NCBI GenBank assembly: GCA_038363925.1
Contig: JAQQWL010000016.1
Location: forward strand, 1,426,001-1,490,000
Reading direction: 5' to 3'
DNA from: Apiospora phragmitis
Lineage: Eukaryota; Ascomycota; Sordariomycetes; Amphisphaeriales; Apiosporaceae
DNA length: 64,000 nt
The position numbers were made by a program, and so were the translations under genes. The notes beneath the pieces are model-generated. The model searched no databases. It was not told the DNA's origin and worked only from the letters and a program-made list of their open reading frames with translations. Shown here one piece after another: positions 1 through 64,000 of the stretch. Position 1 is the first letter of the stretch, and each line of letters starts with the position of its first letter.

Positions 1-700
1 CAAGAACGTTGTGTTGCAAGCAAACTGGCTAGAGTAACAATCAGCAGTCTGTTTGTTTATGGAAACAGTAAATGGAACCGGCCATTTAGTTGATTGACTT
101 ACACAATCGGATAGCCGTTGCCCATGTAGGGGTGGGAGAGCGACTTGGTGAAGTTGGCAAGGGCGTATAGGTCAGGTCCGCACTCCTTCAAGTACCCCAT
201 GGACGCGACGTGACGCATAATACGACGGAGGAGCTCTTCCTCAAAGCCCATCTCCGCAGCGAGGCCCGAGACCTTCTCGGGCCGTCTCCGTGGCCGACCA
301 TAGTCCTCCAGAGGCCGGTGTCAACTCCGGAGGACAAGGCCATGGCTCCGGCTGGCTGGAGGAGGAAAAGGTCAGTCAATATCCCACATCAATCATGAAG
401 CGACCCATCAAAGCCGCGCCAATGAAATAGTATTACTCACCTGGGCCCACAGCTGCTGGATCATTGTTTCGCGAGGAGTCTCAAGAGAGCGGACGAGAGC
501 CTTGGCTTTGGCCAGAGCTTCGTGACGCTGCCGCTGTTGAACAAGAACATCCTCACTGCTGGCTTGAAGATGGCATCGGCAACGCTGTTCAGGTCGACGA
601 GGAGTCCCGGCGCAGCCTTCAAGTCAGTTGGCACAAGTGCGACTGAGAGGTCAACCTGGTTGATGGCCTGAGATCCCATGATTCCGTGCGTCTTCCAGGT
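1..700 (-). pseudogene. O-methyltransferase, N-terminal part, frameshifted and cut by the window edge
   Basis: This is the dimerisation half of a fungal SAM-dependent O-methyltransferase of the sterigmatocystin-OMT type. Reading leftwards, one exon ends at 441 with a helix containing LETPRETMIQQLWAQ. An intron (about 440-356, GTGAGT donor, CCAG acceptor) leads to PAGAMALSSGVDTGLWR, then a winged-helix segment EEELLRRIMRHVASMGYL and NFTKSLSHPYMGNGYP. A further intron probably starts at 102 (GTAAGT). The frame breaks inside a CCC run near 285: one more C restores DGPEKV. A second frame change lies upstream of about 570, and the true start is not clear. The SAM-binding half lies beyond position 1. 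The family is fairly sure. Whether the breaks are real or sequencing errors is open. Confidence 0.65.
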
Positions 701-814
701 AAAAGTATGGTGTGCACGTAAGATGACAGCGTTTGGTTGATCCGTCCGCGGAGTGCCTTTGCAATAGCTGAGAAAGATGATTGGGGCGATGAAGGGTTCA
801 TGCAGGATTTGCAA

Positions 815-3338
815 GCCATGGCTGTACCGAAGGTCTCTCTATTAGTACTTTGTTGCTCGGAAGGCCGGTGGCTCGTGTAGTCGGCATCGGCTGTGCTTGC
901 TCATATCCACCTTTCATCATGATATGCGTCTATATCATTATCATCAATTGCGTTGGTCCATCACAGTAACATACCCCTTCAATTTCCATAGTAGACCGAC
1001 ATATACAATGCCTCTACGAGTAGTTGATGTGCCCACCTGTGGAACTCTCCCACATGCATGGTCTTATTCTGCCCTTGTTGTGTTGTGACCCCGAGATACC
1101 AAGGATATTGTGTTGGTCCATTGGTACATGGGTCCAGCATTAGAGGCACAGCGTCTATACGGGTGTATCGCCCTGTTTTGTGCGTCCTGGTAACCATGAT
1201 TTGTTTGCTGATTATCCATTCGCTGTTACAGCCAAAACATCCGATATCGTGTACGCATGAATAGCCTAAGGCTTGTGTGAATGAAAATCAGCAATTGCAG
1301 ACATGACTCGAATCCTATGTTCACGTAGATAGAATCTTAGAAGTCGGAAAGACAACCAGGAATGTCTTGCATACTTAAAGGGTATTTCGCTTACTCTTCC
1401 CGGGATCATGTTCCTATTTACATAATATTCTTTGTCACTGGTCGTTTGGTTACTGTTTTTGGCGACCGCGCATTGCTCGAGTCGATCACGTATGTTAATT
1501 TGCTAGAAACAAGAGAGCCAAGCCGGGCAGACGAGGGAGGAGCTGATGTGCTCCTGGGGAAACCGTTGCATCTACCACTTGCACCTCGAACTCTAATCTA
1601 ATATGGGAATATTTGGCAGCAGTGGATGTTGTGTAGAATCACAAACCTCCGTCTCTCTCTGTGTGACAATATCTATGTGGCCCATGTCACCAAGCCCGTG
1701 GACCACCGGCTCCATACACTCTAATCTGGTCTTGTGCAATTGGCGATTGGCAGTCCTCCATGCTGCTGCAGTTGGCAGTGCTGTATTTGCAGAGAAATGA
1801 GAATATGAGGTTGAAAGAGGGGCCAATCATATCCACTAAACTCCACGGCTCCCCCAGAGAGGTTACATTGCACCCCCAACAAAGGAGATCTGCGTCGGAT
1901 GTCTTTCCCCAATAGGGGAGGGGTTGTCGAAGTAAGGCCGGGAGAGCCAACTGGCCCGCCTACCAACCAAACCTGCCAATTGAAAGGGAGTGCTGTGCCA
2001 CCGCGCCGGAACCAACAACGTATCGGAGTTTGGCGCAAGGAATGCGATGCTACGCCAGACAGAGGCCAACGAGGAAAGCGAAATCAAACTGGCAGCTTAT
2101 CGTGTAAATCCGGCATGGAGGAATACCAAAAATCATACGATAAGCGAATGTCCAAGTATAGCTCGCTCAAGTAAAACAATGCATCAACCTAGCACGACGT
2201 GCGTCTGGCATAGATCATTGCCATGAAGTAATCATTGGCCAATCAAAAAGCAATCGGGTTCAACGGCAAGGCATACCGGTAGCCGCGTTTCCATACCACC
2301 GTCGCCTATCAGGGCCTATATACCTAGCAGCCTAGACTCGCCTTGCGTTGGGGATATGAGCCCAAGACACACGTTTACATAATGACTGTTGTAATGGCCC
2401 TTGGCTGCTTGGGGAAATCCGAGTTTTCCGGCATGAATTAATGGTGATCGACGAAGAAGCCATATTACCGGAAATATCAGTGAATACGCCACACTCCGTA
2501 ACTGGGCAAAGAATGAGAGGATTTGGTAGTCTATCCCGAAACCATCTTCATCCATCGATAATGTTATCTTTGCCTGTCCTCGACCAAGGAAAAAACAAGT
2601 AGGGGAGGTTGGAATGGTTCGTGGCCCCTGGAAATAACACAACCCGAAAGAGGCTCAGTGAAGGGCCTGCGGTTTACGAGCTTGAACATCTATATCTCAA
2701 GAAGCACACTGAGATCTATCATCTACAGGATGCCTTATCTCTTCAGCGAGCAAGGTGTGTTTCATCCCGCTTTGAACTCGCGTATCGCATGCGCGGTGAA
2801 GAAGGGTGGGTTGAGTAGGATTACAATGCCCGAATATGTACGTAGTATATAAACACTTTTATACCCCCAGCCGGCATGTCATAAGTACCTCACACAATGC
2901 TGCCATGTGGTGCCACCTCGTACAGTCATCCTCGAGCCGAGCACTAAAAAGGGGTTGATATTCTGCAATGACTGATGGTCTTTGGTGCTTGGCACTTGAA
3001 CCACAGATAATCTGCTGCGAGAAGGCCCCCCTGCTCCAGACCTTGATCCACGTGAATTTCCTAGCGAAACGGTGCAATAGGGCCGGCTGTATGTACGAAA
3101 TAGGCATATGAAACGGCCATCGAATTAGCGGGACAATCTAGGAGTGACATTTGCATTTTGTGATATGCAATACGAAACGCGGCGCAAGCAGTCTTCCTAT
3201 CAAATGCTCTCCCGTTTAGATCAGTTCACATAGAGCAAGTGGAAAGCCTCTAATCAACTCGATTCTATAACTCTAAATCATCAAATCCGAGGATATCGAT
3301 ATCCAAAGTCGCCTCCGAATCTCTGGAAGCTATTCAAC
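815..3338. other. About 2.5 kb with no recognisable gene
   Basis: Only short overlapping open frames on both strands occur here, with no domain signature, no consistent intron pattern and no GC-rich coding block. The composition is that of ordinary intergenic DNA. I see no repeat pair or RNA gene. Confidence 0.5.
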
Positions 3339-4994
3339 ATGGCACCAGAGCTCCCTCCACTCGATCCGGCGCTATGGAACGAGGATAAGGGGCCAACCAT
3401 CATCGCAGCCACCTGCGCGGTGATGGCGGTCAGTACGTTATTTGTGGTGGCTAGAATATTTTTCAAAGCCATCATGATGCGGCAGATGAATTTGGATGAC
3501 TATTTGATCATTTTCTCCGTGCTGAGTTGACCGGAGTGACACACCAACCTTCTTGGTTGATTGTTTGATAAATTGCACTACGGCCTCCGTCGCAACTACT
3601 AATACGAAACGATGAACATATTTGCGGATGGATGTCTGTTGGGTTCTCCACGGCGGCGGTCAACTCCGGTGATGGCAAACACATGCAAACCTTGACGCCG
3701 GACCAAATCTCGGGCGCCATTCTATACGATGGTGGGCTTTCTACCGGGTATCTTGTCGTTCGTGATCCCGAAGCTCGCCGTGGTCTGTCTGCTCTGCCGG
3801 CTTCTCAGTCCAGGCATAATCCACCGGCGAATCCTGTGGGGCTCGACGACCAGCAGCGTTGTCATCATGATGGCCTGCGTAGCCATCCTGTTTGCGCAAT
3901 GCACGCCGAGCCGTTCGCAGTGGGATTTCTCGGTCAAAGAAGGAGTACTGCTGGAGCCCCTGGATATTGGTCAATTTTGCCAGGGCAGGATGCTGTCAGT
4001 ACACGCGCCCCCAATCGATCAACCGAAACGGACCACCCCTTGTTGACAACGACGACATACTGATGGTGAACCAGCTTTCTCGGCCTTCCTCGACCTTTAC
4101 CTGGCCGTTTATCCTGCGACTGTGCTGTGGCAGCTACACCTGAAACCCAAGAAGAAGGCAGCATTGTGTGCAGCACTAGGCATTGGTTCGATGTGAGTTG
4201 CGAATTAGGAGTGTGTGTTATACAAGAAATACTGACGATTGGTACTAGAGCAACAGTTGGGGCCATCTACAAGACCATAACCCTTAGTAGTCTCGCGCAT
4301 TATGACTTCACATGTAAGGGATTCCACCACCACTACGCACGGTCTTTGATAACGAATTATCTCAGGGTCTACCAGCGATCTTACCATCTGAACGGTGTAA
4401 GTGTATTTTGTTATATACATATATGAATTCCGTCCTTCGCGACTATTCCAGTGGTCCATGTCAGCTAAACAACGTGCGCGTGACAGGATCGAGGGCAGCA
4501 CCATCATCATCGCCTCGTGCATCCCGCTGCTCCAGCCGCTCCTGGAGCTCATCCTGGGCCGCCGCGCCTTCGGCTGGAGCACCGGCCGGAAGAAGTACGA
4601 GCGATACAGCTCCGACCCGAATCACAAGCAGAGCGGTGGCGGCGGCGGCGGCGGAGGGTCCAGCCACGAGATGTCCCTGCAGACGCGGCACCGCCACGCG
4701 CGGCGCAAGTTCGACATGGAGAGCGTGCTGGCGACGCAGATCGACGAGAACAGGAGCCAAGAGCGGATCCTGGCGTCGGACCAGCCCGCCTCGCTGAAGC
4801 CGATCAGCGAAGCGGCGTCCGAGACGACAGGTGCGTCGGGAGTGGTGCCGCAGCAGCAGCAGTCCGATGCGGAGCGCGACCGCGACCGCAAACAGCTCGG
4901 CGGTATCGTTCGGACAGACGAAGTCAGCATCAGTTACAACCGGGACCCCTCGTTTGGGGACGGGAGAAATGGAAACCAGACCATGTGGAACTGA
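3339..4994 (+). pseudogene. Rhodopsin-domain (SAT/PTH11-like) seven-helix membrane protein, broken
   Basis: This is a fungal integral membrane protein of the rhodopsin-domain family, many members of which have no known ligand. The start MAPELPPLDPALWNEDKGP is followed by helices such as FLPGILSFVIPKLAVVCLL, a loop with CTPSRSQWDF, FSAFLDLYLAVYPATVLWQL and GSTIIIASCIPLLQPLLE, then a charged cytoplasmic tail with an eight-glycine run (about 4638-4661). Intron ends can be seen at 4192 (GTGAGT), 4311 (GTAAGG) and before 4490. Three defects: no AG acceptor follows the first exon (about 3525-3620); the frame changes at about 3728, between GAILY and VGFLPG; and TGA at 4389-4391 stands where the paralogue at 61234-62682 has Trp (STSDLTI-stop-TV against ANADLQTWTV). 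The nonsense codon makes a real pseudogene likely. Confidence 0.7.
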
Positions 4995-5037
4995 TCAATG
5001 TGGCTTGAAGGGGGGTCTTGTGACTGGATGTGGATAG

Positions 5038-5553
5038 ACATGGCTATCGGAATCGGCAACGCCCACGTCACCGCCGGGCCCCTCAGCCGATGGTCCCGGT
5101 ACCCAGAGCGGTTCGGGGTCCACAGCGGCCGCGACAGCGACCCCACAATCCACAGGAAGACCCGCCGATTCGCAGCAAGAGCTGGCCTCGTCGACCTCGG
5201 CGGGCATCGGTGTAGGAGTAGGGATTGGTGTCACAGTTTTGGCAGTCGTCGCCTATTGGGCGACGAGGAGGCACCGAAAGAACAAGGCGAGCTCTGACAC
5301 ACAGGCGGCTCCTCCTGGACACTTCAGCGCGGTAGAGGGCGGTGAACAGCATAAATTTTCTACGGGCTACTGGGAACACTCGCCACCTCCCCAAGAATTG
5401 CATGGCCTACATAGAGCACAAGAGCTAGATGAGCAGTATCGACCACAAGAGCTTCCTGGACAATATCGACCGCAAGAGTTGCCTGGCGACATCTATACTG
5501 AGCTCTCCGTTGGGCTTGAGAAGAGACTGAATATATGGATTTCAAAGCGCTGA
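5038..5553 (+). pseudogene. Orphan 3' part of a single-pass membrane protein with PQELPG tail repeats
   Basis: An open 172-codon segment follows a possible splice acceptor (GATAG, 5033-5037). It reads as a Ser/Thr/Pro/Gly-rich extracellular stalk, one membrane helix (GIGVGVGIGVTVLAVVAYWA, about 5200-5260), a basic stop-transfer (TRRHRKNK) and a cytoplasmic tail repeating PPQELHG, AQELDEQ, PQELPGQ and PQELPGD before TGA at 5551. This stalk-helix-tail plan is common in fungal WSC/MID2-like or carbohydrate-recognition surface proteins. No signal peptide or ectodomain is found upstream, because the broken rhodopsin gene ends only about 45 bp before. It is probably a 5'-truncated gene, or its first exons are unrecognisable. 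The tail is clear, the function unknown. Confidence 0.55.
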
Positions 5554-6238
5554 TTATCTGACTCACACCATGATTTTGTAACATATATATCATAATCATC
5601 GCACAATCGAACCTAGAAGGTGAGCATTATCCGCCCTGGAGTAGTAGGAAAAACGTGACATGAAAGTACATGCATCTATGTACTCGCCCTGCATTGCGAT
5701 GGGGCGTCTAGACCCGAGTGGGTTTAGCGGCAGGGATAGCCGTTGACTTGGATGATGGACGCTCAGCAAAGAGACCACGAAGAGATTCTCTTGAAAACAA
5801 CGACAACTCGTGATAATTAAGATAACCTTTCTCAGCCCATAAGGCCTAGGCAGTCCAAATTTTGGTTATAGTAATATTTCCGATATCTGATCGATGATGT
5901 ATCTGCCTGCTGGTCGGAAGGCGAGATTTCCCCCGGATTGGTGGGGGATCCGCCTAGTGTTTAGGTAGGTCCCACCCAGCGCGCCCTTCCAGTCCGCGGA
6001 ATGACATTTCAAGATGGACTTTTTAGGGAATTTTCGGAATGCCTAGCGTAGAAACGTTGGTACATATGAACGCCATCTCCTACCGCATCCTGCAAAGCTG
6101 GGCACCCTCTTCCCATAGGTAATGCTCATGAGAGTGAGAGCATCATGATACTGAACATCCACCATTTCAATGGCAACAACACGAGCACATTCATTTCCGC
6201 TGGTGAGCCAGTCGGGAGGGACGCGGGGCCCATTCCGA
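5554..6238. other. Intergenic, nothing recognised
   Basis: No coding pattern, repeat or RNA signature is visible. The stretch separates the truncated membrane-tail gene from the MFS carrier. Confidence 0.5.
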
Positions 6239-7864
6239 ACATGACCTCCACGATCCACCTCCAGCCCCAGGGCCGGCACCGGCTCTCACGCTGGGTCCTG
6301 TATCCCGCAAGAAGCAAGCGGCCGTGCTGTTCTCGGCCTTCATGACCATAGCCCTCACCATCGGCTACAACCAGTGCTTCGGCGTGTTCCAGAGTTCTAC
6401 CTTTCCGCCGACCAAGATATTCTGACGCCCTCCCCGGCCTCAGCGACGTCGCCACCCACGGCGCTGCTCGCCTTCGTGGGTACACTCTGCTACGGCTTGA
6501 CCTGGGCGGGCGGCATCATCGTCAATCCCATCATCTCGCGCATTGAGCACAGGGCTTGGGAATCCACTGCTACGCCTTCGTCGTCGTCCTCCGCACGGCT
6601 GTGGCGCCTCAGGGCCCTGCGCCACCTTACGCCTAGGACGATCACCATTTCCGGGGTATGTATGATGTCGCTCGGGTTCGCTTTGACGTCCCTCAGTACG
6701 TCTATCTGGCACCTGTTGCTTACGCAGGGGCTTACTCGTCGGGTTGGGAATGTCCCTGCTATACTTTCCACTCTTGGCCCCAGCCCCTGAATACTTCACC
6801 AACCATCGCGCTACGGCCATGGGCTTTGTAGGTTCTCCCTACCGCGTTTCTTTCGCTTCATTTCAGCTAACCTTGTGATGCATTAACTCCAGATTCTAGC
6901 CGGTGGCGGAGCTGGTGGTCTCGTCTCTCGCCTGTGATACGAGCACTCCTCAGCTCACTTGGGGGTCGCTGGACTCTCAGGATCTATGCCGCCTTTAACT
7001 TGGTCGCCGGTTTGCCTGTTGCTTGGTTGGTGCCACCCAGCCGTTTCGCAAACGGCTCTGTTGCTGAGCCACCCGAAAGGCCGAATACCCATGTCTCACG
7101 GGCATTGGCGTCGAGATCTACTTTCATATTTTCCGCAGTGGCTGCATTTCTTCAGGTTAGTAGCCCACGTTGGTATACCTTTCTTAACCCCTTTTTCACG
7201 GTGGGGTATCGGATGGCTCCCAGAAGTTGACATTTTATCCCCAAGTCAAACGTCCATGCATGCTTGCGAACCACTCTAATATAATGTTAGGCTGCCGGCG
7301 CACAACTACCCCTTTTCTTTCATCCCCTCGTACACCGTGGTGCTCGGCCAAACAGCCTCGAACGGAGCGACGCTGCTCGCCGCCAGCAACGCGATCAATG
7401 CCGTGTCGCGCGTCCTGACCGGCTACGCCGGCGACCGCCTTGGGCGGCAGAACACGCTGATCCTGACGCTCCTGCTGGCGGCGCTGAGCGTCTTTGCGTT
7501 CTGGTTCAGCAGCGTGCTCGCGGCGACGCCGGCGGCGGCCTTCTCGCTCTGGCTCGTCTTCATCGTGTTTTATAGTTGCTCCGCCGGCGGCTACTACGGG
7601 CTGTTCCCGGCCCTGGTCGCTGAGGTCTTCGGGATCCGCCAGTACGCCGCCGTCAACGCCTTCATCCTGTTCGTGCGCGGGCTCGGCACCATGTTCGGCA
7701 GCCCCGTCGGCGGCACGCTACTCGGCGGACCCGAAAAGGCGGGGACCTCGGCGTACGCCGGCATCGCGTACTGGGACGGCGCGCTCTTGATGGGGGCGAC
7801 GCTGTGCTGTGCCGGGGTGCGGTGGGCGGACGGCAAGGGGAAGGGGTGGAAGTGGATCGCTTGA
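6239..7864 (+). pseudogene. MFS transporter, monocarboxylate-transporter (MCT) type, frameshifted
   Basis: A 12-helix carrier resembling the fungal MCT/riboflavin (MCH) group. Helix 1 is LFSAFMTIALTIGYNQCFGV, followed by FYLSADQDILTP, ALLAFVGTLCYGLTWAGG, MSLGFALTSLSTSIWHLLLT, LLVGLGMSLLYFPLLAPAP and AGGGAGGLV. The last exon (from about 7337) carries the second half, including VLTGYAGDRLGRQNTLI (a motif-A-like loop) and SAGGYYGLFPALVAEVFG. Introns fall near 6828-6893 and 7157-7290. The frame changes near 6395, 6560, 6735 and 6925. A single inserted base near 6925 restores GGLVLSPVIRALLSSLGG. The start is uncertain. There is no partner gene to suggest a substrate. It may be a degraded gene or one with several sequence errors. 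Confidence 0.6.
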
Positions 7865-8461
7865 GGTCTGGCCGGCCTGGAGACTGCTCACCGAAATTGC
7901 ATATATGGCGTACCACGTAGCACGATGCACGACAATCGAAACAAAGCGAGCCATCGTTAGATATCATGTACCCACTTCAAATGATATTGCCAACCACCAC
8001 CCAATACTCGTCTTTGCCATCACCCAAAGCTGTCAAAATGTAGCGCCATCCATCCAGGCAGCGCTACAGTTAATTGTGGCTGGTGTGCTCCAACCCCACA
8101 AACAGTACCCTGTGAAAGGTGTGAGCTAGAGTACGCTAGAGCATTGACTAATGTAGCTCAACGTCGGCCGTTTGCGATCAAGCCTAGTGGATCACGCATT
8201 AGTTGCAATTCAACGATGGATTCTTGTCGATCCCAAACCAATATGAGGAATGGCAAGGAAAGGCAAATCGGATTAAACAACTCACGAAATGGTTGCATGA
8301 AATTGGATTTGATCATTATTATAAATCGTACCAAGCCATATCTTTGGCGCATAGGGCTAATTGTATCATCACCATCGTACAAATATCGTGTAATTTGACG
8401 TCATCATGGGAAACCCGCGTAATAATGAAAGGCTTCTCATCCACCAAGGCTCAGGCAATTT

Positions 8462-8902
8462 CTAGATTCCGTACTTGTTGAAGCCGCTCTTCTCTTGCTG
8501 CTGGCCGCCCTGCTGGCCGCCCTGCTGGCCGCCGGGACGCTGTCCCCCAGTGATACCACCGACAGTGCCACCAACAGTATCCGTCACACCGCCGACGGTC
8601 TTGCCCACTCCGTCGTAGTCTGTCCGACGGCGTTGCCGAGGCCGGTAGTGGTTTGGTTGAGACCGCTGCCGAGGCCTTGGGTTGTGCTGCGCGAGGAAAG
8701 TACACGTTAGCTCAGGCATATTTGATATCAAGGTGTGGAGGGGACATAATGAATATTTATTGGTTGTTTACCTGCCCACGGCGTTGCCGACGCCTCCCAG
8801 GAGACCGCCCTGGCCTTGAGCCTTCTCTCCGCCAGTAAGGACGTTATCGAGGCCACCGACGACACCACCGAGGAGACCCCCACCTTGGTTGTTGCCAGAC
8901 AT
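8462..8902 (-). CDS. Small glycine-rich repeat protein
   Basis: Two exons, 8902-8772 and 8686-8462, joined by an intron with a GTAAAC donor, a GCTAAC branch site and a GCAG acceptor. The product, about 118 residues, starts MSGNNQGGGLLGGVVGG and is made of imperfect repeats of the form GLGxxxxxTTxGLGNAVG and VGGVTDTVGGTVGGITGG. It ends in a Gln/Gly tail (QQGGQQGGQQQEKSGFNKYGI). Small gly-rich proteins of this build are common and abundantly expressed in Pezizomycotina; I know of no firm function (stress or conidia related is a guess). One missing G in a GG run near 8630 (TVGG repeats shifted) must be allowed to join the two halves. A TATA-like box lies about 140 bp upstream. Confidence 0.6.
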
Positions 8903-9041
8903 TTTGATGAGTGTTTGTGTGGGTAAATGGAGTTGAGGAGATGTACGTGTAAGAGGGAGTCGATGTTGTATAATTTTCGAGTTGAAAGAGTTGATCTGGG
9001 GGAATTTAGATGGCGGCTGCAGCAATGTAACCCTTCAGGGT

Positions 9042-9049
9042 CTTATATG
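9042..9049 (-). promoter_or_regulatory. TATA-like box of the glycine-rich gene
   Basis: On the minus strand the sequence reads ATATAAGA, about 140 bp before the ATG at 8902. That leaves room for a start site and a 100-nt leader rich in CAAC and CTCAAC. The assignment is by position only. Confidence 0.35.
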
Positions 9050-10932
9050 CCCGAGTGCCGTTGGACGTCATGTAAGTGATGTAAGGTCCATGCCAGCCCG
9101 CATTGAGTTGAATGTGGCAGTACGTAAAAGTCCCGAGCCTGGTAGTAAGCCACAGCGGCGCTGTGACGTAGCTAGGCCGTCATGATATCACCTCTAAATC
9201 CAACTGCGGGGCAGCCCAACGGCGGGAGGTTGAGTGGGGGCTGCTTTGAGGTTGGTGCCTCTTTTTTTGTGGCTAAGCACGAAACCTGTTTTCTGTCCGG
9301 CATTAACGACATGGACAGCCACTCAAAGTTCAACGATCCCAACTACTTCGCACTTCGGAGCTGGGCAGCTGAGCGCATCTCGAAGAAGCTAGCAAATTAG
9401 CCACAAGCGCTCGAAAGCCGACCCCATTTCCTGGTGCCGGGGTGCTTGGAATCTGGAACATCATCGCAACGGTGGGCGAGCGATGCGGTAGGCACTTGGC
9501 ACTTGGCAGGGAGATAAGTGAAATCAGGGGGTCCAACGACGGCTGCGCGGCAGGCGGATCGACTGGCGAGGACGATCAATGGGGGAGGAGCTTCGGGGCT
9601 AGGGGGGCTACATACATTCCCCATCGATGGTGTGCATATATGTTCCATATGACCGGTGAGGTCACTCGAGATTCAAGATCGGTTTCGATCGATTGCTTAT
9701 TAAGACCAATCTATCAGAAATACGGAGAGTCGGGAGGTAGAATCCGAGGAACGCAGGCAAGGCAAGGGACAGAAACAGTGCACTTATTAGCCAAACCTCC
9801 TTTTCTTCCACGCTTTTCGATAATATGCTTAATTCGACCTCCGCGTGAGTTGTCAACGTAATTTCTCATTTCTCTACTTGCTGGCCTGCTTGTGCCGCGA
9901 CAATCGTCAGCCAGATCACCACGCTACGGACCGATACACCCCCCATCGTGCATTAGACCGAAGCCTAAGCCACTGGCGCCAACTGGTCGTCAGTCAGATG
10001 GTGCATATTCCGCATCGTCAGCATCAAACCAACCTCATGAACCCCTCTGGGTTGTGCAGGCGGTTCTCTCTCATTATGTCACGACTACTAGCTGTTCAGA
10101 GATTAGTAAGGACTTGGTTCTTACCTCCAGAAGCCCCGGTCTTTTCCAATCATTACCCCTTTCCATCACAACACATTCTCAGGCCCGGTGCTTTTCAAGT
10201 TGAGCATGTCGCCATCCCGTGGTTGCCGGCCACATGCGGGCATGGGGCACGCTAAACCCCGTCCTCAGAATGCTGTAGTTGTCTCCAAATGGCATCGTCA
10301 TGCTTCTTCTTGGTCTCCTCATTTCTCTGGCCATTGGGCATTTCCATTTGCAACTTTGGGCTAGCACACAGTGAACTTGCCCTGAAGCTCAGAGTGCAGA
10401 CACGTGGGGCTGAATGGGCATTGCCTAGTAGGGATTAAGACAAGGGCACCGATGCTGCGAAGGAATATACCATATGGATATGAACGTTTCAAGAAGCGTG
10501 ATGACCAATATAATATAATTGGCACCATGAGTAAAGATGGGGGTTTGGTCCACAATGAAGCGATGCGGTACGGCTCGCTGCGGCTCACCGGGCTCTGAAC
10601 ACCCAAGCTGCGTGAGATGTGACTGTTCTTTACAGCCTTCTTATTTCTCAAGTGATTGGACCTGGGTATTAAACACGTACTTTACCCATCACACGTAGAG
10701 ATCATTAAGCCCCAAGTCAGAGCGCTATGACCCCCCTAGCGTTATAACCACTCATCAAGCTTCTAAGGTATCCTCATACCAAATAGGGGGTTGGTGCTGT
10801 ACTTAGATTCTCAAGATAGTTATACCGGGAATATGAGAATCACCTTGACAGATAGTACCAGTGATTGCCGATGAAGTAGGGGCTGATCCCGATACTTAAA
10901 AAAGGATTACAAATAGTGGGCCGTCGATATTC

Positions 10933-10940
10933 TATAAAAG
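10933..10940 (+). promoter_or_regulatory. Isolated TATA box (TATAAAAG)
   Basis: A consensus TATAAAAG followed by GGGCAC. The nearest downstream ATG frame (11123, 35 codons, starting MEKQVLLSEFLYSLISLAV) is too short to call. It may belong to a lost gene or a non-coding transcript. Confidence 0.25.
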
Positions 10941-12336
10941 GGGCACCGAACTGGGGTTTGCAATACGCACCGACACGGTCGACTTATTTGCTGGAGAATT
11001 GGCCTTCATGCAATCACGTCTCTCATGCGCCGTCTTTTTGTCAAAGTAGACTACCATAACTTCTCTCTAAACATACCTGGCCTCCACTAAATGTTTTGCT
11101 AATACATAGTCACGGGCCCTACGATGGAGAAACAAGTCCTCCTCTCAGAGTTTCTCTACTCTCTAATCTCACTAGCGGTTACAGTGTCAAGACCAGGAGG
11201 TGACTTGCCAGTCAATGTCTCGGCTTCTTAGCAACCAGGTCCCCGTAGCCCATGAAAATGGGTTTTGCCCCCGATGAATGCGAGAAGACGCTTGAAATTC
11301 TCAAAGCACACGAAATGGTAAGTGCGGGAGCTCATCTCTTGATACCTCTCGAATCTGGAGGACTGACTGTTCCAGAGAGAAGCTACAAAGGCTCCTGGCC
11401 ACGCCTTGGGTCTATTGGGATGACCCATTTTAGCCGAGGACCTGATCTTCATTAACATACGGTGAGTATTCGCCCTCAGCCATGTTCGATCCGACTTGAT
11501 ATTGACAGTTACTGTGCTCACTATACTTCGATAGAGTAATTTTCACGAGACCCTCCCCTGCGACACGTCCATGAATCACCCCGATGTCGAGACCCGTTAC
11601 ACCGTGACCTCTTTCATTAGCCACAAGCCCCCCAAGGATGGAAGCGGCCCAGATACCTAAATCTTTTGGTCGTGATAGCTGACGAGGATATACATCATAC
11701 TGCTGGCGTGTAAGTGCCTCGGCGGCATTTCCAGCTGTCGAGGAAAGTATTATTCGTAGGAATGCAAAACCGTTTTATCCGTGACATGATTTCGATATGC
11801 GAACTAGACTTTACGCAAAAGAAAGTAAAGAGGGCAAAAGGGGTGGCCGTATCCTTTTAGGATGCGCTCTGGTGGGCGCACGCAGAGTTTATAAGCATCA
11901 TTCAATATTGCAACATATTGCCGGGATCGTCTATCGGCGTCCGCGCTGCTAAATGACTACTAACTCCACTCCTGGGCATATCTCAAGATTGATCTCCGAT
12001 GATAAGAAACAACCACCGACCCGATCCCCAGGATACTAGTTGTGTGACTAATCAAATGCGAGGAGAAATGCGGACCTCGTTGATGAGCAACCGGCAAGCC
12101 CCTTGGTCCCCCTAACCACTCCTTTTTAGATATGGCTCATGCCGCCCTGATCCATCCAGCGACGGTAGCAATACCGGGTTCACTGATTGGTGCGGGGCAG
12201 TGATGTAGTAGTATTCGTGGATACGTCCACTTCAATTCAAGACAGTGTCCAGGTAATTGATTTTGAATTTGAGTATCGTGTCACGGTACACTGATAACAG
12301 CATAGAGGGACATTATACGTCTCTTCCAAACCAACA

Positions 12337-13198
12337 ATGGCCTCCTCCAATAAGCACGTCGTCTTCGACGTAGTAGGTAAGCAAAGGAACCCATGGCAAA
12401 GGCATTTGAGACCACGAAGACAGCTAATCAGGCCCGGGCTACTAGGGACCCTGGTGGACTACGAGGCCTTCTACGAAGCCATCGAGGCCCGCCTAGGCGA
12501 CCAGCTGCGCGCCCAGCACATCGGCGCCCGCCTCTTCGGCTACGCCTGGATGGAGGCCGGCGAGAAGGAGTACACCTACCTGAGCATGTCGGGCCACCAC
12601 GTCGCCTTCTCCGACGTGCTCCGCGCCCTCTTCTACCGCACGCTGTGGCAGGCCGGCCTCGCCGACCCGCGCCGCTTCGCCACCGACGACGACCGCGACT
12701 TCCTCCTGGCCGCGTACCGCGCCCTGCGGGTCCGCCCGGGCGTCGCCGCGTGCTTCCGGACGCTCCACGACGCCGGGTACACCGTCTGGGCCCTCACGTC
12801 GGGCGACGTGGCGCGGGTCGCGGGTACCTCGCGAACGGCGGCATCGACTTCCCGCCCGAGAACTTCGTCTCGTGAGACAGCATCGGCGTGGGCAAGCCCG
12901 CCCCGGCCGTCTACGAGCACGTGCTGAAGAAGTTCCCGACCGAGGATCTCGATGCTTGGTTCGCGGCGGGTCACATGTGGGATGCGTCGGCCGCGCGACG
13001 GAGTGGGTAAGTAGCAGTGGTCTATAGTATGTGCACTGTCCATTCGCTGACTTGGCGATTTTCACCCCGAATAGCTTCAACGGCGCCTGGGTGTCCCTCT
13101 GGGAGAAAGAGAGCTGTTCCGATATCTTCGGGGACATGGATGTCGTAGCCGATAGTCTGCCGGAGCTGGCCGACGGTATAGTGGCTTTCAAGAAATAG
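12337..13198 (+). pseudogene. L-2-haloacid dehalogenase (HAD superfamily), nonsense and frameshift
   Basis: The type II haloacid dehalogenase fold is nearly complete. Exon 1 (12337-12376) gives HVVFDVVG, with the nucleophile Asp at the end of strand 1. A 69-nt intron (12377-12445) leads to TLVDYEAFYEAIEARLGDQ, the cap domain, and YTVWALTSGDVARVAG (HAD motif II region). A break in a GGG run near 12830 shifts the frame; the continuation reads YLANGGIDFPPENFVS, then TGA (12873-12875), then DSIGVGKPAPAVYEHV (motif III Lys) and WFAAGHMWDASAARRSG (motif IV). An intron at 13007-13074 precedes the last exon, ending AFKK. Bacterial and fungal relatives usually have Cys at the TGA position, as I recall. 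The enzyme would hydrolyse 2-haloalkanoates. The nonsense codon is not a homopolymer event, so inactivation is probably real. Confidence 0.7.
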
Positions 13199-13486
13199 CT
13201 AGTGGGAGAGTAATCATAAGGTATGGACCCCGAAATAGAGTTTATGCTGGAGAGCGGAGAAATACCCGAGATGTAGTGAGAGGGGGATTGTCCGATAGCG
13301 TACTGATCGCCCCGGCTTACACATGAATAAAGCGGATACGACAAAAATAAGGCTGGAGAGATATAGCGACTGCGTAAACGGAGTTGAGACTGTCACAGTT
13401 GGTGCTGTATCCTGAATTTAGCAGGCAACTGGCTAACGGCGCACATCAGGGCATAACTGGCAAGTAGAGCCAGGTCCTGCATTAGT

Positions 13487-15058
13487 CTACAGCTTGGCTT
13501 TCACATTTCCGTGTCCACCCTCTAAGATCTCATTCTTGGTGGACTCCAGGCGCTTCTTGGTGGCGCGGAACACTTCGGGCACACCCGTCTCTTCGAAACT
13601 TTTCCCGTGCCGCAGCATATTCACGATCCCCTTTGCCGAACGAAGAATCAGGGGCATGCCGTGTCCCGAGAAACCTGCCAGCACCATTTGGCCTGGTTTT
13701 TCTGGCACCTCGCCGACGTGTGGCATGAAATCTGAGCTGTAACCCATAACTGAGGCGATCACTTTAGCCAGAGCAGAACAAATAGATATATGGGACGCAA
13801 CTAGGGTGGCTACTTACTGCCTGTCCATAGCTTATCAACCTTGGCACCACTGTCCTCCCAGCCGAAGAAGGTCCGCTGCATGAGCCCGTCGAAATGCGAT
13901 TTGGCGGGCTCTATGAGCTTGCTATCATCGGCCACGTTGTACCAGTGAGAAGTGTCCCTCCCAGAACTTGACGCGGGCACCTCCGACAATGATGCTCCCG
14001 TCGGTTCGGGGATCAGGTAATCGTACATCGCGGGACCATGACGAATGCTGTACGTATAGGGGAGGAATGGTGTCCTACGAGCCTTGTCGGGCACAATGCG
14101 ACTGCATATTCCCCGGACTGGCACAATGCGGTCCTTGAACTGCGGAGCGATCTTGGCCGTGTAGCCATTGGTGGCCAGAAGAACCTTCTTGGCTTTGATG
14201 CTGCCGCGGTCGGTCGTGACCAGCCAGCGGCCATCCGGCAACGGGGACTCGGAGACGTGCGTGACGGGGGTATGGGTTTGCAGGTTGGCACCCCTCTTCA
14301 CAGCACCCTGCAGGAGATGAAGCACCAACTTGTACGGCCACAGGTGGCCAGCAGTGAAGGTAAAGCACGCCAACGCCCCTTTTACACCGGAAAGCTAAGC
14401 GCGGTTGCTGCTTGTCAGAGTCTCGCACCTTCTTGGCATGATACATGTATACAGGATAGGCTTACCTGCTCGGCATCTTTACCGTAGGCATGATACACGT
14501 CTTTCAGGCCAGCAACCCCAGATTTCCTCAATTCTATGAAGGCTTCGTGGGAGTCCTTGGCCATGACTGGGTCCAAGGTGGCGTCGCACGCTCTGGTCAT
14601 GACGAAATCGCAGTCGATGTTCTCCTTTTCCACTAGCTCCTTGACGGCAAAGACCTGCGAAGCTTCATACGCCGCCACCTCGACGGCAGCCTTGACTCCG
14701 TACTTCTTAATGTACTTTGGCACATTGAAATAGACATCCGGTTTCACATGGCCGCCTGCATAACACGTCAGTTGGGTCAGTGGTGTGTGTGGGGGGAGGG
14801 GTTAAATGGTGGCTTACCATTCCTACCTGTGGCGCCCGAGCAAGCTTCTCGAGCTTCCAAGAGAGTCACTGATGGGGGCGAGGGATTGTCTTCGTAGATG
14901 AAATGGGCCAGAGAGGATCCGGCGAACCCGGCGCCGATGATAACGATGTCAGATTCCGTCGGCAGATCGGGAGTGGTACGGTGACTATCGAACTCGTGAA
15001 GCTCGGTCCTCCAGAAAGGCTGAGTCGAGTTGGGAACTGGAAAGCCCTCAGACGCCAT
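13487..15058 (-). CDS. FAD-dependent oxidoreductase (DAO family)
   Basis: Intact in four exons: 15058-14818, 14755-14466, 14394-13818 and 13749-13487, all with GTAAG donors and AG acceptors that keep the frame (456 residues). The dinucleotide-binding motif DIVIIGAGFAGSSLAHFIYE begins near residue 36, and LLEAREACSGATGRNGGH is the usual second FAD contact. The middle carries the substrate domain (ACFTFTAGHLWPYKLVLHLL), and GFSGHGMPLILRSAKG is the C-terminal FAD loop. This is the glycine-oxidase/sarcosine-oxidase-like DAO fold that oxidises amines or amino acids. Many fungal members are uncharacterised, so I give no substrate. There is no targeting signal; it is probably cytosolic. It sits tail-to-tail with the decayed dehalogenase. 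Confidence 0.85.
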
Positions 15059-15885
15059 GATGAGCTAACGGGTTCCAATGATGGTTGCCTGATTACTCCG
15101 TAAGTAGGTAGGAAATAGCGAGCTTCCAAGGTAAAACGTCAAGTGGCGGGCTACTTCTCTTGGCTTATCAACACTCTGGTCCAATTGAGACTTGTTCAGC
15201 CTCCGCAGAGTAACTACTAAGCCCTTAGCTAATGTGAGATAACAGATTGCTCTCGACCAAACACCCACAGAATCTTCAAGGAGCGTTATCTTGTCCATTT
15301 TGAGTTGCCCGACAGAACTCCCTTCAGGGCGGTGCCGCTATCGGCTGGCACCTGTACGTCCTCGACGGGGCAGGTCCACCCGCTAAAGCACGCTGTGGAG
15401 GTACGCTAGACGGCTTGCCCCGGGGTATCCGCCAGGATCAACCAGGGGTCGTTGATGCCAAGGCGCATCTGCCATCCCGGCGGGATTTGATAAGCAACCA
15501 AATTACGTCGCTTATCTGGGCTACAGGATCAGAGATACCAGAAGTGTATATATGGTATTCAAAGTTGCCAAGTGTGATAAGGGCCGGCCATTGAACGTAG
15601 CATCGGGCATAGGATCTGATCTGCGTATCTCTGTCATGGGATGGCATCCACAATCTAGGTGTCTCCACCTCCGCATTCTCGCTGCTGAAATGGGCTCGTT
15701 GCTTTCCAGCACGAGACTATATCCGTAATGGGACTATCGCGGACACCGAGTCGTCCATGGCTATCTCGTATTGCCATGGTAGGGTCAAGAGTTACATGTA
15801 GGCAACCAAGTAGTAAACAAGAATGGCATACTGAAGGAGAAGATCTTCGTTCTTCCAGTGTTCTGCCCTAATTTGTTATTCAAAC
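15059..15885. other. Divergent intergenic region between the DAO gene and the Dal5-like permease
   Basis: About 830 bp separate the two start codons, so both promoters should lie here. No clear TATA box or operator repeat is visible. Confidence 0.4.
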
Positions 15886-18638
15886 ATGGACTCGGCCAAA
15901 GCTAGCCAGATAGACCAGGTAGTTGAAAACTCGCCCAAGAAGACCTCGCTCGACGCTAAAGTCCGAGACGATGGTGAAGACGGATTGCACACGGTCACCA
16001 CCACCGGCGTTGGCGACACAATTGCCTCCACGGGTATGTATGCGTGCAAACCGCTGGTGATCAGTGACACGACGATGGAACGCCTGAGACGGATATGCTG
16101 ACAATGTCGGAACCAGACTACACGGAAGAGCAGTACAATAAACTGACCAAGAAGATTGACCGATACCTGATCCCGATCATGTATGTGGCGTCATTCGCTG
16201 TAAAATCGAGGCCGCACGATTGGCTGAACAAGGTATTAGGTTCTTCTGTTACGGAATCCAACAGACAGATAAGATATCAATCAGTGTTCAGGCTGTGAGT
16301 AGCTCGCAGTACCACACGAGTTGCACGATGCCATCACAATACTTACGATTCTCAGCTGTTCGGCCTGACTGACGACCTGGGGCTGCATGGACAGCAGTAC
16401 CAGTGGTTGACTACCATGTAAGTATGAAAGAATATATTTAAGCTGTCTCAGGGGTGCTGACATTAATTTATATGTTAGCTTCTACATGACCTACCTTATC
16501 GGAGAGTTCCCATCGACATGGCTGTTGCAGAAGTGTAAAGCCGGGCGTACGTTGACAACATACATGGTCGGTTGGTGTAAGTCATTGGCGCAAGCCCACA
16601 TACTGCTGTTTGCTGGGTGAACACCCAGAGAGTGCCGACTGACATAAAGTGTTGTCCTTTCAGCTTGCTGCTTGCTTCTGATCAGCGCTTGCAACAACTG
16701 GTCGGGTCTACTGGCCTTGCGTGCTCTCCAGGGCTTCTTCGAATGTAACATTACACCCGGCTTCCTCCTAATCACGGGGGCATGGTACCGCACTACCGAG
16801 CACGCCAGCCGGTCCCTGCTGTGGCAGACGTCGCAGGGCCTGCTCAGCATCGTCTGCAACCTGATCCTGTACGGGATCGCGCGCCGGGTCGCGGCCGTCG
16901 GCGGCATCGAGCCCTGGCGATGCATCACGCTCTTCTTGGCCGCGCTGACCCTGCTCGGCGCCGTCTGGTGCTGGTTCGTGCTCGGGACGCCGAACGAGGT
17001 TCGTTGGCTGAACGAGGAGGAGAAGCGCATGGCGTGCGCTTTGGGCGAAGACAGCACCGGCAAGCGGTGGCGTGGGCCCAGGTCCGAGAGTGCTTTCGGG
17101 ATCTCCAGGTTTACTTTGGATTCTTCAATACGTCCCTGTGCTGTATTCCCAACGGGTGAGTAGGCATCCCGGATTTCCAATTGCGACACGCATGCCGTTG
17201 CTGACGGCGCGTCTCTGGTGGGATCACTACGTTCAGTTCGCTCATCTATAAGACTTTCGGGTTTGATCAATGGCAGTCCATGCTTTACAGCTTGCCTCGG
17301 AGTGGTGGGTGTCCATTCTCACAAAGGCGTTGATTGGGTACTGACTGGCGAAAGCCACTTGTGTCGTTGTTTTTGTGTTCGTCGCCTGGTAAAATTAGGT
17401 GCCAATAATGCCCGCACGGTCCCCTATTTCTTACTAAAACTCGACATGCTTAAAAAGGTATAGAAATATGTATAGAAATTGGAAAAATAAAAGTAAATAA
17501 TATTTATAGGGGTTTTCTTTTAATATTTTAATAAACGATTTTTTAAATTACTAAGTTTTAAAAGAGTTATAAAAGATTTAAAAAAGTTTATAAATAAAAT
17601 ATTTTATAAAATAAAGAAATATATATAAGCTTTATTAAAAAATAAAGATTATAAAATATTTTTAAATTTTATTATATACGTAGTTATTATATAATAAAAT
17701 AAATATAATAATATAGTTTATTATTATAGTTTAATTAAAATATAAGTAATAAAATTAATAAAGAAATAACTTAAAGAGTTATATTATAAAATTAAATAAG
17801 TATATAATAAAAGTAAGTTTAATTAAAAGCTTATATGTTTATATTAAAAATTAAGTTAATTTATATTATTAAATATACTTTTATTTAATATATATAAAAT
17901 TAAAAAAATAATTACTTTAATCTTTAAATAAAATTATATATAAAAATACTTAATATAAATTTTTTTTAATTTTTATTTAATTTATAAACAGCTATATAAA
18001 ACGTTCAGTTTTAGTAAAGAAATAAGGGCCGTGCGCAGACTTTAGGCACCTAACTTTACCTCTAGAAGTTCCAGAACCAACGCATGATCATCAGCATACT
18101 AAGCTGCATCGTATCCTTTATTGGAATGCTGATGATGTCTCTGCTCCCGAACACGTACGAAAACCGCTGGATCAATTGGGGGCATGTTCAACAAGACTTG
18201 TGTCTTCTCGTTGGCCTTGTTCTTACCTTAGAGTTTGAGTGAGTGCCCAGGGTCGCGTTCGAAGATGAGCGTAGAAACCACGGCTAACCATGGACCGGAA
18301 CAGTCAGCTCCAACGTCGCCGGTAGGACTAAGAAGACGGTTGTCTCGTCTCTCACCCTCATTGCATACTGCGGTGGCAACATGGCGGGCGCTCAGGTGTT
18401 CCAAACGAAAGATGCCCCGCGCTATCTGGCAGGTACTATTACTTGTTCCGCTTGCTTTGGGGGCCAGATCATCGTCATCGCTCTTTGGATGCTGTGGTAC
18501 ATGTACGAGAATCGGCCTCGAGACCGAGAGGCAGCAGCAGCTGGTATCTCCAAAGAAAAGCAGGAGAGACTAGGTCGGGAGCTTGGCGAAGCCGATAAGA
18601 CGGATAGGGAGAATCCTCATTTCCGATACGCCCTGTAG
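15886..18638 (+). pseudogene. Dal5-like (anion:cation symporter) MFS permease split by an AT-rich transposon
   Basis: This is a permease of the allantoate/nicotinate (ACS) family. Exons can be followed at 15886-16033, 16117-16180, 16240-16294, 16356-16417, 16479-16576 and 16664-17156, all with good splice sites. They give DYTEEQYNKLTKKIDRYLIP, FFCYGIQQTDKISISVQA, LFGLTDDLGLHGQQYQWLTT, RALQGFFECNITPGFLLITG and WFVLGTPNEVRWLNEEEKR. From 17237 the text runs LIYKTFGFDQWQSMLYSLP to FVFVAW. A 653-bp element then intervenes (17398-18050), and the protein resumes at 18066 with KFQNQRMIISILSCIVSFIG and ends ...HFRYAL. The element lies between a GTAAAA and a CTCTAG, so it may be spliced out. One frame break (about 17070) and a missing acceptor before 17220 also occur. 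Whether the gene works is open. Confidence 0.7.
17398..18050. mobile_element. AT-rich TIR DNA element, RIP-decayed, TA target duplication
   Basis: A 653-bp element is bounded by imperfect terminal inverted repeats of about 45 bp (left 17398-17441, right 18005-18050). The two arms, read inwards, share GGTGCC, GCACGG and ACTAAAACT. Both flanks have TA (17396-17397 and 18051-18052), the target duplication of the Tc1/mariner superfamily. The interior (about 17455-18000) is almost pure A/T with no open frame, in sharp contrast to the GC-rich exons on each side. That fits heavy RIP of a repeated sequence. It has no transposase left, so it is non-autonomous or fully decayed. Confidence 0.75.
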
Positions 18639-19056
18639 ACCTTCTCACCGTTAGTTATGTAGGCACGTAGGCCCGACGTTCATCTTAACTTGACCACGGC
18701 AATTGCCTGATTGATTTGATTTGGACAGGTGCTGTTCTTGAATGTCATGGATTGACACAAGTTTTAGTGCACTTATCACGGCAGGTTTGCGAACAGTGCA
18801 GACTCCCCGACTCCCCGCTTTCAGGCGATTCGGTTAGCCGAAGCGGGAGAGATAAGGAGCTGCTCCCACTAGTATTTACGGTTAGTGCCACTGGAGTACA
18901 TCATAAAGAGCTTCAACTTCTAGAGCTCGTTTTCTGAACAACAACCCATCCCAGCCTCGTCATCCTCCACGACATATTGTGCACCACATCCCGACGTGTA
19001 AGTCATCTTGAAGCTGCAGCTGGACTGTGATTTTCTTCCTTTCAAAGGACGTCGCC

Positions 19057-20598
19057 ATGCTGTTCAATCACAGTGATACGCCGAAAGAGCCCGACGCATC
19101 CGAGCCACTGCTCCCACGTGCGTCGCGGCCGCGCAACGGGGCAGCTCGGCTTTGGGTCCTCCGTCTCGGCGTAGCCGTCGCCACGATCGGAACTCTTCTG
19201 GTGTTGCTGAACCTGTCGCTCCACGACCATAGTGGCGGCAGCGGCGGCGACGACGATGGCTCTGGCTCAAAAGAGGGAGAAGCGCCGTTGTCCGCCGCGT
19301 CACTCGAAGCCTGCGCCTGGCCCCTGCTGGAACCCCACATCGCGCTGCTCGACGTGCCCGCCATTGCGCGCGATGAGTATCTGTCCCGACAGGAGAGCAC
19401 TGGCATCGGCGCTTGCCGCGGCAGGTGTCGACGCCTTTGTCGCGGAGCCCTCGGCTTCGACGGAGTACTACGCCAATATCTCGGCCTCCTTTGATTTGTC
19501 GGAGCGGCCGTTCCTGATGCTTCTCGAGGCCAAGACAGGCGCCTTTTCTTATCTGGTTCCACAGTTTGAAAACGGGCGCATCGCCGGGCTGGACATGGTA
19601 TACGACAACGACAAGAAGAACACCGACGAAGAAGTGGCGGTGGCATGGGCCGAGGAGGAATCGCCGTACGCGGTGCTGGCGCGCGCGCGACCGGGCTGGA
19701 AGAAGGTCATGCTCGACGAGCACGCGCGGTACATGATCGCGGCGGGCCTGCAGGGCGCCGGCATCGATGTCGTGCCCATGAGCGAGACGGTGCAGTCGCT
19801 GCGGGCCGTCAAGACCGAGGCCGAGATCGCCATCCTGCGGGGCATCAACACCTTCACCCTGGAGCTGGTGCGGTCCGTGCAGAAGTGCCTCCGCGTCGGC
19901 ATGGCGCAAGAGGCCGTCGTCACGGCTTCGCGCAACCTGTTCACCCGCGCCCGCGTCGGCGAGGGCTTTTGGTCCATCGTCCTGTTCGGCGACCAGGCCG
20001 CATTCCCGCACGGGGGCAAGCACGGCAAGGCGCTGGCCGAGGGCGAGTTCGCGCTCATCGACATCGGCTCCGCGCTGCACGGCTACGGGAGCGACGTGAC
20101 GCGCACGATCCTGCCCACGGGGGCCGAGGTCAGCGACGAGCTGATGGGCATCTGGCGCACGGTCTACGCGGCGCAGTCGGCGAGCTTCGGCCGCATGCGC
20201 GCCAACGAGACGTGCTCCGATGTCGATGCGGCCTCGAGGGTCGTCGTCAAGGAAGCCGGCTACGGCCCGTTCTACACCCATCGTCTCGGCCACGGGCTTG
20301 GGCTCGAGATGCATGAGCACCCCTACCTCAACGGGGCGAACAGCGAGAAACTGAAGCTTGGTGAAGTTGTCACGAATGAGCCGGTACATGATCCTAACTC
20401 CCATCTCTCCATTTCCGTGGCACGCAGCTAACATCTGCGCAATAGGGAATCTACGTCACGATGGAGCAAGCGAAAACCATTGGGAAGGAGATCGGGTTCG
20501 GAGTCAGACTAGAGGACCCGATTCTTGTCACAGATAAAGGTGGTGAGCCCATGACGGGGGCGAAGGGCACGTTCGCCCTACGACCCCTAAAGCAATAG
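19057..20598 (+). CDS. Membrane-anchored M24 peptidase homologue (Xaa-Pro aminopeptidase/creatinase fold)
   Basis: Exon 1 runs 19057-20383 and exon 2 20446-20598, with a 62-nt intron. I choose the ATG at 19057 because it starts a type II membrane protein: a short basic N-terminus, one helix (LWVLRLGVAVATIGTLLVLL), then a Ser/Gly/Asp linker. The creatinase N-domain (VDAFVAEPSASTEYYANI) is followed by the pita-bread domain with all five metal ligands: Asp in LIDIGSAL, Asp in YGSDVTRT, His in HRLGHGLGLEMHE, Glu in TNEPGIYVT and Glu in VRLEDPILVT. It should be a dimetal aminopeptidase facing the vacuole or the outside. One extra G in a GG run (about 19393) must be removed to join EYLSRQ to RALASALAAAG; otherwise it is complete. 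Confidence 0.8.
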
Positions 20599-21068
20599 TG
20601 TGTATATTTCGAGGCAGGATCCCCCTCATCATCGCCGAGCATATAGAACGAGCATACCATTATAGACGTTATTTCACGGAAGCACCTCTGCGACGTTGCA
20701 ACAACTACAGAATTGGCAAGGCAAGAGTATGCAACGGCCTCCAAGCCGAGCTTAGCCATATTCCCCGCTTGACAAGTCATTCTTATCTATGAGGCACGAT
20801 CGCAGTGTGGGAGACTATCAGCAACGCATATGTAGCTTCATAATCCGTGCCGTCCACACTAGACCAATTCTAGCAGATGAGTGGGTGGGTGGTTGGGTGC
20901 TGGATCAAGCGAATCGCTCCAGCTCCGAGGGCAAAGAATGGAGAAAATAGAAGAATGCGGAGAGGGGAACGATCCATCCCGAGCTTCTTCTGCATAATCG
21001 ACTCCGTTGTCCGCTTTCACTGCCAATATTTGATTTGCATGCGACTAATAGCCATATTGAACCGCATG
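20599..21068. other. Intergenic, nothing recognised
   Basis: Terminator side of the M24 gene and promoter side of the reductase gene, with no further feature visible. Confidence 0.4.
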
Positions 21069-22312
21069 ATGGCACGCATTTTCTTGTACGAGGCCCCAGC
21101 TGCAATGATGAATAGGACGCGGCTGACCCGACGACAGCATTGGTGGCACTGGGCATATTGGCGGAGCAGTCCTACATAAAACGGTTGAGAGGATCCCCGG
21201 CTCAGTGGTGACCGTTCTTGTCTGCGATGAAGACAAGGCACAGAGATTGGTTTCGAAGTATCCGCAAGTCAAGCCAGTGATCGGTGACCTGGAGAGCTTT
21301 GACTTGATCGAAGCTTCTTCTCGTGAAGCTGACATCGTGATCAATACCACACCTGACATCACCCACGACAAGGCTATCGAATCTGCGATCAATGGATGTA
21401 AGTGAATAATTTGGGAGAACTATAAGTATAGTAGCAACACTGATAACACGGATTAGTAACTGCCTGATCAACGAAAGGGTACTACATCCACACCTCAGGG
21501 GCTTCTATTCTCTGGGACGAGCCAAATGGTTCTAGGGAGGCTCAGACCTGGGACGACGTGGACGACATCCAGGACATCCTGGCGCTAGACTTGGACAAGA
21601 CGCACAGCGCTACTGACAGTGTAAGCAAATGCATCATTGAGTTAAACAAGTTGCGTCGGAGTTGTACTAGATGTACTGAACGTCGCCATAGTTGGTTCGC
21701 AATGCAGCCGCGGATGTGAACGTGGCCATCATCTCGCCCGGGTTTGTTGGTGGCATGAGCCCATCTATCGAGCATCCGACGCCGATCACGACGCCAGGCT
21801 TTGTCCTCACGTCTCGGGCATTCAAGACGGGATTCCAGATCGCGCAAGGAGAAATCAACATGCATGGATCCATGTCGAAGACATCGCTGAGATGTACTTG
21901 GTACTTGTGGAGAAAGCGCTCGCTTCGGACCAGAGCTGCTGGGGTAAAGAAGCTTATTATTTTGCAGTTGGGGAAGTCATTGCCTTCTCCGACGCGATGC
22001 AGAGTCTCGCTCCGGTGCTGCTCAAACATGGCGTGATCGAGAGCGCAAAGGTGCACAGCGTCAAAAACGGAAGACGCAGCTAAGGCAAGCATGTACAGCG
22101 ACAGCTACACGGAAGAATCGGTGCCGCCAGCGGCGGATTCCTGGGCCATGCACATCGCGATCATGTACGGGGTCAACATGCGACTCCGGGCGACGAGAAT
22201 GACGAAGCTGGGCTGGAAACCTCGGAAGGGGCCCAGTGTGGGGACTTTCGACGAGGTCTTCGGCACCTTTTTGCGTTCGGAAAGAGAGGCTGCTGATAAG
22301 GGTAAGGCGTGA
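21069..22312 (+). CDS. NAD(P)-binding epimerase/reductase-like protein (atypical SDR)
   Basis: A tiny first exon (21069-21085) splices across a 52-nt intron to 21138-21397. Together they give MARIFFIGGTGHIGGAVLHK, the Rossmann GxxGxxG at the very N-terminus. This supports both the start and the splice. Further exons are 21478-21620 and 21692-22312. The text includes KPVIGDLESFDLIEASSREA, DIVINTTPD, YYIHTSGASIL, the active-site-side segment VAIISPGFVGGMSP, WIHVEDIAEMYLVLVEKAL and a C-terminal tail RATRMTKLGWKPRKGPS. This is the NmrA/nucleoside-diphosphate-sugar-epimerase-like group that fungi use for varied reductions. The substrate is unknown. Two homopolymer frame breaks need correcting: one A short near 21853 and one A too many near 22064. 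With both corrected the frame is open to 22312. Confidence 0.75.
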
Positions 22313-23258
22313 GTGATGTAGTGTCTCACGGCATCGTACGACGCAACAAGCCACATCCGGCGAGCACCTGATGTGCACGATCAGGAAACCACCGTGGGAT
22401 TGGGGAGGGGTGCGGGGAGCGACGTCAAAGCGTTTCATCATGCTTGCTGGGGAACTTCTCGCTGGCTGTATGCACTTTATGTACTTGTAGGTCCCAGAGG
22501 AGATAGATAGGCCAGTACTGTGGCAGAAACACATATAAATTCCTGTCCTCTGCCGTACCTTATGTTGGACTAAGTATAAGCCATGGCGTAAAGAATGGAA
22601 GTGGAAAACGATTGATGAATTGAAATTTTCTGCTTGCAGATGCGTTGCCGATCAGGAAGCCACAGGTACATTACTGTCTGACTGACAGGCGGGCACGTGG
22701 GGGAATGGGACAAGTCAGACAGTGTTTTGTTTTCAGAAGCAACACAGGCACAGTGACTGACTGCAAGTGGTGAGTAGTGCATTCTACTGGTCTCAGCTGG
22801 AGCTGCCAGCCTTAAAGCCCCTTGTCAGAGCAGAACAGAGGGGGGAGTGAGTTGTGGCTAGTGCTCCACTCTTCTTTTTAGCTCTTCAACACTTTGCCTG
22901 TCCCGTCGCAACCAGACATTTCTTTTTTTCTATTCGGGATGACGAAAGCTTAATAGAAATCGAAGGCGGCTTTCTCACTCATCCTCTCTTTTGTAACGCA
23001 TATATCTCCTGTCTGAGCTGCCCGCCTTCTAGTATACGTGCTCGACTTCGTCCCTAATCGCGTCCTTACATACTGCCTTGTCTCCTTGTTTCTCATAATC
23101 TTCCTTCATCTCGACTAAACCCGGCCGTTCCATCGTCTTTCCCCGCTGGTTCAGTGCTGGCTCCTGGCTTTCCCCACGTTATCAGAGCTCGAGGACTCCA
23201 CCGTCAACTTGCGACTCACTTGCGCCTTGACTCGACGACTCGACCCGGCCATTCGAGC
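22313..23258. other. Leader/promoter region of the F-box gene
   Basis: It contains pyrimidine-rich stretches (about 22860-23150, many CTTC/TCTC blocks) typical of a fungal promoter and 5' leader. No separate gene is seen. Confidence 0.4.
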
Positions 23259-24467
23259 ATGTCGCTAGACTCGTCGGACTGCGACTGCTCGAGAAACGGG
23301 GATATTCACCGTGATCGCCTTGCTCAGCTCCCCGACAGTCTTCTGCTCCACATCTTTGATATTCTGGGTCGCATCTCCAAGCGCGAGCTCTGCAATGTCT
23401 CCCGCCTGAGCAAGAAGTACCACAAACTCAGCGATGCCATTCTTTACAAAAGCATTCTTTTCGAGACCCCCGAACTGCATCTCATCTTCAGCGATTCCCT
23501 CCAACGCAGGCCTCGCCGTGGGTCCGCCATCTATGAGGTCAAGCTGGCTTATCCCTCCTCGGAGCTCTCCCAGTTAGCCCTCGATGCGCCCGTCCACGGC
23601 TCTCACTATGATCCCGCGCGCTTCGACGGTCTATCGCGCACACTGTCCATCATGTCCAACCTCGAGACCCTGGACATTGCTGTGCCCGCCGTCCTGCTTC
23701 ATGGAATCGGAACCTTGTTTAATGGACCATTTGACTTGGCCTGTTTGAAGCATTGTTCCTTGTTCTATCAGACCCCCGACGACCAATACTGGGATCTTCG
23801 AGAGAACATCCACATTTTCTCTCACCCAACTCTCGAAACTCTAACCATAAAGCGCGCCAAGCTGGATTACCGGGGGTTTGATTTTCTTGAGCGACCCCAC
23901 GAGACAAGTCTCAAAAGACTCCGCCTAATAGAATGCGATATCAATGATGATGCGCTTTCCGACGTCCTCGAGTTTCCCGAGGCTTTGGAGGAATTCGTCA
24001 TGACTCAGACTGACGAGCCAGAACCTGCGCTGGAAGAGAGCTCCGATAACTTCGGCGACTACATTATCGCCCTGGGGTCGCAAGGGCATTCCTTGAAGAG
24101 CTTAACGATCGACTCCCCGACTCTCAGCTGCCGCAAAGCTTTGCGCATGAGGGAGTTTACCGCTCTCAAGACCCTGCGCATGAACTGGGATTACCAATTG
24201 TTCGGAAAATCGTCCAAGAAGCCGCGTCTCCACTCCGTGGGCCTCCCGCCCGAGCTAGAAGTGCTGGAACTCTTCAACGAACTGGGCCACGACGAAGAAG
24301 TAACTGAACTCTTGCTCTATTTGCTTCAGACAAAGAGTATCGTTGCCAGCACCTGGAAGAGATTTATAGTCGTTGAGGGTGATAATGGGGTGTCCCAGGA
24401 CATCATCGACGCGTGCAAGTCACAGGACCTGCAACTGGATATTATTGGGGCCATGGATACCGACTAG
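23259..24467 (+). CDS. F-box protein with leucine-rich-repeat-like C-terminus
   Basis: A single intact exon of 402 residues starting MSLDSSDCDCSRNGD. I chose this ATG because the frame further upstream has no ATG. The F-box is LAQLPDSLLLHIFDILGRIS followed by KRELCNVSRLSKKYH (about residues 21-62). The rest holds irregular Leu-rich segments (LKHCSLFYQTPDDQYWDL, LETLTIKRAKLDYRGFDFL, LKRLRLIECDINDDALSDVL, LKTLRMNW), the usual substrate-binding half of SCF ubiquitin-ligase receptors. It would bind Skp1 and deliver an unknown substrate for ubiquitination. No frame break occurs over 1.2 kb. Confidence 0.85.
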   Translation: MSLDSSDCDCSRNGDIHRDRLAQLPDSLLLHIFDILGRISKRELCNVSRLSKKYHKLSDAILYKSILFETPELHLIFSDSLQRRPRRGSAIYEVKLAYPSSELSQLALDAPVHGSHYDPARFDGLSRTLSIMSNLETLDIAVPAVLLHGIGTLFNGPFDLACLKHCSLFYQTPDDQYWDLRENIHIFSHPTLETLTIKRAKLDYRGFDFLERPHETSLKRLRLIECDINDDALSDVLEFPEALEEFVMTQTDEPEPALEESSDNFGDYIIALGSQGHSLKSLTIDSPTLSCRKALRMREFTALKTLRMNWDYQLFGKSSKKPRLHSVGLPPELEVLELFNELGHDEEVTELLLYLLQTKSIVASTWKRFIVVEGDNGVSQDIIDACKSQDLQLDIIGAMDTD

Positions 24468-25478
24468 AGACAGTAGAGTGCGATAGAATGCAGCCTGGGT
24501 CAAGATGCAGGATAGATGAAGGCAGCGTCCGGGAGATTTCCGTGCTATAGTTGGCTATACGACTAGGACATCTGTTATGAACGAAGAAGAAAGGAAGCTA
24601 GATATACATACAGACTAGAGACTCTTTATATACCACGCATGATGCCAAGGCCAACAACACAGTGTTCATCAACTACGGCCTTCAACGTGGGGTAATGGTA
24701 CTTTCTTCAGCTTGGGGTTGCATCCCGAGATGCTCTGAGCGGCTCTGTAGGGGGGTGCCAGACGTTATCTTTGTTCACGCCTAATTTGCACCTTATGCAG
24801 CGAAACGGGCCGAGGCAATCCGTCTACCTCCGAGTTCGAGTCGGGCTGTGCTTCTCATGCATCGTTATTGAGCCAGCTGGCGGCCGGGGAATAAGGGATG
24901 TTTACTCACAGCCTTTGTCATTGGGGGAGCAAGGGCTCAATTAGCCAAGTCCCACTCTGGATTTATCTCTGGGGACCTGGTTTTCGTGAACTTACAAGTC
25001 GAAAGGAAGCCCGAGACATCATTACTCAATCGATTATGGCTCTTGCAAAGTCAAATATGCGAATGGCAATCTTGTTGTGTCACTATTGGTGTCCGTAGGA
25101 ATCGGGATCAGGGATAAATAAGAATCCGAATTGGGCTTGGCTCTTCCAACATTCGCCAAAACACCACAATACTGACCATAGCAATGGTTCTAAATAAAAG
25201 ATCTACGGCATAGAATTATACAATTTTTGAGCCTGCAATATAGGTGAAGGGACTTCGATGAGCGATGCGGCGATTGGTTACTGCATCGCGGGCGACGGAA
25301 AGGAAACGCGAATGATGCCCATGTGAAAGGAGCAAAAGTCCGCGAGAATTTGCTATTATAAATGTGTCAAATCGGTTTGTAACTCAACGCCGACCCGGTG
25401 GTATTACATCGCGTCAAGAAACATGATTCGTATCGCAGATAAGTATCGTATCGTACCGTACAATTCAGCCCCGTGCTC
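24468..25478. other. Convergent intergenic region
   Basis: Lies between the 3' ends of the F-box gene (+) and the SNG1-like gene (-). No coding pattern or RNA gene is visible. Confidence 0.4.
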
Positions 25479-27032
25479 TCAGTTTCGGCCTTCCGTATCG
25501 AAGCTGCTGTCATTCGCCACCGGCACTCCGAAGGAGGGTCCGAATTTGCATCTGTTGCTCAGATTTCGCTGCAGCCGCTGCTCCTCCTTGGCCTCGCGCG
25601 TGATGATTCTGGAGAGCCGCCGTTCTTCGTCCTCGGCACCACTGGCAGCGCTGGCTACCGTGCCCGCGCCGGTCGTCGAAGCGCCCTCGTCGACGTCTTC
25701 CTTCTCCTTCTGCCGCCGATGCTCCTTCCCGTCGTGCTCCCGCTCGAACGCCAGCGCCGTCGTGACGCGCTCGCTGGACTGCTTGGCCTGCGCCTCCTCG
25801 GCGATCATGGCGTAGTGGGACCGGCGGAAGACGCCGAGGGCGCTGAGGGCGCAGCCGACGAGCCACCAGGCGAACAGGACGGGCAGGGCGTAGCGGAGGT
25901 GGGGGTTGCAGCCGCGGGACCAGATGTCCAGCAGGGTCTGGTAGACCTCGTGGGAGGGGAAGAGGTAGCCGAGGCGGTAGAAGGCCGGCGAGAGCTCGAA
26001 CGGCAGCAGGATCGAGGTGACGTTCATGATGACCCAGGAGATGAGGGCCATGGGCACGTAGGGCACGGGCAGCCAGATGGTGAAGACGTCGATGAGCTGG
26101 AAGTTGAGGTGCGCGAACAGCCACAGCACCATCCAGCTCTGGCCGAACTGCAGCGCGCCCACGTCCCAGCCGGCGCGGAAGGCCCAGATCATGCCCGTGA
26201 CGCACACGGACCCGACGAGGCAGTAGGCCGCCGACAGCAGGAACCGGATGACCATGACGCGCGACGGGTGCACGCGCGCGTAGATCTTCAGGTTGGCGTA
26301 GAGGCCGTTGATGGCGCCGAGGTAGAAGAACTCCTGGATTAGGATCAGGATGATGACGAGCGTGTTGTAAATGGCGCGCGAGCCCTGGCTTGTCGGCTGG
26401 AGGTCGTCCTGCCGCAGCTTCCACGGGTTCGCGAGGACGGTGAAGGCCTCGGGGCTGGTGAGGCGCCGGATCTGGCCCGTCCCGCCCGCGCGGGAGTAGG
26501 CGACGCGCGCGGCCTCGACGAGGGTCTGCACGTTGGATAGCACGGCCGTGTCGGCGACGGTGGAGTAGCGGGCCTCGTTCCAGATCAGCGTCATGACATC
26601 CGAGGCGTTGTAGCCGAGGGCGGGCGAGCCGCCGCCTAGCGCATCCTGGAGGCGGGAAGAGCCGTTGGCCGTCACGTAGAGGCCGCCCCAGTAGCGCATG
26701 CTACAAACGGCGGATCGAAGCTCGTCCGGGGTCGGGAAGGCGTCCGGCGCGGCATCGACCAGCGTCGGAAATGAATCGCCCTTTAATGACTCGTAGGCGA
26801 CCCGCACCGCGGCCCCGATGGCGCCACCATCGTAGTCGGCGAAGGCGATGTGGATGTTGTGGGTGTGCTCGGTCTGCTGGTAGAGGGAACCGAAACAATA
26901 GGCGAAGAGGCCTAGGAAGAGGAGCTGCAGGAGGATGAAGTTCTTGATGGCGATTTTGAAGAAGGCCTTGCCGAGCCCCGAGTGCTCGCCCCAGCGGACG
27001 CGGTTGTCGGTCGCTTTGGTGTAATGCCACAT
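25479..27032 (-). CDS. SNG1-like multispanning membrane protein (DUF3533)
   Basis: An intact single exon of 517 residues from ATG 27032. The layout is that of the yeast SNG1/DUF3533 family, linked to nitrosoguanidine resistance: one N-terminal helix (FILLQLLFLGLFAYCFGSLY), a long external domain with glycosylation sites (NGSS, NAS), then about five helices in the second half (YNTLVIILILIQEFFYLGAI, VMVIRFLLSAAYCLVGSVCV, WMVLWLFAHLNFQLIDVFTI, PMALISWVIMNVTSILLPFE, YALPVLFAWWLVGCALSALG). A charged Lys/Glu-rich tail with coiled-coil character follows (EREHDGKEHRRQKEKEDVDE). It probably acts in the plasma membrane or ER, its biochemical role unknown. An upstream exon is possible, because open sequence continues to about 27320, but no convincing intron joins it. 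Confidence 0.8.
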   Translation of the reverse strand: MWHYTKATDNRVRWGEHSGLGKAFFKIAIKNFILLQLLFLGLFAYCFGSLYQQTEHTHNIHIAFADYDGGAIGAAVRVAYESLKGDSFPTLVDAAPDAFPTPDELRSAVCSMRYWGGLYVTANGSSRLQDALGGGSPALGYNASDVMTLIWNEARYSTVADTAVLSNVQTLVEAARVAYSRAGGTGQIRRLTSPEAFTVLANPWKLRQDDLQPTSQGSRAIYNTLVIILILIQEFFYLGAINGLYANLKIYARVHPSRVMVIRFLLSAAYCLVGSVCVTGMIWAFRAGWDVGALQFGQSWMVLWLFAHLNFQLIDVFTIWLPVPYVPMALISWVIMNVTSILLPFELSPAFYRLGYLFPSHEVYQTLLDIWSRGCNPHLRYALPVLFAWWLVGCALSALGVFRRSHYAMIAEEAQAKQSSERVTTALAFEREHDGKEHRRQKEKEDVDEGASTTGAGTVASAASGAEDEERRLSRIITREAKEEQRLQRNLSNRCKFGPSFGVPVANDSSFDTEGRN

Positions 27033-27751
27033 GACCAAGATCTTGCCTTCTTTCGGTCTGGACTAATAACTCAAGAGGCCAGGAACTCACGGGTTCAGCC
27101 GTTCGACAGAGCCGGTCAAAACATCTGATCTGGGCAAGGGGCGCATTTTGTTATGAAACGACTCAATCAGGAAGACGGTGAAATTTTCGAGGTGGAGTGA
27201 TGGTGGAGAGACCGGGTCCTCCGGCGGCCCATGGCCCCTGTTCACGATGATGCCAAAGCAGGTTTCTAGCTTGTACTGTAGTAGTATTGTAGCAGCTATT
27301 TCAATCCCAACTGAGAGGTCCACACATGGTGCAACAAAATTCCCCCAAAGGTCCCGACGGAGCGGTCGCCGTCAGCTCACCACCACACCACCACCTTCGC
27401 CATCAGAAACTTTTTCTCCATCGTCGGTGTGCTTATTATTAGGCTCGAGCTAATACACATAGTGCGGCGATTATGTAACGTGGTTCATTTAACGAAGGAA
27501 TCACCACATCATTATGACAATTGGCTCAATGGGGAATTGGTCTCACTGAGCAAATGGCCAATCAATGAATGATATCTGTATATACGACATATGTATTCAT
27601 GTTTGCTGTGCATCAAGCAAGCTATTTACAAGAAAAGTAGAAATAGGTGAGTCCGGAGTCCCAAGCGGCGCATTCCAATGACCCCACCACGTAGTCGCAC
27701 TGCTACACGCTCCAAGAGGGAAAGCATGTAGTAGTGAGCACAATACGATAT
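27033..27751. other. Intergenic: SNG1-like promoter and polygalacturonase 3' side
   Basis: A short open frame (27087-27323, minus) could be a first exon of the SNG1-like gene but lacks good splice sites. Otherwise nothing is seen. Confidence 0.35.
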
Positions 27752-28991
27752 TTAGCAAGATGCCGGGCTGGGCACGTTGCTGCACTTGGACGAGGGCTCG
27801 CCGCCCGAGATTTTGACACCGCTCCACTGCCAGTTGGAGCACGCGCCCTTGGCGCAGAGGATGTAGACCGGCGTGGCCTTGCTGCCGACGGAGCCGGTGA
27901 CGCCCTCGAGGGAGAGGTCGGTGATGGGGACGCCGTCGGTGGGCTTGCCCGTGGGCTTGCCGTTCTCGTAGTCCTGCTCGATGACGATGCCGTACTTGGC
28001 GATGTTGCTGAGCGTGATGTCGCGGTACTCGACGCCCGAGACGCTGCCGGTGGCGCCATAGACCGTCTTGATGCGCACGCCGTTGTCCGAGTCGGCGATG
28101 GACGTCGACAGCACGTGCACGTCCTTGACCACGTTGTCGCTGCGGCCGCCCACCGACCCGATCGACACGCCGTGCCCGCCCGAGCACGTGCCGCCCGTGA
28201 AGGTGATGTTGGTGCCGCTGTTGACGGCCAGGCAGTCGTCCTGGTTCTTGATGTTCGCGCCCGAGATGTACACGCCGTCCGACGAGCCGACGTCGAAGGC
28301 GTCTGTGTTGTGTCCGCCCTGCGTATCGCCGGCGCTGTTGTCGATGGTGATGTCGTACCTGCAAGAAGTGGTGGCGGCGATTAGCTCAAAGCCTCTGGCC
28401 GTTACGGTGGTTACTAATCAGTCACTTACACCCCAAGGTTCTTAGCACCGTTGATGCTGAAGCCCTGAACGGGGGTGTTCTTCACGTTGAGCCCCTTGAT
28501 GTTGGAGTCTGTGAGCTTGTGTGCGTAGAAGAACCTGGCAAATCCGTTAGTCGTTTATCCACTTTAAACCTTCTCGTCGATCTGAGAGCAGGGTAGTAAA
28601 TGTACTTGGGCTTCTTGGTGCCACCGTTGCTGCCCTTGCCGTCCCACCACTTGCCGCCGTTGCCGTCGATGACATGGCCGCTGGCGCCGTCGATCAGGAT
28701 GTTGTTGCCGGAGAAGGAGAGGAGCGGGCCTTTCCAGGCCTTGAAGCCGAAGCTGGTGGTGCCCTTGAAGGTGACGTGGGTGCCATCCTTGAGGCCGGTC
28801 ATGTCCAGCGTGGTGCCGGCGGGCACCGAGATGCTGTCGAGCACGATGGTCGAGCACGACGTCTTGCCCTTCATGGCGGCCGCCGCGTCGGTGAAGGTGC
28901 AGCTGTCGGCGCGGGTCTCGAGGCCGGCGGGCATGGCGGCAGCCTGCAGCGCGGCGGCGGCGCAGAGGCCGAGGACGGTCTTGGAGTACAT
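27752..28991 (-). CDS. Secreted endopolygalacturonase (GH28)
   Basis: Three exons, 28991-28606, 28534-28430 and 28358-27752, give 365 residues with splice sites that keep the frame. The signal peptide is [20 protein letters not shown], with a short propeptide ending before a Cys-rich mature start ([17 protein letters not shown]). GH28 catalytic and binding motifs are complete: NTDAFDV (first catalytic Asp), [11 protein letters not shown] (two Asp), [12 protein letters not shown] (His) and VRIKTV. The right-handed parallel beta-helix ends in paired cysteines ([23 protein letters not shown]). It cleaves homogalacturonan in plant cell walls, outside the cell. The first Asp motif reads NTDAF where I recall NTDGF in most fungal enzymes, a tolerated change. 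No damage is seen. Confidence 0.92.
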
Positions 28992-30605
28992 GGTGGAGGT
29001 GGTGCTGGTGGGGTAGTAGTAATCAAGGTCCTTGGACTGTGACTAGAACGACTGAGGAAAGGTACGAAAGAACGCGTACAGCGCAGTATACTGAACGAAA
29101 GTAAAAATAAGTCGTGATGATTGGCTCAGCCAAGACTTGGCAGGTACGGGATGTAACGAAGGGAAGGGATGCTATTATATCAGAAAGCTTGGTAGAAGGA
29201 AAGTCCTAGCGTAAGTGGCCAGCCGGAGCCCGTTCTTATATAAACTAGCCATGACTTACCGTGGAGGTGGATATACGAGGTTGTGGCCGCTTTGGTGAGC
29301 ACAGGGAGGTGAGAGACACGAGTTGGTGCCGTAGTGCCGGCGCCATCACCACTTTGGCCGGCCCTGGTCGACCTCACGGGGGTTTGGATGGCTCTACCTG
29401 GCACGAGATACTGCACGACTGGTGAGAGTCCAGGGATCAGTGAGTAATGAACACAAGAGCCGACGTAAGCAGGTGGGAACCGTTCAAGAATTAGCGGCGG
29501 GAATTGAAGGGGAGCAGAACGATCGGATGGAAGCAGGGGTTCGTTATGATAATATTCCCCCAATCAAAGGGTGAGGTTCGGAGTTCTTGCATGTTCCCAT
29601 TTCCCAACGGACAAGACCCGGTTGATGGAAATTACTTGTGGCCATTAGTCGGCTGGTTCGAGTTTCACTGTCTTACTGTCTACCCCAGAACGGGGTTACT
29701 AGCCCGTATACGCCTCTGATCATAAGATAATAAGAAATGAACTTCAGCAGATCAAAACAATTCCATGGTCGAGCGAAGACTCGTATCTGGGCTGACTACG
29801 GAATACCGAGGATGGCTTTCGGACGTCTACATGCAGCACGGTCTCATCCTTACTCCCCCTTCAGACTGAGCTGAGCGCTTGCAGGGATAGGACGGTCCCA
29901 CTGGTTCTGTCCTTCATATCCCGCCAGCGGAGTCTCCCTAGCCTCAAATCTCACGTCGAATCTACACTGCTCCACCCATGGCTGTCAAGGGGTGACCAGG
30001 AACCTGCATCTCGGTGGACGATCATCGGCATAAGTAACACCTAACGATAGATAGCCTGGCCGGTAAGTACTGGTGCCGTAAATCTAGAAGCCTCACTCCA
30101 TCAACGAATCCCATACAGCTGGATGATAAACCGAGGAAAAGTAGATTACCATACGTCTAGAGAAACACCAGCATGCCGCCAGACTGCCCTTGCTGTCTTG
30201 ACTGCCATGGACAAAGCAGTGGGGTTGATTATTCTTCCTCATTGACTATTGATGTAATATCTATTTGATAAAACCGCCGTGATGAAATTAATTGGGAAAA
30301 GAGCCTTGAATCACGACGGAACCCGGAGAATAAAAGAGCAAACGCCCGTCTCTTTGCAGTATCCTCACCAGGCCCCATCATCATGGCAACCATTCGAAAT
30401 ATAGCCAGTGACCTAATGATACGGGCCCTATCATACATCCATATGCCCTGCTCGTCCCCACGTTCTCTCCCGCCTAAACTTTGCGGCGGAAGTTGGACTC
30501 AAGACATGGTCCCTGTCAGATCAGAACGGACACCCGATCGACTGTCTTGCCGCTGGCCAAACCAGTACTTATGCAGTATAAACCATCACTTGACATCACC
30601 TCTAC
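28992..30605. other. 1.6 kb between polygalacturonase promoter and ANTH gene 3' end
   Basis: The first few hundred bases should hold the polygalacturonase promoter. No TATA box stands out and no gene is supported in the rest. Confidence 0.4.
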
Positions 30606-32765
30606 TCAACCTTGCCATGGCGTACTTGTAGCCGGCCTCGGGAAGACCGGCGTTGTCTCAAAATGATCCAGGCCGCCACCCATCATTTGTTGACCGTGCT
30701 GCCAGCCTGTACCAGTCTGATGGTTGGTAAAGGCACCATGTCGGAAAGGGTTTGTGCTGCCAGTCGGTTGAGCCATGAGGGCGCCACTTGTCTGTGGCCT
30801 CTGGTCTTGAGCCTGCGCCGGAGGACTGAAATTCCTCGCGAAGGGGTTTGTCCCTGTCTGCATTGGCTGCAAGGGCGCCGGCGATGGTTGCTGAGGAGTG
30901 ACTTGGGACTGGAAGGAGGGAGACGAGGCCGTGTTCTGAGCGAATGGTGAGTTATTCGACGATGTAGCCGGACGCGCAAAGGGGTTGGTCGATTGTCGGT
31001 TGAGCTGATTTGCAGGCGGGGGACTGGTTGTATTGGCAAACAGCATTTGGCCATTGTTGGACATGCCAGTTGGATTTGCCATGAGCATTGATTGGCGGAA
31101 CGGATTGGTCATCGGCTGGCCAGGTTGTAGACCCGTCTGCATTGGTGGAGCAAGGTTGCTGGACTGGAAGTTGCCTGTTTGGAAGCTGGCAACCGAGTCT
31201 TGTGGGATCGAGCCCAACCCGGAGTTGAAGGGCTGTTGCTGAGAGAAGCCGCCAAAGGGAGCACCAGTATAGTTCGGTTGCATCTGCTGTGGCATTTGCT
31301 GCGGCATCTGTTGAGGGGCCTGCTGTGGCGTGTTGAAAGCGTTCATGTTCTGTTGCTGGAACGGACTGTTGTTGACGAATCCAGTCTGCTGAGGCGCAAA
31401 GCCGTTGGTGCCTTGCATCTGACCCGTCGGCTGGCCCATCATGGGTCCATTCGACTGCCATTGGTTTCCAGCATTCATTTGTGCCGCATGTTGCTGGGGG
31501 TCGACGGCCATGGTGGTCTGGTTTTGCTCGATTGAATCAAAGAAATCTATCAGGTCTTGGTCGGCACCCTTCGTAGGCTCGGGAGGTTTCGTCGTTGCTG
31601 AGGCATTCGTGCTTGCTTCTGGGAATGAATTCGCCGCCGTGGAGGACGTCTTTGCCGCGCTCTTGGCTGCACTGGAAGAGCCTCCGCCACCGCTCTTCTT
31701 GGCCTGCGTCTCAGCAATGTATTGCGAACGATGAACCTCAAAATCGGGGTCTTTGAGGTATTCTTCAAGCTGACGACCAAGATTAACCGGTGCGTGTTTC
31801 AATTTGGGGACCTCAACGCGTGTATGGTGTTCGTATTGCCGCGCTACCGACAGGTACTGGACAACGTAATCGGTCTGGCGGGTGAAAGTACGGTAAATCT
31901 CCATTGCTCGCTCTGCGTCGGGCTTGGACATCTCGAAGAAGTGGCCCAGGATATTGATCATGGCTTGGTTCAGCACTTGGAACAGCGATAATAGATCAAG
32001 CACCAGCAGTCGGAAGGCGGTGACGCTAATCTCGCTATCGACTTCGTCAAGAAGCTACGGTGTATCGTTAGCATCGGGCTGCATCTCCTTGGCCGCCACC
32101 CTGGTTGACTTACATCGCAGTTGAGCAGCGCAGTCAGTAGCCTTTGGACCATCTCCGTTTTCCGCAAAAGTCCGCCGCCTACCGTTGTATTGTCGAGACG
32201 GTGTTCCTCTCGGGTCTCACCCAGTCGATTCCTTGCCTTTCTTCTGGGTCTCGGCGGCCTTTGGACTCTTGATAGGCTTTGGAGTCGTGGTAGACCTTGG
32301 CTCGCTCGGATATATACTTTGCATAATTAAAGATGTTCCGCCCTTGTAGTTGGCCTATTGCAAGTCAGACCTACAGTGACCATCAGGATAAGACACGGCC
32401 AAGCATACCTTTGGTGACAGTAATATTGTTAAAAATACTCCGATGTCTCCCCAAATATTCCAACGTCGCGTTCGGCTTGAGCGCGCCCTCTCGTATCATG
32501 AGGTGTATCGTTATCAGTGCCTTGAAGACGACTGTCCATGTCGGAATCTCGATTCTGGTTTCGAGCGCTCTGAATACCTCGGCGACGGCATGCTCTCCGG
32601 CGTGAGTAGCAATAAGAATATGTTCGATGTACTTGGTCTTCGGGGGAGCGTTCTGCGATTGCCAGGCCACGTCAGTTGGGGTTCCGCTTGGGGCGCAAGA
32701 AGCCTATCTATTCCTCACCTTGACTTTCGTCGCCCCCTCACCGACTTCTCGTACGAGCTTGCCAT
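30606..32765 (-). CDS. ANTH-domain endocytic adaptor (AP180/Yap1801-like)
   Basis: Four exons: 32765-32719, 32652-32409, 32354-32114 and 32054-30606. The start MASSYEKSVRGATKVK joins NAPPKTKYIEHILIATHAGE, the lipid-binding ANTH helix pair. LLSLFQVLNQAMINILGHFF and RTFTRQTDYVVQYLSVARQY complete the ANTH domain. The C-terminal half is disordered and Gln/Asn/Pro-rich, with at least six NPF motifs (NPFRQ, NPFAR, NPFRH) that bind EH-domain proteins. It binds PI(4,5)P2 at the plasma membrane and recruits clathrin. One missing C in a CCC run (32212-32214) breaks exon 3; with it, DWVRP joins REEHRLDNTTVGGGLLRKTE. Such a core trafficking gene is unlikely to be truly broken, so a sequence error is the better reading. 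Confidence 0.85.
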
Positions 32766-34600
32766 TATTGTTGTCGGTATTCTCGTGCTCGTGGTGGAGG
32801 GTTGTAGTCAGAGAACGGTGTAGTCGATCAAACAAGTCAAGCCGGGTGGCCGGGGTTGAGGCGCCCGAGAGCGCTGATGGCAGAGCTCAGCGCGAAGAGG
32901 CAGCCAGGTGGTGAAGGTCTATGGAGTGTGCAAGTGTAGGGCGCAAGGCGGTGCAAGGCGAGGAAGTCTGACTGTGCCCACGACCAGGCGCACAAGTAGA
33001 TCGGTAGGTTTATGCCTAAAGTCGGGCGGTAGGGCAGCAACCGAATTCTAAATCAATCCATCGCAACAGCTACAATGAAGGCACAGACAGACAGTGTTTA
33101 TTGGCCAGAAACAGAACAAGCCGGTTCGTCGCTTCGCGTGAAACGGGCTCTTGTGCGGAGGTCAATGTGGTTATTGACAGGCCGCTGAGGGTGCTGCGAC
33201 AAGACAGCCCATCCGGAAATGATCAAGTCGTTTCGAAATGACGGAATTGAATCTGGGGATGGATTGGTAAGGGAGTTGGTCGGTAGGGGTTGGAAGCAAG
33301 TAGGTGGTGAGTAGCTGCTGCGAAGAGATTAGTACGGTACCCTGTAGCAGTGGGTAGGTAAGTAGGACGCCGGGCAATGGGCCTGCATGTGGTCCGACCT
33401 GCTGGGGGCGAGGAGAGACTACTGGAGAGACGGCACAGCAAAGGGGGCCAATGAACGCTAACCAGGACATCGTTGCGAATGGCCAGGGCCCGGCAGGTAT
33501 TGAATATTAATGGCCTTCATAAACACACCAATGCTGCGACTGACCAATGCTTGGCTGGTGGCTGAGGCGAGTATCGACCTCCCCATTTGACGATATCATG
33601 GTGTCAATCAGAACAATCGGATGCTTTCAAGCAGAAACAGTCTTGCATTTACGGAGTATTTTTTTTTTATCTATCTTACTTGCAGAGTATTTTGCGACAG
33701 GTCTACCCAAGACAGCTGGGCCCGATCAAATTTCCAAGATCTGGGCACCTGCCAATCACATCAAGGGCAACCTCTCTGTCGGAGCACTTGCCGATCCACG
33801 ATGACTTCAAAGGAAACCTCCCTAGCAAAATATGAATACTTACAAGATAATACGCGCAAATGGGACCAGCATAGCGGTTTGGGGCATATATGGAAAAGGT
33901 CGATAACCTCTCTGGAAATTGCCACACTTGCAGCGCGAAATCCAGAACGTGTTGCGAACGCTCATGGCCTGGCACATGGATAGATGCAGCTGGCTACAGT
34001 ACGCCCTCCACGGCCAGACCCCATGACGAAAAACAAACACACAGCCCTATGGCCTCTATGACTTCTTCCAATCTTCAAATTACTTCAGAGTTGCTTTTCT
34101 CGCGTCCGATGTGTTAACAAGGTCCGGGTGTGTCGAACGCTTATTTCATGGTTCCGATCCTTCCATTGCGACAGAATCACTTAAGCCTCCGAAGAGGAGA
34201 ATTCTTGCCGTTCTAGAAGGTGGAACGCATCATTTGGATCACGCAGCTTTCATCATCTGCGTAGAGAAATGTGATTAGCATTTGGCTCTGAATGATAATT
34301 CTGTTTTTGGAGTGGTGTTGGTATGTACTCACATTGTTTTGAATTGGAAGGATGAGGAGAAAAAAAGAGAAAGACAACCGAAAGCTTCAGAGCTCTGCCG
34401 TTTTGATGCAATTGCTGCTGGGATTTTTTTTTGCGCCGGCGGAGACGAATTTATCCGCTAAAAACTAGCCTGCCAGTCCACTGTGGGTCTAGCTGGCCAG
34501 CAGCTTGATACTGACCCGAAAGCTTGGAGCAGCAAACATATGACGATATTTACTTGCAGAACCACCTTCCTTCAGCGAGGATACGAACGACAATAACTCA
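32766..34600. other. Divergent 1.8 kb between ANTH adaptor and AspRS starts
   Basis: It should contain two promoters. Short T- and CT-rich runs (33660-33675, 34360-34440) are the only landmarks. No gene is supported. Confidence 0.4.
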
Positions 34601-37302
34601 ATGGTCAGGTTCTCTTTGCTCAAGACTAGATCCGGCGCCCAGAGATGCACTCAATACTTCTCATTGGGCCCTGGGCGCAGGCCATGGCAATTGAGTAGCT
34701 ATCGGATACGAAGCATCAGATGGGCACATGACGATGCATCTGATCCAGCCGCAAAGGTCGAGACATCGATATCCGGCACCTCAATGTCACACAACTCCCG
34801 GGTTTCGGCTTTTAAGGACTTCTGTAAGACTCATTGCTGTATTGAGACGCCACAGTTATCATGCTAATTCCGGTGATCAGTCGCTTTCGACCGGCCAACC
34901 CGCTTGCCCCAGTACATTGAAATGGCAAGGGAACTTAAAGAGGTGACGGTATCGGGTTTCCTTGGAAAAAGACGAGACACATCATCGGCCTTAAGTTTCT
35001 GCGAGCTTGACACTTTTCATAAGCCCGAAGTTCAGATTGTCTCCCAAGTCACCGATGGAGACGACGAAGCCGGCAACTCTGCTGCACGTGCTGCACATGC
35101 TGCTTTGCGCGCCATACCCAACTACAGCCCTGTTGTTGCTACTGGAATACTTGTTCAGCGACCTCGCAGAGTCAAGGCTCTCAAGGAATTTGGCGACAGC
35201 AGGGATCTTGAGCCTACCCCCCCACAGGACAGGCTATGGGATCTTAAGCTTACCTCCATCAAACCTCTCAACGAGTTTCCGAAAGACATCATTGTTTCCA
35301 AGGACACAGTTTGGCCCCCTAAGCAACGGCACATGCAAATGAGGTTTGATCGTATGTTCCGAGACAGGATTCGTTTCCGCGACTATATAACACATAATGC
35401 CCGGGTGTTCCTCCGAAATGATCGATTTGAGGAGGTCGAGACACCCATGCTCTTCAAATCCACCCCTGAAGGGGCTAGAGAGTTTCTGGTCCCCACGCGC
35501 CGCGCAGGCTATGCATATGCTCTGCCGCAGAGCCCCCAGCAATACAAGCAGCTACTCATGGCTGGCGGTTTCCGGAGGTACTTCCAGTTCGCTAGATGCT
35601 TCCGCGACGAGGATCTCCGAGCTGATCGACAGCCTGAGTTTACACAGGTATGCTCGTCAAACCTGCTTCGACAGCGTGTGCTAACGTTATGCAGCTAGAT
35701 CTCGAGATGTCATTCGCATCCGGCAGAGATGTCATGCGAGAAGTCGAGAGGCTCATTAAAATTCTATTCAAACGAATTAGCGGAATGTTCGGCTGGAAGA
35801 AGATTAATGGCATACGCCATCCTGTGAAAGCCAACCCAGAACTCATAAAAGAAGCCAGACTCGCAATGGCGCGAGGGCCGGCCACTCTGGCACCTGACGC
35901 GCTTCGTCCTGGCCGAAGATTACTAATGAATTTCCGGTCTTGACGTATGACGAAGCCATGTCCCGATATGGCAGCGACAAGCCCGACCTGCGGATGGATT
36001 CCCAAGTAAGTCATACTGTACCATCGGATATAATCCCGTGGCTAATATCAGCAGATCTGGCGCATCGATAATCTCGTTTCACCTGACTTCGTCAATATGA
36101 TCACCAAGCTCGAGCAGCCTGTTGTAGAAGCCGCCCAATTCCGATTAACAGGTACAGTCCAAGAAAACCAAGCCTTCATCCACAATTTCATGGACAATCT
36201 GCCCAAGACACCTCTTAGATTAAGTGGTGACGCCACCCCTGGCGTGTTTGTATTTGACGAAAGCAAGCCTCTCAATGGATTGGCCGCCTTTGGCCACGAG
36301 GCTGCCGAGAAGCTCGCAGCCCGCGAGACGACTGCGCATTGGAAGAAGCTAGCGAACGGCGATATCATCATCGTTCAGGCTCGGAAAAACGTGCCATTCC
36401 GTGGCGAGAGCTGGACAGATCTAGGTAAACTGCAAAAAGCCATCTATGAAGCTGCTCTGGCCCAGAACCTCCTAGTGGAGAAGGATAATTGGGGGTTCTG
36501 TTGGATCACGAAGTTCCCACTCTTCACGCCGAACGAGCCGGAAACCATCGCCGCTGGCGAGGGCCAAGGAGGCGCGGCTGGTTTCTCCTCTACTCATCAC
36601 CCTTTCACCGCGCCCTACGGTCCTCGCGATTTCGATCTCCTTGCAACCGATCCGCTGGCAGCCATGGCAGACCACTACGATCTCGTCTGTCGCGGCGTCG
36701 AGGTTGGCGGTGGCAGCCGCCGTATCCACGTCGCCGAGATGCAGGAGTACGTCATGCACGATGTCTTGCAGATGACCGACGCCGGCATGAATCAATTCAG
36801 CCACCTGCTCGAAGCACTCCGCGCTGGCTGCCCGCCGCACGCCGGGTTCGCCTTTGGCTGGGACCGCTTCATGAGCCTCCTGTCGGGTGTCGACAGCGTG
36901 AGAGACGTGATCGCCTTCCCGAAGAGCATGAAGGGGGAGGACTTGTTCGTCAATAGCCCCACCAAGATGACAGACGAGCAGATGAAGGCGTACCACTTGG
37001 CGCCGCGTAGGAAGACGACGTTTGAGCCCGTCTCATCATCGCCAGATTTCGAACCGTCTCCCAGCGCCATTCCCGTCCCAGGTGATGAGCCCATTCCTGT
37101 CTCCGGTGAAGAGCCTGTCCCTGTCACCGATAAAGAGCCCGTCCCCGTCTCTGGTGAGGAGTCTGTCTCCAGTGGAGAGCCTGTCCCCGTCTCTGGTGAG
37201 GAGCCCGTCCCGGTCGCCGATGAGGAGCCTGTCCCCGGCCCTGGCGAGGAGCCCGTCCCCGGCAGCTCGTCAGCCCAAAAAGACGACACCACCCCTGCCT
37301 AA
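34601..37302 (+). CDS. Mitochondrial aspartyl-tRNA synthetase with repeat tail
   Basis: Four exons, 34601-34823, 34881-35647, 35695-36005 and 36055-37302, give about 849 residues; mitochondrial AspRS is usually 600-700. The N-terminus is a basic, Asp/Glu-poor import presequence. An OB-fold anticodon domain ([14 protein letters not shown]) precedes the class II core. Motif 2 is [20 protein letters not shown], then [29 protein letters not shown] is the bacterial/mitochondrial-type AspRS signature; motif 3 is [13 protein letters not shown]. It charges mitochondrial tRNA-Asp. One missing base in the CC run at 35913-35914 interrupts the frame just before [14 protein letters not shown]. In an essential gene this points to a sequence error. 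The last 80 residues are an unusual Pro/Glu repeat (separate entry). Confidence 0.88.
37063..37275 (+). repeat. In-frame PVPVSGEE repeats at the end of the AspRS gene
   Basis: About nine imperfect copies, roughly 24 bp each, of a unit encoding EEPVPVSG or close variants ([32 protein letters not shown]). They lie downstream of motif 3 and run almost to the stop codon. The reading frame is kept through all copies, and third positions vary little (CCC GTC, CCT GTC). Confidence 0.85.
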
Positions 37303-38426
37303 TGGAAGGTATGTGGGCAATTTCAACTCATTATGTATACTCCACTGTTGTGTAAATAAACTGTACCATTTCAGCCAACATGTATAGTAAAGCAATTCTA
37401 TACATTCTGGCTCATTGTATCAAGTGAATATCAACCCTTCAATGTCGTCCCCACATTGTAGCGGACCTTGCAATGCATTGAGGATCCCTGCATCAAATGA
37501 TTCTCTCTCCCGTACCTCTCCTCTCTCGCTAGCCAAGACCACGAGGGGCGCCTAATGCGCCAAATTTCATGAAACCGCCCAGCTCCTATCTCAACGGGCG
37601 GACTACAATGCCGTACGATATTCTAATGTTGTCGTCGGCAATGTCCCAGTTTTCTTCTTTCCAGGCTTTGGGTACCCGAGTGTATGCGACGTCGACTTCG
37701 TCGAGACTCCCTGGGCGGCGCGGGCAACTACTGATCAAAACCAGATGCAAGTCAGAGTATGGTTGCTCCGCCCCTTACGGAAGTTGCCGATCAGTAGCAT
37801 GCTAACAACTGCGGATGTGCCGTCTACTACACGGTGGGCAGCATTATGAGCCTCTGGGGTGCAAGACAGGACAGAGAGCAGAGGAGATCCAACAGCGTTC
37901 CATTGACCGTCCCAAAGAAATCGGGCAAATTAGCAAGGGGAATGAATCCATACTTGGAAGACTTTCCACCCTTTCCTGTGGTTGACTAGAGTATCACCCT
38001 TTGGAGAGACGATCGAAGACGGCCTATATATCTTGTTGTGGGCGTAGATCGGGCGCTCCTACCCCAAGGCATCGAGTACCTTTCGACTCAGACGATATCC
38101 CGGCGGAGTTGGTTCAGACGGATTCTCGCTACATATGATGGAGTCAGCGCTTCAATTGGGAGAATCAGGCATTCGATTAACACACCACGGTTATTTCTCC
38201 GCCCCCTTGCGTTGGCGGGGTTGCCCCCTTGCATGGGCAGCGTAGGCGCTTGCAAGGCACATATTCGACTCTACCGATTCCATATGCTTCAGCTTATTTA
38301 AACGTCAACTTGACTTGATTCATTAATCAACAATTCAACTTCGATTCCCTACACACGCCTGCAATTACACACTCCGTTTCTCCCGCACACCCACTCCATA
38401 CCGTCCTTGCCAGATCACCCAACGCA
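37303..38426. other. Intergenic, nothing recognised
   Basis: 3' region of AspRS and promoter of the BBE-like oxidase. A TTATTTAAA stretch about 140 bp before the oxidase ATG might act as a core promoter. Confidence 0.35.
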
Positions 38427-39926
38427 ATGGAGGACTTCATCTCGTCCCTTACCGTCAGGCTTTCACCAGCATCGAAGGTCTTGCATGACAAGACGACATC
38501 TGAGTTCAAGTCTTCGTTGGCACGCTGGTCTGATATTGACGTGCGAGTGCCCTACGCCGTCGTTCAACCCGCAGGTGAGCAGGACATTGTATCGACTGTG
38601 CGGGAAGCTGTGAAGGCCGGAATCCCCTTTGTCCCCGCTGCCGGTGGCCACAGCCCCTGGTCAACCATTGGCCAGGATGGCATTATCATCGACTTGAGCA
38701 GCTACAAGGGGATTTCGTTGCATCCCGAGACTAATGAGGCCACGGTCAAAGGTGGCACGTTGATGAAGGAGATGGAAGTCGCCTTTCACCCACATAAACG
38801 ATTTGCAGGTACGTAACTAACAGAAGGTGCAATCTCGAGCCAACTATGCTTCTCATACTCACATATCATACAGTTGTGGGAATGGGAACACCGTTGGGGT
38901 CATTCCGTACTATCTCGGAGGTGGCATCAGCATCTATACGCCACTGATTGGCTTCGGCAGCGGCAACCTCATCGCAGCTAAGCTCGTCAATGCTAAAGGG
39001 GAACTAGTAGATGTCTCCGATACTGAGAACTCGGAACTCCTTTGGGCGATCCGCGGTGCCGGACAGTTCTTCGGTTTAGTAACGGAAATCACCATCAAGA
39101 CGTACCCGTACTCACTGCTTGGCAACGAGGCTGGTCAACGTATCTGTGGCACCTACATATTCCTCCCACACCAAATTGACGAGGTCTGCGCTGCCGTGGA
39201 GAAAGTCATACAGAACGATCAGTATGCATCGGCAGGCCACTTCATGGTCATGCAAGCGCCGCCAGAGCTGAAGCAGCAGGTTCTCTTTGTCGCACCACAG
39301 GTCTTCTGCTCATCGGACGAAGCAGCCAAGCTCTTCCAGCCACTCATCGATGTTGGTCCACTGCAGCAGGCGACTATGCCGTCCACATTCGATAAGCATA
39401 CCGGTCAGCTGGACTGGGTCTGTGCTAAAGGTGACTTCAAACGATTCACACAGAATGGCTTGCCTGATTGGAACAGGGACAACATCAAGAAGCTTGCTCA
39501 ACTCTACCTAGAGCTCGTGGAGAACTGCCCTGATGCTGTCCGTTCTGCGTATAATGTTGAATGGCATTCACCACGAAAATCTCAAGGGGGATCCGAAACG
39601 GCTTTCGGGCATGGAAGTGTTGATTACTGGTTGTGAGTTCATTGATTTGTTTCTCAAACTCCCCATTGTATTAACCTATAGTAAACAGGAACGTCCTCAG
39701 TTGGTACACTGACGCGAAGAACCATGACTACGTTGATGCGATGGACAAGAAAGCTCAGGCTACAACACGAGCGGGAACAAACGAGGCAGACTTCGTTTCG
39801 TATACCAACACCTCCCGTGATGACCCACTAGAGTACCGCTATAAGGGAACAAAGAGGATTGCGAAATTGAAGGCTTTGAAGGCGAAGCACGATCCCACTG
39901 GTGTTTTCACCGAGCAGCTTTTGTAG
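38427..39926 (+). CDS. BBE-like FAD-linked oxidase (6-hydroxynicotine-oxidase type)
   Basis: Three exons: 38427-38808, 38874-39632 and 39689-39926. The PCMH FAD-binding domain shows PYAVVQPAGEQDIVSTVREA, the flavin-attaching His in VPAAGGHSPWSTIG, YYLGGGISIYTPLIGFG and LLWAIRGAGQFFGLVTEITI. The C-terminal berberine-bridge segment ends in KHDPTGVFTEQLL. No signal peptide is seen, so it is probably intracellular. The family oxidises alcohols, amines or ring systems, often in secondary metabolism, and the substrate cannot be told here. One missing G in the GGG run at 38878-38880 separates exon 1 from the conserved GNGNTVGVIP; the rest is open. Confidence 0.82.
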
Positions 39927-40611
39927 ATGACAAGGATTCACTGGGTTCAAGTGAAGGATTTGGGAAGTACGGGTGAATCAGGTGATTGGATGCCTAGATT
40001 TCTTCCAAGATTGAAACGGGAGTGAAAGGTTACATCATGTATCGAGATCCAAATATACCTTGAGTGGAATATAAGGGGAAACAGATGTCTCGCGCCCGGA
40101 GACCCGTCTCGTCTGTCAGCGCGTATACTCTGTCATCACGTACGTCCAGTCAGAGTGTCTGACCGCATCGTGATATGGGAAGTTCTTGGCCGAGCAGGCC
40201 ATCGGCATATAGCTTCAGGCCATCTTCCGTTCACTTCTGGTCCACCAGCGAATGCTCGTGGCGAAGTGTAGCCGAGTACCTCTGAAATGTTACAATCGCG
40301 AGATTGTAGTTATTGTTACCTAAGTGGTTATATATGTCTGAAGATGAACGTAGGTATCGATTCTCGGCGTAAATATACTCTTCAAGGAATAAACTGTGTG
40401 TCCCAAGAGGGAACCCACGTAACTCTAGAGCAATCCGTGCATTCAGTCCTCCCAAGACACTGGAATAAGGAGTAATAAATACTGAAATAATATGGAGTAC
40501 ATACTGGAACGGGAATGAATAAACCCCGAAAGTCGCTTACCTATCAAATTTGATAGGACAAACGATACGACGCACTAGAAATCTGCTTTCTGATATATAA
40601 ACTCTGTGGTT
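39927..40611. other. Convergent intergenic region
   Basis: Lies between the 3' ends of the BBE-like oxidase (+) and the TauD-type dioxygenase (-). Only an AT-rich stretch (about 40280-40480) is seen. Confidence 0.4.
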
Positions 40612-42022
40612 TCAGGCAGCGGATCGATATGCCACCGGTACCGTCCCACTGGACATTGTACACTGCCAAAACAATCTCCTTTCCGGGTCTGACTCCCCAG
40701 AGGATCGAGTAAGTTCACCGGTGATAGAATGAAGCACACCCCTATTGTGAAAAATTACCAAGTCGCCTTCCTGCCAACGGTGGGCGTATATGTTTTCAGG
40801 GGCGTACACCTTGCTCGTCAGCTTGTGACATACTCTCCTGACCTCATCCAGGTCATCCATGACCGTCACTTCGCCGGTAACGGGATCGGTCGTGCGGAGA
40901 GAATACGCGCAGCATCCAAGGACTTGCAGGTGCGGCCGGCCGTTTCCGTGATTGCGCCAGACCATCTTGGCGGTATTAAACCCATCAGCTGAGATTCCCG
41001 CCTACAAGGCTTACTAGGGAAATGAAATGGCGACAAAGAGACGGGAAGTATGGTAGATGACTTACCGGAAAAGCATGGACTTTGTTCCAGCTCCATTCAG
41101 GCAGGTCCTTGAGCCTCTTTTCTTTGCCTGACTTAGCGATGGTGAGCCCATCCTCGCGCGCCTTGCAGTCAAGCATCCACTCGTACGCTCGCGGTGCATA
41201 CTGTACTGTAGTATTCAGCGCGAACTCTTTCTCCTCATCACTGAGAATATCAAAGGCACGGGCCCCGGAGTAGACTACAGGGTCAAATTAGTAGAAGCCT
41301 ACGAAATTTCATCATCTTGCACCCTTGCACCCTACCTACATGCGGTGGCGCCGGCAGGGATCGGCAACACTTCGCCAGTGGTGAATCGTAACTTCTGATC
41401 GGGTAGATCTGGGTTCTTGAGGGAATGTAGCGAGGTCACGTAGCCTGGGAGGCGTTCGTAGAGAGGTGCATCCATGTGCCACCTATACGGGCGCGTAAAC
41501 CCATCCTCGAGTTCCTCCGTCGTACAGGGTGTCTCATGGAATTCGGTATGGCTCTATGGCGAGTCATCAGCAGCTATCAAGGTCAAGACAAGAAGAGGGG
41601 AAGGAGCTTACGACGTGTTTGAGGTCCAAATCCGGCAGGCCTTCGTACCCCGTCCAGTTTCCCTTCCCGATGATGCTCACTTGCGGCGCCCTCGGCACCC
41701 TGGCGCCGCGGTTCTGCGATAAGATGTTCTTCGCATCGGTCACCATCTTCTCACCGCCAGAATGAATGTCCCAGGCGGTCTCGTCGAAGAACCGTCCAAC
41801 CTTTGGCATGACTTGGGGGTCGAGGCCCTGCTGGTTTCGGACGACGAGAACACCATGATCAAATAGGCTGGCCCTCAATGTTGCCTTTTCTTCATCACTC
41901 AAGCCATCCAAATCCAGATGTTTCATGGATGGTGGCAGGATCACTTCGGCTCCGATTCCAGATTGTTTCCGGATCTCCGCTGCCAGGGACACGACGCGCA
42001 GTGGCTCAACAACATGAGGCAT
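40612..42022 (-). CDS. TauD/TfdA-type Fe(II)/2-oxoglutarate dioxygenase, xanthine-dioxygenase-like
   Basis: Four exons, 42022-41612, 41553-41340, 41274-41066 and 41001-40612, keep one frame (407 residues) with no break. The ATG at 42022 is the first in frame; a few upstream codons look coding but lack an ATG. Iron ligands: H-x-D in YRWHMDAPLYERLPG and the distal His in NRGVLHSITG. The C-terminal Arg for 2-oxoglutarate is in DPERRLFW. The segment LQVLGCCAYSLRTTDP and the WQEGDLVIFHNRGV block resemble fungal XanA-type xanthine dioxygenases more than taurine or sulfonate enzymes. That points to hydroxylation of a purine-like ring, but the substrate is inferred only. It is divergent from a nucleobase permease gene. 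Confidence 0.82.
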
Positions 42023-43085
42023 ATTGATGTTCTTCCGGGCCTTTGGATCTGAGACGGCTTGCAAGTCCAAAACAAAATCGCTCAAGCATCTATCTTCCTG
42101 TCTCGATATGTGAATGCGTTATTTCAATAGCGGGTTTGCTTACCGTTACGTCTCGATTTCGGCCGGGTCCGATGTGGGGTTCAATATCCCCGACCCCGAC
42201 CCCTTATCAGTGAGCTTGACTGAACAGCACCAATCATGCCGTCTTTCGGCTGCTTATCTACTACGAACAAGTCAGTTGGCACCGATCGGACGTTTTGAGG
42301 GCCAATGGAACAATTTCTAGGCTGTTGAGAACCTTGTTGTTTCTAAAAATGTATCGGGCTATTGCCGGCCGTCAGCACCATTCAGGAGTCACAACTGTGC
42401 TTGCGTGTGCGTACTCTATAGAAAGTATGCACATCACTATTGGCATATCAATATATGCCCTCAAGGAATGATTATATCGACGTATGTCTTATATGGTGTA
42501 GCTGGTTCCAGCCGTTGAAAAGAGGTGTGACTGATGTACTAGTAGCTGACTGACAGCATATTCGCTGATAGTCCGTATGCATCACTTTCGGAGGATCCCG
42601 GAGCATGCCGTGTTTCTCAGGTTATCACCCGTCTTAGGACGTTTATATGGGGTGGACACTGGTGGACTTCGTACTTGAGTTTGTCTACAGTATATATCTT
42701 TTCCGTTTATTTCGACCCGATGCAGGACCACTAAACAGCAGATTACCCCTAGTGACAAAAATTGCAAACGAAATTTAATAAGCCTAATGCCTCGGGAACT
42801 CGTCTAGAACGACCTAATGGGGACTATTCGGATGGTTATTGGGGAGCCAGGGGTTGAGATAATGGGGCTGGAGCCCATCTGTCGGAGGGGGATATTTCCC
42901 CCAGTGTTTTCTTATCTACTTGCAAGGATCAAGCTACATGTGCAGTATCGGGATACTGTTAACAGATGCCCAGCTTGGGTGTATAATACCCCATCAACTG
43001 TTCTGTCTCCTCTGTTCCAACAGTCAGTCCTATCGAATCCCTTCCTTGTGCGGTGACGCTATTTCCAGCGTCTAAATGCGACGAG
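42023..43085. other. Shared 1.06-kb promoter region of the dioxygenase and the NCS1 permease
   Basis: The two genes diverge from here. No GATA cluster strong enough to report is seen; a few GATA cores (for example TGATAG, CGATAT) occur as expected by chance. Confidence 0.35.
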
Positions 43086-45095
43086 ATGGACACATTTCAG
43101 GATGACAAGGTCAAGTCGGCCGGGGTCGGCACAGCTGTGGACGCTTCAGACACAGAAATATCTATCGGGCAATCTGGTCCCACCCGTACCGAGAACATCT
43201 TCACGCAGGTGAAGAGGAGAGTCCAGATTGAGCCGCAATATGGCAGCTTTGCCCCTGGAAGATGGAGTAACGCAGGTAAGTAGTGACTTGAAGATAGGGG
43301 GCGATGGCTTGGCTGACCTCCGTAGATCTGGATCCAACTCCGTTTGAAGAGCAAACATGGAGTAGCCTGAACTGTATGTATATCTCCAGGAGACGTTGAA
43401 TCTTGCCCTGTAGCGGCTGACAGGATTCAGATATCTTCTACTGGTTCAACGATGCAATCACCCTGGAAACCTCAGGCTTGGCTCATCTCTCTATAGCATG
43501 GGCCTCTCCTGGAAGCTGTGCATTGTCATCATTACGCTCGGGCATTTCCTGATGGCGATTGGGCTTACCTTGAACGGAGTTGTCGGTTCCCGATTCCACA
43601 TCCCCTTCACGATACAGAGCAGGGCGTCCTTTGGGATGTTCTTCTCCTTCGTCATAGTGTTAATACGGATGGTCGTTGCTGCCTTCTGGTACGGAATCAA
43701 CACTTACACGGGCGCCCAGTGCGTCAACGTGATCCTCCTCGCGCTATGGCCCCAGTTCGCCCAGTTCGCCCAGGTGCCCAACCGTCTCCCGGCCTCGGCC
43801 AACATTACGACGCAGATGATGACGGCCTACATTGTCTACTTCCTGTTCGTCCTGCCGTTCCACTGGATCCACCCGCGGAAGCTCCGGTGGTTCTTCACCA
43901 TCAAGTCCATTGTCTGCTTGCCGGCGATCTTCGGCATGCTGATCTGGGCGTGCGTGGCCACCGGCGGTGCGGGGACGGGAAACCCCATGTTCCGCCGTGG
44001 CAACACGCTCTCGGGCAGCGAGCTCGGCTGGGCCTTCATGAGCGGCCTGAACGCCATGATGGGCAACTACGGTACCCTCGCGGTCAACATCAACGACTTC
44101 ACGCGCTACGCCCGCAGCAGCCGGCGGACCTACGTGCAGCTCTTCGTGATCCCGGCCTCGTTCATGCTGATGGCCTTCGTCGGGCTCGTCATCGTGGGCT
44201 CGGCCGAGCGCGTCTACGGCGAGTTGCAGTGGGACGTGCTCAGCATCATGACGCGGTGGAACGGCAGCGGCGCGGCGCGGGCCGGCACCGTCCTGGCCGC
44301 GGGGTCCATGGCCATGGCGCAGGTCGGCACCAACCTGGGCGCCAACTGCGTCTCGGCGGCCAACGACCTCAACGCCCTGTTCCCGCGCTACATCGACCTG
44401 CGCCGGGGCTCCTACATCGTCGCCGTCGTCGGCGCGTGGGTCCTGACGCCCTGGAACATCCTCGCGTCCGCCGACGCGCTGCTAAAATTCATGGACGGCT
44501 ACGCCATCTGGCTGGCCCCTATCACGGGTATACTTCTCGCTGATTTCTATGTCGTCCATCGCCAGCATTACGAGGTACGCGAGCTGTACGACCTCCACGG
44601 CCGGTAAGCTGTCCCAGTGTTTATTCCTCCTTATTCGAGTGGTTATTCCTCGTTATCCCATTATCTCAAAGGGGATAGATCCAACTTTTATTCGAAGAGT
44701 CGCCTTTATTACCTCCTGGGACATCCCATTTATCCCAACAAGAGTAATACTAACGCCGAGAGTCTATAGGTACCGCTTCAATCGCATCGGAACGAACTGG
44801 CAGGCGGCCGTCTCCTGGGCGATAGGGTGGTTGCCGTTACTTCCCGGCCTGATAGCAGTAGTAAGTCAAACTATTCCACCATTAAGTGCTTGCAACATGG
44901 GTGTCGCGGGATTCGGAATATCAGCAACTAACACTTTCAAGACTACCCCAACCGCCGTGGTCAACGCGGGCATTCGAAATATATATTTCTCTCGGCTACA
45001 TGTACGGAATGTGTTCGAGTTCTCTTATGTATGTCATCCTATATATCTTGTTCCCCATTCGTACCAGAACGGCCTATGCCGCAGGTACCGTATAG
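43086..45095 (+). CDS. NCS1 nucleobase/vitamin permease
   Basis: Exons start 43086-43275, 43326-43373 and 43431-44603, then resume at 44770 after a 166-nt intron unlike the others (separate entry). A last intron starts at about 44860. The soluble N-terminus is followed by about 12 helices. Landmarks are GLSWKLCIVIITLGHFLMAI, the NCS1 signature HIPFTIQSRASFGMFFS, AAFWYGINTYTGAQCVNVIL, GNYGTLAVNINDFTRYARSS and LGANCVSAANDLNALFPRYI. The family imports purines, pyrimidines, allantoin or thiamine with H+ or Na+ at the plasma membrane. Frame breaks by single bases occur near 43477 and twice near 44990, probably errors. The divergent neighbour is a xanthine-dioxygenase-like enzyme, so a purine role is plausible. 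Confidence 0.82.
44604..44769 (+). repeat. Introner-like intron, copy A (in the NCS1 gene)
   Basis: A 166-nt intron, GTAAGC to CTATAG, two to three times longer than the other introns here. Over its whole length it matches the 168-nt intron at 51346-51513 in an unrelated gene. The 3' end holds a perfect 18-nt shared block (ATACTAACGCCGAGAGTC, 44747-44764) including a consensus TACTAAC branch site. The middle shares TCTCA-A/G-AGGGGAT. It is removed between HGR and YRFNRIGTNWQ of the permease. Confidence 0.8.
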
Positions 45096-45625
45096 ATGCA
45101 CCATATACTATAATACTATATATATATATATATAGTCCTTCCCCTGCTTATAGCCTTAAATCGTTAACTATGTAGCCCGTAGAATATATAAAGTGAAGCC
45201 GGGTATCCACCCTAACCCTATGAAAAGCCAAAAATGCATGTCTGGGATGAAATGCACAGCTGGGGCATTAATTTACTTACTGTTACGTAACATGATATCA
45301 CAGGACCGTACCGACAAACGCCAGAATCAGAAGGGAACGAGCTATTCTCAAGAGCAGGCGAGTAAGTAGCAGAGCCACGTCTCGGGGTGAAAGGTAGACC
45401 CCAGCCAGGCAGCTGCGAACCCGTTTCATTCTTTCCTATCTATCGTGAATTACCAGCTCCAAGTGGAGACTTTTACTATTGACTCTGCCCTTCAGGCGGG
45501 CGAAAACATGTCCCATCAGTGGCGTAACAATAGGGGGAGAACATGCGCACGCGTGGCGTGGCGTGGGGCATTATAGCCTCCATATTCAGGTAGCGAAACT
45601 AACACTACTAACTAACTATCATAGA

Positions 45626-45896
45626 AGCTACCGCCGCCGCTGGAAACCCCACCGGTTCTGTCGGCCCCCAGGTCGACAAGATCCTCACTGAAGCCCCTGG
45701 CCTAATACCAGATGATCATAACAATAACGGCACCTCCCCCGCCACAACCACACCAGGCCTGGTGAGTCGGGGGGATGGTGAGGGCCAACCCGAAGGCCCT
45801 AATGATGATATTATCAGAATAAGCTGGAATCAACCCCGTGGGGCTCTGATAAATGAATTAAAAATTGATTCAATACGAGAAGTTTACCTCGCCTAG
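45626..45896 (+). other. Unassigned 90-codon open segment
   Basis: It follows a possible acceptor (ATCATAG) and reads Ala/Gly/Pro/Asn-rich sequence (VDKILTEAPGLIPDDHNNNG, then GDGEGQPEGPNDDIIRISWN) before a TAG. It resembles a gag-like or low-complexity fragment but matches no family I know. It lies in the 1.5 kb between the NCS1 gene and the pogo-like element, which otherwise holds nothing recognisable. Confidence 0.3.
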
Positions 45897-46575
45897 AGAG
45901 ATTCACGGTAGGCCAACACTTTTTAACTAAGGATATCCGGCCTTAGGATGATCAGGCTAAGAAAGGAGGAAGAAATTGTTAAAACTGTTTCAGACCCGAA
46001 TCCAGGGTTCTTTACAGGGCTCCGAAGCGCTGTGGCGTCAGCGCTAAACGAAGTTCATTGGTGTCTGCTCCCTTTATCACGTAGACGCCGTCCCACAGTG
46101 ACGACAATAACGGCTGACCGCATTATGAAGATTGGGCAACGGGAATTCGATACTTGAGCAAGGGGGACCGGTCGATTCAGTGTTGAAATCCGATATCACG
46201 TGCTAGGAGACAGGACAGAAGTATTCTCACCGATCTGTCTGGGCGTTTAGTCTCTCCAAGTCCCAGGGCCCCGAAGAGCTAATCAACTTTAAACCAATGG
46301 GCGACGAGGTGGTATGAATCATAATGGGAAGTTCTAATCTGACTTACACGCAGAACTGCACTCAACCTACATATACCCATACGATTGGGCCTGTCACACA
46401 GATCGAAGCTAGCGATTCGTGACGGTGAGTCCTCTTACATGCACCAGCCAGAGTGCCGAGATTGTCGCCACGCTCTGGCTAGGCTATCCAACATCTTTTC
46501 GCATCCCAAGCACAACAGACATGACTCCATCTGTAAATCCTCCCAAAATCCCCAGAAGCCTCAACTACGCAGTTA

Positions 46576-47168
46576 ACGTATGTCACCCCATAACCGACAC
46601 CCCTGTATAACACCAAAATGGCTCACCGCTACTTTTCTTTATTACCTATTTTCTTAACCAATTTTGAAGCAATTTATCTCATTCTTTTTATATTACATTT
46701 ATCTAGTATTCATGGCACTTTATACACAAGATGACATTGCTGCCGCGATTTCTGACGTTACAAATGGTAAATTAGTACGCCGGGCCGCCCTATATTGGGG
46801 TTTACCAAGGACTACGCTGGTTGACCGCCTCTATGGAGCTGAATCGAAGCGGGAGGCTAAAGCAAGTTATTAGAGGCTCTCTTCGGTATAAGAAAAGTAT
46901 TTAGCAGATTGGGTTCTAGCCTAGGAAGCCCTTAGCGTGGCACCGACGTATGCGCAAATTAAGGAACTGGCTTAACGGGTTTTAACCCTTAAAGGGGACT
47001 ATTAACCACTCGGTAAAAATTAGATAGAAGCCTTCCTTCGACGCCATCTAGTTTTAAAGATAAAGAGGTAACGCCGAATCGACATTGAAGGAATGGTGGC
47101 CATTTAGAGTTGGTGGTCGATTTCCGCGTTCTATTTTGATGGGGTGTCGGTTATGGGGTGACATACGT
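46576..47168 (+). mobile_element. Pogo/Fot1-like transposon relic with perfect 28-bp TIRs and RIP stops
   Basis: The ends are exact inverted repeats of 28 bp (46576-46603 and 47141-47168; outer end ACGTATGTCACCCCATAACC), flanked by TA on both sides (46574-46575, 47169-47170). Inside, 46711-47100 encodes the N-terminus of a pogo/Fot1 transposase: a psq-type helix-turn-helix (DDIAAAISDVTNGKLVRRAA) and the start of a CENP-B/Tc5-type DNA-binding domain (EKYLADWVLA, KIKR). Seven in-frame TAG/TAA codons interrupt it, six where Gln (CAG/CAA) and one where Trp (TGG) is expected. All fit C-to-T or G-to-A changes. The catalytic DDE domain is absent, so the element is internally deleted. Confidence 0.85.
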
Positions 47169-47182
47169 TAGTTTCCGCCACA

Positions 47183-47717
47183 ATGCAGCTGCTTCGAAGT
47201 AACGACTACAGCCCGTCTTCAGATCGGACATTTTACCGCCGAGACACGGATGCCCCCCACCCCTATGACGCCGTGCGAGAGTCCCGCAAATGCATCGTTT
47301 CCCGTCGCCCGGGCTACATCCAAGTCACCCAAACAATGAGAGATTCGAGCCAGATAGCCGGCGCCACCCACTTGAGTATCCTTGATCAGCTGCCGAACGA
47401 AGTCATCACGGCAATTCTGCAGTACTGCACCGTCAGGACCCTCCTCTCGCCTGTGCTGCGCGTCAACCATGCTGCGTATGCAATAGCCAAGCACCTCCCA
47501 GGCTTGGTATCCGTGACCGAGACTCTGCGTGGTAACCTATCCCGCTTCTTGGGGGCACCACACGAGGATCTGGTCGGCCCTCATCCGCATCAGCACCTAC
47601 GGCACCATGCGCCAACTGTTGGAGAGTGAGACTTGTGGAAAGTGTGGTGATGCTGGTGCCGAGCTACGGCTGGCCCATGTGGAAGTGCTCTGCGATCAGT
47701 GTTTTCGCTATCGCTAG
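47183..47717 (+). CDS. Small F-box protein with C-terminal zinc-binding motif
   Basis: From ATG 47183 (or an internal ATG at 47338) the frame holds an F-box: LSILDQLPNEVITAILQYCT followed by VRTLLSPVLRVNHAAY. The C-terminal part reads TRIWSALIRISTYGTMRQLL and CGKCGDAG...LCDQCFRYR, a CxxC-x(~17)-CxxC zinc-binding pair seen in some fungal F-box proteins. One extra G in a five-G run (about 47561) separates the halves; with four Gs the frame is open to TAG at 47717 (about 177 residues). The transposon ends 14 bp before the first ATG, so its promoter or leader has been replaced or moved. Confidence 0.6.
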
Positions 47718-48092
47718 GAAATTCAGGTTGCGAGTTGATCCAGGCATTGGAGTTGGGCTAGAATGAACAACACTGGCATGTTTGGTTGGGAGGAGGTGAG
47801 ATTTACCACCCATGTTGATATCGCCGCGCAGTTTTTTTTTCCCCGTAAAGAGTGGTAGTCATCTAAACGCTAGATATAATTATCAGAAATGGTCCGTTAG
47901 GTCCCTTTATCATTCTCATCATACGAGACTAATCTTCCATCTGGCCAATTTTGAAATGAATAACTGTGCCAAAACCAAGCCACATAACCAACTCTGAATA
48001 CTTTGATGAAATCACAAAACAGCAGTCCCGAGTATAAGAATTACGCGGTGAAGGCGAACCGGGACATCTCAGCACGGGTCGGAAGCCCGAGC

Positions 48093-50659
48093 TTACACAG
48101 TCGTCGTGATAACCACCTCCGCCTTCCTCCATTCCTCGATCGGGATCCGCACCAGCGTCACCCGCAGATCGCGGTTCGTCCACGGCACGTACGACGCGCT
48201 GCACTGCTCGGCGCGGATGTCGATGGAGTCGAGGTCGACGTCCTTGGCGTGCCAGATGGCCAGGCGGTACTCGTCGCCGACCGTCCGGCGCCCCTCGTCG
48301 TCGCTGAACCCGGACCCGACCGGCGTGTCGACGCGGATCGTGCGCACGTCGCGCCACGTGCTGACGCCAGCCTGCGCATCGATCTGCCACTTCGACGTCT
48401 GCGCGATCTGGACCTCGCGGAACTGGCTCTGGGCCTTGGGGTCGCCGTACGCGTTCACGAGCTTCCGGCTCACCGCTTCCGTGATGTTGGCCTGCTGCAT
48501 CGCGAGCCAGTCGTTGGCGGGGGCGCTCTGGCGGGACACGTCGTCGTCGATGTACATGCTGTAATTCTAGAGTAAGGGCAGATATATCGTTAGTTCCCAT
48601 TGGCAGGGAGGGTAGAAGGTAAGTAAGGATAACAAGAAGGGATGATGACTTACATTGTCCTTTCCAGGATAGATATGGATGGTAACAGGAATAGCTGGCT
48701 CTTCCGCGAGCCCCGGGATGTCGGTTCGCGTGCGATCCGGCACCGATTGCCGGACCTCCTGCTGCGGGATGATAGCTCCCTCATGGATGTACATGGGCGT
48801 GACGTACGGCAGCTGGGCCTCGTTGTAGTCGATGTAGGCGCCTCCGCGGACTTTGGGCTCGAGCGGCGCTCCCGGTGCATTGGGATCGGTATCGGGCCGG
48901 AGGTTCATGGTATACCAGGCGTCAGGGTAGGGGAGGTAGACGCTCGTGACGCTTCCCTTCTCCGACTGCCTCTGCATGACGGGCACGTCGAGCAGATCCT
49001 TGCCGACGGTGTACTGATGCCCCGTGTACCACTCGTTGGAGGCGAACAGGGACGGGTCCAGGGGGTCCGAAATCACTATGGAGCGAGCGATTGGCAGTCC
49101 TCGGATGGCGTTCTCGAACATGGCATTATAGAGAAGCTGGATCAGACTGTAACGCAAGCGGACGAGGTACTTGGTGACGGGGAGGACGGCCCGGTAGACG
49201 GTCTTCTGGTCGTTGGGGATCTTGTAGTCGTTCTCGATGCGGTAGTTCTCGTACTCGAACGGCTCCTGGAACCACTTCTTGCCCTTGCGCTTGTCCTCGC
49301 GGCCTGCAGCTCATGGAGCCCCTTAAAAGTGGCTTTATGAAGGTTCAGGCTGTACAGAGACCAGATTTCGATGGCCTTCTTCTGGACCTTCGCGATGGGG
49401 TCGTTGGGCCAGCCGTCGGAGTCGAGCAGCAGCCGGAACGGCCACGATTTCATGTCTCCGTACTGTTGGGCCATGCAGGGCGAGGTCGTGTCCTGCCAGA
49501 CGAACTCAAGACCCTGGTCGAAGAGGTACTGATACTGCTGTCCCCACCACTTTCGTACCTCGCGATCATTCAAATTGGGATAAAAACCCGGGCTGCCCTT
49601 GGTACCACCGTAGTCCACACCGCCGTGGAACGGCCATCCACTGTTGCGGTTGGCGGCGAAGTCATAGTTGTCGCCGTACTCGGGTCTGTCCGTGTTGGGG
49701 TTCTGCAAATAGCGCGTTCCCTTGCCAAATTCGAGATAGAGTTCTTCGTTGACCGGGTCGACTGAAGGATCGTTATCTCGCACGTCCCGCACGAAGTAGT
49801 TGTCATGATACGAATCGCCAGTTTTGCCGGATCCGCGCCATGCGCTGTTATAGGTCTCATACACAAAGTCCTCCTCCTCCTTGATGCTGATGACTGGCGT
49901 GATGTTGGTGCTGCACTTGACGCCTTGAGCCCTCAGCCGGTTGAACATTGCCTTTGGGTCCGGGAAATGACCGGGGCGCGTATCGATTGTGAAGGTCTTG
50001 TAGTTTCGCTGCATATCGACGTCGATGTGCATTCCGTTGAGAGGGAAACCCCCAGTTCTTGTACTGGGCGGTATTGTACTCGACCATTTCCTGGGTATCA
50101 TAGCCATAGCATCCTTGGTGATGCCCAGGTACTTGGCCGTCAGGGGTTTGTCGACGTTCAAGATGGTGGCATCCTCCTGATAAAGGAGGGCACGCGACTT
50201 GGTCTCCCAGATGATGGCATTGACGCGTCCTTCGGCCGCGGGGATGCTCTCGGGCGAGTCCAGAGCTGGGTGCTGGAGGGTTGGGCGCGAGTTGACTGTG
50301 CCAGTTGAAGCGATGGACCGTATGGCCGTGATTTTGAATGGGTTGCGCTGGATCCAGAGCTGGACCACAATGGTTTCAGACCCATCAGGCTCAGTACGAA
50401 TAGACTGAAGAAGATAGAATTGGTCACCAATGGGCTTGAGTTCGACCCTCCATTTGAGGCCCTCGGCCGTAGTTGGCGACGGGGTTTGGCTGCCCGTCTT
50501 TGCTCTTCTGATCTTCGGCATGATACTGGACATAATTGGGATTATGGGTAGCAGTCTTCCTGCTGGCCACATCCGGAAAGAAGTCATCGCAGGCTGGAAC
50601 GTGAAAGGGTCCCGGGACTTTGGTTGGTTGTCATAATCGGGATCATCGTGGCGGGCCAT
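48093..50659 (-). pseudogene. GH31 alpha-1,4-glucan lyase, internally deleted
   Basis: The product starts MARHDDPDYDNQPKSRDPF and carries the GH31 lyase layout: N-terminal beta domain, GFPLNGMHIDVDMQRNYKTF (barrel strand), and LEFVWQDTTSPCMAQQYGD with the nucleophile Asp in the lyase-type WQDxT context, where alpha-glucosidases have WIDMNE. YSLNLHKATFKGLHELQ is followed immediately (49310) by GREDKRKGKKWFQEPFEYEN. In algal and fungal lyases about 110 residues lie between these points, including the GRGG segment, the second catalytic Asp region (GxDIGGF) and WFRNHY. Downstream MFENAIRGLPIARSIVISDP and the C-terminal domains follow, with an 87-nt intron (48567-48653). Two compensating frameshifts occur at 50040-50110. 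Lyases convert starch/glycogen to 1,5-anhydrofructose. The neighbour supports this role. Confidence 0.75.
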
Positions 50660-50847
50660 GATGGATAGATAGACAAGAAGTGCTGCCGGCGGTGGAGTAA
50701 GCTTGGGAAAGCGACCTATATCTGGTCTGTTATATCGAAGCTGTTGTGGTGACGATGGATTGTGGTAGTGACTTCTGGCCGGTATAAATAGGCAGCCCAC
50801 GGTGCCCCCCACGAGCGAAAGCGGGCCGGAATGGTAGATCAATCATC
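50660..50847. promoter_or_regulatory. 188-bp bidirectional promoter with TATA box
   Basis: It separates the start codons of the glucan lyase (-) and the anhydrofructose dehydratase (+). TATAAATA at 50783-50790 lies about 60 bp before the dehydratase ATG, the expected place for its core promoter. The short shared region suggests co-regulation. Confidence 0.6.
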
Positions 50848-52931
50848 ATGCATTCCCTTCAGTTTCCTGGCTTCGAGTTGGTACCCCGTATCATAGTTGC
50901 ATCACCCACACCGTCCTTTCTGGAGATCGTTGCAGCTTCCGTCGTCTATGGTCTCCATGACAAGACTACCCCTATTCCGATCCTCCGCTTTCAGAAGCCA
51001 GACAAGGTGCACCAAGCAACTGAGTGGCTGTGCGAAGTCATCGACGACGAGAATTTCACGGTTATCCACGAGATTGTTCCACGAAAGCTAGATGGCCCTG
51101 ATGGTCTTGACTCATTGATTGTGGCAAGCCGGGAAGGAACCACCAACTTGGCATTCGACAAGAACAGCGGAGTGTGGAATAGGAAGCTAGTCGGAGTTGG
51201 AGAGCCGAAGGAAACTTGGCAGACACCCAACTCCGAAACACCTGGCTCAGGCGACCATTGGGGTTCGGGAGCTACCGATATCGGCAGGGTAGGCAATGAC
51301 CCGTATGCCTACATCGCAACTATGGATCCATTTCATGGTACTACGGTAAGCGAATTTCAGGGTCTATTCCTTCCTATCCCAGTCGTTACTCCTTGTTGTC
51401 CCAGTGTCTCAGAGGGGATGGATTCACCGTTTATTAGAGTTGCCTTGATCCCCTCCTGAAACTTCTCGTTTATTCCAAAAAGAGTGATGGATACTAACGC
51501 CGAGAGTCGGTAGGTGGCGGTTTACACAAAAGTAAGCCATACGCTCACTGATGACATCCAGTGGAAGCGGCATTGCCTTGACGTTTTCGGGTGAGCACCC
51601 CCTTCTTGCTTTTCCCCCATGTCCGGCTACGAGGTTGGAAGAGAAAACAAGGCAAGAGATGTGAAAGGCTGGCAAAACACTAGTAGCCTGGCATGTGAAA
51701 CGCTGCTACAATAATAACCGTTAATCTCAACAGAACCCCGAATCAGCTCCTGAAGAACGGCGACGACCCGGGCCCACTTCCTCGTCTGTGCCGATTTCGA
51801 CGGCGATGGGGATGACGAGTTCGTCGTTTCCATGCTTGGGCCAGCAGATCGAGACCAAGACGGAAAATCGAGACCACCACTGCCAGGGCCGCATCCGCTC
51901 AAGGGTATCATGTATTACAAGGCCATTGACCTTGATGCAGGTATATTTGCGAAATGGAAAGTAGCTGAAGAATCATCCGCACGTATTGCGCTCGGGTTAG
52001 TGGTTCTCCAATAGCTCCTTTCCCGAGCTCCGCGTGACAGGTAGACAGACGCTGACGCTGAATGGGATAGGGACTTCTCCGGCAAGTGCAAAATGGACAT
52101 GGTGTCGATGAGCTACAACGTCAAGAATTACTACGAGGAACCGGAGCCTGTGGTTACACTCCACCTCAGAAACTCGGCTCTACCACCAGCTGCGGACAAC
52201 CTAGCCATCACCCCCACCCTCGGGTAGAACGAGGCTATGGTTTACCTCAGGAAGCCTTCGTCTGTTAAGGAGGCCTCCATCGCTAAACTCATCGAGATTG
52301 CAGACTACGCGATCAGCATCGAGGTCTATCCGTCGAAAGAGGTCCCTGTCCGCGGGAGAGTGCGGGCGCGTGAAGGTGCCCATCGGGAGGGGCGACGGCT
52401 TGAAGGTGCTCTTCGGGTCTTTGTTGTTCCCGAAGGAAGAAGGCGGCAACGATGAGAAACGACAGCCTTTCTCCGTCCCCGGGTTCACTGTGGCCACCAC
52501 GACCACGGACGCCAAGAACGACATTGTAGATGAGACGTTGGGCGCCCTCTGTCAACTGCGGCGTGCACAACCACGCCTAGGACACCTTCTGCGAGGTCCA
52601 CGTGTGCCTGTCCCCCCCGGCAGCAGTAATGGGGGGATGGCGCGGCTAAAGCAGGGAGTACGCCGACTCCAACCTGCCCCATGAGTACAACAAGTTGCCC
52701 AAGGAGGCGTTCGACTGGCTTCCGATGCAACAGCTTGAGGAGCATGGAGGCATGTGGCAAAGAGATCCTGATGGAAGACCAACGAGAACGAGCAGGAAGG
52801 TCGACACGGTACGGTATCCCTGGCATAAATGGGAAGCCGGCGACGAGAAAGGGAACGTCGATGTTTGGATGGTAATTGAATTTGACCCGCGGGTCGTCGA
52901 TCAGGCGGTGGAGAACGGTCAGCAGACTTAG
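50848..52931 (+). pseudogene. Aldos-2-ulose / 1,5-anhydro-D-fructose dehydratase (AUDH), with nonsense codons
   Basis: It matches the AUDH family known from Phanerochaete: propeller repeats (GSGATDIGRVGNDPYAYIAT, FHGTTVAVYTK), a metal-binding loop ADFDGDGDDEFVVSMLG, and a cupin end with VHNHA, DTFCEVHVCLS, EEHGGMWQRDPDGRP and RYPWHKWEAG. AUDH dehydrates 1,5-anhydrofructose, the glucan lyase product, towards microthecin-type pyranones. Introns: 51346-51513 (introner-like), about 51590-51735, and about 51994-52069. Defects: TAG at about 52227 before NEAMVYLRKPS, TAG at about 52576 within HNHA-stop-DTFC, and several homopolymer shifts. The N-terminal 150 residues of the basidiomycete enzyme are missing, yet a TATA box supports this start. 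It is probably inactive. Confidence 0.78.
51346..51513 (+). repeat. Introner-like intron, copy B (in the AUDH gene)
   Basis: A 168-nt intron, GTAAGC to CGGTAG, homologous end to end with copy A at 44604-44769. It carries the same 18-nt 3' block (51491-51508) and about 70% estimated identity overall. It is spliced out between FHGTT and VAVYTK, and the flanking exons are not related to those around copy A. Confidence 0.8.
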
Positions 52932-53126
52932 GGCATAGGTTAATAGCTTGCCCGAGGGAACATGGGTGGCCAGGAGGGAATGTTGTTGGTGATATAGTCA
53001 GTCATTCAGATCTTGGTTTGTTAACAGTAAGTATTGATGAGTTCTATAGCTTATTCAGGGGTATCTTCGTCAAATGAATCGTTACGCTATCTCTGCCTCA
53101 TTCGTGCCAATCCCTCCCATAGGCGT

Positions 53127-53634
53127 CTAGTACCCGCCGCCGTTGTTGTTGTTGTTGTTCTGGCTGTAGTTGTTCATCCCGTACTCCGCATCACCGCCCG
53201 TCTTGCCGGCGTGGCCGCCCTGGTGCGGCAGCAGGCCCTTGCGCTGCCGGTGCGTGGCCTTGGCGCCGAAGAAGAGCTGCACGAGGGCGGTGACGACCAT
53301 GAGCAGGCCGAGGACGATGTCGAGGACGGCCGCGACGGCGCGGGCGGTCGCGACGGCGGCCATGACGAGGTAGACGAGCCAGCCGGCGGCGCGGACGACG
53401 GCCAGGGCCAGGACGGCGACGGGCGCCAGCCGGCGGCGGTGGAAGAGCGCGGCCTCGACGACGTCGGCCGCGATGGTGATAGTCGCCTCCCATGATGCCG
53501 TACTTGCCCGGCTGTAAGCTCGCGGCCCACAGGATGAGGCAGGCCGCGAAGACGAAGAACCCGGATACGAGGCATTGGATGACCCAAGAGGGGACGAATT
53601 GGCGCTTGCGCCAGATGCCTTCGTAGATCTGCAT
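53127..53634 (-). CDS. Four-helix MARVEL-like membrane protein
   Basis: Starts MQIYEGIWRKRQFVPSW, then helix 1 (IQCLVSGFFVFAACLILWAA), ITIAADVVEAALFHRRR, helices in LAPVAVLALAVVRAAGWLVY and AVAAVLDIVLGLLMVVTALV, and a basic tail with a poly-Asn run (SQNNNNNNGGGY). Four helices and a short polar tail fit fungal MARVEL or Nce102-like proteins of the plasma membrane. It is about 168 residues. One extra G in a GGG run (about 53493) must be removed to join GIM to EATITIAADVV. It converges with the dehydratase gene, with 195 bp between the ends. Confidence 0.7.
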
Positions 53635-55153
53635 TGCGTGTTGTTTGGGTTTGTAATCCGGCTGGTGCTTATTGAGGTGGTTCGTTTGCTGGTTTTGGTC
53701 GTCGGGAAATACAACTTATATGGAAAAGGGGCCTTTGCTGGCTTCGTTGGTAAGACGGTGTATTGGGCTGGGTGAAGTAAGCTTGATTACTTGATTGCAA
53801 CAATTGCAAGCTGGGGGATACACGTGGGCTAACACCAGTGTTCATATTCACTGTTACACACCGCGCCAAGTGCCATTGGCATTCATGCCATTCACGCTGG
53901 TGAATGCAGGATGCCTAGCCAGGGCGAAGTCAGCCGCTGTTGGCGGCCAGGCTGGAAGACTATGCTGGGGATCATACCCGTTTTTGGCTCACAGCCACGG
54001 CCACAGCGAGCTTGGTGGCATGCTTGGCGGCGCTTCATGGGCGCCAAGCAGCCAGATACAGTGGCCTAGATTCGATGTTATACGGGATGAGAAACATTGA
54101 TTGATGGCCACGTGCCTTTATTAGCCAAATTACTACAGGTGTGACGCAGGGCCTGTACAAGTCATAGAAGACATCTACAAGTGCTTTTGGTAGAGTCTTG
54201 GCCAGAGAGCCACCCAACATAGGCGGCTTGGCCAACCTGCCCACTCATTTAGCACTGCGGCTGTTAGTACATCATACCTGTTGCTGTGGCCCTTGCGGGG
54301 AGCGAGAGATCTCACAGATCTCATAGCAGTTGGTCGACTTCCTTTTGTATGGTACTCCCCTTTCCCAGCCCCCTTTCGCGATATGAGCCAAGTGAACCTT
54401 ATCAACCAACAACTTAAGCACGCAACAACCCGCAGGTCGAGAGGCCGAGCTAGATCGGAGGCAGGCATCGCGTGCGCCGAGAGCGGCCCATTAGTGCACA
54501 GGCCTCTAATAACCAACGGGGTTCGCGGCAATGGCGATTCTGCTTTTCTATGTCGTTGGAAAGACGAATGCGATGACACAATTTCCAGATCGTCATTCCG
54601 TTTTACTGCTTTAGCGAGATGAGGAAGGATGCCGTGCCGCACTCCGCCTAGCACAGCTACGCCGCCCGAACTCGAATTGCCACTTTCGCTACAAGCAGAC
54701 TCCCCCCTGCCTTTTCCAATTGCTATATTTAGCAACGAACCGGATCGTACCATAGTCGAGAGGAAGAAAAAGATATGGTGCGATGGATTGACTTATTACA
54801 TAAGTGAGCAGTTGCCAATAAGCCGCGACGACCATCACACAACTCAATCGTGCATTCAAACTTGGCCAGGAGGAAGACAGGCATCGTCTTCGTCCTACAG
54901 ACCACCGAAGAATGCACTGCCACAACTGCGAGAAGGCCATTTGGATGGGCGCCCTGACGCTGAATTTATTTTTTCGAAATGTGGCAGACAGGAGCGATCC
55001 ATTTGAAAAATACACCGCGCTATGGGTAGAGATGGGCAGTGCCAACACCTGAAGTTCTTGCGTGAGAACACTTCATTTTTCGAAATGGTTGCGACTGAGA
55101 TGATATGAACGCAAGCTGTGTGAAGGCAGGTTTGAATAAATTAATCAATAAAC
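53635..55153. other. 1.5 kb intergenic, nothing recognised
   Basis: Many short frames on both strands without domain signatures. It ends at the left arm of the inverted repeat around the DHA2 gene. Confidence 0.4.
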
Positions 55154-55335
55154 TGCAGTTCAGGATTCTGCCACTGTTGATACGAAATAACGCCTCTCGG
55201 ACCGTCTAATACACGTCTAAATCCGAATCAACGTTGAAGAACTTTTCAACGCATCGTATTTTTCACGGTTATCCAGCGTTGATTCCATACCAAGTACACG
55301 TTAAAGGTTTTGGCAGTCGTTTATTCCAGTGTATA
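55154..55335 (+). repeat. Left arm of inverted repeat around the DHA2 transporter
   Basis: About 182 bp that match the reverse complement of 57662-57838. The inner end is a perfect 18-bp block (CGTTTATTCCAGTGTATA, 55318-55335). AAGTACACGTT and the outer CAGTTCA-A/G-GATTCTG are also shared. Confidence 0.75.
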
Positions 55336-55788
55336 TATATTTGTACTACGGTTTGTCTAAGCGTTGATTAGAGACGCCTTTCTCCTACGGAAGTGAGTGC
55401 TTACGCCAGATTGCCGATCTCACGTCTCCATTCCAACCGAGCCGAACCGAAACACCCCCGCCAATATTCGGGCCCGCCTCCACATTACGGGTAGAGACTC
55501 CGTTCCGGACACCAAAAGAGGAAAAGGGAAATTGAACAGAACGAGACCAGTGACGATTTCAATGCCTACCATGCGTGTGTCGTAAGAGTCTTGTGTCTGA
55601 ACGTTGCTGTTACCTACCCCAGATTATTCTCCTTTGGCGTTTCAGGTCCCACCAAAACCACCCAATTTTGTTAAACGTCACGTAACGGGCTATCTAGCAA
55701 TCAACATTACCATCCCAACTCACCTGAAGCTATCGAACTTCTCTATTGTTTCCTCATAACCCTATCAGTGCACTATCCCCGGAGTGTC

Positions 55789-57614
55789 ATGTCCCAAGAC
55801 AAGAAGGCCTCGCAGGTCTCAGAACTTCCCAGCAGCGTCAACAACAGCAAGACACCCACGATCCCGCCCGCGCCATTGACCCGCGATGATGACGAAATCG
55901 TCGCGTCGGCACCCGCCGGCGGCGAGGGCGCCGTAGAATCCCAAGACGCCCGCGGCAGCAATTTGGGCAGGACGGCTAGTACCGCTACGATCCAGTACCC
56001 CGGCTCGCACATGCGCCCCTTGAAGCGGCGCGTGCTGATGTTCTCGCTGTGCCTGGCGCTGTTCCTGGCGGCGCTGGACATCACCATTGTGGCGACGGCG
56101 CTGCCGACCATCACGCGCGAGCTGGGCGCCAACGCGGCCGAGTACTCGTGGATCGGCAGCTCCTACCTGCTGGCGTCGACAGCCTCGGGCCCCATCTGGG
56201 CCAAATTTTCCGACATTTTCGGACGTAAGTCGGCCCTGCTAGCCGCCAACCTGCTGTTCATGGCGGGCAGCCTCGTCGCCGCCCTCGCCCGCTCCGTCGG
56301 CATGCTCATAGCGGGGCGGGCGGTCCAAGGATTAGGAGGCGGGGGGCTGACCGTTCTGGTCTCCATCGTCATCGGCGACCTGTTCGAGCTCAAGGACCGC
56401 GCCAAGTATTACGGCATGACTGGATTAGTGTGGGCGCTGGCCGCTGCTCTTGGGCCAGTACTTGGAGGGGTCTTCACCAGAAGCTTTCGTGGAGGTGGTG
56501 TTGTAAGTGTTCATTCACGCCTGATAAGAAGCGCCTCGCATTTGTGTGTGGTTGGTGCTGACATGAAAACACAGTTTGGATCAACCTGCCTTTCGAAGGC
56601 ATTTCGCTTGTCGTCTTATTTGTCGTTCTAAGCGTCGATTGGCCGAAGGTAAGCTTTCTGGATGGCCTCAAGTCGCTAGATTGGATCGGCTCTGTCATGA
56701 TCGTGGGCGGAACCATCATCTTCTTGTATGGGCTAGAGGCTGGTTCCGGCAACCAAGCACCTTGGGGCTCCGCCCAAGTCATCTGTCTTCTTGTCTTCGG
56801 CATTCTCCTGCTCATTATGTTCTTCCTGTACGAAGCCAAACTGGCCAAGAACCCCATGATTCCCGTGCGGATCTTCAATTCGGTGACCAATGCCGCCTCA
56901 TTTTCAACGTTCTGTATGCATAGCTTCATATTCATCAGCTACGACTACTTCCTGCCCTTGTACTTCCAGGCCGTCCTGCACTTTGAGCCCATCATCTCCG
57001 GGGTCTCTCTTTTCGCCATGGTCGTCCCGCTCTGCTCCATGACGATCGGGGCTGGGTATTATGTGAAGAGGACCGGCGACTATCTGATCCCCATCCGCGC
57101 GGGGTCCATCGTCATGACCGTCGGCACCGGCCTCTACATCTACCTGGACGCGACGACCAACTGGGCCAAGATCATCGTGTTCCTGTTCGTCGCGGGGCTC
57201 GGCGCGGGCCCGCTCTTCCAGACCCCCATGCTCGCGCTGCAGAGCCACCTCGACCCGCACGACATCGCCGCCTCGGTCTCGGCCATGACGTTCATCCGGA
57301 ACCTGTGCACGTCCGTCTCGATCGTCATGGGCAGCGTGCTGCTGCAGCGGACGCTGGGCGGCGAGGGCTTGAGCGATGGCGTCGGGCAGGGCACGGGTGA
57401 CGCGGCGGCAGGGCAGCAGGTCGGGCCATCGCGGGACACGTACATGTCGGCGCTGCGTATCATGTGGATCTTCTACACGGCCATGTGCGGGGTGCTGATC
57501 ATCTTGACTTGGCTCATCAAAGGCAGGAATATTAAGGCGGACACGAGCAAGAGCAAGGGTAGCGAAGCCTCGGATACGGAGAAGGGAGAGCACAAGTCTG
57601 AGCCCGTGTCGTAA
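55789..57614 (+). CDS. DHA2-type MFS multidrug exporter (14 helices)
   Basis: Exons 55789-56502 and 56575-57614 around a 72-nt intron. I use ATG 55789 (MSQDKKASQVSE). A 90-residue Ser/Pro-rich cytosolic head precedes LALFLAALDITIVATALPTI (the DHA2 motif D1 region), SSYLLASTASGPIWAKFSDI then FGRKSALL (motif A), AGRAVQGLGGGGLTVL and GLVWALAAALGPVLGGVF (motif C). After the intron come FWINLPFEG, DGLKSLDWIGSVMIVGG and HDIAASVSAMTFIRNLCTSV. It is a plasma-membrane proton antiporter for drugs or toxic metabolites. One missing T in a TTT run (56485-56487) separates TRSF from SWRWC. No biosynthetic cluster adjoins it, so its cargo is unknown. An inverted repeat encloses the gene. Confidence 0.86.
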
Positions 57615-57661
57615 GGGAAAAGACTGGGTTGGAACAACGCTCGGACTAACTCTAAATCAAC

Positions 57662-57838
57662 TATACACTGGAATAAACGCCTGTTAAAGCGTTCAACGTG
57701 TACTTCGTACGTAATAAACGAATGGAATAGTAATTTAATATTCTATAATCTAACGTTGATGTCAATTTCGGCGTCTAATAAACGGTCTGCGAGGCGCTAT
57801 TCCGTACGTAAACGGTAGCAGAATCTTGAACTGAAGTC
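57662..57838 (-). repeat. Right arm of inverted repeat around the DHA2 transporter
   Basis: Reverse-complement partner of 55154-55335, starting only 47 bp after the DHA2 stop codon. The perfect 18-bp inner block is 57662-57679. Confidence 0.75.
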
Positions 57839-58303
57839 CAAAGGTCCAGCGCATGTCTATTTCAGGTTAGGGTGTTCCTGTCCCTTCGCCTACCTCATCC
57901 ACCCGCCAGTACGGAGTACTGCATATGGAGTAAGGAAAACTAGATGTGTTCATATGCAGTAAGGGTATATAGACATGCAGTTCATTTACTGTACATCTGG
58001 TATTAGAAATTCATAGAGAAATTGTAGAAAGTGTATTGCGAGCAGTGGGGAGCAGTGGGAGTGCGCGGCAGCTCCAACATGCTTGTCGCCCACTAAAGCC
58101 AAGCAATTTAGCCTGGAATACTGCATCTCAATCGGCAATGCTCCCCGACAGCGTTGCACTGCATTTTGGTCCAGCTATGGTCGTGGTCTGGAAACACCAA
58201 TCAATCCACCACGTTCCTCAGATGCGATACAATAATAGAATGAAATGGAGCTGACAATACGTAGAGTGCTCGCCACACATAGCATCCTACTGTAAGTATG
58301 CAA

Positions 58304-58315
58304 CTATATAAGAAG
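58304..58315 (+). promoter_or_regulatory. TATA box of the secreted phosphatase-fold gene
   Basis: CTATATAAGAAG lies about 125 bp upstream of ATG 58431. The intervening leader is C/T-rich and free of ATG in a good context, apart from one short upstream frame. Confidence 0.5.
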
Positions 58316-58430
58316 GCAAGGGTAGAATCGGTTTTGCACTGCATGAGGTTTTGGTTTCTTTACAACCATTGACTTCGCTGCAGCCACTAATTTACCCCGC
58401 GCCCCGCTGAAGAACGGCCGCCAACCCGCA

Positions 58431-59365
58431 ATGCGCCTCACTAACTTCCTGGGCATCCTCGCCCTAGCCGCAAACACCGCCATGGCGCAAAACACACTGC
58501 CTCTGCGTATTGTGACCTGGAACATCCGCTGGGCCACGCCGGTGCGCGAGATCAATGAGATGCCGTGGTCCACGCGCGCGCCCCTGGTCGTCTCGACGCT
58601 GTCCAAGACGGCGGCCGACACCCCCAACGCCGTCGTGATCGGGATGCAGGAGGTGATCGCGACCCAGCTCGACGACATCAAGACCGGGCTGAGTCAACAG
58701 GGGCAGGAGGGGGCGGCGCGTGGGCGCACATCGGCGTGGGCCGCGACGACGGGAAAGACAAAGGCGAGTTCAGCCCCATCCTGTACCGGCCGTCGGCGCT
58801 GCGCCTGCTCTACAACGAGACCAAGTGGCTGTCGCCGACGCCGAACACGCCGTCCTTCGGCTGGGGCGCCGGCAGCCGCCGCATCGTGACCATCGGCGTC
58901 TTCGAGCACGTCGGCACGGGCCGCCGCTTCGTCGCCGCCAACACGCACCTCGACAACCTGAGCGCGCGCGCCCGCAGCGAGGGCGTCCAGGTCGCGCTCG
59001 GGCGCATCCAGGCCGTTCAGCTCGAGTACGCCGGCGAAGAAGGAGAGGAGGGCCCGCTGCCCGTCTCGCTGACCGGCGACTTCAACTCGGAGCCCGGCCA
59101 GGACGCTTACACTGCCGTCACGGGGTCGGGATACCTGGGGGAGTTGTGCGAGCTGGCGGACGCGTCGCAGCGGGTCGGGCCCTACGAGACTTACACGAGC
59201 TTCTCGTCGTGGAAGAAGGGGTCGCGCATCGACTTCGTTTGGCTGGGGCCTGCGTCCGATACGAAGTGGACAGTCAGCAGGTACGAAGTCGTGGACAATG
59301 TGGTCGACGGGGTGTATGCGAGCGACCATAGAATGGTCTTTGGCGACGTCGAAGCGGCAGCCTAG
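58431..59365 (+). CDS. Secreted endonuclease/exonuclease/phosphatase-family protein
   Basis: Single exon, about 311 residues. The signal peptide MRLTNFLGILALAANTAMAQ is followed by the DNase I-like fold with its metal and catalytic residues: LRIVTWNIRW (Asn), VIGMQEV (Glu), AANTHLDN (His, Asp), LTGDFNSEPG (Asp, Asn), SRIDFVW and YASDHRMVFGDV (Asp-His pair). Fungal secreted members act on phosphodiesters or sugar or lipid phosphates, and the substrate is not clear. One missing G in a five-G run (about 58711) must be added so that QGQEG continues as GAWAHIGVGRDDGK. Everything else is open. Confidence 0.82.
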
Positions 59366-59863
59366 ATTAACGCTGTGCTAGCACGTCACTAATTGATTGT
59401 AGTTTCTGTGATGTTCACAATACAAAATCCGTCGAAGCACCTCGGTCTATTTCGTCGTTTTTCTTTCTCCGTTGTCTATCTGCCCAGGAACGTACCGATC
59501 TAGCAGGCAACCATTATTCCTAACCCTGCCACTACGAAAAAGCATTCAAACGACTCGGCTAGGTAACCTATCTGGCCTGAAAGGGGATTATTCGAAATGC
59601 GCTTCACTTCCTTGGTGCTGGACTAACCGCCAAAAAGTCCGTGTTCTCAACTCGGTCTTTGCCAGCGCCCGATATTAACTACCGCTTGGCGTGTATATAA
59701 TGCGACGGCGTCCAATGCGACAGCGTGACGTAAATAGAGACAGCAGCAATAGATACCAATCATTATACACATAAATCACTGGAAGACGCAAGTTGTCTGT
59801 TATTAGCATTCTACCCCAATCTTCTTTTCTTCCCATCATAATAATCAAACGCATCCTGCCATC
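59366..59863. other. Intergenic, promoter of the SDR gene
   Basis: About 500 bp, with no feature beyond an AT-rich stretch before the SDR ATG. Confidence 0.35.
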
Positions 59864-60786
59864 ATGTCTTACATGGAGTCCCTGCCGCGCCCCCACCAAG
59901 ACCTACCACACCAAGTCCTACGACCGCATCGCCAAGGACCACGGCTTCGAGGGCGCCGGCAAGACCGTCCTGATCACAGGTGGCGCCGGCGGCGTGGGCC
60001 TCGCCATCTCGCGCGCCTTCGCCGAGACCGGCGCGTCGCGCATCGCCATTGTGGCGCGGTCCGCCGGTCCCTCGGCGCAAGCGAAGGCCGAGCTCGAGGA
60101 CGCGCACCCGGGCCTGCAGGTCCTGACGTACGCCGCGTCCATCACGGACCGCGCGCGCACCGCGGAGATTCTGCGCGACCTCGGCGGCGGTGTCGACGTC
60201 TTGGTGCTCTGCGCCGGCGCCGCCCACCGTCGCGTCACCGCCGCCGAGGTCACGCTCCCGGAGGTCCGCGACGCGTTCGAGGTCAACACCATCGCTGCCT
60301 TCGACTGGACGCAGGCGTACCTCGCCTCGCCTTCGCCCCAGAGCAAGACCGTCATCAGCGTCGCCTCCGCGGCGGCCCAGATGCGCCACCCGATGCGCGC
60401 GGCGTACGGGCCGAGCAAGGCCGCCGAGGTACAGATCATGCAGGCGTTCGCCGCGGAGGCGGACTGGAAGCAGCAGCAGCAGCAACAGCAACAAGACGGG
60501 CCCAGGAAGGCGGAGGAGGAGGACGAGGCCAAGACCCGCATCTTCTCGTTCCACCCGGGGTCGCTCTACACCCCCGGCGTGGCGGAGCACTTCGCCAAGG
60601 ACGCGCTCGCGTGGGACGACATCGACCTGCCGGCGCACTTTGCGCGCTGGCTCGCGGGGGCCCCAGAGCGACTTCCTGCACGGACGCTATCTCTGGGCGC
60701 ACTGGGACGTGGACGAGCTGATCGCCGCCAAGGGGAGGCTGGCGGAGAGCCCGGAGGCCTTGACAATTGGGCTGATACAATTGTAG
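59864..60786 (+). CDS. Short-chain dehydrogenase/reductase
   Basis: Single exon, about 307 residues. From ATG 59864 ([10 protein letters not shown]) one more C in a five-C run (about 59890) leads into [20 protein letters not shown], then the classical SDR core: [20 protein letters not shown] (cofactor loop), [10 protein letters not shown] (NAG-like), the catalytic Ser in [11 protein letters not shown] and YGPSK (Tyr-xxx-Lys). A poly-Gln run of eight (60471-60494) and a charged loop interrupt the fold after helix F, an unusual low-complexity insert. An extra G near 60658 must be removed so that WLAGP continues to [19 protein letters not shown]. Substrate unknown. Confidence 0.8.
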
Positions 60787-61233
60787 TGGTAGCGGTAGCG
60801 GTAGAAAGTAGGGTTCGACTGAGTATGCTTTGCACGTAGAGATTGCGAATATAGGCGGTAGCTGGATGACTGAAGTTGCTTCCTTAGTTTCTTTCAATGT
60901 AATAGTCAGCGCTGACCCCTCAGCAAATATATTTCAGGGCGTTGCCCTTGTCAAGTTGTCGCATTGGAGTATATCGAGGCCACTAATCTTGGCATTAGTG
61001 GATATCCACTTTTGCGTGCGACACAAGTCATTACCATCCGACTTGGCATCACCACTGACACCAATGTCAAATCTCCCCACTGGTATGGTCTGGTAACTAT
61101 CCAGTGTTGGCCAAGCTTGTATCCATATCAGCTCCCCGTTATTTCTGTTGCACAATGCTAGTTGAGGCCTGGAAACCGTACAGTTGCGGAGGCGGCGGTG
61201 TATTTTGCGTAGGAGGAAGGGGTAGAAGCTCCG
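60787..61233. other. Convergent intergenic region
   Basis: Between the SDR (+) and rhodopsin-domain (-) 3' ends. Nothing else is seen. Confidence 0.4.
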
Positions 61234-62682
61234 TTAGTGGTGGTGGGTGTTGGCGGCCTCGACGTCCGTCTCGGCCAACATGGCGCTGTCGTTGAAGTGC
61301 TGGACGCGGCGCTGGATGGCCGTTGTTATTTTGCCGCGGGAGGTAATGAATTTGATGTATGTTTTGAACCTGCCCCGGCGGCATTCTATGAAGTTGACTC
61401 CGCAGGCCCTCTCCATGAGCGGTTGCAGTATGGGAATCGACGCCGCGATCACGATGGTGCTTCCTTCGGCTCTATGCTTCTGTTAGTCCATCTGAGAACG
61501 TGGAAGGCGGCATCATAAGTTGCAGTGCTCGTAGTACACACACTGTCCATGTTTGCAAATCCGCATTTGCCCCTATATTAATCGAAAATGAGTCAGTTGT
61601 TGGGGAGCAGGCGTCTAAGGGAGACAGCCACTAACAGGTAAAGTCGGGATCCGCGAGAGCAGGAAGATGTGTCGTCTTGTAGACAGCCACAGCACCAGAC
61701 CTAGGGCTTCCGATTAGCTATCGTCAAGCAGGAACAAAAGCTGGAGTGTTCGGGGGGGTTTAAATCCGATTTCAAGTCCCACAGACAACAGATGGTACTT
61801 ACAAGACCCCAAGGCCCAGCGCGACGCACAAGGCATTCTTTTTTCTACGGCGCATTTGTAGGCGGTAAAGGACTGCAGACGGATAAATCGCAAGGTAGAA
61901 GTCGACAAAGGCCGATAGTGCTTAGAAACCATGAGACCGGCATGTTTACCTCAAGTCGACGCTCCACGATATGGGGAGGGCAACACAGTGCACTTACATC
62001 CAGCAAACAAGCACCATTTGACTTGTACATGGACAGGGACGCAGTGGTCCGGAGGGTTGAGCCGCACATCATTGAACGGCGGACACTTCTCGTCGAGCAC
62101 CCGGATGAGTATGCCAACGGTAGCGAGCAGTGTCAGCTGAACCGTGATACCCATGCCCCATAGAAACATATAGTGAGTCTTCCTGGGGGCGAGGAGGCGG
62201 ACTAATAGAGCGATAACGGCCAGCTTGGGGATGGCGAAGGACATGACGCTCGGGCAGAAGGCGATATATGTCCAGGTCGTGACGGCGATCTGGTCCTCGC
62301 GGCTAAGGGCTTCCACATGGCGACCGAGGTCATGGGCGACGGCTTTGGAAGTGAGAGCGCACGAAGCGATGCTGGCAGCCTGCGATAATGCGAAGACAGA
62401 TCGTTATCAGCAGCCTAAACACACTGCGTGCATGGCAATGCAAGCGCTGCGGAAGACGATATTTGATGCACCTACAACGGAGAGCATGATCCAATAGTCA
62501 TCGCTTCGGAGATTCCGACGCATGAACGCCCTTACATAAATCCTCATCGTAGCCACAACTGCCGCTGCGCCCGTGACGCTCCACGTTGAAACAAGCGTGG
62601 TGGTGCTTCGGTTCTGGGCCAGATAGCTCTCGCGACCGGGGTCCGTCGTGTTTGTATTCCCTGAAGCGGCCGACATAAACAT
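61234..62682 (-). CDS. Rhodopsin-domain (SAT/PTH11-like) membrane protein
   Basis: The first exon is 62682-62476 and the second starts at 62379. At least four more short introns follow (G[T/C] donors near 62005, 61805, 61660 and 61555). The text gives AAAVVATMRIYVRAFMRRNL, SDDYWIMLSV, PSVMSFAIPKLAVIALLVRL, LWGMGITVQLTLLATVGILI, FVDFYLAIYPSAVLYRLQMR, ADLQTWTV and EGSTIVIAASIPILQPLMER before a polar tail. This is the same fold and exon order as the broken gene at 3339-4994, here without nonsense codons. Seven helices are expected, with the C-terminus inside. Members are often described as receptor-like; no ligand can be inferred. It appears intact. Confidence 0.75.
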
Positions 62683-63541
62683 GGTATGGTGGAGTCGACG
62701 AACGACAAACCATGGTGTTTATCACATATAATACTGATATCGCGACGTTGTTGTCACATTGGTATGGTGTTGAAAAATGGAGTGGGAGATGGTCACAGTT
62801 GCCACCAAAAGATTTCAATGACAAGCAAAGTGGACGGTATGATCTACTGGGGGTCCCCTCCACGCACGTCCTGGGAGACAGCCCTTTTCTGATCTTCCGC
62901 GTACTGGTAACGAAACTACGGCGGCCAGTTGGTAGAGTTTGTCGCCAAGACGAGGTTGCATCAACTGAACTCTTTCCAGAGCATCGTCTGACTTTAGATT
63001 CGCCAGCGACAAATGTCAGCGAGCATCTTAGTTCTTCCGACTGAATTCAATTCCACGCCCTAGTCCCTGGAAAGTTGGAGCTCCGAGCACTGGAATGGTA
63101 TTTGATAAAACTTCAGACGAGAGATAAGTCTGTGAAGCACCAGCTTGCACAAAACGAGGAGTTCAAAATCCACACGACACAGACTATGGTGTAGTACTAA
63201 GCCCTGAGTAAGCAGCTAGATTAAGCTGACACTTGACGTGGACTGCTAGTTTGTCAAAGCTTTGCATAATTTGCACTGCTTGTGCAATCATTGTGCGTGC
63301 CTCCGTGCATAGGCAGGCATAGTAAGACCGGGGTGATCGCGCCTCCGAGCACTCTCGGACTTTTGACACCATCATGCAATGTCCGACCCCCGAGACCGAG
63401 ACCGAACAGCACCCGATCTATGATAAAAAAGCGACAAACTCACAGTCTCATCCCTCCCCATGTCCTTCACTCCAGCCTGCAAACCAATATTGCTTCCAAT
63501 TCATATTTACCTAGACTTTCTTTGCCGCCAATCAATCCATC
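62683..63541. other. Intergenic, nothing recognised
   Basis: Divergent start region of the rhodopsin-domain gene (-) and the small protein gene (+). Confidence 0.4.
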
Positions 63542-63902
63542 ATGCATCCCGATATGCGCAGCCACCAGAACCCCTGGCACGTCTACCGCGCCGCCATGCG
63601 TGGCATGCCATACCGGGGCTTCTACGGTGGCGGGTCTCCCCTCCTTCGATTGGCTGTCTTTGGAGCCGGCTCCTACTTCATCGCGAAATACGTCGTGCGG
63701 TACGTTCAGCCCATGATTCTATACATAGTTACTGCAGCGTGCCTCAAGATGGGAGGTCTCCAAGAAGGGAAAAATATTGACCCTTTCTATCAGCGACGAG
63801 TTCAAACGCGAGGCTTTGCGCCAACAACAAGAACAGCCAGTGAGGTGCAGCGACTGCAGCAACAAGATCGAAGCCGCCACAGATAGCACGAGCAAGCCAT
63901 GA
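63542..63902 (+). CDS. Small 88-residue protein with one membrane helix and a CxxC pair
   Basis: Two exons, 63542-63699 and 63794-63902, with a GTACGT donor and ATCAG acceptor; together 88 residues. It starts MHPDMRSHQNPWHVYRAAMR, with a hydrophobic segment (LLRLAVFGAGSYFIAKYVV) followed by a charged helix (DEFKREALRQQQEQP) and RCSDCSNKIEAATDSTSKP. I prefer the spliced form because the second exon then reads as a clean charged helix; the unspliced frame runs on to 63886 with less sense. Size and plan resemble small mitochondrial inner-membrane proteins, but I do not recognise the family. Confidence 0.55.
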
Positions 63903-64000
63903 GGAAATTAGGCCGGCGAATGCTGCATCGACAATTCCTTAGCATGGTTAGGGGTTCGGGAGCGACCGACAACTGTAGCGTTTTGTGTTCATGAATATGC

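Follow-up and report, generated by a model that had tools for sequence, protein, structure and literature searches.

The long introns of an NCS1 permease gene and of an aldos-2-ulose dehydratase (AUDH) gene, here called copies A and B, are very probably members of one family of introners (introner-like elements) in Apiospora phragmitis (Sordariomycetes, Xylariomycetidae, Amphisphaeriales, Apiosporaceae). This identification is based on the occurrence of further copies throughout the genome, on homology that ends at the splice sites, and on the restoration of conserved protein sequence by the predicted excision in the genes checked. The multiplication of these introns as units is well supported. 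A fuller description, namely an introner family inserted seamlessly at G|GT with the carrier left open, is held with good confidence, and movement of the family through RNA is regarded as an evenly balanced possibility.

Introns A and B

The DNA analysed, referred to here as the window, is a stretch of 64,000 nucleotides. Its relevant features are summarized in Table 1. The intron boundaries proposed in the sequence-only reading of the window proved correct, with GT and AG at the positions given in the table. The two introns are homologous from donor to acceptor, as had been claimed: a global alignment contains 130 identities in 162 aligned columns, with 10 gap positions, and scores 171, whereas 1000 dinucleotide-preserving shuffles average -1.8 and do not exceed 43. 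The same pair was matched by blastn within the window at 9e-28. The homology is confined to the intron and stops 2 nt into the exons (CG before the donor, GT after the acceptor). Both copies start with GTAAGC. The identical 18-nt stretch said to close both introns, ATACTAACGCCGAGAGTC, is real, but it does not form the very end, as the last five bases differ (TATAG in A, GGTAG in B).

The remaining introns of the window, given as 47-95 nt long and unrelated to each other, were checked by blastn within the window and by motif scan alone, without re-annotation. No further convincing copy was found in this way, but a degenerate third copy had been overlooked. A same-strand reading frame, which by eye we take to resemble a dioxygenase, ends about 70 nt before this copy starts, and because of this position the copy probably lies in a 3' UTR. 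A further copy, L029 (G000:C16:1490555-1490695, minus strand), is located about 550 bases past the right end of the window; four copies are therefore present within about 24 kb.

Table 1. Introner copies and associated features in the window
Feature	Position	Strand	Description
Introner copy A	44604..44769	+	166 nt, GTAAGC..TATAG, in NCS1 (cytosine/purine) permease gene; 5' arm degenerate
Copy A, branch-site motif TACTAAC	44748..44754	+	sequence, motif scan
Copy A, near-terminal inverted repeat, 3' arm CCGAGAGTC	44756..44764	+	sequence, motif scan
Introner copy B	51346..51513	+	168 nt, GTAAGC..GGTAG, in aldos-2-ulose dehydratase (AUDH) gene
Copy B, branch-site motif TACTAAC	51492..51498	+	sequence, motif scan
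Copy B, near-terminal inverted repeat, 3' arm CCGAGAGTCG	51500..51509	+	sequence, motif scan
Third, degenerate copy	40354..40540	-	187 nt; GTAAGC donor intact, TAC in place of the acceptor TAG; probably in 3' UTR
Permease reading frame upstream of copy A	43498..44603	+	homologues found
AUDH coding sequence after copy B	51514..51591	+	26 codons in spliced peptide; far end set by eye at next GT

Excision and host proteins

Excision of copy A gives HGR|YRFNR in the permease, and the proteins of A. marii and A. rasikravindrae read GRYRFNR; the junction is spanned by Pfam PF02133. Excision of copy B gives FHGTT|VAVYTK, and the crystallised aldos-2-ulose dehydratase (PDB chain 4a7k_A) reads FHGNTVSVYTK. 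In the spliced AUDH peptide the junction is at residue 60 and Pfam PF22301 extends to residue 66. In both genes the conserved protein is restored by the predicted excision, and the element is presumably removed by the spliceosome. The deposited A. phragmitis permease protein (P0002; window 44528-44826) jumps from ITG to WLPLLPG and loses approximately 40 residues around copy A that are kept by the orthologues.

Thirty spliced peptides were picked from 61 copies, mostly those with longer open frames and hence non-randomly, the other 31 remaining outside the test. A Pfam domain above cut-off extended across the junction in eight of the 30 (GH115, NCS1 permease, AAA_12, tannase, GH92N, MFS, AUDH and S-Me-THD); weaker or abutting Pfam matches were obtained for three and none for 19. 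Ten antisense junction peptides, chosen from 20, contained no Pfam domain. In an aspartic-protease-like gene, the apparent working donor of copy L070 (1956-2131) is situated 4 nt upstream of the usual first base of the element. The exons spliced via this upstream donor read DTSIWIIGSPLL and are aspartic-protease-like, with Pfam Asp below its cut-off.

Element anatomy

The majority consensus, derived from the 37 of 51 listed copies that make up alignment A1, is 167 nt long and reads GTAAGCGACTCTCGGGG ... TACTAACGCCGAGAGTCGGTAG. It consists of a GTAAGC donor, a TACTAAC branch site, a TAG acceptor and a 10-nt inverted repeat that extends from base 6 to a point 4 bases short of the 3' end. The 10-nt arms are thus near-terminal, and the outermost bases fall short of a perfect inverted repeat. 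Of the 33 copies with the TAAC of the branch site, 30 have it at a distance of 15 nt from the end. The expectation that copies would be full-length, in sense orientation within genes and bounded by GT and AG is borne out for the ends of 48 of the 66 clear-ended copies (46 of these 48 with TAG), but sense placement within a gene could be shown for a part of the family only; the other 18 clear-ended copies have no GT or no AG at the expected place.

The commonest variant of the 5' arm, C to T at base 11, is found in 28 of 48 copies and keeps RNA pairing through G-U only. A hand-typed consensus folds at -55.6 kcal/mol (z -3.56). The fold of the alignment is nearly empty (-0.35), the base pairing in the copies equals that of shuffles, and no covariation was detected. 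A stable RNA structure was rejected on account of this nearly empty fold and of pair counts not above shuffles. An Rfam search of window 44550-44820 yielded one chance match far below cut-off.

Genome-wide distribution

The 52.67-Mb genome was searched with copy A, which gave 40 scored matches among 84 candidates. Three motif searches returned 61, 86 and 80 matches, with 1, 0 and 0 for the reversed-motif controls. Matches to copy A and to the motifs were merged into 114 clusters. A search for the 5' end with at most 1 mismatch produced 81 matches (control, 6), and the inclusion of these with a slightly wider merging gap resulted in 133 places, of which 20 are known by the 5' end only and may in some cases be due to chance. 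The introner reading is thus supported by many intron-bounded copies genome-wide, at 113-133 places, and neither of the outcomes named in the sequence-only reading as fatal to it, a lack of further copies or homology extending into the exons, was observed. The family is spread over 14 contigs, and the host genes with Pfam matches represent different families, so that many introns alike over their whole length are found in unrelated genes. The copies are clustered, with 17 of 119 neighbour gaps shorter than 10 kb against about 3 expected.

Compared in pairs, the clear-ended copies show a median identity of 79%, and the most similar pair reaches 94%. The lengths of 54 clear-ended copies range from 76 to 274 nt, mostly 162 to 193; judged by eye, an additional TTATTCC-type unit seems to be present close to the 5' end of some longer copies. 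A search for internally deleted high-copy versions, made with a short pattern exact at both ends, gave no matches, and the five copies below 140 nt (L062, L058, L064, L066 and L092) have different deletions by eye. A search for relatives via mis-annotated read-through proteins returned one candidate and none that scored. At a single place, L105 (G000:C11:1422820-1423460), three element ends are arranged head to tail, the 3' end abutting the next 5' end at two junctions; it is the only such tandem found. In total, 95 element rows (75 + 20) were examined, and the 29 without two clear ends were excluded from the flank counts. L105-L108 were read but stand outside the counts, and 21 of the 114 clusters are not included among the sequences examined.

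Insertion site

The flanks of the 48 GT..AG copies show G at -1 in 38, G at +1 in 42 and T at +2 in 36, while no other flanking position has a preference comparable to G|GT. For ten ordinary introns predicted with a codon model the corresponding numbers are 4, 6 and 1 (Fisher p of 0.02, 0.058 and 0.0002, with a small control). The size of this control depends on the filter: a strict filter leaves 3 introns, looser filters 10 and 14. Across the 48 copies no left-right enrichment of the flanks was found on any diagonal, which would mark a target duplication of variable sequence. The short duplicated target that had been suggested at the exon ends was therefore not recovered in any variable form beyond the fixed G|GT context. 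The empty site is read as G|GT because of these flank preferences and because there is no sign of a variable duplicated target. The element starts with GT and has G as its last base, which makes a duplication of fixed GGT look the same in the sequence as a fixed GGT target.

The first two bases of the 5' ends are exactly GT in 35 cases and another base followed by T in 6, with 3 others at control level; this distribution indicates that there is no free target dinucleotide. A variable 2-bp target duplication, suggested by the same two bases on both sides of L002, L020 and L070, was rejected on the mismatches in L016, L026, L008 and L101, on a second base that is nearly always T, and on the donor 4 nt upstream in L070. 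A TA target of the mariner type was also rejected, as the empty site in the permease would then hold four more bases, of which the orthologous proteins show none.

Coding context and orientation

A self-trained codon model was used to detect coding sequence within 150 nt of 55 copies: 24 have coding on the sense side only, 9 antisense only, 2 mixed and 20 none, so that no purely sense coding was detected beside 31 of the 55. The direct codon junction test of 75 copies called 10 as sense and 1 as antisense, left 63 unclear, including copy B, and placed 1 at an edge, which reflects the insensitivity of the model. A comparison of open frames in 61 copies gave medians of 78 nt for sense and 65 nt for antisense (p = 0.087). 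These sequence comparisons make a bias towards sense likely without establishing it, and some of the copies may be located in UTRs or not in genes at all. No difference in identity was seen between copies that have sense coding and those that have none. Opposite the near-consensus copy L014 (1492-1657), the other strand carries a degenerate reading frame that may resemble fungal recombinase-like (DUF3435) proteins; a Pfam search of this frame gave no match.

Comparison with known intron families

Introner-like elements of Dothideomycetes have been described from Fulvia fulva, Dothistroma septosporum and Zymoseptoria tritici (PMC4457414). Like the A. phragmitis introns, they are spliceosomal introns whose one sequence family is spread over many unrelated genes. 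According to PMC8469720, the earlier papers on these elements report that insertion is seamless, that there are inverted repeats or a stable structure, and that AG/GY sites are preferred. The Dothideomycete setting given in the sequence-only reading is too narrow for the present family, which belongs to the Sordariomycetes (Amphisphaeriales). It also differs from the Dothideomycete elements in its site, G|GT with no A preference at -2 (10 of 48), and its best pair is 94% identical compared with 98-99% in active elements (PMC4457414). The distinction from the published families is drawn from their descriptions.

The sister stwintrons and type-2 cropped sister introns of Hypoxylaceae and Xylariaceae (PMC8469720, PMC12403724) come from the same subclass, Xylariomycetidae. 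According to these papers, they share with the A. phragmitis family the 10-nt near-terminal inverted repeats, the position of the 3' arm between branch site and acceptor, the tolerance of G-U wobble and the absence of a target duplication. Unlike stwintrons, the A. phragmitis introns are single and canonical and have another arm sequence; they also have a strong G|GT site, whereas the stwintron papers describe random sites. The stwintron authors point to RNA (PMC12403724).

Introners of algae, protists and other eukaryotes are multi-copy introns, as in A. phragmitis (PMC9860276). This survey reports terminal inverted repeats for some families and splice sites co-opted from the target for some. 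For ascomycete families its authors state that neither inverted repeats nor target duplications are found; in the A. phragmitis family, in contrast, inverted repeats are present near the ends, and the site is a fixed G|GT without a variable duplication. A search that was confined largely to open-access papers and did not extend to the supplementary tables of the 2022 survey found no report of introners for Apiospora or, among the papers listed, for Amphisphaeriales, and for Sordariomycetes and Xylariales only the stwintron work. As far as this open-access search extends, no earlier report of the A. phragmitis introner family was found.

Alternative explanations and mode of movement

The likeness of A and B could in principle be due to segmental duplication, gene conversion or chance, and the clustering of copies noted above is in keeping with duplication. 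The probability of this explanation is nevertheless close to negligible, given that the similarity ends 2 nt into the exons, that copies occur on 14 contigs in hosts of varied Pfam families, and that shuffles score far lower; as a general account, segmental duplication is refuted by the genome search with copy A. An ordinary interspersed repeat, not an intron, with GT and AG at its ends by chance, would suit the roughly half of all contexts in which no sense coding was detected and the position of L014 opposite a degenerate frame. It is very improbable in view of the exact excision that restores protein and of the constant distance of TACTAAC from the acceptor. Slightly less probable still is a stwintron identity, in which the copies would be D1,2-type nested twin introns like those of Hypoxylaceae and Xylariaceae, or cropped descendants of such introns. 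The order of parts is the same (donor, 10-nt 5' arm, interior, branch site, 10-nt 3' arm, acceptor), the length is similar, and the -1 G is present in 38 of 48 copies. However, the -1 G must remain exonic in A and B if the protein is to be kept, and for this reason one canonical excision fits both. Moreover, -1 is other than G in 10 of 48, nested introns starting with GGT, the first G intronic, were not found, the arm sequences are unlike those printed for Xylaria, and the palindrome TTCTAGAAA is absent from A and B.

For the introner family itself, new copies would arise by the precise insertion of whole introns between G and GT, and removal by the spliceosome would make insertion into an exon nearly harmless. 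The carrier might be intron RNA that, through reverse splicing or after being captured in a broken end, becomes part of transcribed DNA and is then copied into DNA, and the near-terminal 10-bp stem might hold or protect both ends. The main rival to this RNA route is a MITE-like element that inserts at GGT as DNA, the target completing both splice sites, either with a fixed 3-bp duplication or as a circle recombining at GGT. Such a DNA-transposon introner is considered unlikely, though it has several points in its favour: the 10-nt near-terminal inverted repeats, GGT in both flanks, the three element ends in tandem at one locus, and copies beside which no sense coding was detected, some of them among the nearest to the consensus (L004, L014 and L012). 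The inverted repeats, the fixed GGT site, the head-to-tail locus and the copies without detected coding thus suit a DNA element too, and counted against an RNA carrier are pairing not above shuffles and the nearly empty alignment fold. Evidence against the DNA element comes from the absence of both a variable-sequence duplication and a free target dinucleotide, from an autonomous partner not having been seen in a search that was not systematic, and from the bias of coding sides to sense (24 vs 9). Between RNA-based insertion and DNA insertion directed to GGT, the balance tips slightly towards the former because of the seamless insertion, the lack of a variable duplication, the stwintron-like arms and the arm variant that pairs through G-U only.

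Significance

How introns are gained is a long-standing question, and there are few families in which the copying is still visible. Intron families that copy into new sites represent a rare and poorly understood route of intron gain. The assembly consists of 19 contigs, and protein sequences from sister species are already publicly available. A practical cost is visible in the deposited permease model, which is without the exon sequence flanking the introner. A sharp insertion site such as G|GT is not reported in the related stwintron work; its presence here gives the RNA and DNA models different, testable predictions. It is rather doubtful that a GGT-specific reaction moves this ascomycete family as DNA, whether with a fixed 3-bp duplication or through a circle, the target itself completing both splice sites. 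If it does, the statement that ascomycete introners show no signs of DNA transposition would be overturned, and a single account would cover the site preference for G|GT, the inverted repeats, the head-to-tail locus and those copies beside which no coding was detected.
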